Positions 1-39,428 of a stretch of DNA of 39,428 nt are shown one piece after another; the first letter of the stretch is position 1; every line of letters begins with the position of its first letter. The notes beneath the pieces are model-generated. The model was given only the letters and a program-made list of their open reading frames with translations. It was not told the origin of the DNA and made no database searches. The position numbers and the translations under genes are program-made. Source of the stretch: Candidatus Poribacteria bacterium. GTDB lineage: Bacteria; Poribacteria; WGA-4E; WGA-3G. The stretch is from NCBI GenBank assembly GCA_022821495.1, contig JAJEDN010000045.1, positions 1-39,428 of the forward strand, written 5' to 3'.

Positions 1-90
1 ATTGATGGGCAAATCCAAGAAGCACCGAGCGCGATTCCAGTCCTAAATCGCAAAATTACTTCTTGGGGAGCTATTAAATCCGGGCACTAG
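1..90 (+). CDS. 3' end of a protein with the WGxIKS tail (partial)
   Basis: The first 29 codons of the window are open in frame 1 and end at TAG (88-90). The last residues, RKITSWGAIKSGH, match the tail that ends the Kelch and LamG proteins elsewhere in the window (K-x(3,4)-[TSV]-W-[GA]-x-[IL]-K-[ST]). Nothing else of the protein is visible, so its function cannot be named; a secreted LamG- or Kelch-type protein is a guess from the tail alone. A terminator hairpin follows directly. Confidence 0.6.
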   Translation: MDGQIQEAPSAIPVLNRKITSWGAIKSGH

Positions 91-112
91 CACCCGTTGC
101 TATATTTCAACG

Positions 113-144
113 GCCAAGGCGAAGTTGCTTTCGCCTTGGCTCTT
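113..144 (+). terminator. Rho-independent terminator-like hairpin
   Basis: A perfect 11-bp stem (GCCAAGGCGAA at 113-123 with its complement at 130-140) closes a 6-nt loop and is followed by TCTT. It lies 22 bases after the stop codon of the partial gene. The T-tract is short, so termination may be only moderate. Confidence 0.6.
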
Positions 145-254
145 CCATCACATAGCTGTCTCATTGCTCGTCGTATATTTCTCTTGGATGATAAATCACA
201 CAACTACAAACCTATCTTAAAATTCAGACGGTATAAAAAATTGGGAATATCTTC

Positions 255-1436
255 ATGTTACACAAAATGCTAATCATTTTCATCGTGATGTTAATGGCGT
301 GTATCATAGCACTGACACTCACTATGCTTGATGCCCAGACCGTTGAAACAGAAAACGCAACGGAAGGGATCGCCGAGATCTCTACAAAACCCTCTATTGT
401 CGCTTTGACAAGGGCAATGAAAAATTTTCGGGCATCGTTAGACAGTGAACTCCTTGCCAATGCATCTTTCCCACTCGGACATAAAGAATCTTATTCGTGG
501 ACGAATACACCCGCAGGGAGGAACGATGATCGCGGTGGTATCTCCTTCGATGCGCTATCCACAGATCATTTAACGCGCTTCTATGAAGTTTTGAGCGTAT
601 TCTTGAGTGACAACGGTTATACTAAAGTCTCTCTCATTACAAAAGACACTGAAAAACATCTCAGCGACATCAACCCCAGCTTCTGGGCATCAAACCGTTA
701 CCATATCGCTCTATTTGGCAACCCAGAGACAGATGGATCCTGGGGTTTCCAGTTGGATGGGCATCACTTGGCTCTCAATTTCTTGGTACACGGGGATGCC
801 GTTTCCATCGTCCCCGCCCTTATCGGGACTGCACCTGCAACTATTGACGGCACTGTCGTGCTTGAAAAAGAAAGAGGCAACGCCTTTGCTTTACTCAACA
901 GTCTTGATGAGAACCAGAGAAAGAAAGCAATTCAGAAAGGCCGTCGCGGACTCCGAGTCGGGGCAGGCAGGACAACCGATCCGTTCCTGAATCACGATTA
1001 TTCCGAATTTGTAGGCGTTGGCTTGAAAGCATCAGAGATGGATGGCACACAAAAAGCGCACCTTCGGAACCTGATTAAGACGTATGTTTATAACCTTGAG
1101 ACTGAGTTCGCCGATGTATGGATGGCGGATATCGATGCTGGCATTGACAACACCTATTTCGTCTGGATCGGCAGCACGACCACAAGTGATCCGATTTACT
1201 ATCGTGTTTTCAATCCTGACATCTGGATTGAATTTAACAATGAGAGCGGTTTAAACCACATCCATACCATCATCCGATCGCCAAACGGAAATGACTACGG
1301 CATTTTCGCTTTGAATCGTGGACCCAAGACGCTTTTGGAGCATCACACGCTTGAAGATCACGAAAAAATAAATGATGCGTTATTTGATTATAGTTTTTTC
1401 AGTCTACAAGACAGAGAAAATATGGAGGCACGTTAA
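255..1436 (+). CDS. Secreted DUF3500 family protein
   Basis: 393 residues. Residues 1-30 form a hydrophobic N-terminal segment typical of a signal peptide or membrane anchor. The rest matches the DUF3500 family as I know it: a run around GFQLDGHHLALNF, then GDAVSIVPALIGTAPA, and near the C-terminus a YYRVFNPDIWIEF segment followed by HIHTIIRSPNGNDYG. Conserved histidines in these blocks suggest a metal or catalytic site, but the family's reaction is unknown to me. The stop overlaps the next start by one base (TAATG at 1434-1438), so it is probably translationally coupled to the methyltransferase. No strong Shine-Dalgarno sequence precedes ATG 255. Confidence 0.85.
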   Translation: MLHKMLIIFIVMLMACIIALTLTMLDAQTVETENATEGIAEISTKPSIVALTRAMKNFRASLDSELLANASFPLGHKESYSWTNTPAGRNDDRGGISFDALSTDHLTRFYEVLSVFLSDNGYTKVSLITKDTEKHLSDINPSFWASNRYHIALFGNPETDGSWGFQLDGHHLALNFLVHGDAVSIVPALIGTAPATIDGTVVLEKERGNAFALLNSLDENQRKKAIQKGRRGLRVGAGRTTDPFLNHDYSEFVGVGLKASEMDGTQKAHLRNLIKTYVYNLETEFADVWMADIDAGIDNTYFVWIGSTTTSDPIYYRVFNPDIWIEFNNESGLNHIHTIIRSPNGNDYGIFALNRGPKTLLEHHTLEDHEKINDALFDYSFFSLQDRENMEAR

Positions 1437-2002
1437 TGTTAGAGAAAGTTTTAGCAGAAGTTGAGGAGCAGTGTCGCGCAGAACGGGTGCCGATGCTGGG
1501 ACCTGACAAGGCGAAACTACTCGCCAGTTGCGTTGAAAAGGCAAAACCGTCTTTGATTGTAGAGTGCGGAACTGCTATCGGCTATTCCGGGTTGTGGATA
1601 TTACGTGTCCTGAAAACTTTAGGTACAGGACGTTTGATAACAGTAGAAATAGAAGATGCCAACGCACACCGGGCACGCACACATTTTGAAAAGGCAGGCG
1701 TGGCAGACCTCGTCGATTCACGGATTGGCGATGCCGCTGAAGTCCTCAAAACTATCCAAGACCCTGTGGATTTTTTGTTCCTTGATAACAACAAAGATGG
1801 GTATTTCGCTTGTTTCCAAGCGATCGAATCGCGTCTAACCAATCCAGCAACACTTGTCGCGGATAATGTCGGTAGAGCAGAGCAGATGGCGGATTACCTT
1901 GAACATGTCCGTTCACACTACGATTCCGAGACACACTGGTTTGAGAGTCGGCGGCGACCTGGAAGGCGGGATGGGATGGAAGTTAGCATCTATCGTCACT
2001 AA
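1436..2002 (+). CDS. Class I SAM-dependent O-methyltransferase
   Basis: 188 residues, in the size range of small catechol-type O-methyltransferases. The SAM-binding motif is LIVECGTAIGYSG (about residues 39-51). An acidic strand end (TVEIED) follows, then DFLFLDNNKDGY, where the metal- and substrate-binding aspartates sit in this family, and LVADNVG. It probably methylates a hydroxyl group on a small molecule; the substrate cannot be read from the sequence. The start codon overlaps the stop of the DUF3500 gene, so the two form a coupled pair. No signal peptide is seen, so it is probably cytoplasmic although its partner is exported. Confidence 0.85.
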   Translation: MLEKVLAEVEEQCRAERVPMLGPDKAKLLASCVEKAKPSLIVECGTAIGYSGLWILRVLKTLGTGRLITVEIEDANAHRARTHFEKAGVADLVDSRIGDAAEVLKTIQDPVDFLFLDNNKDGYFACFQAIESRLTNPATLVADNVGRAEQMADYLEHVRSHYDSETHWFESRRRPGRRDGMEVSIYRH

Positions 2003-2072
2003 TGTTCGATGCGACTACTGATGGCCAGGTTTATAACCTCATTTTACAAAAGCTAAAAGGAGGCACTTCTTT

Positions 2073-4385
2073 ATGATGTCACACCTGACTATTGATTCTG
2101 AATTTTGGCAACGTTGGCAAGGCACCAAAACTTTGATGCTCCTGTGGATGTGTCTGTTATTAATTCCGATCAACGTCAATGCGCAAACAGAACGAGAATT
2201 GCCACGCATGTCAGCACACCGAATTGCTGAGGAAATCAAGATTGATGGATTGCTTGACGAACCCGTTTGGCAAAGCGTCCAACCGATTCGTCAATTATAC
2301 CAGATTACACCCAACCAAGGCGATCCAGCGACAGAACAGTCTGAAGTCCGCATTCTTTACGACGACAAAAAGTTGTACTTCGGATTCATCTTTTTCGATT
2401 CAGAGATGGACAAGATTGTCGCTAACGATATGCGCCGAGACTCCTCCGGTTTACGTTCCAACGATTACGGTTTTCTGCTGCTTGACACCTATAATGACCG
2501 GCGAAATGCTGTCTTCTTCCGCTTCACCCCGGTAGGTGGCATGGAGGACACGGCAGTCTCCAACAGTGGAGGGAGTCTGAACACAAGCTGGGATATTGTT
2601 TGGGAGTGCCGCTGTAGAATCAATGAAGATAATTGGACAGTGGAAATCGCAATTCCATTTAGCCAACTCCGTTTTGAACGTAGCGGCTCAATGGACTGGG
2701 GGTTAAATTTCGGGCGCGAAATCGCACGTAAACGAGAAATCGCGGCGTGGCATGAGGCTCCCAAAACCTACGGCGGACTCGCAAAATATCGCACTGCTTA
2801 TTTCGGCACCCTTGAAGGGTTAGAAGGTATCTCTCCGTCAAGACATCTCGAATTGCTCCCCTACATATTACCCGGAGCAAGTTACAAGGTACCAACAGAG
2901 GAAATGACCGGCATAACGCCTGAGAACGGTTTAGACATAAAGGACGGCTCGGTTCAGATCCGTCGCGATAACGCGTTCGCGTCTCTTAAAGGCGGAATTG
3001 ATCTTAAGTACGGTGTAACCCCGAATCTGACTGCTGATCTGACCTTTAACACCGACTTCGCCCAAGTAGAAGCGGATCAGGAGCAGGTAAACCTCACACG
3101 TTTTAGTCTGTTTTTCCCAGAGCAGCGTCCATTTTTCTTGGAAGGCGCAAGTATTTTCGATGTCGGGATCCCGCGTCCGAGTTTCCGTAGACCGCCACCC
3201 GTGCTACTTTTTTATAGTCGTCGTGTTGGACTTGTGGAAGGGCGCGCAATCCCGATTCTTAGTGGTGGCAAAATGACAGGGAAAATAGGTCCCTATGGCA
3301 TAGGGGTTCTGAACGTGTTAACCAACAAATTCCAAGATGATGAAACAGAAACACTTGAAGAAGACTTGTTCAGTGAACCTCGCACGAATTACTCCGTAGT
3401 TCGGGTCAACCGAGACATCTTAGAAGGGTCAACCATCGGTGGAATCGTCATTAATAAACAAGATACCGACGCATACAACCGCACAGCAGGACTTGACTTT
3501 GCCTACCGTCCGACGCGAGAAATTAATATTGATGGATTGTGGTCACGCACCTTTGAAGCGGATGTTACCGGAAATAGTAACGCTTTCTTTATCGGAGGCG
3601 ATTGGCGGACGAACCTGTTTCGACTCAACACTTCATATACGGACATCGGCGCGGATTTTAACCCCGGAGTCGGGTTTGTTCAACGGACAGACATTCGCCG
3701 TTTTCGCGGTGGGGGCAGTTACACGCCGTGGCCCGAAAAATTTGGCATTCGTGAGATTCAGATTGAACCCGAAATCGACCTGGTGCTGACACAAGGGAAC
3801 GAATTGGAAACCCAAGAGATAACCTTTGATACACAATTTGAATTTGTAACAGGCGATGACATCGGATTTGAAATTAAAAATACAATTGAACATTTAGACA
3901 TCGGATTTATCCTTCAAGACGGAGAAATCCCAGAAGGGGACTACAATTTTACATCATTTCAGACATCCATCCGTACCAGCAGCAGCCGGATGATCGGCGC
4001 ACGACTGCAAGTGGAATTCGGTGAGTTCTATAGCGGCACGAGACGCGGCTTTTTAATAGACGCTACCGCCAGACCGAATGCCAAGCTGAGTATAGAGCCG
4101 TTCATTGAATTTAATCGAATTACGCTACCTGATAACGAATTTGATGCCAATGCCTTTGGCGGACGTATCAGTTACTCTTTTTCAACGACACTTTTCACGA
4201 AGCTGTTCACGCAATGGAGCACCGATACGGACGTGCTCTCCGCCAACTTTTTGGTGAACTACATCTATCGTCCCGGCAGCGATTTCTATCTGGTTTTTGA
4301 CCAAAATTACGACACCCGTGATGGCGGCATCAAACTTCTCGGTTGGACCGTCGTCGGGAAAATGACATATTGGTGGAATCCATAA
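2073..4385 (+). CDS. DUF5916 protein with N-terminal CBM9-like domain
   Basis: 770 residues. AAAGGAGG at 2056-2063 sits about 9 bases before ATG 2073. Residues 1-38 contain a signal peptide ending near VNAQ. Residues 45-245 resemble the carbohydrate-binding family 9 fold (IKIDGLLDEPVWQ, then VRILYDDKKLYFGF, EIAIPFSQL and WGLNFGREI). The remainder is the DUF5916 barrel-like domain, with the typical block NTDFAQVEADQEQVN and the adjoining FFPEQRPFFLEG. Alternating polar and apolar strands run to a C-terminal aromatic end (MTYWWNP), as expected of an outer-membrane beta-barrel. It probably binds or takes up carbohydrate or another polymer at the outer membrane; the ligand is unknown. It may share a transcript with the Kelch gene 31 bases downstream. 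Confidence 0.85.
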   Translation: MMSHLTIDSEFWQRWQGTKTLMLLWMCLLLIPINVNAQTERELPRMSAHRIAEEIKIDGLLDEPVWQSVQPIRQLYQITPNQGDPATEQSEVRILYDDKKLYFGFIFFDSEMDKIVANDMRRDSSGLRSNDYGFLLLDTYNDRRNAVFFRFTPVGGMEDTAVSNSGGSLNTSWDIVWECRCRINEDNWTVEIAIPFSQLRFERSGSMDWGLNFGREIARKREIAAWHEAPKTYGGLAKYRTAYFGTLEGLEGISPSRHLELLPYILPGASYKVPTEEMTGITPENGLDIKDGSVQIRRDNAFASLKGGIDLKYGVTPNLTADLTFNTDFAQVEADQEQVNLTRFSLFFPEQRPFFLEGASIFDVGIPRPSFRRPPPVLLFYSRRVGLVEGRAIPILSGGKMTGKIGPYGIGVLNVLTNKFQDDETETLEEDLFSEPRTNYSVVRVNRDILEGSTIGGIVINKQDTDAYNRTAGLDFAYRPTREINIDGLWSRTFEADVTGNSNAFFIGGDWRTNLFRLNTSYTDIGADFNPGVGFVQRTDIRRFRGGGSYTPWPEKFGIREIQIEPEIDLVLTQGNELETQEITFDTQFEFVTGDDIGFEIKNTIEHLDIGFILQDGEIPEGDYNFTSFQTSIRTSSSRMIGARLQVEFGEFYSGTRRGFLIDATARPNAKLSIEPFIEFNRITLPDNEFDANAFGGRISYSFSTTLFTKLFTQWSTDTDVLSANFLVNYIYRPGSDFYLVFDQNYDTRDGGIKLLGWTVVGKMTYWWNP

Positions 4386-4416
4386 CACTTTCCAAATAGG
4401 AGGAAATTCTTTTTTC

Positions 4417-5457
4417 ATGAAAAGGAAATTTACGATAAAATCAAATAAATCTTTATTTTTTAATTCGGGCTGGCTGTTCGCCATTCTACTCACTTTCTAC
4501 GCCATACATGACGCTACAGCTGAAGATTGGAGCCAAAAAGCGGATATGCCAATTCCGCGGTTGTTTTTCTCTGTAACAACTGCTGACAGCCAACTCTACA
4601 CTATAGGCGGTATGCTCGCTGAACCTGTTGATTTTGTTGATGCCTATGATCCAGATACAGACAAATGGGTTCAGAAAGCGAGCCTGCCAACAGCACGTGC
4701 AGGGATTGTAACCTGTGTCGTCAATAAAAAAATCTACGCTATCGGCGGATGGAGCGCGCAAGCACCAGCACTTGGAACTGTTGAAGAGTATAATCCAGCA
4801 ACCGACAAATGGAGCCAAAAAGCAGATATGCCGACACCTCGCTCCTTTTTTACAGCGACGGCTGTAGACGGCAAGATTTACGCTATCGGTGGTGTCGCGC
4901 AAAATGTTGGACCTGTGTTGCCTACTGTTGAAGAATATGATCCTGCGACTGATACTTGGACGCAAAAGACAGATATGCCGACACCGGTTTCAGGGATGGC
5001 AGCCGCGAGCATCGATGGGAAAATATATCTCATTGGTGGAACACCTGCTGTGCAAGGCCCTGTCCTTAAAACAGTTCAAGTCTACGACCCGAGTTCAAAC
5101 ACATGGATAGAGAAAGCGGATATGCCGACACCTCGAACTGCTTTGGCACTCGGTGTAGTAGGTGGAAAAATTTATGCACTTGGTGGGACATCCGTCGTAC
5201 AAGGTCCCGGACTCACAACCGTCGAAATATACAACCCCGATACCGATGCATGGACAGAAAGTCCAGAGATGCCAACAGGACGAGTTTTCCTGGGCGTTGG
5301 CACTATTGCAAACAAAATCTATGCCGTTGGCGGTGTTGCGGAAGGATTGGGGCCCGCGATTCTGCCGACCGTTGAGCAATTCGCTCCGACGGGTCTGAGC
5401 GTAGAAGCAGCGGATAAATCTTTCACAGTCTGGGGACAGATTAAGACAACGGATTAA
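4417..5457 (+). CDS. Secreted Kelch-repeat protein with WGxIK tail
   Basis: 346 residues. AGGAGG at 4398-4403 precedes ATG 4417. A signal peptide covers about residues 1-35, ending near ATAE. Six Kelch motifs follow from about residue 38 to 330, each with an IYAIGG-type strand, a TVEEYDPATDTW-type strand and KADMPTPR between blades; together they would close one six-bladed propeller. The C-terminus, VEAADKSFTVWGQIKTTD, is the same tail that ends the LamG proteins here although the folds are unrelated. It is probably a periplasmic or surface binding protein; no catalytic site is evident. The 3' end faces the dikinase-like gene on the other strand. Confidence 0.88.
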   Translation: MKRKFTIKSNKSLFFNSGWLFAILLTFYAIHDATAEDWSQKADMPIPRLFFSVTTADSQLYTIGGMLAEPVDFVDAYDPDTDKWVQKASLPTARAGIVTCVVNKKIYAIGGWSAQAPALGTVEEYNPATDKWSQKADMPTPRSFFTATAVDGKIYAIGGVAQNVGPVLPTVEEYDPATDTWTQKTDMPTPVSGMAAASIDGKIYLIGGTPAVQGPVLKTVQVYDPSSNTWIEKADMPTPRTALALGVVGGKIYALGGTSVVQGPGLTTVEIYNPDTDAWTESPEMPTGRVFLGVGTIANKIYAVGGVAEGLGPAILPTVEQFAPTGLSVEAADKSFTVWGQIKTTD

Positions 5458-5579
5458 CAAACGAAGAGACGGATGCACTCACACGCGGTAGGTATAGTTT
5501 TTAACTACTTTAGACGCTTGGACGGTGAGTATTTTTTAGAGTTTTAGCCATTGGCTCACAGCGTCTTCAACCTCAAAAC

Positions 5580-7733
5580 CTACCGCGCCCACGGTCTCGC
5601 CTGCTTGATTGAAAGTTTGCCGTCACTCGTAATCTTGAACTCAATCTCCATAGCGAAATCTGGTGTCTCGGAAGCAGGACCATACAACTGACCGAATTTG
5701 TTATGTATCATTGCGAGATAACCGCTGAGTTCACGCAAATAGGCATCTGTCAGAATCCGACTGTTGTCTGTCGTCCGATTGGAAATTTTCACCACTCTGT
5801 AGTTACCGCTGTCCCACCAATCCATGAGAATTTCTTCTGGAACGGATTGGTCCTCAGGGTTCGTCACGAGATCTTCACCGACCTGCGTGTTGAGATAATA
5901 ATTCCCGATCGTCTGATAGACAACATCATCGGTTACAGCCACACCGTTTGCCAATTCGCTTCCAAAATTGGGATGGACAAGCACCCCCATGGCTGTAGCG
6001 AGATGGTCAATGCGATAGAAATCACGCGCCTCAAAGGCACGGAAATTCCAAAGACTCGCATACACCTGCTTAATCGATTTCGATAAGTCCCCTTCGTCAG
6101 GATGGTGCGTAAAAGAATCGTATAAACCCGCACCACTGAAACCGGGTAGGTCCTCGTTATTCGTGCTGGAACGGCATCTGAGGGACGTGTCGTTTGGGAA
6201 TGTGCCTTGTAATTCCGAAAGCGCAACCATCATCCATGTCGGCATTTCACCTTTTTTAATTTCATCTCTAAACTTTTTGAGTTCCGTTTCTTTTTTGTCG
6301 TGATCATTCTGAAACCCCGGATCTTCGAGTAAACGCTCAATCCTTTCATAGAAGCCGTTGTGTTTCATGAATTCATCATAGAAATAGAAAGGGATACCAA
6401 ACCCATTCGGTACCGTTCCTTCAGGAAATCCGAATGTGCGCAGGGTCGCCACATTAGCGGTTTTGACACCAAAGCCTGAGGCATCTGCGAAGCGGATACT
6501 ATCAAGCGGCAGAATTTTTGTTAGAGAGAGATCGCTTTTAGGTTTCTGTGCCTTCGCCGGACGCAAATCCGCAAAATGCTTCTCTACCTCTTTAAGTGTC
6601 GCTTCCCTAATTTCAAAGCCATCAGCGTTGACTTCATAGTAGACGTACTTACCGATGAGCGGTGCAATCTCTTTGCTTTTCCATGCCTCAGCGATAAAAG
6701 CGTTAGGAACTTTATCTTGAATAGCACGGAGGTTCACATGCGAAAGCGGTGTCTGCCGAACCCCTGTAATAATTCCAGCGACCCGCGGCATCTCGTTTGG
6801 CAAGGTTTTGCAGATGACGATGTCCCGAACCGCAGGACGTTCATCCGCCTTCAACACACGCAGCCGACCGTATGACGCTGCCTGATTCAACGGAAGGTAC
6901 CCGATATTGGCATAGAGATCATCTTCAAAATAGACCGGAAACTCTGCCGCGTCATAGAGTGCCTTTTCTTCATTATAAATACTGATTGCACCCCATAGCG
7001 GGCAGTAACCGAGCCGATTTTTTAGTATCGGCATCTTTGCTACGAGCAAGTCATGCGCGAGCTTAATTTCTTCAAATGGAAAAGCATCATTTGGATTAAA
7101 CTCAAAAGTATAGACACCGGGTTCACCGTTCGGTGCTATAGAAAGTGGGCGATAACTCAATACACCCCGCATCTGACCTTGTCCACGTCCTAATCCTGCA
7201 GCTCTCATGAAACTGCCGTGAGAGCGATGTGTCTCCGTATTCATAAAATAAAGTTGTGGATTTTGGGTATGTGTCCTCTCAATCTGAAACTTTACAAATT
7301 CTATGCCGGTCAACTGGGTATCAATACGGACATCTGTGCCTTGATATGAGAGTTTCTTAAAAGTCTCGCGATTCGGAACCGTAGCGACACCATCCTTGAA
7401 TTCGACCTGCTCTGGATCCAAGCGGGGTCCTGTAGGTTCTCTCGAACCGCGTCCTCTACCGAACCCGCCTCTTCTGCGAGATCTATCTTGTTGCCCATTT
7501 TGCATCTCACGGATTTCTTGTGTACTGAACTTGTTACCCCTTGTAGCTTCAAGTCGCATCACTCTAAACATGAGTTGCTGTTCAGTTTCACTGAGTTCAC
7601 TGTTTTGGTCAATGTCAAACCGTTTTTCATCCGCTGAAAGCTCTCCATTTTTGGACCAAGCCGTTAAGGCAACGATCGTCGAAAACAGCAAGACGCAAGC
7701 GGAAAGTGCTAAGATAAAATGTTTCTGTTTCAT
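5580..7733 (-). CDS. Secreted PEP-utiliser/PPDK-type dikinase-like protein with EF-hand
   Basis: 717 residues from ATG 7733, chosen because GAGGA lies just upstream and MKQKH begins a signal peptide; an earlier in-frame ATG at 7802 is possible. Order: signal peptide (1-27); one canonical EF-hand loop (DIDQNSELSETE, about 40-51); an Arg/Gly-rich stretch (about 83-99); a phosphohistidine-type segment TPLSHVNLRA with the candidate catalytic His near 332; then a PPDK_N/ATP-grasp-type domain with LRCRSSTNNEDLPGFSGAG near 518 and an ending IKQARPWAR. The PEP-binding TIM barrel of PEP synthase is absent. The His-before-ATP order resembles plant glucan, water dikinases. A phosphoryl-transfer role is inferred, and export would be odd for an ATP-dependent enzyme. 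Confidence 0.75.
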   Translation of the reverse strand: MKQKHFILALSACVLLFSTIVALTAWSKNGELSADEKRFDIDQNSELSETEQQLMFRVMRLEATRGNKFSTQEIREMQNGQQDRSRRRGGFGRGRGSREPTGPRLDPEQVEFKDGVATVPNRETFKKLSYQGTDVRIDTQLTGIEFVKFQIERTHTQNPQLYFMNTETHRSHGSFMRAAGLGRGQGQMRGVLSYRPLSIAPNGEPGVYTFEFNPNDAFPFEEIKLAHDLLVAKMPILKNRLGYCPLWGAISIYNEEKALYDAAEFPVYFEDDLYANIGYLPLNQAASYGRLRVLKADERPAVRDIVICKTLPNEMPRVAGIITGVRQTPLSHVNLRAIQDKVPNAFIAEAWKSKEIAPLIGKYVYYEVNADGFEIREATLKEVEKHFADLRPAKAQKPKSDLSLTKILPLDSIRFADASGFGVKTANVATLRTFGFPEGTVPNGFGIPFYFYDEFMKHNGFYERIERLLEDPGFQNDHDKKETELKKFRDEIKKGEMPTWMMVALSELQGTFPNDTSLRCRSSTNNEDLPGFSGAGLYDSFTHHPDEGDLSKSIKQVYASLWNFRAFEARDFYRIDHLATAMGVLVHPNFGSELANGVAVTDDVVYQTIGNYYLNTQVGEDLVTNPEDQSVPEEILMDWWDSGNYRVVKISNRTTDNSRILTDAYLRELSGYLAMIHNKFGQLYGPASETPDFAMEIEFKITSDGKLSIKQARPWAR

Positions 7734-7891
7734 CGGGGTCCTCATTAAGGGTTGAAAATTTTTGGATAATCCTTCTGTTAGGTTAGACAAATGAAGACTC
7801 AATTTGTTCAGAAAAACGCGTCTATTTCACGACAGCGGTTTCTTCTGTTCAAGGGTATTATTCACAAATCAAAGGGGATGTTTTTATAATA

Positions 7892-7935
7892 AAACCCAAT
7901 ATTCACCAGCCGGAAGGCGATGAAACATTGGGTTT
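7892..7935. repeat. Inverted repeat, possible terminator of the LamG gene
   Basis: AAACCCAAT (7892-7900) and ATTGGGTTT (7927-7935) form a 9-bp inverted repeat around a 26-nt spacer. It lies about 80 bases beyond the stop of the minus-strand LamG gene. A T-rich run follows the hairpin on that strand (7881-7890 on the plus strand is TTTTTATAAT). It could be a weak terminator or a fragment of a dispersed repeat. Confidence 0.35.
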
Positions 7936-8018
7936 CGCTCGGATGTTCGAGGCATCGAGTACGTTGGAAATCTGGATTTCTGTGCGAATAAAATCGGTTT
8001 TTGACGTTCCGTTTCTGG

Positions 8019-8786
8019 TTACCGCTCCGTCTTCAATTTTGCCCAAGTCGCGGCAAGTTTTGCCTGCGGAGAAACAGTGGCAAAACCGAGGACGACAGAT
8101 AACCCACGCTCTGCAATCGCTTTCATATCATCATCTGAGAGTGCGACATTGAAAAATGCGATCTCATCGATATGCCCCGTGAAAGCCTCTTGTTTGTCGT
8201 CCCTTGAGCCGATAAACTTAGCACCCGTTTTAAATGGACCCGCGGCAGCATTAGACGCTTCCTCCTCACCATCAATATAGACCTTCACTTCTTTACCGTC
8301 ATAAATCCCGCCAATGTAATGCCATTCATCATCGTTCAATAGGCTTTTAGACCACGTATTATGCGGAATCGGCTGCGCACACTGCCCAGCAAAATTTAAT
8401 TTGTGATCCCTGAGTGTCAAAATAACGTCACCACAGGGACCTACGATGATGTCAGACCATGCGGGGGCTGCAGGTGTTCTAATCAAAGCGACGATCGATA
8501 CTTTATCCTCATAGTCAGCAAAATCACCGACAGCGACATGCGCGCCATCCTCGAATTTTAAGGATTCACCGAACTCGCCCGCGTCCCATTTAGCACCAAC
8601 AATCTCGCCATCATTGCCATTTTTGGAAGAATCTTTTGCTGTACCACCTTTACCTTCATCAAAGAACCATATCCCCAAAGCCGCGTCCGCATCGAGCTTG
8701 GCAAAACCCAGATTAGGGCTTACAAAACTAATGCAGATTAATATGCCGCATACCAAAATCGTTGTCTCTAATTGGATTCCTCTCAT
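8019..8786 (-). CDS. Secreted LamG-domain protein with TWAKLK tail
   Basis: 255 residues from ATG 8786, chosen because GGAGG lies 5 bases upstream; the earlier in-frame starts at 8798 and 8810 include or precede that ribosome site. A signal peptide (about 1-30, ending GFA) is followed by a LamG/concanavalin-like beta-sandwich. It begins ALGIWFFDEGKGGTAKDSS and continues with GEIVGAKW, DEWHYIGGIYDGKEVKVYIDG, FIGSRDDK and GHIDEIAFFNVALSDDDM. The C-terminus, AKLAATWAKLKTER, is a variant of the WG tail with Ala for Gly. It probably binds glycans at the surface. The tnpB element is inserted within about 30 bases upstream of its start, so its expression may depend on element sequence. Confidence 0.85.
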   Translation of the reverse strand: MRGIQLETTILVCGILICISFVSPNLGFAKLDADAALGIWFFDEGKGGTAKDSSKNGNDGEIVGAKWDAGEFGESLKFEDGAHVAVGDFADYEDKVSIVALIRTPAAPAWSDIIVGPCGDVILTLRDHKLNFAGQCAQPIPHNTWSKSLLNDDEWHYIGGIYDGKEVKVYIDGEEEASNAAAGPFKTGAKFIGSRDDKQEAFTGHIDEIAFFNVALSDDDMKAIAERGLSVVLGFATVSPQAKLAATWAKLKTER

Positions 8787-8824
8787 CTTTTCCTCCATTT
8801 GTGAATGCACAGTTTAACACTCTT

Positions 8825-8864
8825 CCGTCAAATCCCCATGCTTTAGCTTGTGGAATGTAGACGG
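8825..8864 (+). repeat. Left-end hairpin of tnpB element copy 1
   Basis: An outer pair CCGTC (8825-8829)/GACGG (8860-8864) encloses an imperfect inner stem around GCTTTAGC. The same structure, with a better inner stem, occurs at 21293-21331 before the second tnpB. Subterminal hairpins of this kind are recognised by Y1 transposases. Confidence 0.6.
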
Positions 8865-9021
8865 CGAAGCACCTGATAGAAAAATAAACGTGATACTCCC
8901 ATAAAAAATGTAGTATAATAATAGTATTATGTTGGAAAATAGCATACGATGCGTCGTCTTTCGGCTCCGTGTTGTTTTCCTCCGGCGTAGTAGTGGATAA
9001 AAGCGTGATACGTGATTTACC

Positions 9022-10134
9022 ATGAGAAAAGCCCGCAAATACAAACTTCAGCATCAATCTAACACCGTCAAGTTAGGCAACATGCTTGACGATATGTGGG
9101 GTATCCATCTCCATATCATGCGTTTACAACGTAGGTATTATCGCATGTTTGGTAAGAGCCTATCTGCGTTTCGGATCAATGCGCATGTTGCGAAACTCAA
9201 AAAGCGGACAAAACCGCACTGGGCAGCCTTGCCGAGTCAAGTTGTGCAGGACGTTGTTTTGCGCTATGGTAAATCGCAAGGTGCTTTTCTTGATAATATC
9301 AAAGACCGAAAAGCAGGGAAGACGACACGTAAAGTCGGTAGACCGAAAATCCAACCCCGTCATAAATACAACTCCATGACGTTCACACAAGCGGGTTACG
9401 AACTTGAAGAGAATCGTATCAAAATCAACTGTATAGATACATGGTTCTCCTTTCACAAACACCGTGAGATCAAAGGGACGATCAAAACTATCACAATCAA
9501 ACGCGATAAGTGCGGCGACTATTGGATATGCTTTTCGTGCGAGAATGTTGAAGATTCCGACCCCAAACCCAAGACGGGTAAGAGCGCAGGGTTTGATTAC
9601 GGAAACAAAACATTCCTAACAAGTGCCGAAGGCGATAAGATAGAATCCCCGCAGTTCTTCAAACAATCCCTGAAGACGTTGCGATCTCTGAGCAAGGCAC
9701 TGAGTCGTAAAGTCAAAGGTTCCGGGAATTGGTATCGTGCGTGTCGTGCTTTGGCAAGACAGCACAGAAAAGTTGTCAGACAACGATCAGATTGGCAGTG
9801 GAAACTTGCGACCGACCTTTGCACAGCGTTTGATACGCTCATTTTTGAAACGCTGAACCTTGATGGCATGAAACGGCTTTGTGGTCGCAAAGTCTCTGAC
9901 CATGCCTTCTATCAGTTTCTGCAGATACTTGAACAAAAGTGTGCGAAGCACGGTAAGGCACTTGAAAAAATCGATCAATGGACAGCGACGACGAAACCTT
10001 GCAGTGATTGTGGATACTATAACGAAGAACTTTCTCTTTCAGATAGACAGTGGACGTGTCCCGAATGTGGTTCACACCACGACAGAGACACCAACGCTGC
10101 TATAAACATCAAACGGGCAGGCTTGGCTGCCTAA
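9022..10134 (+). CDS. tnpB: TnpB, RNA-guided RuvC nuclease of an IS200/IS605 element
   Basis: 370 residues, normal length for TnpB. The RuvC-I aspartate is D192 in AGFDYGNKTFLT, RuvC-II E276 in LIFETLNLDG and RuvC-III D356 in HDRDTNAAINI. The zinc ribbon uses C327, C330, C346 and C349. The N-terminal 180 residues are the helical/beta recognition part. All catalytic residues are present, so the protein looks functional. Known TnpB proteins use an omega RNA from the element's right end to cut DNA next to a short adjacent motif, which keeps the element in place. No clear Shine-Dalgarno sequence precedes ATG 9022. A 240-residue truncated relative is at 21371-22093. Confidence 0.92.
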   Translation: MRKARKYKLQHQSNTVKLGNMLDDMWGIHLHIMRLQRRYYRMFGKSLSAFRINAHVAKLKKRTKPHWAALPSQVVQDVVLRYGKSQGAFLDNIKDRKAGKTTRKVGRPKIQPRHKYNSMTFTQAGYELEENRIKINCIDTWFSFHKHREIKGTIKTITIKRDKCGDYWICFSCENVEDSDPKPKTGKSAGFDYGNKTFLTSAEGDKIESPQFFKQSLKTLRSLSKALSRKVKGSGNWYRACRALARQHRKVVRQRSDWQWKLATDLCTAFDTLIFETLNLDGMKRLCGRKVSDHAFYQFLQILEQKCAKHGKALEKIDQWTATTKPCSDCGYYNEELSLSDRQWTCPECGSHHDRDTNAAINIKRAGLAA

Positions 10135-10225
10135 AGTGGAGCGACAGTCAGCCGGTGGACGCTCAGCGAAAACCGCAGTTGCGAGGAAGCACAAGCCCCA
10201 ACCTTTAGGTTGTGGGTACCTTGAC
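10100..10225 (+). ncRNA. Predicted omega RNA scaffold region of TnpB
   Basis: In TnpB elements the guide RNA scaffold covers the 3' end of tnpB and the right end of the element, and the guide is the sequence directly outside. Here the region ends with the hairpin 10195-10216 and TTGAC at 10221-10225. The native guide would therefore start near 10226 (TAACGCTAATTCC). The location is inferred from element structure; the RNA boundaries are not visible. Confidence 0.4.
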
Positions 10226-10516
10226 TAACGCTAATTCCATCACCGATTGTGCTGTTTATCGGCACGAACTATTGCGTTCAAAGCGGAACAGATCGTGCTT
10301 GTGGAGTGCCAAGGTACCCAAAGACTATCCAAAGTTGCTCGTTATTAACGACCTGATAAAGCAAAGAAAATAACAACGTTACTATGATAAATCTAAACAC
10401 AGAAAATGTCAATGAACGGTTCAAAATGCCTCGCGCGTTTCAGCGAACTACAAACACGAAACCCGACATATACAGTTGAGGCGAAGTCTTTGAGCCTTGC
10501 CTTTTGTACCGTCCGC
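10226..10516. other. Non-coding stretch after the tnpB element
   Basis: No convincing reading frame. The only structure noted is CAAGGTACCC at 10310-10319, the reverse complement of GGGTACCTTG at the element's right end (10214-10223). Confidence 0.5.
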
Positions 10517-10849
10517 TCAAACGCCTGAGACAAAATAGACAAGCGTTATTGTTCCACCGCGCCAAGTAACGACCAATAAAAGGAGATCGCCAACAAAGGG
10601 GCCCGTAATAGTCACCACGTTCCCAATGACTGTCAGAGTTCCAGCACTTGACGCAACATTCTCAGGCTGCCCGTTAAAAAGGAGAACAATACTCGCACTT
10701 GAAGTAATCGACGAACCGTTCGGTGGGATTGCACTCAAGAATGCAACTGCCCCGTCCTCGTTTTCAACATACGCATCTTCGCGACCGCAACCCACAAGGA
10801 TACACATAGCAAGTGAAGCTATAAATAGCGACATCCAGAATTTTCTCAT
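10517..10849 (-). CDS. Lipoprotein with a single Ig-like module
   Basis: 110 residues from ATG 10849. A TTG at 10867 that overlaps the upstream TGA is an alternative that would couple translation to the glycosidase. The N-terminus (MRKFWMSLFIASLAM, then CILVGCG) is a lipoprotein signal with a lipobox-like LVGC. The mature part is one beta-sandwich-type module: FLSAIPPNGS, SIVLLFNGQPENV, VVTITGPF, LLLVVTW and TLVYFV. It matches, strand for strand, the five tandem repeats of the large thioredoxin-fused protein at 33139-35202 (compare SITGPF, LALTVTW and TLDYTV). It is probably anchored at the inner or outer membrane; its role is unknown. It lies directly downstream of the GH36-like gene and ends in TGA. 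Confidence 0.7.
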   Translation of the reverse strand: MRKFWMSLFIASLAMCILVGCGREDAYVENEDGAVAFLSAIPPNGSSITSSASIVLLFNGQPENVASSAGTLTVIGNVVTITGPFVGDLLLLVVTWRGGTITLVYFVSGV

Positions 10850-10863
10850 AATATACGGAGGAC

Positions 10864-12915
10864 TCAAATTTCAGGTTCAATAACCAAATAACTAACGCTC
10901 TTTGCTGCCATCTCAATTGGGATCTCAATGTTGTAATTCCGATCAATTTCGTATTGTTTGGGTTCGCCTTCTTGTTCACGCACCTTGGCAATTTCGGACA
11001 ATCCAGTATAATAGACAGGTAATTTCAAAGTGGTCTGTTGCACCGTCCGAGTAGGATTATAGAGCATCGCTAATCCACACGGACTGATCTGTGGGTTCGC
11101 GTGGAGCACACAATCAATAGAACGTCCATCTGGGCGGCGCACATGAATCAGGTCAGATTCCAATATCGGGCGATACTTTTTGTAGAAGTCAACCCATTTC
11201 TTAACGACCGCTTTTGTCTGTTCGGTATCAAAAAGCCGGGGACCACGATAGCACGCAATCACACCACTGCCGAAGTTCTGTGCAAGGTGTGATTCGTAGT
11301 CATCAAGGTGCTCACAAAGCGGCTCAAATGTTGCGGCTTGTCCGCCACCGTGATACTCCACCAATGGGACGAACATCCAGCCCATACTTGGTGTCTTTTG
11401 ATATGTCCCATCGTAAATATTCTGGCGCGCAATTAGAATTTGCCGCTCGCGCGGTAGGCTGAAATTCGTCTCGCGATACCCCATACCGCATTTGTTTGAA
11501 CCGTTGAGGTAATAATCATCTGGCGAATTGATATAGATCCCACGTTTTCGGCATTCGTGATAAAAATGGACGCACGCTTCCCATTGGCGCAACTGCGAAT
11601 CTGCCAAACCGTTATGGTGTTCATGTGTCGTTGAAGCGCACACATCACCATGATAAGGACCATCTGTCTCTATGATATTCATTCCGGTCGCATCCATGAA
11701 ATTTAACACGCGCTTAAAATAGCCGTCTGCCCAGCGGCTCGCGAGACAAGCACTCTGCCCAAACCTACTACCGGGTTGCCCGGTATCTGGGTCAATACAG
11801 TTGAAGTCTTCGCCTACACCTCGAGATGCACACATCAGCGTATAACCGCCGAGTTGAATACCTTTTTGATGCGCGTAATCCGCCAACGCCTTCATTGTGG
11901 CAATATATTCTGGGTCTTCACTCTCAACATTGAATCCGCTCCCAAAGGTCATAATCACCATTTCAAATCCGACTTCGGCACACTGATCGATCGCCAGACG
12001 GACGGCATCCGGCTCGGCACTCCGAACGTGCATGAGGATTGGATTCTCTGTGACCTGTGGTGCGACCGTGCGATACATTTTGCGGCGTGCGAGTCCTTTT
12101 CGATCGCGATCATCACTATCCTGCAGAATCTCGAACGTGCGGAAACTTTTGAAAGTCTCGTCGGGTTGCAGAGGCACCCCCGGACCGAGTGGGTAGCGGC
12201 TTGTCATCAACAGTGGCATCTGATAGTGATAATCGACTTGGGTCTTGTAATCGACATCGGGTCCCCACTGTGTGGTTTCCATACGACTGAAGGCATAATC
12301 GCTTTCGACATGTAGCCGATGCTTCTCCTGCTCATTAACTGCAAGAATTTCACAACTTAAGGCATCCAATTGAATCGGTTTTTGACTCGCATTGTGAACA
12401 GTGATCCATTTGGACAATACCGGAATGCCTTGGTAGAGTTCATAATGCACACACACCTGAAAGGAGTCAAGGGATGGCGGTGGTGAGAACACAACCGTCA
12501 GTGTTACACCCTCTGGCGGATATACTGATGATGTCGTAGAACGCCTGTGTACCCACGGATACGAGGCTTCAGGTTCACCGACTCGATATTCGCGAAATTG
12601 GAATGCGTTTTCGTCACTCGTCAAGTCCGCAATCCAATCCGAATCAAGATAGGCGTAGTCGGGCTGCCCTTTCAAACCGCCCACCTCAAATGCGTGTCCG
12701 TTAATCGTAAGCACCGCCTCCGGTTTGATGCCACGAAGAAGACGACTACCCGTAATTTGATTGGCATAATCGACCGTTGCGAAATTCGGTGAAGTGACGA
12801 ATGTACGCCGAATGAGCCCATTATCAAGGATAAGCCGATTGTCCGTTTCTTCTACTGAAGCCGACTGACGTAACGGCTGAACCAACCAATCATTTTGTTG
12901 TGATATGTATTGCAT
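10864..12915 (-). CDS. GH36-like (alpha-galactosidase clan) glycoside hydrolase
   Basis: 683 residues, no signal peptide, so probably cytoplasmic. The N-terminal 280 residues are a beta-sandwich of the kind that precedes the barrel in GH36/GH-D-like enzymes (NRLILDNGLIRRTF; VCVHYELYQGIPVLSKWITV). A TIM-barrel part follows: VIMTFGSGFNVES, GGYTLMCASRG, then NIIETDGPYHGDVCAS, where the aspartate of ETDG sits where a catalytic nucleophile would be expected. A C-terminal beta domain ends VSYLVIEPEI. The exact sugar specificity is unknown. The stop TGA overlaps a TTG in frame with the lipoprotein gene, so they are probably one transcript. Confidence 0.65.
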   Translation of the reverse strand: MQYISQQNDWLVQPLRQSASVEETDNRLILDNGLIRRTFVTSPNFATVDYANQITGSRLLRGIKPEAVLTINGHAFEVGGLKGQPDYAYLDSDWIADLTSDENAFQFREYRVGEPEASYPWVHRRSTTSSVYPPEGVTLTVVFSPPPSLDSFQVCVHYELYQGIPVLSKWITVHNASQKPIQLDALSCEILAVNEQEKHRLHVESDYAFSRMETTQWGPDVDYKTQVDYHYQMPLLMTSRYPLGPGVPLQPDETFKSFRTFEILQDSDDRDRKGLARRKMYRTVAPQVTENPILMHVRSAEPDAVRLAIDQCAEVGFEMVIMTFGSGFNVESEDPEYIATMKALADYAHQKGIQLGGYTLMCASRGVGEDFNCIDPDTGQPGSRFGQSACLASRWADGYFKRVLNFMDATGMNIIETDGPYHGDVCASTTHEHHNGLADSQLRQWEACVHFYHECRKRGIYINSPDDYYLNGSNKCGMGYRETNFSLPRERQILIARQNIYDGTYQKTPSMGWMFVPLVEYHGGGQAATFEPLCEHLDDYESHLAQNFGSGVIACYRGPRLFDTEQTKAVVKKWVDFYKKYRPILESDLIHVRRPDGRSIDCVLHANPQISPCGLAMLYNPTRTVQQTTLKLPVYYTGLSEIAKVREQEGEPKQYEIDRNYNIEIPIEMAAKSVSYLVIEPEI

Positions 12916-13227
12916 GTGAAATCCTTATTTTATGAGATCGAAAGTTTGGATATCTGAAACTTATGCTAAAGATTATATCGGTATATCATCAAACACAAGA
13001 AAAAGTTCTCAATTTCGTGGAATAATGATACAATACCTATAGAGAACTCTTGTGTGAGGGTTTAGTTTACCTCATTATACCAAATGGACGCGCTTTCTAC
13101 CATATTTTTATCCAACTTACATTAGGACTAACGATCAAGTGGATATTCAAATGCCTTATCAATCGCTTACCGAAGTACGAAAACGCTCCGTATAAAGTGG
13201 CATCGAAGTAAAAAGGAAAATTTTATC
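12916..13227. other. Intergenic region between divergent genes
   Basis: This separates the minus-strand glycosidase from the plus-strand LamG gene. No gene is visible. It holds a candidate plus-strand promoter overlapped by an inverted repeat (listed separately), about 190 bases before the LamG start. Confidence 0.5.
13004..13048 (+). promoter_or_regulatory. Candidate promoter with flanking inverted repeat
   Basis: TTCTCA (13006-13011), a 17-base spacer and TACAAT (13029-13034) make a plausible sigma-70 type promoter, with a weak -35. AGTTCTC (13004-13010) and GAGAACT (13042-13048) are perfect inverted 7-mers that overlap the -35 and the expected start point, as an operator might. The promoter would leave a long leader of about 185 bases before the LamG start. 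Confidence 0.3.
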
Positions 13228-14010
13228 ATGAAAAATGTTACAATCATGACCTGTTGGGTAACGCTAATTACCTTCCTAATACCTGCTGAAAGCTTGCTTG
13301 GTATCGCCCAAGATGAACACACCGTCCTTCTCTATACTTTTGAATCGGGGGCAGGGAAGACCGTCAAAGACCTCTCTGGAAACGGAAATGATGGTGAACT
13401 TATGGGACCGAAATGGGGTGAAGGCAACCCAGGTGGTGGACTCGTCTTCGCTGGAAACGGGCCCAGAGATTTTGTAGAGATTCCCGACAGCGAGAGTTTA
13501 GATTTAGTTGAAGGGCTTACCGTGGAGATGTGGATGTACCTTGAGGCGTGGTCAACCGCTGGCGGTACCGGTGCCACTAAAGAGACAACATACAAAGTGG
13601 GTCCTCGAAGCGACAAGAAAGTATTGATCCGAATGACCACAGATGCACTCGCATGGGGCGCCGCAGTCGTTGCCGGTAAAACAGACGTGCCGTTGCGAAA
13701 ATGGGTGCATATCGCTGGCACTTACGACGGAAAATCCGGTGAAGGTAAGATTTATATTGACGGTGTCTTAGATGGCGAAGGCAAAATCGGCGGTAATATC
13801 ACCCCAAATAACGATGTCTTATGGCTCGGACGCGGTGCCGGACCGTTCTTAGAAGGACGGATGGACGAAGTCCGAATCTCTAATATCGCACGCTCCGAAG
13901 AAGAGATTAAGGAATTAATGAACAAAGGCATTGAAGGCGTGTTGGCGGTAAAACCGCAGGACAAGTTAACAACAACGTGGGGAAAACTGAAGTCAGGCTT
14001 TGCGCGATAG
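13228..14010 (+). CDS. Secreted LamG-domain protein with TTWGKLK tail
   Basis: 260 residues; AAGGA at 13213-13217 precedes ATG 13228. A signal peptide covers about 1-30 (MKNVTIMTCWV onwards). LamG strands follow: HTVLLYTFESGAGKTVKDLS, NGNDGELMGPKW, LTVEMWMYLEAW, KWVHIAGTYDGKSGEGKIYIDG, LWLGRGAGPFLEGRMDEVR and ISNIARSEEEIKELM. The protein ends VLAVKPQDKLTTTWGKLKSG, the fullest form of the shared tail. It is probably a surface carbohydrate-binding protein. The glycosidase-like gene starts 23 bases after its stop, so binding and hydrolysis of the same polymer is a reasonable guess. Confidence 0.88.
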   Translation: MKNVTIMTCWVTLITFLIPAESLLGIAQDEHTVLLYTFESGAGKTVKDLSGNGNDGELMGPKWGEGNPGGGLVFAGNGPRDFVEIPDSESLDLVEGLTVEMWMYLEAWSTAGGTGATKETTYKVGPRSDKKVLIRMTTDALAWGAAVVAGKTDVPLRKWVHIAGTYDGKSGEGKIYIDGVLDGEGKIGGNITPNNDVLWLGRGAGPFLEGRMDEVRISNIARSEEEIKELMNKGIEGVLAVKPQDKLTTTWGKLKSGFAR

Positions 14011-14033
14011 AAAGGTATTCAAAAGTCGTAAAA

Positions 14034-15404
14034 ATGTTTAGGGCTCAATGGCTCGTTCCGTTTCTCATATCCTGTACAATAAGCGTACATGTAGCGGACG
14101 CTCAAATGAAGGCTGCGAGAAGTCATCCATCAATTTTTCAGGCGTGGAATGGCATTGAAAATAGGCCTGATGTGGATGAACTTCATCGCCTTGCGCAACA
14201 CGATCTCGCCTTCGCCCATCCACATACGCTGCTAAAAATCGCTTGGAATATATCAGAAGAACAGCCGTATTCAGGGTTGGCAATAGCTCTGAGTTCGAGC
14301 CAATTAAATACTGCCCGACAAAGGAAACAGCAACTCCTATCCTTAAATCCGAATCTCTTACTGCTGGTTGAAATCCGATGTAGGGATGCAAGATATGTGT
14401 CTCGTCAGAATGAATCAGATGTAGAAAATTGGTGGGAGGTCGGTTATTTCCCACCAGATTCTCCGTATTGGCTGAAAGATAACAACGGCAGACCGGTCAT
14501 CGGTTGGGGCGAAGACACGAATGGCAACGGAAAAATTGATGAAAACGATGAAGTGCTCAGTTACCTCATAGACTTCACGAATCCAGAGATGCAGGATCTG
14601 ATAGTCAACCAAGCAGTTGCATTAAACGCGTCTGGTCTCTTTGATGGGATCATGCTTGATTGGTGGAACGAAGATTATGCGACCAGTCCAGTGAGTGTTG
14701 ATGACTGGTCAGCGACAATTCTCACACCAGCAGCTGAATTAGAGGCGAGATTAGCGATCTTACGCAAAATACGGGAGCAAGTGGATGACGATTTCCTAAT
14801 CCTTGTTAACGCGAATATGCGTCGGATTCCAAAGTCCGCCCCGTACGTGAACGGTCTCTTCATGGAATGCTATAAGCAGGAACACGACAAAGGGTATAAC
14901 CTTAATCAGATTTTGCAGATGGAAAAGACACTCCTATGGGCAGAACAGCATCTCAGGGAACCACGAATCAACTGCTTAGAAGGCTGGCGCGTCGTAACGG
15001 ATTATAGGGGAGACCGCAACACACGGGTTGCGGAGCGGAACAGTCCAGAAAACTTGCAGTGGATGCGCATGATTACCGCGCTGAGCTTAACGCATTCGGA
15101 CGGATACGTGCTTTTTGGTGACGACAACGCTATACCCGCCCCTGATCACCTACACAACTGGTATGATTTTTGGGATGCCGATCTTGGACAACCTATCCAA
15201 GAGAAAGCTATCCAATATGAAGAGGTAGCGGGGTTATTTATCCGTGAATTTGAAAACGGTTGGGTCGTGTATAACCGTAGCGGCGGCATTCAAACGCTTA
15301 CTTTTGATGCACCCGTCATAGGTGTTGACAGTGGTAAAGGTCATTCGCATTATGAGGTTCCAGATTTCGATGGTCGGATTTTTCTCAAGACTGCGATAGA
15401 TTAA
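14034..15404 (+). CDS. Secreted putative glycoside hydrolase (GHL15-like TIM barrel)
   Basis: 456 residues from ATG 14034, chosen because it begins a signal peptide (MFRAQWLVPFLISC to VADA); an ATG at 13977 inside the LamG gene is in frame but would bury that signal. The body looks like a TIM barrel of the hypothetical glycosyl hydrolase 15 type: LLLLVEIRCRD, then FDGIMLDWWNEDY (candidate catalytic Asp and Glu), FLILVNANMRR, VNGLFMECYKQE and HSDGYVLFGDDN. About residue 160 is an EF-type calcium loop, DTNGNGKIDENDE, just before the strand preceding the active-site segment. The protein is probably periplasmic or extracellular; the substrate is unknown. Confidence 0.6.
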   Translation: MFRAQWLVPFLISCTISVHVADAQMKAARSHPSIFQAWNGIENRPDVDELHRLAQHDLAFAHPHTLLKIAWNISEEQPYSGLAIALSSSQLNTARQRKQQLLSLNPNLLLLVEIRCRDARYVSRQNESDVENWWEVGYFPPDSPYWLKDNNGRPVIGWGEDTNGNGKIDENDEVLSYLIDFTNPEMQDLIVNQAVALNASGLFDGIMLDWWNEDYATSPVSVDDWSATILTPAAELEARLAILRKIREQVDDDFLILVNANMRRIPKSAPYVNGLFMECYKQEHDKGYNLNQILQMEKTLLWAEQHLREPRINCLEGWRVVTDYRGDRNTRVAERNSPENLQWMRMITALSLTHSDGYVLFGDDNAIPAPDHLHNWYDFWDADLGQPIQEKAIQYEEVAGLFIREFENGWVVYNRSGGIQTLTFDAPVIGVDSGKGHSHYEVPDFDGRIFLKTAID

Positions 15405-15420
15405 AAGGAACACCACACGT

Positions 15421-16245
15421 TTATGCTTCCGAGTGTTTTTCTTTCATCCGTTTGACAGCGTCTAATTTCGCCTGTTGCCAACCAGTCCAGTCTTTCTCAC
15501 CTTCATATCGAACGACATCGTGGATTGTTGCACGCGGTTGGTAAGTGATATAGTTTCCAGTATGCCACGCGAGGTTACGGTAAACCATAAAATCTCCGGG
15601 TCCCAGATGCACTTGAACTGCACCGGGGAACTGTTTACAATGCTCTAAGCAATATCGCTCTGCCTCAGCATTGGACTGCCCTTCAGCAGGCTTCCGTAAC
15701 TTCGGATCCTTTGTAGATTGTAGTTCGCCGGGCATATCCCACTGGCGAAGATGGCTACCCGGAACGAACCACGTACAGGAATCGGCGTAAATGGCACAGT
15801 TGACCTGATTAAAGTGGCGTAGATCATACCAGACTTCTGCTAACTTGGCATTGACAGTCTCATCCCGTGCTTCGATTGGCACCTCCACAACGCCATCTCG
15901 GTGCCAACCGATGTGCCATGGATACTCAAGCGGTTCAACAAGAAGTCCCATAATGTCAACATGACCATGGGTGTAGTCAGGACCGAGTAATTTTTCGATG
16001 GCATCGCGGAGTTCTGGTAATTCTGTATAGTCGTAAAAAGGTTTTAGGTCTAACTCGTCCCCATAATTGGATAGTGGTTGAATCCGTTGCGTTTGCGGTC
16101 CGTTGCGTTTATGTGCCAGATCGCGTGCTTTCTCAGCCTCACGACGCAAATCGGTGAGGAGTGAAGGCGGAACAATGCCACGAAAAATCAGGTACCCCTG
16201 CGAGAGGTACTCGTTTACCATTGAATCCTGAAATTGAAATCCCAT
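15421..16245 (-). CDS. Phytanoyl-CoA dioxygenase (PhyH) family protein
   Basis: 274 residues, usual size for the family. AGGA lies 6-10 bases before ATG 16245. The Fe(II) site is visible as WHRDG (His-x-Asp) and, about 95 residues later, LAWHTGNY with the 2-oxoglutarate-binding arginine in QPRATIHD. Earlier landmarks are the N-terminal GYLIFRGIVPPS and the stretch HVDIMGLLVEPLEYPWHIG. It is probably a cytosolic Fe(II)/2-oxoglutarate oxygenase that hydroxylates a small molecule or lipid; the substrate cannot be read. Such genes are unusually numerous in Poribacteria. Confidence 0.88.
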   Translation of the reverse strand: MGFQFQDSMVNEYLSQGYLIFRGIVPPSLLTDLRREAEKARDLAHKRNGPQTQRIQPLSNYGDELDLKPFYDYTELPELRDAIEKLLGPDYTHGHVDIMGLLVEPLEYPWHIGWHRDGVVEVPIEARDETVNAKLAEVWYDLRHFNQVNCAIYADSCTWFVPGSHLRQWDMPGELQSTKDPKLRKPAEGQSNAEAERYCLEHCKQFPGAVQVHLGPGDFMVYRNLAWHTGNYITYQPRATIHDVVRYEGEKDWTGWQQAKLDAVKRMKEKHSEA

Positions 16246-16411
16246 TGTGTCCTATATCTCCTACTTATAGCAGTAGGCACACTCCACTGTGCCATCCACA
16301 AGTTTTGTGTGCACCGCTGGGATTATCGGAGTTACCCCGTCTGATTATATCGAAACAAAACAATTATTGTGCCACACACTGTTATTTTTCCTGCTCCTCT
16401 TCTGTGACAAA

Positions 16412-16555
16412 TTATAGGTTTGCCATCCCAATCGGACGATGATGGACTGCGACAGGTCCCTTACGTCCGTGCGCTTCTCTCAATATCCGGTTTGCTTCAT
16501 CCCGATCTACACCTAACACTTCCATCACCCGGTAAGGATGCCACGTCTTATCAAT
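16412..16555 (-). pseudogene. In-frame coding-like extension beyond the TAA of the 905-residue ORF
   Basis: Directly after the TAA at 16556-16558 the same frame stays open for 47 codons and ends at TAA 16412-16414. The translation is rich in ordinary protein features, for example WHPYRVMEVLGVDRDEANRI followed by LREAHGRKGPVAVHH and RPIGMANL. This suggests the gene once ended here and a nonsense mutation cut it short. Alternatives are a separate small gene starting at ATG 16523-16525 or GTG 16526-16528, or readthrough of UAA. No ribosome binding site is obvious. Confidence 0.55.
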
Positions 16556-19273
16556 TTACGAGGCTTCCGCCTCAAAAGCCTCGCGTCTTGCGATTGTCTC
16601 TGGAAGTTTATCCAACCTGCCAGCGATCTCAAAGTCTTCCCAATCAAACAGCATTGTCTCTGGTGCGTCTGTAAATCCCGGCACCCGCAACGCCGTTTTC
16701 AAAACGATTGTCTTGCTCGAATTCTGCAATCCTGCATACGAAAGCATCCCTATCAAAGCATATAATGAATATTCCTCAGCGAGTTGTTGAATCCGCTTAT
16801 CCTTGAAAACATAAGGATTCATTGACGCACTATAATCCAATGGCTCTACAGCATCACCAAATAGAATCTTTGCCTCTTTCCAGATCAGATGTGGTGGGTA
16901 ATATGGTGTGCCGAGCAACCAAATTACATCTGCTCCATCAAACTTAGCCGCCAAAACCTTTGCCTGTTCTGCGATCTTCTTAAAAAAAACTGTTGGTTTG
17001 GTATTCCGGTTCTTAAGAGTGTCCTCCAATATCGTATTCATTCCCTCCCGGAGAACCAGCGTGTGTTGCGTGTCAGGTGTCCGTTGCACCTCGCGATGCA
17101 CACCAATCGCAAACCGAATGCCGATACTTGACAACCCGAGTGCATCCCAATCCAAATCATAGTTGAGAATCGAGTGTGGTGAATGCATTTCGCTCCGCAA
17201 CTGATACACACGGTTGCCCGCCAGCGTCTCTTTCATTCCTAAATTGTAGATGTCTATCTGCTCGTTTGGGAATGTCTTCTTGAGATATTCTTCACACAGC
17301 GAAGGCGAAAGAACCACCAATTTTTTTACATTTCGGTGTAACACCGGCGGGATCCAATACTGCAACCTACCCTTCTCAAAACACATCGGAGCATCCGCAT
17401 CCCGTGTATAGTGATCGAAGAACGCCTTCAACGAATGCCAAGGTGTCCAACTCCGATACAGCGAAGTCTTCTGGATATTGTCAATGTTTTTAGCATCGTG
17501 AATGTCGAGCACCCCAAACGCGACCGCATCTTTCACGGACATCCCAATGCACGAAGAACTATTCTCTATTGCGGCATTCACCTGAAACATCTGTTCAACA
17601 AGTGCCTCCTCAGCGCTACCAAACGCCTTCACCACTGATCTAACACGGGTCGCGATATTGTCTGTCAAATCCTCTTTGTTGATATTGATCGCATTCAGCA
17701 ATGCGTGTGCAAAATCTCCTAAAATCGAACACCCCCAATACTGAGTCCACGTTCTTAACTGTCCTACGGAGAGACGATTCTCAACAAACAGGTCGGATGC
17801 ATACGTGTAATTCACGACATAGACTCGATCCGTCCCACTAAACACATCACTTATAGGATCGGCGTATTGCGGATTCATGAGCAGTTGGTGTGGCGTTCCA
17901 CAGACCATTACAGCGGCATCTTTTATTGATTTATATTGTGATAGATACCCTCGCTCCTGACATTCTTCGTAGACAGGGCATTTCGGACAGATAATTTTGT
18001 CTGGGTTCCCACCCATATCGGACAATCTATTACACCGATATGAGTCAATACATGTATTCCCGTGTTCAAAAGGATGTTTCAACTGTTCGTCGATAGGAAT
18101 ATGTTTCAACACATAGGCAAGATAGCTGCGAGGCTTCCAATCTCGAGCAATAATCCCTTCGTTTTCATAATAGCGTAACGCAGATTCCGCATATTCGTCT
18201 GTCGGTAGATCCAGAAACAACAGTTCTTTTTCCAAAAATGCCCGTTCAATCTTTCGGTTCTCGTCTGGATGCCGAAGCCCCGTCTCAATCCCGATTACAC
18301 GTGCATCTGTCTCCAAAACCTTCGCAATTTCAAAAGGTTTAGGTTCCGAATAGGGTTGCTTCGTTAGCACCGGTCGCGGACGTTTGATCGCCAATGGGCT
18401 CAAATTATCCTCTCGGATAGCCTGCGTTTTCTCGGGTATAGAGATCCGTGTATCCTCAATACGGAGCGGTTTGTAAAACGCCTCCGTCTCAGGTTTTTGA
18501 ACACTTGGTTCCTTAGATGGCACATCACTTCCAAACACGGGTTTATGAAATGCGCTCCGAAAAAAGCCAAGCAACCCGAACAGCACGTCACTTGAAATTA
18601 CGGGTGGTTTCAGCAACGAACCCATCAATATCTCATAGCGAGCGTCCCAGACGCTGTAATTCATATCCCCTTTCACTTCGACATACACCTCGCGGTGTTT
18701 CAGGTCCGTCGGCATCGGGCAGCGTTCATAGATATACTGTGTCGCTTCAGGTGTATCTGGGTGCAGATATTCCTCAACCCGGCACGAAAACCGTAATCCC
18801 CAGTCCTTTGTCAACGTCACCAGTGGTGTCACTACTGCACTGATCAACGCCTCCAAACATGCTGATACCGCATCCGGTGCCCTCAAAATCGCCTGATGTG
18901 TGAATTCGATGTCGTGCCAAGGCGCGTCCTCGTATCCAGAGGTTTCCCCTGTATAGATGCCCATCCCCCATGAAGCGTACCACCGCCGCTGTCGCCAACT
19001 CTGCGCATTCTGACGATGCTTGATCCGGTCGCAGGAGTTATCGCTTCGCGTCCAATCCGCCGGCGCACGATCAAACGGAACCTTTCCAATCGGCATAAAC
19101 GAGATATTCGCTTTTTCCAGTTCATACAAGAGCACTGAGCACTCATGTGCATAATGCACTCGAAAGTGGTAAGGGTACTGCTCATGCCTCCCAGGTAAAA
19201 CAATTGTCTTACGCTGGTTCAGCGTCCGATTCTCTGGATCACGGCAGCGTTTAATTATTTGTTTTAACTCCAT
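16556..19273 (-). CDS. Large unidentified protein with a helicase-like Cys cluster
   Basis: 905 residues; AGGAG lies about 12 bases before ATG 19273. I do not recognise the family with confidence. No signal peptide or membrane segment is seen. C408, C414, C429, C432 and C438 (CPKCPVYEEC) precede GYLSQYKSIKDAAVMVCGTP, a layout that recalls the Fe-S or zinc cluster followed by motif II in some SF2/primase-linked helicases. The expected nucleotide-binding motifs are missing: there is no GxGKT, VVNYTYA stands where a DEAD-type box would be, and the C-terminal region WLLGTPYYPPHLIW to KTIVLKTALRVPG lacks an arginine-finger motif. It may be a degenerate helicase relative. The frame continues beyond its TAA (separate entry). 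Confidence 0.5.
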   Translation of the reverse strand: MELKQIIKRCRDPENRTLNQRKTIVLPGRHEQYPYHFRVHYAHECSVLLYELEKANISFMPIGKVPFDRAPADWTRSDNSCDRIKHRQNAQSWRQRRWYASWGMGIYTGETSGYEDAPWHDIEFTHQAILRAPDAVSACLEALISAVVTPLVTLTKDWGLRFSCRVEEYLHPDTPEATQYIYERCPMPTDLKHREVYVEVKGDMNYSVWDARYEILMGSLLKPPVISSDVLFGLLGFFRSAFHKPVFGSDVPSKEPSVQKPETEAFYKPLRIEDTRISIPEKTQAIREDNLSPLAIKRPRPVLTKQPYSEPKPFEIAKVLETDARVIGIETGLRHPDENRKIERAFLEKELLFLDLPTDEYAESALRYYENEGIIARDWKPRSYLAYVLKHIPIDEQLKHPFEHGNTCIDSYRCNRLSDMGGNPDKIICPKCPVYEECQERGYLSQYKSIKDAAVMVCGTPHQLLMNPQYADPISDVFSGTDRVYVVNYTYASDLFVENRLSVGQLRTWTQYWGCSILGDFAHALLNAININKEDLTDNIATRVRSVVKAFGSAEEALVEQMFQVNAAIENSSSCIGMSVKDAVAFGVLDIHDAKNIDNIQKTSLYRSWTPWHSLKAFFDHYTRDADAPMCFEKGRLQYWIPPVLHRNVKKLVVLSPSLCEEYLKKTFPNEQIDIYNLGMKETLAGNRVYQLRSEMHSPHSILNYDLDWDALGLSSIGIRFAIGVHREVQRTPDTQHTLVLREGMNTILEDTLKNRNTKPTVFFKKIAEQAKVLAAKFDGADVIWLLGTPYYPPHLIWKEAKILFGDAVEPLDYSASMNPYVFKDKRIQQLAEEYSLYALIGMLSYAGLQNSSKTIVLKTALRVPGFTDAPETMLFDWEDFEIAGRLDKLPETIARREAFEAEAS

Positions 19274-19498
19274 TAGAGGGTAATCTCCTATCAGTTGATA
19301 ACTGGTGTTATCTCCTGTAAACTACTACGGAGTGTGGATTGTGTGGGTCCGGCTCCTGCACAATCGCCCTGAGTCAACCAAAAAATAAGAATCGCAGATC
19401 GTGATTAGGACTTCACGTGTTAACTTCAAGAAATAGTATACATGTAGATAGAAATAAAAAACAACTCCCAATTGTAAAATTGAAGGTTCCTATAGCAC

Positions 19499-20359
19499 TT
19501 ATTTTCCTGATTTAAGTCTCCCCCAAGTGGTAGTGGTTTTTCCTGCAGCATCAACTGCCAAAACACCTTCAATTCCTTTGCCGAGTGACTTTACCTCGTC
19601 CTCAGAGAGTGCCACATTAAAGATAACAATTTCATCAATGATTCCGCTCCAATGACACCTGCCTTTACCCGCATTACAGCCCGCATCCGCACCGATGTAA
19701 ACCGCCTCAAAAGAATCCCAAGGTTGTCCGACTGCGTCTGCACTGTTCTGAAGTTCACCATTAACGTAGATATAGATTTTCGTTCCATCCCAAACCCCAA
19801 CAAGATAGACCCACTCTTTTTCGGGAAGCGGATCTCCGAGTGCTTCAAACCTTTCGGGCGCGCTCTTTAAACGATAATGAAACGATGCTTGGTTAATTCT
19901 ACCACCGACATTCTCATGTGCACCGGTGCCAAGTAGATACTGCGACCAACTTGAACATCCATGTCCTTTCCATATAACGCATTTTCCGTTCGGTGGTGCT
20001 GTTGCGTATACCCAAGCATGAATCGAGAAACCTTCGGAGTCCTTAAAATTCAAGGCTGCTAAACTATCGGGATCTCCTTTCGTTCCGATACGAACATGAT
20101 TTTGTGCCTCAGCACCACTGAACTCTATACCGCCACCGAATTTGCCTTCTGTCCATTTGACATCGCCAACAAATATGCCATCACTACCGTTCCCAGAGAG
20201 ATCTGTAACGGTTTCACCCGCGCCTTCTTCAAATGTCCACATACCTTGAATCGTATCTTCATCAATTTTTGTATCACCCGTCAATATTATTACAAAACTG
20301 AGCAGAATAATAACACTTATAGCAAGTATGTAATTCAGATACCGTTTTGCGAAAAACAT
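19499..20359 (-). CDS. LamG-domain protein with TTWGRLK tail
   Basis: 286 residues from ATG 20359, chosen because AGGAGG lies 4 bases upstream and MFFAKRYLNYILAISVIILL starts an export signal or anchor. The frame is open farther upstream to 20743, but that part belongs to a decayed WD40 gene. LamG strands: IQGMWTFEEGAGETVTDLS, GIFVGDVKW, FSIHAWVYATAP, KEWVYLVGVWDGTKIYIYVN, VYIGADAG and GIIDEIVIFNVALSEDEV. It ends VLAVDAAGKTTTTWGRLKSG, the shared tail. Cysteines around CVIWKGHGCSSW and CNAGKGRC may form disulfides outside the cytoplasm. Confidence 0.85.
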   Translation of the reverse strand: MFFAKRYLNYILAISVIILLSFVIILTGDTKIDEDTIQGMWTFEEGAGETVTDLSGNGSDGIFVGDVKWTEGKFGGGIEFSGAEAQNHVRIGTKGDPDSLAALNFKDSEGFSIHAWVYATAPPNGKCVIWKGHGCSSWSQYLLGTGAHENVGGRINQASFHYRLKSAPERFEALGDPLPEKEWVYLVGVWDGTKIYIYVNGELQNSADAVGQPWDSFEAVYIGADAGCNAGKGRCHWSGIIDEIVIFNVALSEDEVKSLGKGIEGVLAVDAAGKTTTTWGRLKSGK

Positions 20360-20378
20360 GGTTCCTCCTATTGTAGCA

Positions 20379-20710
20379 CTATGGTTCCCCATATTTGGCA
20401 GCTTCATCCCAATCCCACACGAGAATTGTACCATCTTGCCCCTCCCTGGGAATAACGCAATCTCTTTACCCGTTTTCACGTCATAAAGCCAGATACCCAT
20501 ATCGTTACCGACAGCGAATTGGGTCCCGTCGGGTGAGAACTGCATATCATTAATTCCACCCTTCCCCAAACGTATTTTCGCCGCTTTTGGCAGCTCCCAT
20601 TTTGAGTAATCTTTGACTGTTTCAGCTGATTGGGCTTCTGCAAATAGTGGTGTATAAGCCATAAGATATAGGACGCACGCAACAATTATTTGCTTCCCTC
20701 GTCCAAACAT
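20379..20710 (-). pseudogene. WD40-repeat gene remnant (internal deletion and frameshift)
   Basis: AAGGAA precedes ATG 20710. A signal peptide (MFGRGKQIIVACVLYLM to FAEA) leads into a WD40 beginning: YSKWELPKAAKIRLGKGG, INDMQFSPDGTQFAVG and GIWLYDVKTGKEIALFPG. The frame then loses sense, and the other frame gives QDGTILVWDWDEAAKYGEP ending at TAG 20379-20381, a typical last WD40 strand. So the first about 95 residues and the last about 20 of a WD40 protein are joined after loss of the middle, with a frameshift at the junction. By chance the original frame stays open into the LamG gene. Confidence 0.7.
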
Positions 20711-20721
20711 GTGGAATTTCC

Positions 20722-21126
20722 TTAAATTTTCACACCGCGCCATTCATCTGCGGCACAGGTAATATCGACAACGTTGCCATCTGGATCTGCTACTTTGAAA
20801 GAGCGTTCAGGCAATTTATCGGCACTGATTTCGTCGCCTTTTTTTACATTGTCCATCAGCAACTCAAATCCGCCCTCGCGAAGCGTGTTATAGATGCTCG
20901 CCAAATCTTCAACGATGATGCCGAAATGGATAAATTCTGTGCCTTCCGCAAACGCTGCCCGTTCCTCGCCGTTATATTGGAGGATCGTCATGTTCAGTGT
21001 ACCGTCAGAGAGGTCGAGTCCACCGCGTCCGCGGTAACCGACAAACTCAAAACCGATGGTCTCATAAAATCGACGGGAGGCTTCCATATCCTTCGTACGT
21101 AGTGCGATGTGTCTCAAAAATGCCAT
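20722..21126 (-). CDS. VOC (glyoxalase/bleomycin resistance) family protein
   Basis: 134 residues from ATG 21126, which has AAGGAG 8 bases upstream; an in-frame start at 21186 is less likely. One vicinal-oxygen-chelate module pair: FLRHIALRTKDMEASRRFYE with the first metal-ligand histidine, TEFIHFGIIVEDL with the second, and ADPDGNVVDIT, where Asp replaces the more common Glu ligand. It is probably a small cytosolic metal-dependent lyase, dioxygenase or binding protein; the substrate is unknown. The decayed WD40 gene begins 11 bases after its stop, so the two were probably cotranscribed. Confidence 0.8.
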   Translation of the reverse strand: MAFLRHIALRTKDMEASRRFYETIGFEFVGYRGRGGLDLSDGTLNMTILQYNGEERAAFAEGTEFIHFGIIVEDLASIYNTLREGGFELLMDNVKKGDEISADKLPERSFKVADPDGNVVDITCAADEWRGVKI

Positions 21127-21242
21127 TGTTGTCGCTCCTTTTTGATAAAAAGAACTGGATGGGTCGAAATTTTGTTGGAATCGCACTCTATTTTACACAA
21201 GCACTATTTGAATGTCAACATATCTCTCGCCCGAAATTTTCT

Positions 21243-21271
21243 TTTTGAAAAAAGGGGAGGTGTGCTATAAT
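21243..21271 (+). promoter_or_regulatory. Extended -10 promoter upstream of tnpB copy 2 and hisC
   Basis: TGC-TATAAT (21263-21271) is a consensus extended -10 element, with an AT-rich TTTTGA or TTGAAA 15-17 bases upstream as a weak -35. It points into the truncated tnpB element and, beyond it, hisC. It may be the original hisC-operon promoter, into whose downstream side the element inserted. Confidence 0.5.
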
Positions 21272-21282
21272 AGAATTGTGCT

Positions 21283-22090
21283 TAGCACTCCCCCGTCAAA
21301 CCCCCATGCTTTAGCTTGGGGATATAGACGGCTAAGATTATTGTAGGTCAAACTATATTGTAGGTCAAAAATGTCAATGAGAAAAGCCCGTAAGTTCAAA
21401 CTTCAGAACCAATCTAATACGATAAAGATAGGCAACATGCTTGACGATATGTGGGAAATCCATGTGCATATCATGAAACTTGCTCGTAGGTATTACAACA
21501 TATTTGGTAAGAACCTATCAGTATATCGTTTAAAAGCACACGTTACAAAACTAAAAAAGCGAACAAAACCACATTGGGCAAACTTGCCGAGTCAAGTTGT
21601 GCAGGATGTTGTATTGCGCTATGGTAAATCGCAAGGTGCTTTTCTTGATAATATCAAAGACCGAAAAGCCGGTAAAACGACGCGTAAAGTCGGTAGACCC
21701 AAAATACAACCGCGTCATAAATATAACTCCATGACGTTCACACAAGTGGGGTATGAACTTGAAGATAATCGTATCAAAATCAACTGTATAGATACATGGT
21801 TTTCCTTCCATAAACACCGTGAAATCAAAGGAACTATCAAGACTATCACCATTAAACGTGATAAATGCGGAGACTATTGGATATGTTTTTCGTGTGAGAA
21901 TGTTGACGATTCCGAACCTAAACCCAAGACGGGTAAGAGCGCAGGGTTTGATTATGGAAACAAAACATTCCTGACAAGTAGCGAAGGTAAGAAGATAGAA
22001 TCCCCGCAGTTTTTCAAACAATCACTGAAGACGTTGCAATCTCTCAACAGAGAATTAAGTCGTAAAGTCAAGGGTTCTGGTAATTGGTAT
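21283..22090 (+). mobile_element. IS200/IS605-type element, 3'-truncated (copy 2)
   Basis: The left end matches copy 1 (CACTC, then the CCGTC/GACGG hairpin at 21293-21331 with a strong CCCCA/TGGGG inner stem). Between hairpin and gene is a short tandem duplication of TATTGTAGGTCAAA (21340-21368). The element breaks off inside tnpB after the codon for Tyr in GNWY and joins directly to the hisC upstream region; no right end is present, so this copy cannot move. Confidence 0.65.
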
Positions 22091-22093
22091 TGA
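21371..22093 (+). pseudogene. tnpB: tnpB, truncated (copy 2)
   Basis: 240 residues, related to the first 238 residues of the complete copy at 9022 (about nine in ten identical by eye). By comparison the natural start is ATG 21377. It keeps RuvC-I (AGFDYGNKTFLT) but ends at GNWY and lacks RuvC-II, RuvC-III, the zinc ribbon and the omega RNA region, so it cannot be a nuclease. The TGA stop comes from the sequence that follows the deletion. hisC starts 16 bases later. Confidence 0.85.
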
Positions 22094-22108
22094 GACACAA
22101 AAAACACT

Positions 22109-23191
22109 ATGCTAAAACCGAAACCGAGTATTGAAACAATTCAACCGTATCAAGGCGGTAAACCGATTGAAGAAGTCCAGCGCGAGTTGGGTATCACCGA
22201 TATTATCAAATTGGCGTCCAATGAAAACCCATTGGGTCCGTCGCCGTTAGCGGTGCAGGCGATTGCTGAGAGTGCTACGCAGGTACATCTCTACCCCGAT
22301 GGTAACGCCTACTATCTCAAAAGGGACCTCGCGCAACATCTCGGTATTTCTCCTGAGTCTCTGATTTTGGGGAACGGTTCAAACGATGTGCTGCAGTTAG
22401 TCGCTGAGGCATACCTTGCTCCAGACGATGAAGTCATCTACGCGGCGGGTGCGTTTGTCGTCTATAGCCTTGTAACGAAGTTGTGTAGTGCAACAGCGGT
22501 TGTCGTGCCGATGGTGAATGATACACACGATTTCCCCGCCATGGCAGCGGCGATCACCGAGAAAACAAAGGTAATCTTCATCGCGAATCCGAATAACCCG
22601 ACTGGAACAATGGTCACGGCAGAAGAAACAACAGCGTTTATAGCACAAGTGCCTGACGATGTACTCGTTGTGTTTGATGAAGCCTATTATGAATATGTCG
22701 CCCGTTCGGATTATCCGCAGACGTTGCCTTATGTGCTGGAAGGACGAAACTTCATCATCACCCGAACGTTTTCCAAAATTTATGGACTCGCCGGACTACG
22801 CATTGGCTACGGTATCGCGCCCCCTCCATTGGTAGAAACCTTGAATCGGGTACGACAGCCGTTCAATTGCAGTTTGGTAGGACAAGCCGCAGCGCGCGCC
22901 GCACTGAAGGATACAGATCACGTTACGAAAAGTCAGAAGAATAATACAGCCGGAAAAGCGTTCCTCTATAAAGCGTTTGACGACATGGGACTTCTTTATA
23001 TCCAAACCGAAGGCAATTTCATTATGTTGCACGTGCCACAATCCGGAGCAGACATCACTGACGCGCTTTTGAAACAAGGCGTCATCGTGCGTCCGATGGC
23101 AGGCTACGGCTATCCAAACGCAGTCCGCGTAACAATCGGCACACAGCAAGAAAACGAAAGGCTTATTACCGCTTTAAGAGTGGTCAACTGA
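22109..23191 (+). CDS. hisC: Histidinol-phosphate aminotransferase
   Basis: 360 residues, standard length. It is a fold-type I PLP aminotransferase that converts imidazole-acetol phosphate to histidinol phosphate in histidine synthesis. Landmarks: IKLASNENPLGPSP near the N-terminus, NGSNDVLQL, IFIANPNNPTG, VVFDEAYYEYV, the PLP lysine in TRTFSKIYGLAGLRIGYG, and the phosphate-binding arginine in VRVTIG. No clear ribosome site precedes ATG 22109, and only 15 bases separate it from a broken tnpB. No other histidine genes are nearby; ispG follows after 14 bases, so they are probably cotranscribed. Confidence 0.92.
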   Translation: MLKPKPSIETIQPYQGGKPIEEVQRELGITDIIKLASNENPLGPSPLAVQAIAESATQVHLYPDGNAYYLKRDLAQHLGISPESLILGNGSNDVLQLVAEAYLAPDDEVIYAAGAFVVYSLVTKLCSATAVVVPMVNDTHDFPAMAAAITEKTKVIFIANPNNPTGTMVTAEETTAFIAQVPDDVLVVFDEAYYEYVARSDYPQTLPYVLEGRNFIITRTFSKIYGLAGLRIGYGIAPPPLVETLNRVRQPFNCSLVGQAAARAALKDTDHVTKSQKNNTAGKAFLYKAFDDMGLLYIQTEGNFIMLHVPQSGADITDALLKQGVIVRPMAGYGYPNAVRVTIGTQQENERLITALRVVN

Positions 23192-23205
23192 TAAGAATAA
23201 AAAAC

Positions 23206-24330
23206 ATGAAAGAACTCATACAGCTCACCAACAAACGTCTTACACGGCAAATCATGGTAGGAGATGTCCCCATCGGCGGTGGCAGTCCTGTCTCTATCCA
23301 GACGATGACGACAACACTGACGCATGATGTTGATGCTACATTAGCACAGGTAGAACGATGTGCAGAAGCAGGCGCGCAGATTGTCCGCGTTGCTGTTCCA
23401 GAGGAAGCGGACGCGAAAGCACTCAGTTCGATTGTGAAGCGCGCATCTGTTCCGATAGTATCCGACATCCACTTTAACTACCGGTACGCACTCGCTGCTG
23501 TAGATGCGGGGGTCGCGAAAGTCCGTATCAATCCAGGTAATATCGGGAACCAGAAACGGATTGCAGAGGTCCTGTCTGCAGCGAAAGCAGCGAATATCCC
23601 AATCCGTATCGGGGTCAATGAGGGATCGCTCGAAAAAGACCTGCTGGATAAATACCCGTCGCCGACAGCCGAGGCGTTGGTGGAGAGCGCGATGCGGCAC
23701 GTCAATATCTGTGAAGAACACGATTTCAGAGACATCGCTATCTCCGTTAAATCGAGTGATCCGATTCGCATGATAGAGGCGAACCGCCAACTCTCAGAAA
23801 AAGTGCCGTATCCATTACATCTCGGTGTGACAGAAGCAGGGACACCCCGGCGTGCGCATGTCAAATCGACGCTCGGCATCGGTACACTTCTAATGGAGGG
23901 CATCGGTGATACGATCCGCATCTCAATCACTGGCGACCCCGTTGAAGAGGTCTTGACGGCGAAAGAACTCCTGCGCGCACTCGGTATGGCGGCAGACATG
24001 CTGGACGTTGTCTCTTGTCCGTTCTGTGGGCGCGGTGATCCAGATGCGGATTATGAAAATATCGTTGCTGTCGCCGAAGAACTCTTGGAGAAACACGGCA
24101 TCAACATTCCTGTGGCGGTGATGGGCTGTGAAGTCAATGGACCGGGTGAAACCCGTAACGCTGAGGTCGGTATCCACTTGGGCGGTAAAGAACTCGCAGT
24201 CCTTAAAGTTCGCGGTGAACGCGTCCGAACCTTCCGAGGACGCGACGAGGTCAATCCTGAGTTTTTAGCGAATGCACTACTTGAGGCAGCACAGCAACTA
24301 CAAGTCTCTCAGATTGATAATGCCTCATAA
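23206..24330 (+). CDS. ispG: 4-hydroxy-3-methylbut-2-enyl diphosphate synthase
   Basis: 374 residues, the short bacterial form. It reduces MEcPP to HMBPP in the methylerythritol phosphate route to isoprenoids. The [4Fe-4S] ligands are C271 and C274 in SCPFCGRGD and C308 in MGCEVNGPGE, with the conserved glutamate E315. The N-terminal TIM barrel includes GGGSPVSIQTMTTT and VRINPGNIG. It lies in a run with hisC and a GT39-like gene, and uppP is 3.5 kb away, so isoprenoid precursor and lipid-carrier genes are close together. Confidence 0.96.
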   Translation: MKELIQLTNKRLTRQIMVGDVPIGGGSPVSIQTMTTTLTHDVDATLAQVERCAEAGAQIVRVAVPEEADAKALSSIVKRASVPIVSDIHFNYRYALAAVDAGVAKVRINPGNIGNQKRIAEVLSAAKAANIPIRIGVNEGSLEKDLLDKYPSPTAEALVESAMRHVNICEEHDFRDIAISVKSSDPIRMIEANRQLSEKVPYPLHLGVTEAGTPRRAHVKSTLGIGTLLMEGIGDTIRISITGDPVEEVLTAKELLRALGMAADMLDVVSCPFCGRGDPDADYENIVAVAEELLEKHGINIPVAVMGCEVNGPGETRNAEVGIHLGGKELAVLKVRGERVRTFRGRDEVNPEFLANALLEAAQQLQVSQIDNAS

Positions 24331-24339
24331 AGGGTAAAA

Positions 24340-25857
24340 ATGAAAGATATTCAGCAACACAATCAAAAAGCCATTCAGTCAATACCTGTTCAAATCGGAT
24401 TAATCGCGCTATTCTTCGCTGCTTACCATCTGCTACTAAAATATATCATGCGCGAGACAGGGCTCGATTTAGGCGCAGTCGGGTATAACAATCATGTTGT
24501 ACCGCTTTACGCCCAACCGAGTTTTGATTTCAGTGTATGGACGTTACCCGCTGCATTCATCGTATGTATGTGCTATTTGTATTTTCGCCATCTATGCTTG
24601 GATTCACAAGTATCTGATCGACGTTTACTCTGGGTAGCGATTGCACTTTTCTGCGTAATTAACATTGGGGTCGCCCAAATTGATGGATACCGAGAAATCG
24701 GGGCAGAAGGCGCGAAAGAGCGAATCTTGACGCTTTTAGAACCTTATACACGAACTTCATTGGAGTATTACGGTGATGTGCCACGCGTTGACGAACTCGG
24801 GATCACGTTCTTAAGGGATTACAGCAAACCTGAATTGTTTGATACACTTTCAGGACACACACGCACGCATCCACCGGGAGGCGTGCTTTTCTTATGGCTT
24901 GTTAGCGGACTCTTCGGTTACAATCTCGTATCGGCATCGTTGCTTTCTATTATATTCACTGCCCTCACGGTAATACCGATCTATCGGCTTGCTGAGATGC
25001 TTTACGGCAAAAAAGTCGCACGTTACGCACTCCTCCTGTTCCTTATCACACCCAACTTTGTGATGTTCACTGGTACCTCAATGGATGGTCCCTTCAGCGT
25101 CTTCCCGATCTTGAGCGTCTACCTTTTTTATATGGCGCGAGAACGGGAGACCATAGCCGACCAGAAATGGAATGAATTCCGTCCTTATAGTTTATTCACA
25201 GGCATCTCGCTTGCACTCGGGATGTTTATGACCTATTCAACAGTGGTTGTGGGTGTGTTTTTGTGCGTTATCGCCTTATTGGAGCGAAAACGGTTCGTGC
25301 AGTATCTTAAAGTCCTGCTGTTCGCGAGTTCAGGATTCATCGGATTCTACCTTTTGTTATTCGTCCTGACGGGATTCCGTCCGATTGAAGCGCTCTGGGC
25401 AGCGATCAAAAAAGATGAAATGGGCATGGGAACAGGGTACGAAAGTATCGGACGTTATTTCCACCTGAGTTTCGCAAATCTATTTGCTTTCCTCATCGGT
25501 GTGGGGTTCCCGATAACAACTGTTTGGCTCCGGCAACTCGTCTCAACAATAACGGAGTGGCGACACAACACGCGTACATCTGAACAGCCAATTGGTGAAT
25601 CACGAATTTCTTGGATTTTCCGGCACGAGCACACAGATACTTTCGTCATCAGCTTCCTGATTACACTCCTCTTTTTCACATTCTCGACTTTGTTCACAAT
25701 GGAAGTTGAGCGTATCTGGATTTTTATGGTGCCATTCTTCGTTATCCCCGTCGCCAAACACCTCACGGATCGCCCGATCTCCGATTTCTACTGGGTCTGC
25801 GGTATACTCGTGGCACAGCTTATCATCGGGGAAGTCCTGCTCTATACATATTGGTAA
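24340..25857 (+). CDS. GT39-like polyprenyl-phosphate-sugar glycosyltransferase, membrane
   Basis: 505 residues with about ten or more hydrophobic segments from residue 16 on. The first large loop has acidic residues (YREIGAEGAKERIL), and after it comes HTRTHPPGGVLFLWL, the His-Pro-Pro-Gly block common in GT39/ArnT-like enzymes, then PNFVMFTGTSMDG. These enzymes move a sugar from a polyprenyl-phosphate donor to a protein or lipid outside the membrane. The acceptor is unknown. It starts 9 bases after ispG. The isoprenoid neighbour fits a lipid-carrier-dependent function. Confidence 0.75.
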   Translation: MKDIQQHNQKAIQSIPVQIGLIALFFAAYHLLLKYIMRETGLDLGAVGYNNHVVPLYAQPSFDFSVWTLPAAFIVCMCYLYFRHLCLDSQVSDRRLLWVAIALFCVINIGVAQIDGYREIGAEGAKERILTLLEPYTRTSLEYYGDVPRVDELGITFLRDYSKPELFDTLSGHTRTHPPGGVLFLWLVSGLFGYNLVSASLLSIIFTALTVIPIYRLAEMLYGKKVARYALLLFLITPNFVMFTGTSMDGPFSVFPILSVYLFYMARERETIADQKWNEFRPYSLFTGISLALGMFMTYSTVVVGVFLCVIALLERKRFVQYLKVLLFASSGFIGFYLLLFVLTGFRPIEALWAAIKKDEMGMGTGYESIGRYFHLSFANLFAFLIGVGFPITTVWLRQLVSTITEWRHNTRTSEQPIGESRISWIFRHEHTDTFVISFLITLLFFTFSTLFTMEVERIWIFMVPFFVIPVAKHLTDRPISDFYWVCGILVAQLIIGEVLLYTYW

Positions 25858-26039
25858 ATGCTTTTTTAGTTTTGCCTGCGCGCAGTCAACGTTGCTGCCT
25901 ACCACGCGCATTAACCAAAAACAGCCAGGCATACCCAAAAGCAGTCCGTAATGAAATGGTTCTCACTGCGAAGCAGGATATACGGAGAGGCACGTGTTAG
26001 CGCGACATACCTCACCGAACCGCAAGGAAAGTTAAAAAA

Positions 26040-27134
26040 TTGCGAATACTTTATGTTATTGATTCCATGACAAAAGACGGTGCGGAATCGCAGCTGCTCA
26101 AGACATTAGCACAATTACCACCTGAGCGGTATGAGGCATCCGTTGTGCTGAGCCGTGCCGAGGGCGAACGCGCAGCAGAACTTGCAGCAATACCTTGTGT
26201 CCGAGAGATTATCACTCTCACAATCAAAGACAAACGCAGGTATCTATTAGAAAAAGCGTTCGCGATCGCCGGTGTTATTAAAGCGACGCAACCCGACATC
26301 GTACATAGTTGGCTATGGTACTCCAATTTTCTCTGCGGACTTTCTCGGAAGTGTGGCTTTTGGCGACGTATTCCGTTTATCGCTTCCCAGCGCGGCGATT
26401 ACCATGCGAGATACAGTAAATTTCGGCTCTGGCTTACGGAAAAATTTATCTACAATACCACCAATATACTGCTAACGAACTCCCAACCAATTCGAGACCA
26501 TCTCTGTGAGCTGTATCCAGACAAAAAGATTTTTAGCATCCCGAACCTATTAGAATTACCGACTGAAGTATGGACCCAGCGTCAAGCACCCAATCCCAAA
26601 GAAAAATTGATAGTCAGCGTCGGACGGTTCGCACCCGAAAAAGGGCATCGGTATCTGATCGAAGCGTTGAATTTACTCAAGCAGCAAGATATCGCCTGGC
26701 AATGCATATTTCTCGGTGAGGGTGAACTGGAAGCAGAACTCCATGCACTCGTGGCAGAATATGGACTTTCCAATCAGATAACATTCCCCGGTTTTTGTGA
26801 GGATGTTTTCTCTGTACTCTTGACAGCGGATGTTTTCGTGCTGCCCTCACTACACGAAAGTTCACCAAATGCACTAATTGAGGCGATGGGGATCGGGATG
26901 CCTTGTATTGCATCAGATGTAGGCGGTATCGTAGACCTGATTGAAGACAATGCAAACGGCGTTCGAGTTCCCGCGAAAGATCCAACATCATTAGCATCAG
27001 CACTGCAACGGGTATTGACTGCTCCCGATTTGGCAACGGCGTTAGGTAAAAACGCACGCGCAACTATTCAGGAGAAGTTCGATAGTACGGAATCTATCAA
27101 GAAATTGGAAGCTCTCTATAAACAGTTGTTATAA
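26040..27134 (+). CDS. GT4 family glycosyltransferase
   Basis: 364 residues. The start is a TTG at 26040, supported by AAGGAA about 10 bases upstream and by MRILYVIDSMTKDGAESQL, a normal N-terminus for the family. It has a GT-B fold: the N-terminal domain ends near SIPNLLELP; the C-terminal domain has VSVGRFAPEKGHRYLIEAL, FLGEGELEAEL and the EX7E motif ESSPNALIE followed by AMGIGMPCIASDVGG. It probably transfers a nucleotide-activated sugar in envelope polysaccharide or glycolipid synthesis at the cytoplasmic face. The methyltransferase begins 9 bases after its stop. Confidence 0.9.
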   Translation: MRILYVIDSMTKDGAESQLLKTLAQLPPERYEASVVLSRAEGERAAELAAIPCVREIITLTIKDKRRYLLEKAFAIAGVIKATQPDIVHSWLWYSNFLCGLSRKCGFWRRIPFIASQRGDYHARYSKFRLWLTEKFIYNTTNILLTNSQPIRDHLCELYPDKKIFSIPNLLELPTEVWTQRQAPNPKEKLIVSVGRFAPEKGHRYLIEALNLLKQQDIAWQCIFLGEGELEAELHALVAEYGLSNQITFPGFCEDVFSVLLTADVFVLPSLHESSPNALIEAMGIGMPCIASDVGGIVDLIEDNANGVRVPAKDPTSLASALQRVLTAPDLATALGKNARATIQEKFDSTESIKKLEALYKQLL

Positions 27135-27143
27135 TATTTAAAA

Positions 27144-27839
27144 ATGGAAAATAGATTGACCAAATGGCATGATGCCTATATCCAGAACGCTTACCACGAA
27201 TTAAAACACGGCACAACGCGAAAACAACTTGAAACACTGAATATCAATGCTACTGGTAAAAGGGTGTTAGATGTCGGATGCGGACCAGGAAACCTCCTCG
27301 TCGCACTCTCCGCCGATGCACCGGAACTCATCATCGGTGTTGATGTAGATGAAACGTTCTTGGTGTTTGGACACTCTCAAATCGAAAAATTAATAGCCTC
27401 ACCTTCAGCAGTCCCGACCTTGCTCCGTGCATCACTCCCGACATTACCGTTCGCAGATGAAACTTTTGATCTCGTAACCTGCTTCCTCGTCATGCCACAT
27501 GTGCCTGATGACAGCACTGCTTTAACTGAACTCGCGCGCGTCTTGAAACCCGGCGGAACACTCGCTATCTCCGGACACGGTTTAGGCTTCCCACTCCGCT
27601 ATCTCAAACGCTTTCGGTTAAAACCGTTGCAGATGTATCTCGCCACTCTGATTTATAGATGTACTGGCAGAAAATGGATCCGAAACACACTCCAGAACGA
27701 CAAGAAAATTTGTGACCTCTTGGAGAGTATCGGTGTCGTACCAGAGGTGTGCCACTATAATCAAAAAATCTTGGGATGTGTCGCGACTTATTGGGTTAAG
27801 GCAATTAAGAACGATACTGACCCTAAAACGATGCAGTAA
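27144..27839 (+). CDS. Class I SAM-dependent methyltransferase
   Basis: 231 residues. The SAM motif is VLDVGCGPGNLLVAL (about residues 39-53), followed by GVDVDE, and LPFADETFDLVTCFLVMPHV and LKPGGTLAISGHG as the later motifs of the UbiE/Methyltransf_11 type. The substrate is unknown; adjacency to a GT4 gene suggests a sugar, lipid or polysaccharide precursor. Its last 52 bases overlap the 3' end of uppP on the opposite strand, and both frames look real. Confidence 0.88.
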   Translation: MENRLTKWHDAYIQNAYHELKHGTTRKQLETLNINATGKRVLDVGCGPGNLLVALSADAPELIIGVDVDETFLVFGHSQIEKLIASPSAVPTLLRASLPTLPFADETFDLVTCFLVMPHVPDDSTALTELARVLKPGGTLAISGHGLGFPLRYLKRFRLKPLQMYLATLIYRCTGRKWIRNTLQNDKKICDLLESIGVVPEVCHYNQKILGCVATYWVKAIKNDTDPKTMQ

Positions 27840-28612
27840 TAAGAAAACAGAGAAAATTTACCTCGGTTTAGCACAGCCAATAGGAGCCGCAACGCGAGAT
27901 AGCCAACAATAAACGCAGCGAGCATTCCTGCCCCGACGATGTATAGTGGTATGGTAGTATCTCCAACATCCCGGATTTTCAGCACAACCGCACCGAGTAT
28001 CGCAGGAATTGAGAGTAGAAAAGAGTATTCCGCAGCCGTTTTCGCTGGAATCCCCAAAAACAGCGCCAACGAGATTGTCGTGCCGGAACGAGAGATGCCG
28101 GGTGTAATTGCGCCCCCTTGTGCAATCCCGATAAGCGGTGCGTGCCACGTCTTCAATTCACTGCTTGCCACATCCCGTTTGCGAAGTCGGGGCAGTTGTA
28201 GGATAAGACCCGTCAGAATTAACATGATGCTCACGAGCTGGACTTCATGAAAAAAAGATTCTAACTGATCTTTGAACAGCACTGCGATGACACCCGTCGG
28301 AATAGAGCCGAGCAGTATCAGTGATATGAACTTGAGTTCGGTGGATGTGTTGAAGGTAGCACTCGGTTCCCGCCAAAATTGGGTGTCCACAAGTGTAGAA
28401 ACGCCACCTACTGCTAACTTCGCTATCGCTTCACGATATACGACAAGGACCGCCATTAACGTACCGACATGAAGCATCACATCGAAAAAAACGAGTGGCT
28501 CCTTCAGTCCGAGAAACTGCTGTGCCAAAACGAGATGTCCTGAGCTGCTAATAGGTAGGAATTCTGTTAAGCCTTGTAAAATCCCGAGAAAAATCGCTTC
28601 AAGAAAGGTCAT
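27788..28612 (-). CDS. uppP: Undecaprenyl-diphosphatase
   Basis: 274 residues, normal for UppP/BacA. It is a membrane protein with about eight hydrophobic helices that recycles undecaprenyl diphosphate to the monophosphate carrier for peptidoglycan and other envelope polymers. Both signature motifs are present: GLTEFLPISSSGHL near the N-terminus and GISRSGTTIS near residue 175. The 3' end overlaps the convergent methyltransferase gene by 52 bases. No strong ribosome site is seen before ATG 28612. Confidence 0.95.
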   Translation of the reverse strand: MTFLEAIFLGILQGLTEFLPISSSGHLVLAQQFLGLKEPLVFFDVMLHVGTLMAVLVVYREAIAKLAVGGVSTLVDTQFWREPSATFNTSTELKFISLILLGSIPTGVIAVLFKDQLESFFHEVQLVSIMLILTGLILQLPRLRKRDVASSELKTWHAPLIGIAQGGAITPGISRSGTTISLALFLGIPAKTAAEYSFLLSIPAILGAVVLKIRDVGDTTIPLYIVGAGMLAAFIVGYLALRLLLAVLNRGKFSLFSYYCIVLGSVSFLIALTQ

Positions 28613-28761
28613 AGGATTATTGTAGCACTTTACGTTCTAACCCGCAAGATGAAATGATTCTATGCGTGCTCACAATAGAAGAAACGGCGACTCAATGATC
28701 AGAAAATTGCTGAACCTCTACAGCTTCGCTGAAAGCTAACTCCTGAAAATCAAATAATGCT

Positions 28762-28790
28762 TTGACACTGTTCCCCATTTGTGTTAGAAT
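28762..28790 (+). promoter_or_regulatory. Strong sigma-70 type promoter of the LamG gene
   Basis: TTGACA (28762-28767), exactly 17 bases, then TAGAAT (28785-28790). The expected start point is near 28797, giving a leader of about 28 bases that contains the ribosome site GGAGG at 28813-28817. This also rules out the upstream in-frame TTG at 28762 as the translation start. Confidence 0.75.
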
Positions 28791-28824
28791 TATTTCAATT
28801 AGTTACATCAATGGAGGAAGAAAA

Positions 28825-29601
28825 ATGCGTAGAAATCTATTTCTGTTGGGGCTTTCAGCAGTATGTATATTCGCTGTGAGTCTCTCCTATGCTTTCGAGG
28901 AAGAGGACATCCTTGTCTATTACTCCTTCGACAAGCTGAACGGTAACAAAGTTCCTGACGATTCCGGTAACGGGAACACCGCAGAACTGGCTGGAAAAGG
29001 CTCACTTGTTGATGGCGCGTTCAAAAAAGGGATACGTCTCAACGGTGGTGTTGTCCAGATGGCTGCAAATGATTTTATCGTTCCGATCGGCGAAAAAGGC
29101 GTAATCACGATGGAAGCGTGGTTCTATCTCAATAAACACGTAGAGTATGACGGTATCATCTCAATTGAAGCCGCTGCTGCTGGATGTTGCGAATACCGGA
29201 TTATGGTGAACCCCGGTTTCAACCCGTTTTGGGATGCTGGGCACCACGCCGACAAGAGTCTCGGAAACTTTAAATTTGAATTGGATGAGTGGTACCACTA
29301 CGTTATGGTCGCCGATGGCAAAGATGGCAAAATCTATATCAACGGCGAATTCATCGGCGCACAGCCTGAGAATTTTGATTTGCCTGAGCATAAAGAGGCG
29401 GCGATTTACATCGGCGCAGGCGAGAACCCTACCCTTCACAAAGTCGAGGACGCGATTATTGATGAAGTCGTCATATACGCTGCCGCTTTGACTGAAGAGG
29501 AAATTCAAGCGTCAATGGAACTCAGCATTCCAGGTGTGCTTGCAGTTGAAGCGCGGGACAAACTGGCGGTAACGTGGGGGGAACTGAAAACCAATTTCTA
29601 A
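28825..29601 (+). CDS. Secreted LamG-domain protein with VTWGELK tail
   Basis: 258 residues from ATG 28825, fixed by GGAGG 7 bases upstream and a promoter just before it. Signal peptide 1-23 (MRRNLFLLGLSAVCIFAVSL, cut near SYA). LamG strands: DILVYYSFDKLNGNKVPDDS, GVITMEAWFYLNKHVEYDG, EWYHYVMVADGKDGKIYING, IYIGAGENP and AIIDEVVIYAAALTEEEI. It ends LAVEARDKLAVTWGELKTNF, the shared tail. The strong promoter suggests an abundant surface protein. The small protein at 29665 follows closely and may be cotranscribed. Confidence 0.9.
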   Translation: MRRNLFLLGLSAVCIFAVSLSYAFEEEDILVYYSFDKLNGNKVPDDSGNGNTAELAGKGSLVDGAFKKGIRLNGGVVQMAANDFIVPIGEKGVITMEAWFYLNKHVEYDGIISIEAAAAGCCEYRIMVNPGFNPFWDAGHHADKSLGNFKFELDEWYHYVMVADGKDGKIYINGEFIGAQPENFDLPEHKEAAIYIGAGENPTLHKVEDAIIDEVVIYAAALTEEEIQASMELSIPGVLAVEARDKLAVTWGELKTNF

Positions 29602-29664
29602 CACTATTATTTTTGGGTGGGACATAACCTGTCTCACCTCACCCTACACGAATTCGGAGAGATC

Positions 29665-30057
29665 ATGAAATTTGGATTTTTATCAAAAATTTTTGAAGGC
29701 GCGTTAAGCATAGAAAAAACATATAACGAATGCGACAAAGCATTGGGGGAATTAAAAGCCTACAATGAAAAACGCAAAGATGCAGATTTTCGCATCTCGG
29801 ATGAAGAGAAAACCGCATTAGACGAGGTTGTTAACACCGCCCTCGAAAATGCAACCCGCATTATCAATAAAGAAGGCGATCGGAATTGGCCAGGTGTGTT
29901 TCGGGAGATGCATAAGAATCTGGCAAGCCTCTATCTGGAACTTGACGAACACGATAAGGTTCGGGCAGCGTGTGAACGTTTGGAAAACTATGGCGAAGTC
30001 GGCAAACTGGATGCTGAAGAGGTCATGCAAAGTCTCAAGGAAAAAGAAGATTCTTAA
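29665..30057 (+). CDS. Small helical protein of unknown function
   Basis: 130 residues from ATG 29665, chosen because GGAGAG lies a few bases upstream; a GTG at 29617 is in frame but has no ribosome site. It has no signal peptide and is highly charged. The predicted structure is mostly helical (IEKTYNECDKALGELKAYNE; TALENATRIINKEG), and the C-terminal half (REMHKNLASLYLELDEHDKV) resembles a single TPR-like hairpin. I do not recognise a family. It is probably cytosolic. It lies between a LamG gene and a BatA/vWA gene. Confidence 0.6.
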   Translation: MKFGFLSKIFEGALSIEKTYNECDKALGELKAYNEKRKDADFRISDEEKTALDEVVNTALENATRIINKEGDRNWPGVFREMHKNLASLYLELDEHDKVRAACERLENYGEVGKLDAEEVMQSLKEKEDS

Positions 30058-30248
30058 GGTTCCTTGCGATTCGGTTAGGTAGGCTGAGGGCTTCAAATTC
30101 CTTTACGTAGCCCTGAAGAAATCCGCAGAAATACCCAAGCAACACTCCAAGCAAACCCTTCCACTACGTTTCGGGTTACGCGCTTTGGAAGAAGGGAAGG
30201 ACTGAAAACTGAAAACTCTCACTGCGAGGCAAACTGAAAACTATAAAA

Positions 30249-32189
30249 ATGCTGTTCCTGAACCCTGCCGCGTTTTATCTGCTCGGAGTCATCCCAATTG
30301 TGGTGGCACTCCATTTTCTGAAATTACGCCGCCACACCTACCGCGTCCCCAGCATCATGCTTTGGCTCTCCACTGATGAGGATCGGAGAGCGAATGTTCC
30401 CTTCCAACGACTCCGGAATCTATTACTTCCACTGCTACAAGTGCTGTTTTTAGTGCTTGTCACGTTTAGCGTAGCACGTCCCGCATTACGTAGACCTGGA
30501 TCTATATCGGGGAAAGCAATTCTTATTGTTGACAACGCTGCCAGCATGCAGGCAGTGGAAAAAGGAAAAACTCGCCTTGATTTCGCAAAGCAAGAAGCCC
30601 TGAAACACATAGAACAGATTTCTGCAACGGGTGGAATGATGCTCATGGTGACGAGCACTTCCAAACCCGACGCTTACATCCGAGAAGCCTTCACGACTGA
30701 CACCGCCAAGCTCCAAAATGGTATAAAAAATATCACACCGACCGATATACCACGCGACCTACGTCCTGTCTTTGATGCGGCATCGCGCTATTCGGAGTCG
30801 TTGCAAGACAAAGTCTTCTTTATCAGCGATAACTTTGAAAATCTACCAGATACGCCGCTATCCATTCATAAAATCGGAGTAGGCGCGGCGCCTGAAAATA
30901 TTGGTATCGTTCATTTTAGCGTTGAAATTGTAGCAGAACAATATGAAGTGCTGGTCGGTGTCCAGAATTTCACGGATACGCGCAGAGACGTTGATGTTCA
31001 ATTAGCGGTCGAAAACGTTCATCTTGATGAGAGGACAACATCTATCCCGCCGGGCAAAACCAAGTCCGTCCTGTTTTCAGGGAATCCGAGCGGTTTAGAA
31101 CGGAGGGTTATCAGTGCGCGTCTTCGATTAACAGACGACTTCGCCCTTGATAACACTGCCTCAGCAATCTTGCCCGCTATATCTCCGCTGCGCATCTTAC
31201 TTGTCAGCAACAATCAGAACTCTTTACTCCCGCAGCTTCTAAATTCATACGGCGATCACACGCAAGTGAACGCGATTACCCCGCCGGACTATCACGGCAC
31301 TAACGATGCGGATATAGCGATTTTTGATGGAGGGACACCTTCTGGTCAAGAGGCTTTCGGTGGTTTTTCTGAGATCGCCTCCGGCACGCATTTAATCTTT
31401 TTCAATCCGGGCAATAATCTGCCATTCATAGCAACTGAGAGCCGCAGTGTAGAAACGGATACAGAAATTAGAAGCGTTATCAAGACAAACGAAACCCATC
31501 CACTCATAGCAGGTGTTTCACTACGAAATTTACAGGTGCGTGGGACTACACACCGAAGATTGCCACTCTCAGGGCAATCACTCGTTGAAACAGAGAAAGG
31601 CGCGCTCGTATGGATCGGTTCTGAAGCAGATAGCCAATTTCTTGTTTTTGAGTTTGACGCGTTCAATCCGAGAATCTCTACTTTCGCTACATCCATTGAG
31701 GGACCGCTGTTTGTCTATCAGTGCTTAGCATGGTTTGAGGCGAGAAGCACCCTGCTCCGACCGCTTGCGCTTGATACAGGGCAGACACAGCGCATGTTTC
31801 GGACTGGAGAACAGATAAAGATTGTACGTATAGGTGATGACGCTACGCTTCACGTGCAGAAGCCTGATAACAAGACGGTGAACGTTGTTGATTCCATGTT
31901 TGCTGAAACGGATCAGGTAGGGGTCTATACACTTTTTGCTGACGATGTACAGATTGAGCGATTTACAGTTAATCTACTTGATGCACAAGTATCGGCACTG
32001 TCGCACTCAGCAACGGCACCCGTAGCAGAAACACCAGCGGTAACAGCAGACGGATTCCAACCGATGACACAGGAGGTATGGCGGATACCGGCACTGCTTG
32101 CGTTTATTGTTCTACTATTGGAATGGGGGTTTTATCACCGAGAGGGGGTATCTGTTCGGGGAGGTGTACTTTCCAAAGGTACTGCTTAG
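30249..32189 (+). CDS. BatA-type N-terminal domain and vWA-like membrane protein
   Basis: 646 residues. Residues 1-80 match the aerotolerance regulator (BatA) N-terminal domain: LNPAAFYLLGVIPIVVALHF, then LKLRRHTYRVPSIMLWL and a second membrane helix at about 58-76. A vWA-like domain follows (AILIVDNAASMQAVEKG to VFFISDNFE); its metal site reads D-N-A-A-S instead of DxSxS, so metal binding may be altered. A long beta-rich periplasmic part leads to a C-terminal helix (RIPALLAFIVLLLEWGFYHR). Such proteins usually work with MoxR ATPases and DUF58 proteins, none of which is in the window. Substrate or partner unknown. Confidence 0.8.
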   Translation: MLFLNPAAFYLLGVIPIVVALHFLKLRRHTYRVPSIMLWLSTDEDRRANVPFQRLRNLLLPLLQVLFLVLVTFSVARPALRRPGSISGKAILIVDNAASMQAVEKGKTRLDFAKQEALKHIEQISATGGMMLMVTSTSKPDAYIREAFTTDTAKLQNGIKNITPTDIPRDLRPVFDAASRYSESLQDKVFFISDNFENLPDTPLSIHKIGVGAAPENIGIVHFSVEIVAEQYEVLVGVQNFTDTRRDVDVQLAVENVHLDERTTSIPPGKTKSVLFSGNPSGLERRVISARLRLTDDFALDNTASAILPAISPLRILLVSNNQNSLLPQLLNSYGDHTQVNAITPPDYHGTNDADIAIFDGGTPSGQEAFGGFSEIASGTHLIFFNPGNNLPFIATESRSVETDTEIRSVIKTNETHPLIAGVSLRNLQVRGTTHRRLPLSGQSLVETEKGALVWIGSEADSQFLVFEFDAFNPRISTFATSIEGPLFVYQCLAWFEARSTLLRPLALDTGQTQRMFRTGEQIKIVRIGDDATLHVQKPDNKTVNVVDSMFAETDQVGVYTLFADDVQIERFTVNLLDAQVSALSHSATAPVAETPAVTADGFQPMTQEVWRIPALLAFIVLLLEWGFYHREGVSVRGGVLSKGTA

Positions 32190-32229
32190 GTTTATAGTAA
32201 AGCCCGAAAATAGATTGACATTTACCAAA

Positions 32230-32290
32230 TCTCCAGATTCCCCCCTGATAAGGGGGTGTTTTTGCTGGGGTGTTTCCCCTAGGGGGGTTG
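32230..32290 (-). repeat. CCCCCTGATAAGGGGG repeat, inverted copy
   Basis: CCCCCTGATAAGGGGG at 32240-32255 is the reverse complement of the core found at 32448-32463. A degenerate partner, TTTCCCCTAGGGGGGTTG, follows at 32273-32290. This is the opposite orientation to the two copies 150-200 bases downstream, as in a miniature inverted-repeat element. Confidence 0.55.
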
Positions 32291-32386
32291 TACCGATTAA
32301 GGTGTCCAATTAATTATGGATTTCACTATAAAATTCGCAATAAAATTCATAGGACTTACCCAAAAAGCAGCAATTTCGGTATTTTT

Positions 32387-32469
32387 AACCCCCTAAATCC
32401 CCCTTATCAAGGGGACTTACAATGCCCGATGGAAGAAACCCCCTAAATCCCCCTTATCAGGGGGACTTT
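32387..32469 (+). repeat. Two direct copies of an AACCCCCTAAATCCCCCTTA repeat
   Basis: Copies at 32387-32419 and 32437-32469 share AACCCCCTAAATCCCCCTTA followed by TCA, a base that differs, GGGGACTT and A, and start 50 bases apart. The same family is known as interspersed repeats in other bacteria. They could act as transcription stops between the convergent genes. Confidence 0.65.
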
Positions 32470-32494
32470 AAGAGTAAACTTGTAAATCCGATCT

Positions 32495-33103
32495 CTATTC
32501 AGTCTCTTCAATTCCCAAGATGCCGAGAATATTTTCTACCAACTTAGCACTTGGCATCGCGCCTACAAACCTGTCTATCATCTCACCATCTTTAAACACA
32601 ATATAGGTAGGCGTTCCGCGTATGTGATACGCAACTGTTTTTTCGGGTTGGGTGTTCACATCCAATCTGGCGAAAGTGAAGGTATCCCGATATTCTAATG
32701 CGACCGCTGTGACCACAGGCTTCATCAGTATACAGTATATTCAGAAATCGGATTTGAATTCTACGACAATCGGGAGTTCGGAACCGAGAACAATATCGTC
32801 GAAAGTAGCATCGGTGACTTCAAGAGGGATACCGGATGTTTTACCGAAGAAACTTGCCACAAGCACCAAATCAAGAATGTTGACGATGTCATCTCTATTG
32901 ATGTCTGGATTGGGAACCTGATCTTCGGTGGGCATCGCACCCAAGTGTGAAGCAATGAATGTTAAATCGAGGATATTCACGAAGCCATCAGCGTTGATAT
33001 CGGAGGCACTCCGAGCATCAAAATCTTCATCTTCGGCGTAACTCGTTATCAAAAATCCGAGTGCCAAACTTAATGTTAGCAATGAATAGATCAATCTTTT
33101 CAT
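32495..33103 (-). CDS. Secreted dockerin-thioredoxin selenoprotein (UxxC), copy B
   Basis: 202 residues if UGA 32741-32743 is read as selenocysteine (residue 121). AAGGA precedes ATG 33103. Order: signal peptide 1-23 (MKRLIYSLLTLSLALGF, cut near SYA); two dockerin-type calcium repeats at 34-55 (DINADGFVNILDL) and 67-87 (the second loop less regular, DINRDDIVNILDL); then a thioredoxin fold: ELPIVVEFKSDF, U121-I-Y-C124, MKPVVTAVALEYRD, and the cis-proline in GTPTYIVF. The UGA replaces exactly the first Cys of CxxC. Without recoding, the product would be a useless 120-residue stump. It is 35 bases downstream of the paralogous gene A. A secreted thiol/selenol oxidoreductase is inferred. The machinery genes (selABCD) are not in the window. 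Confidence 0.8.
32707..32718 (-). promoter_or_regulatory. Candidate bacterial SECIS hairpin, gene B
   Basis: CTGT-GGTC-ACAG forms a perfect 4-bp stem with a GGUC loop, 27-30 bases after the UGA. E. coli fdhF, the reference SECIS element bound by SelB, also presents GGUC at its apical loop, about 19-22 bases after its UGA. The lower stem here is imperfect. It lies within the coding sequence, as bacterial SECIS elements do. Confidence 0.5.
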
Positions 33104-33138
33104 ACGATTTGTTCCTTAGACCCTATACGATTTACGCC

Positions 33139-35202
33139 TTAATTTCCTTCAACGTCTATAGCGTTAAGAACGTTCTGGACAAACACATCCTTCGGTGTCT
33201 CGCGTACGAAACGCTCAACTAACTCCCCATCTTGGAATACAAGATAAGTAGGGTGCCCTCTAACCTGATATTTTTGGCTTGTTTTCGGATTGTCAATTGC
33301 ATTCAATTTCGCGACGATAAATGTGTCCTTGTACTCTAAAGCAATTTCGGCGACAACTGGCGCCATTCTTTGGCAGAACGGTCAGCCATCCTTATAGAAG
33401 TCAACCACAATAGGAATCTCAGACGCAAGCACAACGGTATCAAAGTCCGCATCGGTGACTTCAATGGGGATGCCGTCGTATGCACTGGCAGTGACAAAAG
33501 TAATGCTGATATCGGTTTCGTTGCCAGCAGCGTCTTCAACTTTTCCAGCAATAACGTACGAGGTTTCAGGATCAAGTTCCTTACCTTTGACGAGTTCAAG
33601 CGTCGCTTTGTTGCCTTCAACTTTGCCGATCCATCCGACATCATCGCCGCCTTCGAGTTGCAGAGTAATATTGCCGCTTACCTCTTCGCTGAACACAATT
33701 TCAATCAGCGCACTACTACTATCAACACCTTCCGCTCCATCACTGATAGTTCCACTGGTGATCGAAGGTGCCTCGGTGTCCGGTTCGGCGACCTCGTACG
33801 TAAATTCCAAGCTTCCATCTGCCCAAGTAACTACCAACTTAAGCGTCCCGGGGGTAAAAGGACCTGTGATTGACACAGTATTATCCGTGATTGTCGCCAC
33901 ACCTTCATTGACTGTAACATCCTTTGGTGGATTGTCAAACGTCAGGGTAATAGTATCGTCCACCTTAAGCTGTGTCTCAACTGTAGGATCTATGTTCTCT
34001 AACAACACAAGTTGACGGATAGTGTAGTTAAGCGTTTCGGAACCGTCTGCCCAAGTAATCGTCAACGCAAGCGCGCCCGGCGTGAACGGTCCGGTAATTG
34101 TCACTGTATTATCCGTGGTGATACCAACGCCTTCACTGACCGTAACATCCTCCGGTGGATGATCAAATGTCAGCGTGATACTATCGTTCATGGTAATCTC
34201 CGTCCCAGTTGCAGGCTCCACAGTTTCCAAAGCCGCAGATTGACGGACGGTGTAGTTGAGTGTTTCGGAACCATCTGCCCAAGTGATTGTTAATTCAAGC
34301 GTCCCAACGGTGAAAGGTCCAGCGATTGACACGGTATTATCCGTGATTGTTGCTACACCTTCATTGACTGTAACGTCTTCGGGTGGATGATCAAACGTCA
34401 GGATGATACTATCATGCGTGGTAATTTCCGAGTCGGCTGCTGGCTCGACACTCACGAAGTCCGCAGGTTGACGGACGGTATAATTGAGCGTTTCAGAACC
34501 GTCTGCCCAAGTAATGGTCAACGCAAGCGTGCCAGGTATGAAGGGGCCTGTGATTGACACGGTATTATTCGTGATTGTTGCCACACCTTCACTGACCGTA
34601 ACATCTTCCGGTGGATGATCAAACGTCAAGGTAATACTATCATCCGGGATAAGTTCCGAACTGATCTCTGGTTCTGCACTCACGAAGTTCGCAGGCTGAC
34701 GGACGGTATAGTCAAGCGTTTGGGAACCATCTGCCCAAGTGACTGTTAACGCAAGCGTACCGGGTGTGAAGGGACCTGTGATTGACACAGTATTATCCGT
34801 GATTGTTGCCACACCTTCGCTGACTGTAACGTCTTCGGGTGGGTTGTCAAACGTCAAGGTGATACTATCGTTCACGGTAACCTCAGCGTCAACTGCCGGA
34901 TCCACACTCACGAACGCCACAGGCGGCTTAACAGTTTCACCAATATAGCTTGCGACAAGGACTAAGTCAAGGATATTGACCGTACCATCGCCGTTGATAT
35001 CTGGGTTTACGGTTTGATCTTCTGTAGGTGTCTCGCCCAGGAATCCAGCGACCAGCACCAGATCAAGGATGTTTATCATCCCGTCAGCATTAACATCAGC
35101 CGCCCTCAAGGTGTCAATATCCGTCTCTTCTTCAGCGTAACCGGCTGTTAAAACAGATAGTGCTAAACTTAGTGTTAGCAACGAACAAATCAATTTTTTC
35201 AT
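33139..35202 (-). CDS. Secreted dockerin/Ig-repeat/thioredoxin selenoprotein (UxxC), copy A
   Basis: 687 residues if UGA 33382-33384 is read as selenocysteine (residue 607). ATG 35202 was chosen because AGGAG lies 8 bases upstream and it starts a signal peptide (MKKLICSLLTLSLALSVLTA). Order: two dockerin-type repeats at about 35-56 and 68-88 (DVNADGMINILDL; DINGDGTVNILDL); five Ig-like repeats of about 76 residues (97 to about 477); an SbsA-type Ig domain (about 478-580: ITSGTISDGAEGVDSSS, ETSYVIAGKVEDAAGNET); then a thioredoxin fold with EIPIVVDFYKDG, U607-P-F-C610, QRMAPVVAEIALEYKD and the cis-proline in GHPTYLVF. Only the first Cys codon of CxxC is replaced by UGA. UGA serves as a normal stop elsewhere here (10517, 10864). 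Probably extracytoplasmic; the partner is unknown. Confidence 0.8.
33349..33364 (-). promoter_or_regulatory. Candidate bacterial SECIS hairpin, gene A
   Basis: GGCG and CGCC pair around the loop CCAGUUGU, 22-29 bases after the UGA. AAU and AUU may extend the stem with a GAA bulge. An inner C-G pair would leave AGUU as apical loop, with a G in its second position. The position is right for a bacterial SECIS; the sequence is less like the fdhF element than that of gene B. Confidence 0.4.
33775..34914 (-). repeat. Five tandem 228-bp repeats encoding Ig-like modules
   Basis: Five in-frame units of about 76 codons in gene A, each with an FVSVEP-type start, SITLTFDHPPEDVTVSEGV, TDNTVSITGPF, LALTITWADGSETLNYTVRQ. 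The DNA is highly similar between units, implying recent duplication or homogenisation; unit number may vary between strains. Confidence 0.85.
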
Positions 35203-35298
35203 GTGATTTTCTCCTGCACGATGCGCTGCTGGCGGGGTTTTAAACTCCGCCAGCAAAACGGATGCGTAAGTCCTATTTGCGTGCGTAAATCCTATCTA

Positions 35299-36327
35299 TT
35301 ATGCCTGTGCACGGTGCCACTCTTGAACGGCTTCAGGGATGGCTTGGAGATTTTCAATCGTGGTCTGCAGTGGGATTGCACATTCGGGTCCAATGAGCGG
35401 AACGCCTGCTTCCAAGTTTTTTACCACCTCTGCTTTAACGTCTTCTGGTTCTTTAGCAAACAGCGTTTCAGGGTTATTGATGTTCCCGACAAGGGCGATT
35501 CGCTCTTTCACAATATCCATGGATTCTTGGGGCTCGTTCTTAGAATCATAATGGAAGGCTGCCATGCCGGTTTGTGCGATGTACTCCATCCTGTCAACGG
35601 TACGTCCGCAGATGTGTAGTATTAAAGGGATAGGGATACGCTCGACGAATTCGATGTGGAGATCGCGGAGGTAGCGTTGGTAGTATTCACCACTGACCAG
35701 ATCACCAGTTGCGTGATCGGGAAGGGTCAGCGCATCAGCCCCCGCTTCAATTTGTGCGACACCGAATTGCACAGTGGCTTCCTTCATCCGATCAAGCGCA
35801 AGTTTCGTCTTCCCCGGATCATCAAGCGACAGCAGTAGGAAAGGCTCAACACCAAAGCAATGATAGCCGAGTGACCACGGTCCCATGGTTTTTCCGATAA
35901 CAGCGACCTCATCACCGTATTCTTTCTTCAGGATTTTAATCGCTTCAAGCACACATTGCGTATCTGGGTGTGTGAGGAAATCATCAGGAATCGTGATATC
36001 ATCGACATCTTCCCAGATCGGTTCACGCATTTTAACGGTGGGCCAATTATCCTTCTGTTCCCACTGTATTTTGCACCCAAGTGCACTGGACTCTTGGATA
36101 ATCGTGAAGACGGGCATGATAGTGTCAAAACCGAGTTCGGTATAGCTTGTCGCCGCAAGCCGTGCCATGAGTTCCGGTTCTCGATTCGCCTCAGGGAAGG
36201 GTGCCTCCATCAAATCCATCAACTCGACAGTAGCGACAGAGGTTGGATTGCAGATTGGGGTTCGGTCAGTGGGTTCATTTCGGAGCGCGGCGAGTACACG
36301 TTGGCGACTTGTCATAGCATTTTGCAT
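35299..36327 (-). CDS. MtaA/UroD-family zinc methyltransferase-like protein
   Basis: 342 residues from ATG 36327 (AAAGGA upstream; an in-frame TTG at 36333 is possible). It has a uroporphyrinogen decarboxylase fold. LILHICGRT gives a His-x-Cys pair and IGPECAIPLQTT gives a later Cys, as in the zinc site of MtaA/MtbA methylcobamide methyltransferases; true HemE enzymes lack these. The N-terminus MTSRQRVLAALRNEPTDRTP is typical of this branch. A methyl transfer involving a corrinoid protein and a thiol is the likely chemistry, but no corrinoid protein gene is in the window. It lies 12 bases after an unknown gene and 96 bases before the selenoprotein pair, all on one strand. Confidence 0.8.
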   Translation of the reverse strand: MQNAMTSRQRVLAALRNEPTDRTPICNPTSVATVELMDLMEAPFPEANREPELMARLAATSYTELGFDTIMPVFTIIQESSALGCKIQWEQKDNWPTVKMREPIWEDVDDITIPDDFLTHPDTQCVLEAIKILKKEYGDEVAVIGKTMGPWSLGYHCFGVEPFLLLSLDDPGKTKLALDRMKEATVQFGVAQIEAGADALTLPDHATGDLVSGEYYQRYLRDLHIEFVERIPIPLILHICGRTVDRMEYIAQTGMAAFHYDSKNEPQESMDIVKERIALVGNINNPETLFAKEPEDVKAEVVKNLEAGVPLIGPECAIPLQTTIENLQAIPEAVQEWHRAQA

Positions 36328-36339
36328 CCTCAATTTCCT

Positions 36340-36996
36340 TTACCTTTGCTGACTCGGTGCAGCGAGTACACCGCGGGCGGCATCCATCTCTTCTTCACGG
36401 AAGACAACTCTGACATTCGGTGCGCGAGTCAGCAGGAGTCCGACAAGGGCATCGTGAGACTGCGCACAACTGAAAGCGACAGTGTCTTTAGCATCTGTCT
36501 CAATGCTTTCCATTTCCCCCAATTTCATCAAACCTCCCGCAATCGCAGAGATTCGCCGGGACGCGCCTCGACCTTCGCCTTCCGCACTGACTCGATAGAC
36601 ACCTTCTCCAGTGGAATCAACCTTAATAGTGAGTTGGGATTTCTTATCAAGTATGTTGAGGGGACGTGGTTCGGTGAAGGTGTCCGGTGCGAGTTTACAT
36701 GCTTCCAAAAAGACCCGACGACACGCAGCTTCATGGCCACTGTTACAAGGGAAGTAGAGCAAACCGTCGGCGGTTTTCAGCATCCCACCGAGTATTTGCA
36801 TCGCTTGTCTGATATTTTCAATTCTCTCGGCGATACCCGAAATGCGGCTGTAGGTATGGACACAAAAAACGGGAGACGCTTTGCCCGTCGTTGCGTCAAC
36901 AGTTTGCTGGCGATAGAGTCCTATAGTAATGTCGTGGAAGTGTGGGTCAATAGGTACGAGTTCAATGCGTCTGCCTATGTCAACGATGCGTCGCAT
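36340..36996 (-). CDS. Conserved-looking protein of unknown function
   Basis: 218 residues; AAGGGA lies about 11 bases before ATG 36996. No signal peptide or membrane helix. I do not recognise a family. Possible landmarks are VPIDPHFHDITIGLYRQQ (a His-x-His-like site near the N-terminus), FCVHTYSRISGIAERIENIR and LLYFPCNSGHEAACRRVF, which has a Cys and a His near each other. It begins 23 bases after the beta-lactamase-like gene and ends 12 bases before the MtaA-like gene, so it is probably part of that transcript. Confidence 0.6.
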   Translation of the reverse strand: MRRIVDIGRRIELVPIDPHFHDITIGLYRQQTVDATTGKASPVFCVHTYSRISGIAERIENIRQAMQILGGMLKTADGLLYFPCNSGHEAACRRVFLEACKLAPDTFTEPRPLNILDKKSQLTIKVDSTGEGVYRVSAEGEGRGASRRISAIAGGLMKLGEMESIETDAKDTVAFSCAQSHDALVGLLLTRAPNVRVVFREEEMDAARGVLAAPSQQR

Positions 36997-37019
36997 AGAA
37001 TTAATTTCCCTTCCAACGA

Positions 37020-37955
37020 TTAACGGCGGGCAAGATTGCCGCCGTAATGATTTTCCAAGATGTATTTATAAGCCTGTTCGGAGAGTCTTCGCAAGATATA
37101 AGAGCGCCGATTCTTCCAAGTAAAAAAAGATTGCCACCGATTTCTTGTGTTTGTCTTTGTCCTATCCTCAATCATTCCGATGAAAATATAGGGTCTCGAT
37201 CTACCTTTCGGATCTGGGAAAACCAACACACCGCCGTCCCCTACAAGCCCATAGACGGTTCCCGTTTTGTTGTAAACCGCTACTGAAGCCGGAATGTAGG
37301 TTTGCTTGAAGATATAATCTCCGTTTTTGAGTTTAAAGTACCACTTCATTTTCTCCGAATGGGGCAGTTTTCCTTGCCACAATTTGAGGAAAAAGGTACT
37401 CAGATCGCGCGCCGAAGTCATGTTCTTATAGGTGCGTCCGCCGTACGGAATACGTTCCACAATCCGAGTCTGCTTAAAATACGGATAATTGCTTTTCAGT
37501 ATCCGATTCACCTTTGCTGGTCCGCCAAGCAGCCGAATAAAATAGTTGGTCTCAGCATTTGAACTCCACTGAATCATTGCCCGGAGTTTACCTTTGTTAA
37601 CATCGGTATGCCTTTGCCGCCCATATTTAACCTCGTGGAAATAGGCGAGCATAACAAAGTTCTTAATGAGCGAGGCTGCCATCATCTGTCGATCTTCGTT
37701 GATCGATACTAATTTTTTATCTTTTGAAATATCGTAGACGACGAAACTTGTCCGATCTGTTGTTGCCAAAACGCGCCGACTCCGCCGGCTTTTGATATAG
37801 CGTTCAAAATCAGCTTCCAAAGGCGAATCAATCGTACTTTGGTATTTGCGCGGAATATTCCGGTACGTTCCCGCTGCCGATATAAATATCGGAAGCAAAA
37901 ACGAGAGGCTACAACAGACTAAAAGTGGGACTAATTTCGTTGTACGTCTAAGCAT
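37020..37955 (-). CDS. Class A beta-lactamase-like serine hydrolase, exported
   Basis: 311 residues; AAGGA lies about 8 bases before ATG 37955. A signal peptide (about 1-28, ending SAAG) leads to a penicilloyl-serine transferase fold. All three active-site motifs are visible: S95-L-I-K98 in AASLIKNF, S131-S-N133 in WSSNAETN, and K230-T-G232 in YNKTGTVYGLVGD. An omega-loop glutamate like E166 is not obvious, so beta-lactam hydrolysis is uncertain; a peptidase or esterase role in the envelope is equally possible. Basic C-terminus. First gene of a tight minus-strand group with the unknown and MtaA-like genes. Confidence 0.82.
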   Translation of the reverse strand: MLRRTTKLVPLLVCCSLSFLLPIFISAAGTYRNIPRKYQSTIDSPLEADFERYIKSRRSRRVLATTDRTSFVVYDISKDKKLVSINEDRQMMAASLIKNFVMLAYFHEVKYGRQRHTDVNKGKLRAMIQWSSNAETNYFIRLLGGPAKVNRILKSNYPYFKQTRIVERIPYGGRTYKNMTSARDLSTFFLKLWQGKLPHSEKMKWYFKLKNGDYIFKQTYIPASVAVYNKTGTVYGLVGDGGVLVFPDPKGRSRPYIFIGMIEDRTKTNTRNRWQSFFTWKNRRSYILRRLSEQAYKYILENHYGGNLARR

Positions 37956-38038
37956 TCTACTGTCCTTCTCCTTCCCTATTTATCCTCGAAGATAGAGTGT
38001 TGTACGTGGAGTCGACCAAGGTCGAGAATCATTTCGCG

Positions 38039-38873
38039 TTAGCACCCCGGATTTACACAAGCGAAGATCCCGTCATCAAGTCCATACAGATAATTTTTGT
38101 AATAGATAATATTGGTGAATTTTGCTTTCAGGTACATCGTCTCCCAAATAACTGAAACGTTGAATTCACCAGCAGGGTTACGTGAGATTTGGTAAAGCTT
38201 AGCACCCACACCGTAACCAGTTGAGACGAGAAGTTTATCATCAGGAAGTGGCACCGGCTGGGCGACACGCTCGGCTCTTATCGGGAACCAAGATTGCTTC
38301 CATATCGCCTTCCTGCTTTTGTGTGATCGCTGAATTTTCGACGACTGCCAAGTCCGACCAACCTGCACCAACAGGCCACCGCCACACTAACTTTGGTGGG
38401 TGTGTTTCCCAGTCAAGATTCAACTTGATACCAGTAACCACACCATTCCGATTTTGTCCGAGGAACTGTGGATAATCCATAGCAGGCCCCTCAGTATTGG
38501 AGATGCTGCTTGGATCCTGCAGAAAAGTTGAAAGTTTTTCTTGCCATCGCCATTCAAATATGGGTGTGAGGTCACCGCTGAAGCCTTTGAATTGGAATAG
38601 ATTCGCACCAAGAAAAACACTGAAGAGGACTGCCGCAAAGGCGATTAACCTAACCCGCCAACTCAGACGCGAGAAACCTAATAACCACAGAATCCCGAGA
38701 AAAGTCGTAAAGATAACAACCAAGGATGTCTGTAGAATTTTGTCCTGACGATGCCCTGCCTCCGAGATCCAGATGACCACGGCGCCTAAAATGGCAACGA
38801 CAATGATGACAAACAGGAGCCACCAGCGGACTGGTTTTTGCGAACGCGCCACTATGAAAATCCCTTTTCCCAC
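38039..38873 (-). pseudogene. PQQ-type beta-propeller membrane protein, decayed
   Basis: The 5' part (start GTG 38873) encodes three membrane segments and the beginning of a PQQ-binding-like propeller: MDYPQFLGQNRNGVV, WRWPVGAGWSDLAVVENSA, ITQKQEGDMEAI. The frame then turns to nonsense at about 38285. In another frame a later part of the same fold resumes (VAQPVPLPDDKLLVSTGYG, LKAKFTNIIYYKNYLYGLDD), which breaks off after GIFACVNPG. Intact relatives run to roughly 450 residues or more. So an internal deletion with frameshift and a 3' truncation have destroyed the gene. A good promoter remains upstream. Confidence 0.75.
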
Positions 38874-38926
38874 GAAATAAAAAATTACGCTTAAACAAAT
38901 CTCAGCGTCTCACGCTACTTTAAACT

Positions 38927-38956
38927 ATAATAAGGTTTTTAACAAAGATTTGTCAA
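38927..38956 (-). promoter_or_regulatory. Sigma-70 type promoter of the PQQ-propeller remnant
   Basis: On the minus strand TTGACA (38956-38951), an 18-base spacer, and TATTAT (38932-38927). The start point would be near 38920, about 47 bases before the GTG at 38873. It may now drive the downstream serine hydrolase group. Confidence 0.6.
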
Positions 38957-39051
38957 GTTAAATTTCAGGAACATTTAGTTTTACATATCTACTTTATAGA
39001 CGTGTATATTTTTTTCTGCAGGAGCGAGCTGTGCTCGCAATCTTGCCGAGA

Positions 39052-39344
39052 AAACGTTAACACCTATAAACGAAAATTAGCGTCAAAACCGAAAACTAAA
39101 TCGTCCTGAGTTAAATCTGAATTATATATAAATTTATCAGAGATTTCAGTGAAGATTTATAAGCCCAATGGCATCTAATAAACTGTAGCATCATTCAATA
39201 CTTACACTTTGACACTCTGCTTCACCAACGAGGCTTGTGCCACACCTAATGACTGCTAAAAACTGATAAAAAATAACGCCAAGAATAACAGGGTCATTCA
39301 ATTGTAGGTTTTTTATGTTGTATTTTTCACAGGTGTTAACATTT
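39052..39344. repeat. Possible MITE bounded by imperfect inverted repeats
   Basis: AAACGTTAACACCTATAAA at 39052-39070 matches the reverse complement of 39326-39344 at 16 of 19 positions (core GTTAACACCT). The enclosed 255 bases have no gene. Part of the match is the self-complementary GTTAAC, so this could be chance or a pair of protein-binding sites. Confidence 0.3.
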
Positions 39345-39351
39345 CTATACA

Positions 39352-39387
39352 AGCAGAAGTCGCGTGACTTTTCACGCGACTTCTGCT
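39352..39387. terminator. Perfect 16-bp hairpin, terminator- or REP-like
   Basis: AGCAGAAGTCGCGTGA (39352-39367), a 4-base loop CTTT, and the exact complement at 39372-39387. There is no clear T-run on either strand, so it could be a weak bidirectional terminator for a gene beyond the window edge or a dispersed palindromic repeat. Confidence 0.5.
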
Positions 39388-39428
39388 ATACTTCACCCTA
39401 AAAATTACCACACTTTTGAGGTGAATCA

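Follow-up and report, generated by a model that had tools for sequence, protein, structure and literature searches.

Two reviews of prokaryotic selenoproteins (PMC9312934 and PMC13188914) include a thioredoxin (Pfam PF00085) in which selenocysteine (Sec) replaces the first Cys of the CxxC active site, giving UxxC; the latter, a 2026 review, describes thioredoxins as small oxidoreductases. The Sec-containing thiol oxidoreductases in these sources also include a DsbG-like protein and a thiol:disulfide interchange protein (PMC9312934) and a DsbA-like protein (PMC13188914), and selenoprotein operons are exemplified by grdA-grdB, Prx with a SelW-like protein, and Tso (PMC13188914, section 9). Poribacteria are not mentioned in the main text of either review. 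An enrichment of selenocysteine machinery has been reported in sponge symbionts, in a passage that names no selenoprotein to account for it.

Here we describe a tandem pair of paralogous genes from a Candidatus Poribacteria bacterium, found in a contig of 39,428 nucleotides (JAJEDN010000045.1) which was analyzed in full and which we call the window. Each gene joins a dockerin to a thioredoxin domain, and in both, the UGA that opens UxxC is very probably read as Sec by the SelB and tRNA-Sec of the same genome, so that the pair would encode two predicted exported selenothioredoxins. The features of the locus are as follows.

33139..35202, minus strand: gene 1, predicted selenothioredoxin of 687 residues, ATG to TAA, Sec at residue 607 (UPFC)
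35134..35202, minus strand: predicted type I signal peptide of gene 1, MKKLICSLLTLSLALSVLTAGYA, identified by eye from the sequence
34942..35100, minus strand: dockerin type I of gene 1, residues 35-87 (PF00404, 44.1 bits, cut-off 22.9)
33781..34926, minus strand: five Ig-like repeats of gene 1, about 76 residues each, counted by eye; beta-rich in the predicted model
33490..33780, minus strand: Big_5 Ig-like domain of gene 1, residues 475-571 (PF13205, 67.1 bits)
33169..33465, minus strand: thioredoxin domain of gene 1, residues 580-678 (PF00085, 74.2 bits)
33382..33384, minus strand: UGA of gene 1, predicted Sec codon (sequence and allele comparison)
33349..33364, minus strand: predicted SECIS hairpin of gene 1, a GGCG/CGCC stem around CCAGUUGU (comparison across alleles)
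32495..33103, minus strand: gene 2, predicted selenothioredoxin of 202 residues, ATG to TAG, Sec at residue 121 (UIYC)
33035..33103, minus strand: predicted type I signal peptide of gene 2, MKRLIYSLLTLSLALGFLITSYA, identified by eye from the sequence
32855..33004, minus strand: dockerin type I of gene 2, residues 34-83 (PF00404, 36.1 bits)
32528..32824, minus strand: thioredoxin domain of gene 2, residues 94-192 (PF00085, 69.8 bits; predicted model; Foldseek)
32741..32743, minus strand: UGA of gene 2, predicted Sec codon (sequence and allele comparison)
32707..32718, minus strand: candidate SECIS hairpin of gene 2, CTGT-GGTC-ACAG (candidate stem in its own clade)

The original prediction, made from the window alone, placed one in-frame UGA in each gene at the first position of CxxC, and this reading holds: on the minus strand, TGA occupies 33384-33382 and 32743-32741, in each case as the sole in-frame stop between the ATG and the terminal TAA of gene 1 or TAG of gene 2. 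When read through, both genes score above the PF00085 cut-off of 23.5 bits, the alignment showing UGA as the opening codon of the active site with Cys at +3, and the second Cys, the MxPVV helix, and the cis-Pro (HP or TP) all follow in frame, as had been predicted; PF13098 also scores above its cut-off for the thioredoxin domain, with PF00085 the best match. When the whole window was scanned for frames interrupted by a single TGA, with 40 or more codons to either side of it and less than 25% overlap with main ORFs in other frames, gene 1 and gene 2 were the only two found. TGA is an ordinary terminator for 7 of the 32 main ORFs in the window, and the two ordinary stops pointed out earlier, at 10517 and 10864, are indeed both TGA. 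The dockerins, each with two D-x-N-x-D-G-like calcium-loop repeats discernible by eye, the Ig-like repeats, and the predicted export are features beyond that first reading. In the predicted structure of gene 2, with Sec modeled as Cys, residues 91-200 form a thioredoxin fold (block pLDDT 91-96) with residue 121 immediately before helix 122-137, and the 50 PDB matches listed by Foldseek are all thioredoxins or thioredoxin fusions; the gene 1 model is beta-rich over residues 101-470 (block pLDDT 84-94), its dockerin and thioredoxin parts being poor or of low confidence.

The gene pair belongs to the same Pfam family as the known UxxC thioredoxin selenoprotein, lies in a genome with bacterial Sec machinery, and is predicted to have Sec where CxxC has its first Cys, a putative SECIS element right after the UGA being a possible further resemblance; unlike in small thioredoxins, however, the redox domain here makes up the C-terminal part of a dockerin protein that is predicted to be exported, arranged in tandem and accompanied by Ig-like repeats in gene 1. 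A thioredoxin-type fold is common to the pair and to the DsbG-like, thiol:disulfide interchange, and DsbA-like selenoproteins, and UxxC is common to the pair and the first two of these, but the domain described here matches PF00085 best. Work outside the cytoplasm is probable for the pair as it is for the Dsb families. As in the selenoprotein operons, the selenoprotein genes are adjacent, but these neighbors are paralogs rather than parts of one known pathway; and as in the dockerin type I modules of cellulosomes, the calcium-loop repeats are present and PF00404 scores above its cut-off, but the passenger is a redox domain. UxxC thioredoxin selenoproteins are already known, and what is new is the predicted exported, dockerin-linked tandem form.

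A comparison of 38 genomes of the same genus, window included, reveals UGA in all 38 gene-1 alleles read (36 of 36 rows of the main alignment plus 2 further alleles) and in all 37 intact gene-2 alleles (35 of 36 rows plus 2 further alleles), with an invariant second Cys in the intact alleles read. One gene 2 (L067), excluded from these counts, is interrupted by an insertion element shortly 3′ of a codon that is itself TGA; a spurious gene-1 row with UGA at the gene end (L097) was removed, and L090 was kept among the gene-1 rows, neither flanking gene being found there. Gene 2 was not found in one genome (G027), nor gene 1 in another (G033), and some gene-1 copies (L072 and L076) have the dockerin and thioredoxin parts in different frames as assembled. 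At the syntenic locus, where the sister-genus stretches fetched carry a single gene copy, one sister genus has Cys in 2 of 2 genomes, and another has UGA in 13 of 14 fetched loci and Cys in the remaining one; the Cys codons (L132, L133, and L134) are TGC or TGT, and no match was assigned to the locus in 4 of the 18 g19 genomes (G066, G067, G071, and G075). Homologs read at this position have either UGA or Cys, in line with the probable selenoprotein reading first proposed, which is further supported by the selA, selB, and tRNA-Sec described below. That prediction had also held two independent nonsense mutations at this codon to be very unlikely; because the genes are tandem paralogs, with a single copy at the sister-genus locus, the two UGAs are not independent, and the evidential weight rests instead on conservation of the UGA across species. 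A tree of Sec and Cys forms, for which gene 1 contributed 8 of its 36 rows plus L148 and L149, requires 9 label changes, at least 7 of them on well-supported branches, on few columns and with bootstrap values that had not settled.

The genome itself encodes a tRNA-Sec (77.5 bits, cut-off 47) with anticodon UCA adjoining selB, as well as SelB (343.8 bits, cut-off 242.25) and SelA (607.9 bits, cut-off 267.9); among 14 named control genomes, 5 pass the tRNA-Sec cut-off, 2 the selB cut-off, and 1 the selA cut-off. Of the machinery that the original prediction proposed to look for, only selD was missing, a profile search of the draft genome yielding no match over the cut-off. The best match (95.6 bits against a cut-off of 125) was rejected as AIR-synthase-like, since it falls short of the cut-off and, as judged by eye, lacks the N-terminal Cys/Sec loop which we take to be a SelD motif. 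We assume that the missing selD reflects a gap in the draft assembly; of 35 same-genus relatives, 34 have a selD over the cut-off, and every one of these contains one in-frame TGA. No tRNA-Sec over the cut-off was found in 4 of 36 same-genus genomes, all 4 of which carry the UGA genes; selB is over the cut-off in 3 of these and selD in all 4.

Following the UGA, gene 1 has a predicted hairpin and gene 2 a candidate one that could serve as a SECIS element. In gene 1, all 36 alleles lack synonymous changes over codons +7 to +12, and RNAalifold across relatives places an inner loop AGUU 23 nt past the UGA; in gene 2, clade B and the sister genus share a loop GGU, also 23 nt past the UGA. Of the published bSECIS criteria (a G in the first two loop positions, 16-37 nt away, MFE at or below -7.5 kcal/mol; PMC13188914, Fig. 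2 legend), those on loop and distance agree with both hairpins in these relatives. None of 500 shuffles matched the observed covariation score for the gene-1 stem, and the same was true of the gene-2 stem in 21 clade B and 13 sister-genus rows (34 rows, 31 distinct, excluding clade A to which the window belongs), both stems having been picked by inspecting the sequences and the shuffles not preserving relatedness. More conservative measures are weak: 395 (gene 1) and 444 (gene 2) of 500 shuffles scored as high for pairs changed on both sides, and 20 and 22 for pair types; moreover, only 1 of the 4 gene-1 pairs varies, and the same stem shifted by 3 columns is 98.6% paired. The joint fold of 35 gene-2 rows gave weak structure with no pair changed on both sides, because clades A and B differ, and the clades were therefore analyzed separately. 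The six-pair gene-2 stem keeps 4 of its 6 pairs in each of 16 clade A rows, and 3, 3, and 2 pairs in the three Cys alleles; for the CTGT/ACAG stem of clade A (16 rows, 11 distinct, 97% identical) observed covariation equals that of shuffles. When the window sequences were folded singly, the proposed hairpins were not favored and were no more stable than shuffles (z of -0.62 and 0.96, and in a second run -0.81 and 0.09), and the GGCG/CGCC hairpin of gene 1 is not the minimum-energy fold of the window sequence alone. Support for the SECIS elements comes from comparison across relatives and not from single-sequence folding, and the synonymous constraint in gene 1 together with hairpin covariation in relatives is what a SECIS element would be expected to show.

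Could the UGAs simply be ordinary nonsense mutations in pseudogenes? Gene callers do stop there (among 120 listed of 230 database relatives, 93 of the 96 proteins that do not reach the UGA position end right before it), and one genome has the insertion element in gene 2 noted above, but we give this explanation almost no credence: UGA persists in every intact same-genus allele read of either gene and in nearly all loci fetched from one sister genus, no TAA or TAG occupies the codon in the alleles read, and instead of the downstream decay that would have been telling, there is purifying selection over the 38 codons past the UGA, with pN/pS of 0.24 in gene 2 (pN<pS in all 34 comparisons against the window) and 0.56 in gene 1 (pN<pS in 34 of 35 pairs). 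It is a little less far-fetched, though still highly improbable, that a suppressor tRNA reads UGA as Cys or Trp rather than Sec; Cys is the sole other residue seen at the position, but the genome carries selA, selB, and tRNA-Sec(UCA), relatives have a covarying hairpin after the UGA, and UGA terminates other genes and is the terminal stop in 10 of 71 gene-1 and gene-2 alleles, so that its meaning must depend on context. UGA might also be mostly a true stop with partial Sec insertion, so that a truncated, exported dockerin protein would predominate and the complete thioredoxin would be made only under selenium abundance; in known systems, release competes with the decoding of UGA, and the whole dockerin module precedes the UGA. 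We regard this as improbable, because constraint in gene 2 is nearly equal past the UGA and before it (pN/pS of 0.24 and 0.19), and the 24 of the 120 listed relatives that do reach the UGA position all have Cys there and are full proteins, indicating that the full product is the selected one.

A different question is what the Sec would do. The proteins may contain Sec yet act as disulfide isomerases or oxidases in the folding of exported proteins, rather than as reductants against oxidants, and we consider this possible but on balance doubtful. The usual Trp before the active site is missing from gene 2 (T, F, R, or S precedes Sec in 35 of 35 alleles) and is present in 12 of 36 gene-1 alleles, the xx pair of UxxC is variable (IY, PF, IF, GF, VF, SF, and RF in gene 2), and predicted export would place the proteins on the side where PDI- and Dsb-like proteins work. 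On the other hand, the top-scoring models are of the TrxA/TrxC/TIGR01068 type, though with scores below the cut-offs of these models (66.2 and 66.5 bits for the two thioredoxins against a TIGR01068 equivalog cut-off of 96.8), the PDI domain model scores lower, and the genome encodes a protein with a DsbD_TM match (176.8 bits); a DsbD-type protein is usually a source of reductant.

Returning to the reading of the pair as exported selenothioredoxins, we infer a redox role which might proceed as follows: i) the SECIS right after the UGA would direct Sec insertion; ii) the signal peptide would export the protein; iii) the dockerin would retain the exported protein outside the cytoplasm, bound either to the cell surface or to a partner; iv) the Sec selenolate would attack disulfides or oxidized thiols; v) the Cys of UxxC would resolve the resulting selenenylsulfide; and vi) the DsbD-like membrane protein may be the reductant. 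The genome has 8 cohesin matches over the cut-off. Of the 8 cohesin proteins scanned, 7 have one cohesin stretch each (one slightly under the cut-off), and at least 5 carry a dockerin in the same chain among the matches listed, which for the eighth protein are 25 of 61 families; as dockerin and cohesin share a chain in so many, a cellulosome is not established, and a cellulosome-like tether is a lead only. A more speculative scenario, which we think unlikely, is that dockerin-cohesin pairing hangs Sec-armed thioredoxins on the poribacterial surface as a docked, extracellular, host-facing selenium redox system, Sec-only throughout the genus while sister lineages swap to Cys.

We wish to stress that gene catalogs ending either gene at its internal UGA lose part of a predicted exported selenium enzyme; such selenothioredoxins are kept across a genus of Poribacteria and truncated in databases. 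If our interpretation is true, the gene pair offers one concrete cargo for the Sec machinery enriched in sponge symbionts, and the repeated exchange of Sec and Cys at a single syntenic locus, which extends to hosts retaining SelB, would provide a natural comparison for the retention of Sec at an active site.

The two tandem paralogues in which a selenocysteine (Sec) codon is predicted are arranged as follows:

35202 (ATG) to 33139 (TAA), minus strand: gene 1, one in-frame TGA; dockerin type I (44.1 bits, in the translation read through the TGA), then Ig-like repeats, five by visual count, followed by Big_5 at 67.1 bits and thioredoxin PF00085 at 74.2 bits
33103 (ATG) to 32495 (TAG), minus strand: gene 2, one in-frame TGA; dockerin (36.1 bits) and thioredoxin (69.8 bits)

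UPFC in gene 1 and UIYC in gene 2 each start at the TGA. By eye, both N-termini carry a putative signal peptide of type I, and these are the sole frames in the whole window that have one TGA with at least 40 codons on either side while overlapping little with other main ORFs. Short repeats of type CCCCCTGATAAGGGGGATTTAGGGGG lie at 32240-32500 between gene 2 and a BatA/VWA gene, and a Beta-lactamase2-domain protein (74 bits) is encoded at 37023-37955, near the locus in many genus loci and in both loci of sister genus g18.

Forty stretches, and then twenty more, were fetched; 38 same-genus genomes yielded 38 gene-1 alleles and 37 intact gene-2 alleles, 16 from the window's clade (A) and 21 from the other (B). 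TGA with Cys at +3 is found in every one (38/38 and 37/37), while the residues between vary: PF, PS, HF, LF, or PT in gene 1, and IY, PF, IF, GF, VF, SF, or RF in gene 2. In one genome an insertion element interrupts gene 2 twelve bases past the UGA (L067:5204-6226, L129:3103-4114), separating the UGA from the predicted hairpin; the left half retains TGA. The copy at the locus has TGC in both g18 genomes, and TGA in 13 of 14 fetched loci of sister genus g19, with TGT in the remaining one. URO-D and BatA/VWA genes flank 28 of 39 genus loci, one flank only is present at 10 (several cut by contig ends), and L090 alone has neither; both flanks are present at both g18 loci, and the BatA/VWA side at all 14 g19 loci. 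Paralogue order between the flanking genes is swapped among genus genomes (L062-L098), and in one genome a long frame across the URO-D gene from the locus encodes an additional CPPC thioredoxin domain (L097:1870-2202). The genus also has a third type of UGA-thioredoxin, UGFC or UGAC (L100:3964-4281, on contig C37 of the window's own genome; L101:3683-4162; L150:2730-3047; L151:7923-8240); the L101 copy is a predicted lipoprotein (lipobox by eye), and a Cys paralogue with CPFC is encoded several kb from it in L101, L150, and L151.

A database search with gene 2 returned 230 proteins. Among the 120 matches listed, 24 extend as far as the UGA position, every one with Cys there, the residue for which the original prediction proposed looking; 93 of the other 96 terminate one residue before it, so gene callers evidently cut the protein short, as had been anticipated. 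A tree of 94 thioredoxin domains (Sec written as Cys) requires 9 changes between Sec and Cys labels, at least 7 on well-supported branches, the support values being rough and the columns few. Compared with the window, pN/pS in gene 2 (34 pairs) is 0.19 before the UGA and 0.24 after it; in gene 1 (35 pairs) the values are 0.36 and 0.56, with synonymous substitution itself reduced past the UGA (pS 0.352 after vs 0.487 before).

Poribacteria are sponge symbionts (PMC5649159). The gene-2 thioredoxin domain matched 30 loci among named genome contigs; 25 bear Poribacteria titles, with 88-91% identity for the best four, and 5 come from other phyla (32-38% identity). The window corresponds to contig C41 in a draft genome of 5.37 Mb (133 contigs, 94.7% complete) which encodes a tRNA-Sec with anticodon UCA (77.5 bits) adjoining selB (343.8 bits), as well as selA (607.9 bits); among 14 named control genomes, cut-offs were passed by 5 for tRNA-Sec, 2 for selB, and 1 for selA. 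The proposed search for Sec machinery was thus borne out for these three genes but not for selD, which had no over-cut-off match in this 94.7% complete draft. SelD did exceed the cut-off in 54 of 60 genomes searched, including 34 of 35 other same-genus genomes, and each of the 54 Poribacteria matches (six fetched, L056-L061) contains one in-frame TGA, which makes SelD a predicted selenoprotein in its own right here. For tRNA-Sec, over-cut-off matches occur in 54 of the 60 genomes and in 32 of the 36 belonging to the genus; because the four genus genomes without it all retain the UGA genes and have over-cut-off selB (3/4) and selD (4/4), its absence points to assembly gaps. Over-cut-off selB is retained in the g18 genomes and in the g19 Cys genome. 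In one genome the selB model matches a translation-factor-like sequence (G030:C60:28085-28639) with one in-frame TGA, which could be a sequencing error. Since TGA is the terminal stop of 10 of 71 of these thioredoxin genes and closes 7 of the window's 32 main ORFs, among them the two originally cited as ordinary stops, UGA decoding is context-dependent, with no genome-wide recoding.

At gene 1 codons +7 to +12, a single codon is used per amino acid in 36 of 36 alleles (synonymous identity 1.00, compared with about 0.3-0.8 at most other codons), and this region forms a GGNG/CNCC stem with 99.3% of cells paired and only one variable pair (C-G, U-G, U-A, A-U). In 21 clade B and 13 sister-genus gene-2 sequences (31 distinct), a six-pair stem with loop GGU lies 23 nt past the UGA, with 93.0% of cells paired and 20 changed on both sides; with the partners slid by 1-3 columns, pairing did not exceed 75.3% and the score 0.062, vs 0.268 for the stem. 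The covariation score of either stem was reached by 0 of 500 shuffles; on more cautious measures, shuffles reached the number of pairs changed on both sides in 395 (gene 1) and 444 (gene 2) of 500, and the pair types in 20 and 22. Both stems were picked by eye, and these controls ignore kinship among sequences. The gene-2 stem keeps 3, 3, and 2 of its 6 pairs in three Cys alleles and 4 of 6 in the window's own clade, and single-sequence folding gave no support for a hairpin in the window's gene 1 or gene 2. In the relatives, loop and distance are consistent with the bacterial SECIS rules of PMC13188914, and we regard the window's own gene-2 hairpin as no more than a candidate SECIS.

In the mechanism we propose, charging of tRNA-Sec would fall to SelA and SelD, and its delivery to the UGA, which the hairpin directly follows, to SelB; the exported protein would then fold with Sec121 of gene 2 just ahead of thioredoxin-fold helix 122-137, the placement of residue 121 in a structure model (Sec as Cys) whose residues 91-200 have block pLDDT 91-96 and which has its closest structural matches among thioredoxins (TM-score by target about 0.9). 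Sec may attack disulfides or oxidised thiols, with Cys124 resolving; a DsbD-type membrane protein found in the own genome (176.8 bits) could supply electrons; and the dockerin could tether the enzyme to a partner. The own genome has 8 cohesin matches, and at least 5 of 8 long proteins scanned (L153-L159) combine cohesin and dockerin in one chain. Of these five chains, at least 4 have a FlgD-type domain and at least 3 have LRR repeats.

No description of such a system was found among titles and abstract openings of the open-licence papers listed on selenoproteins or selenium in Poribacteria, Poribacteria dockerins, dockerin-linked selenoproteins, or sponge-symbiont selenocysteine, nor in passages of PMC5649159. 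Both PMC13188914 and PMC9312934 list UxxC thioredoxins among the selenoprotein families. Phylum, exported dockerin/Ig architecture (export being predicted), and tandem arrangement are features that we did not find described, and the Poribacteria pair would combine them with a known domain and chemistry.
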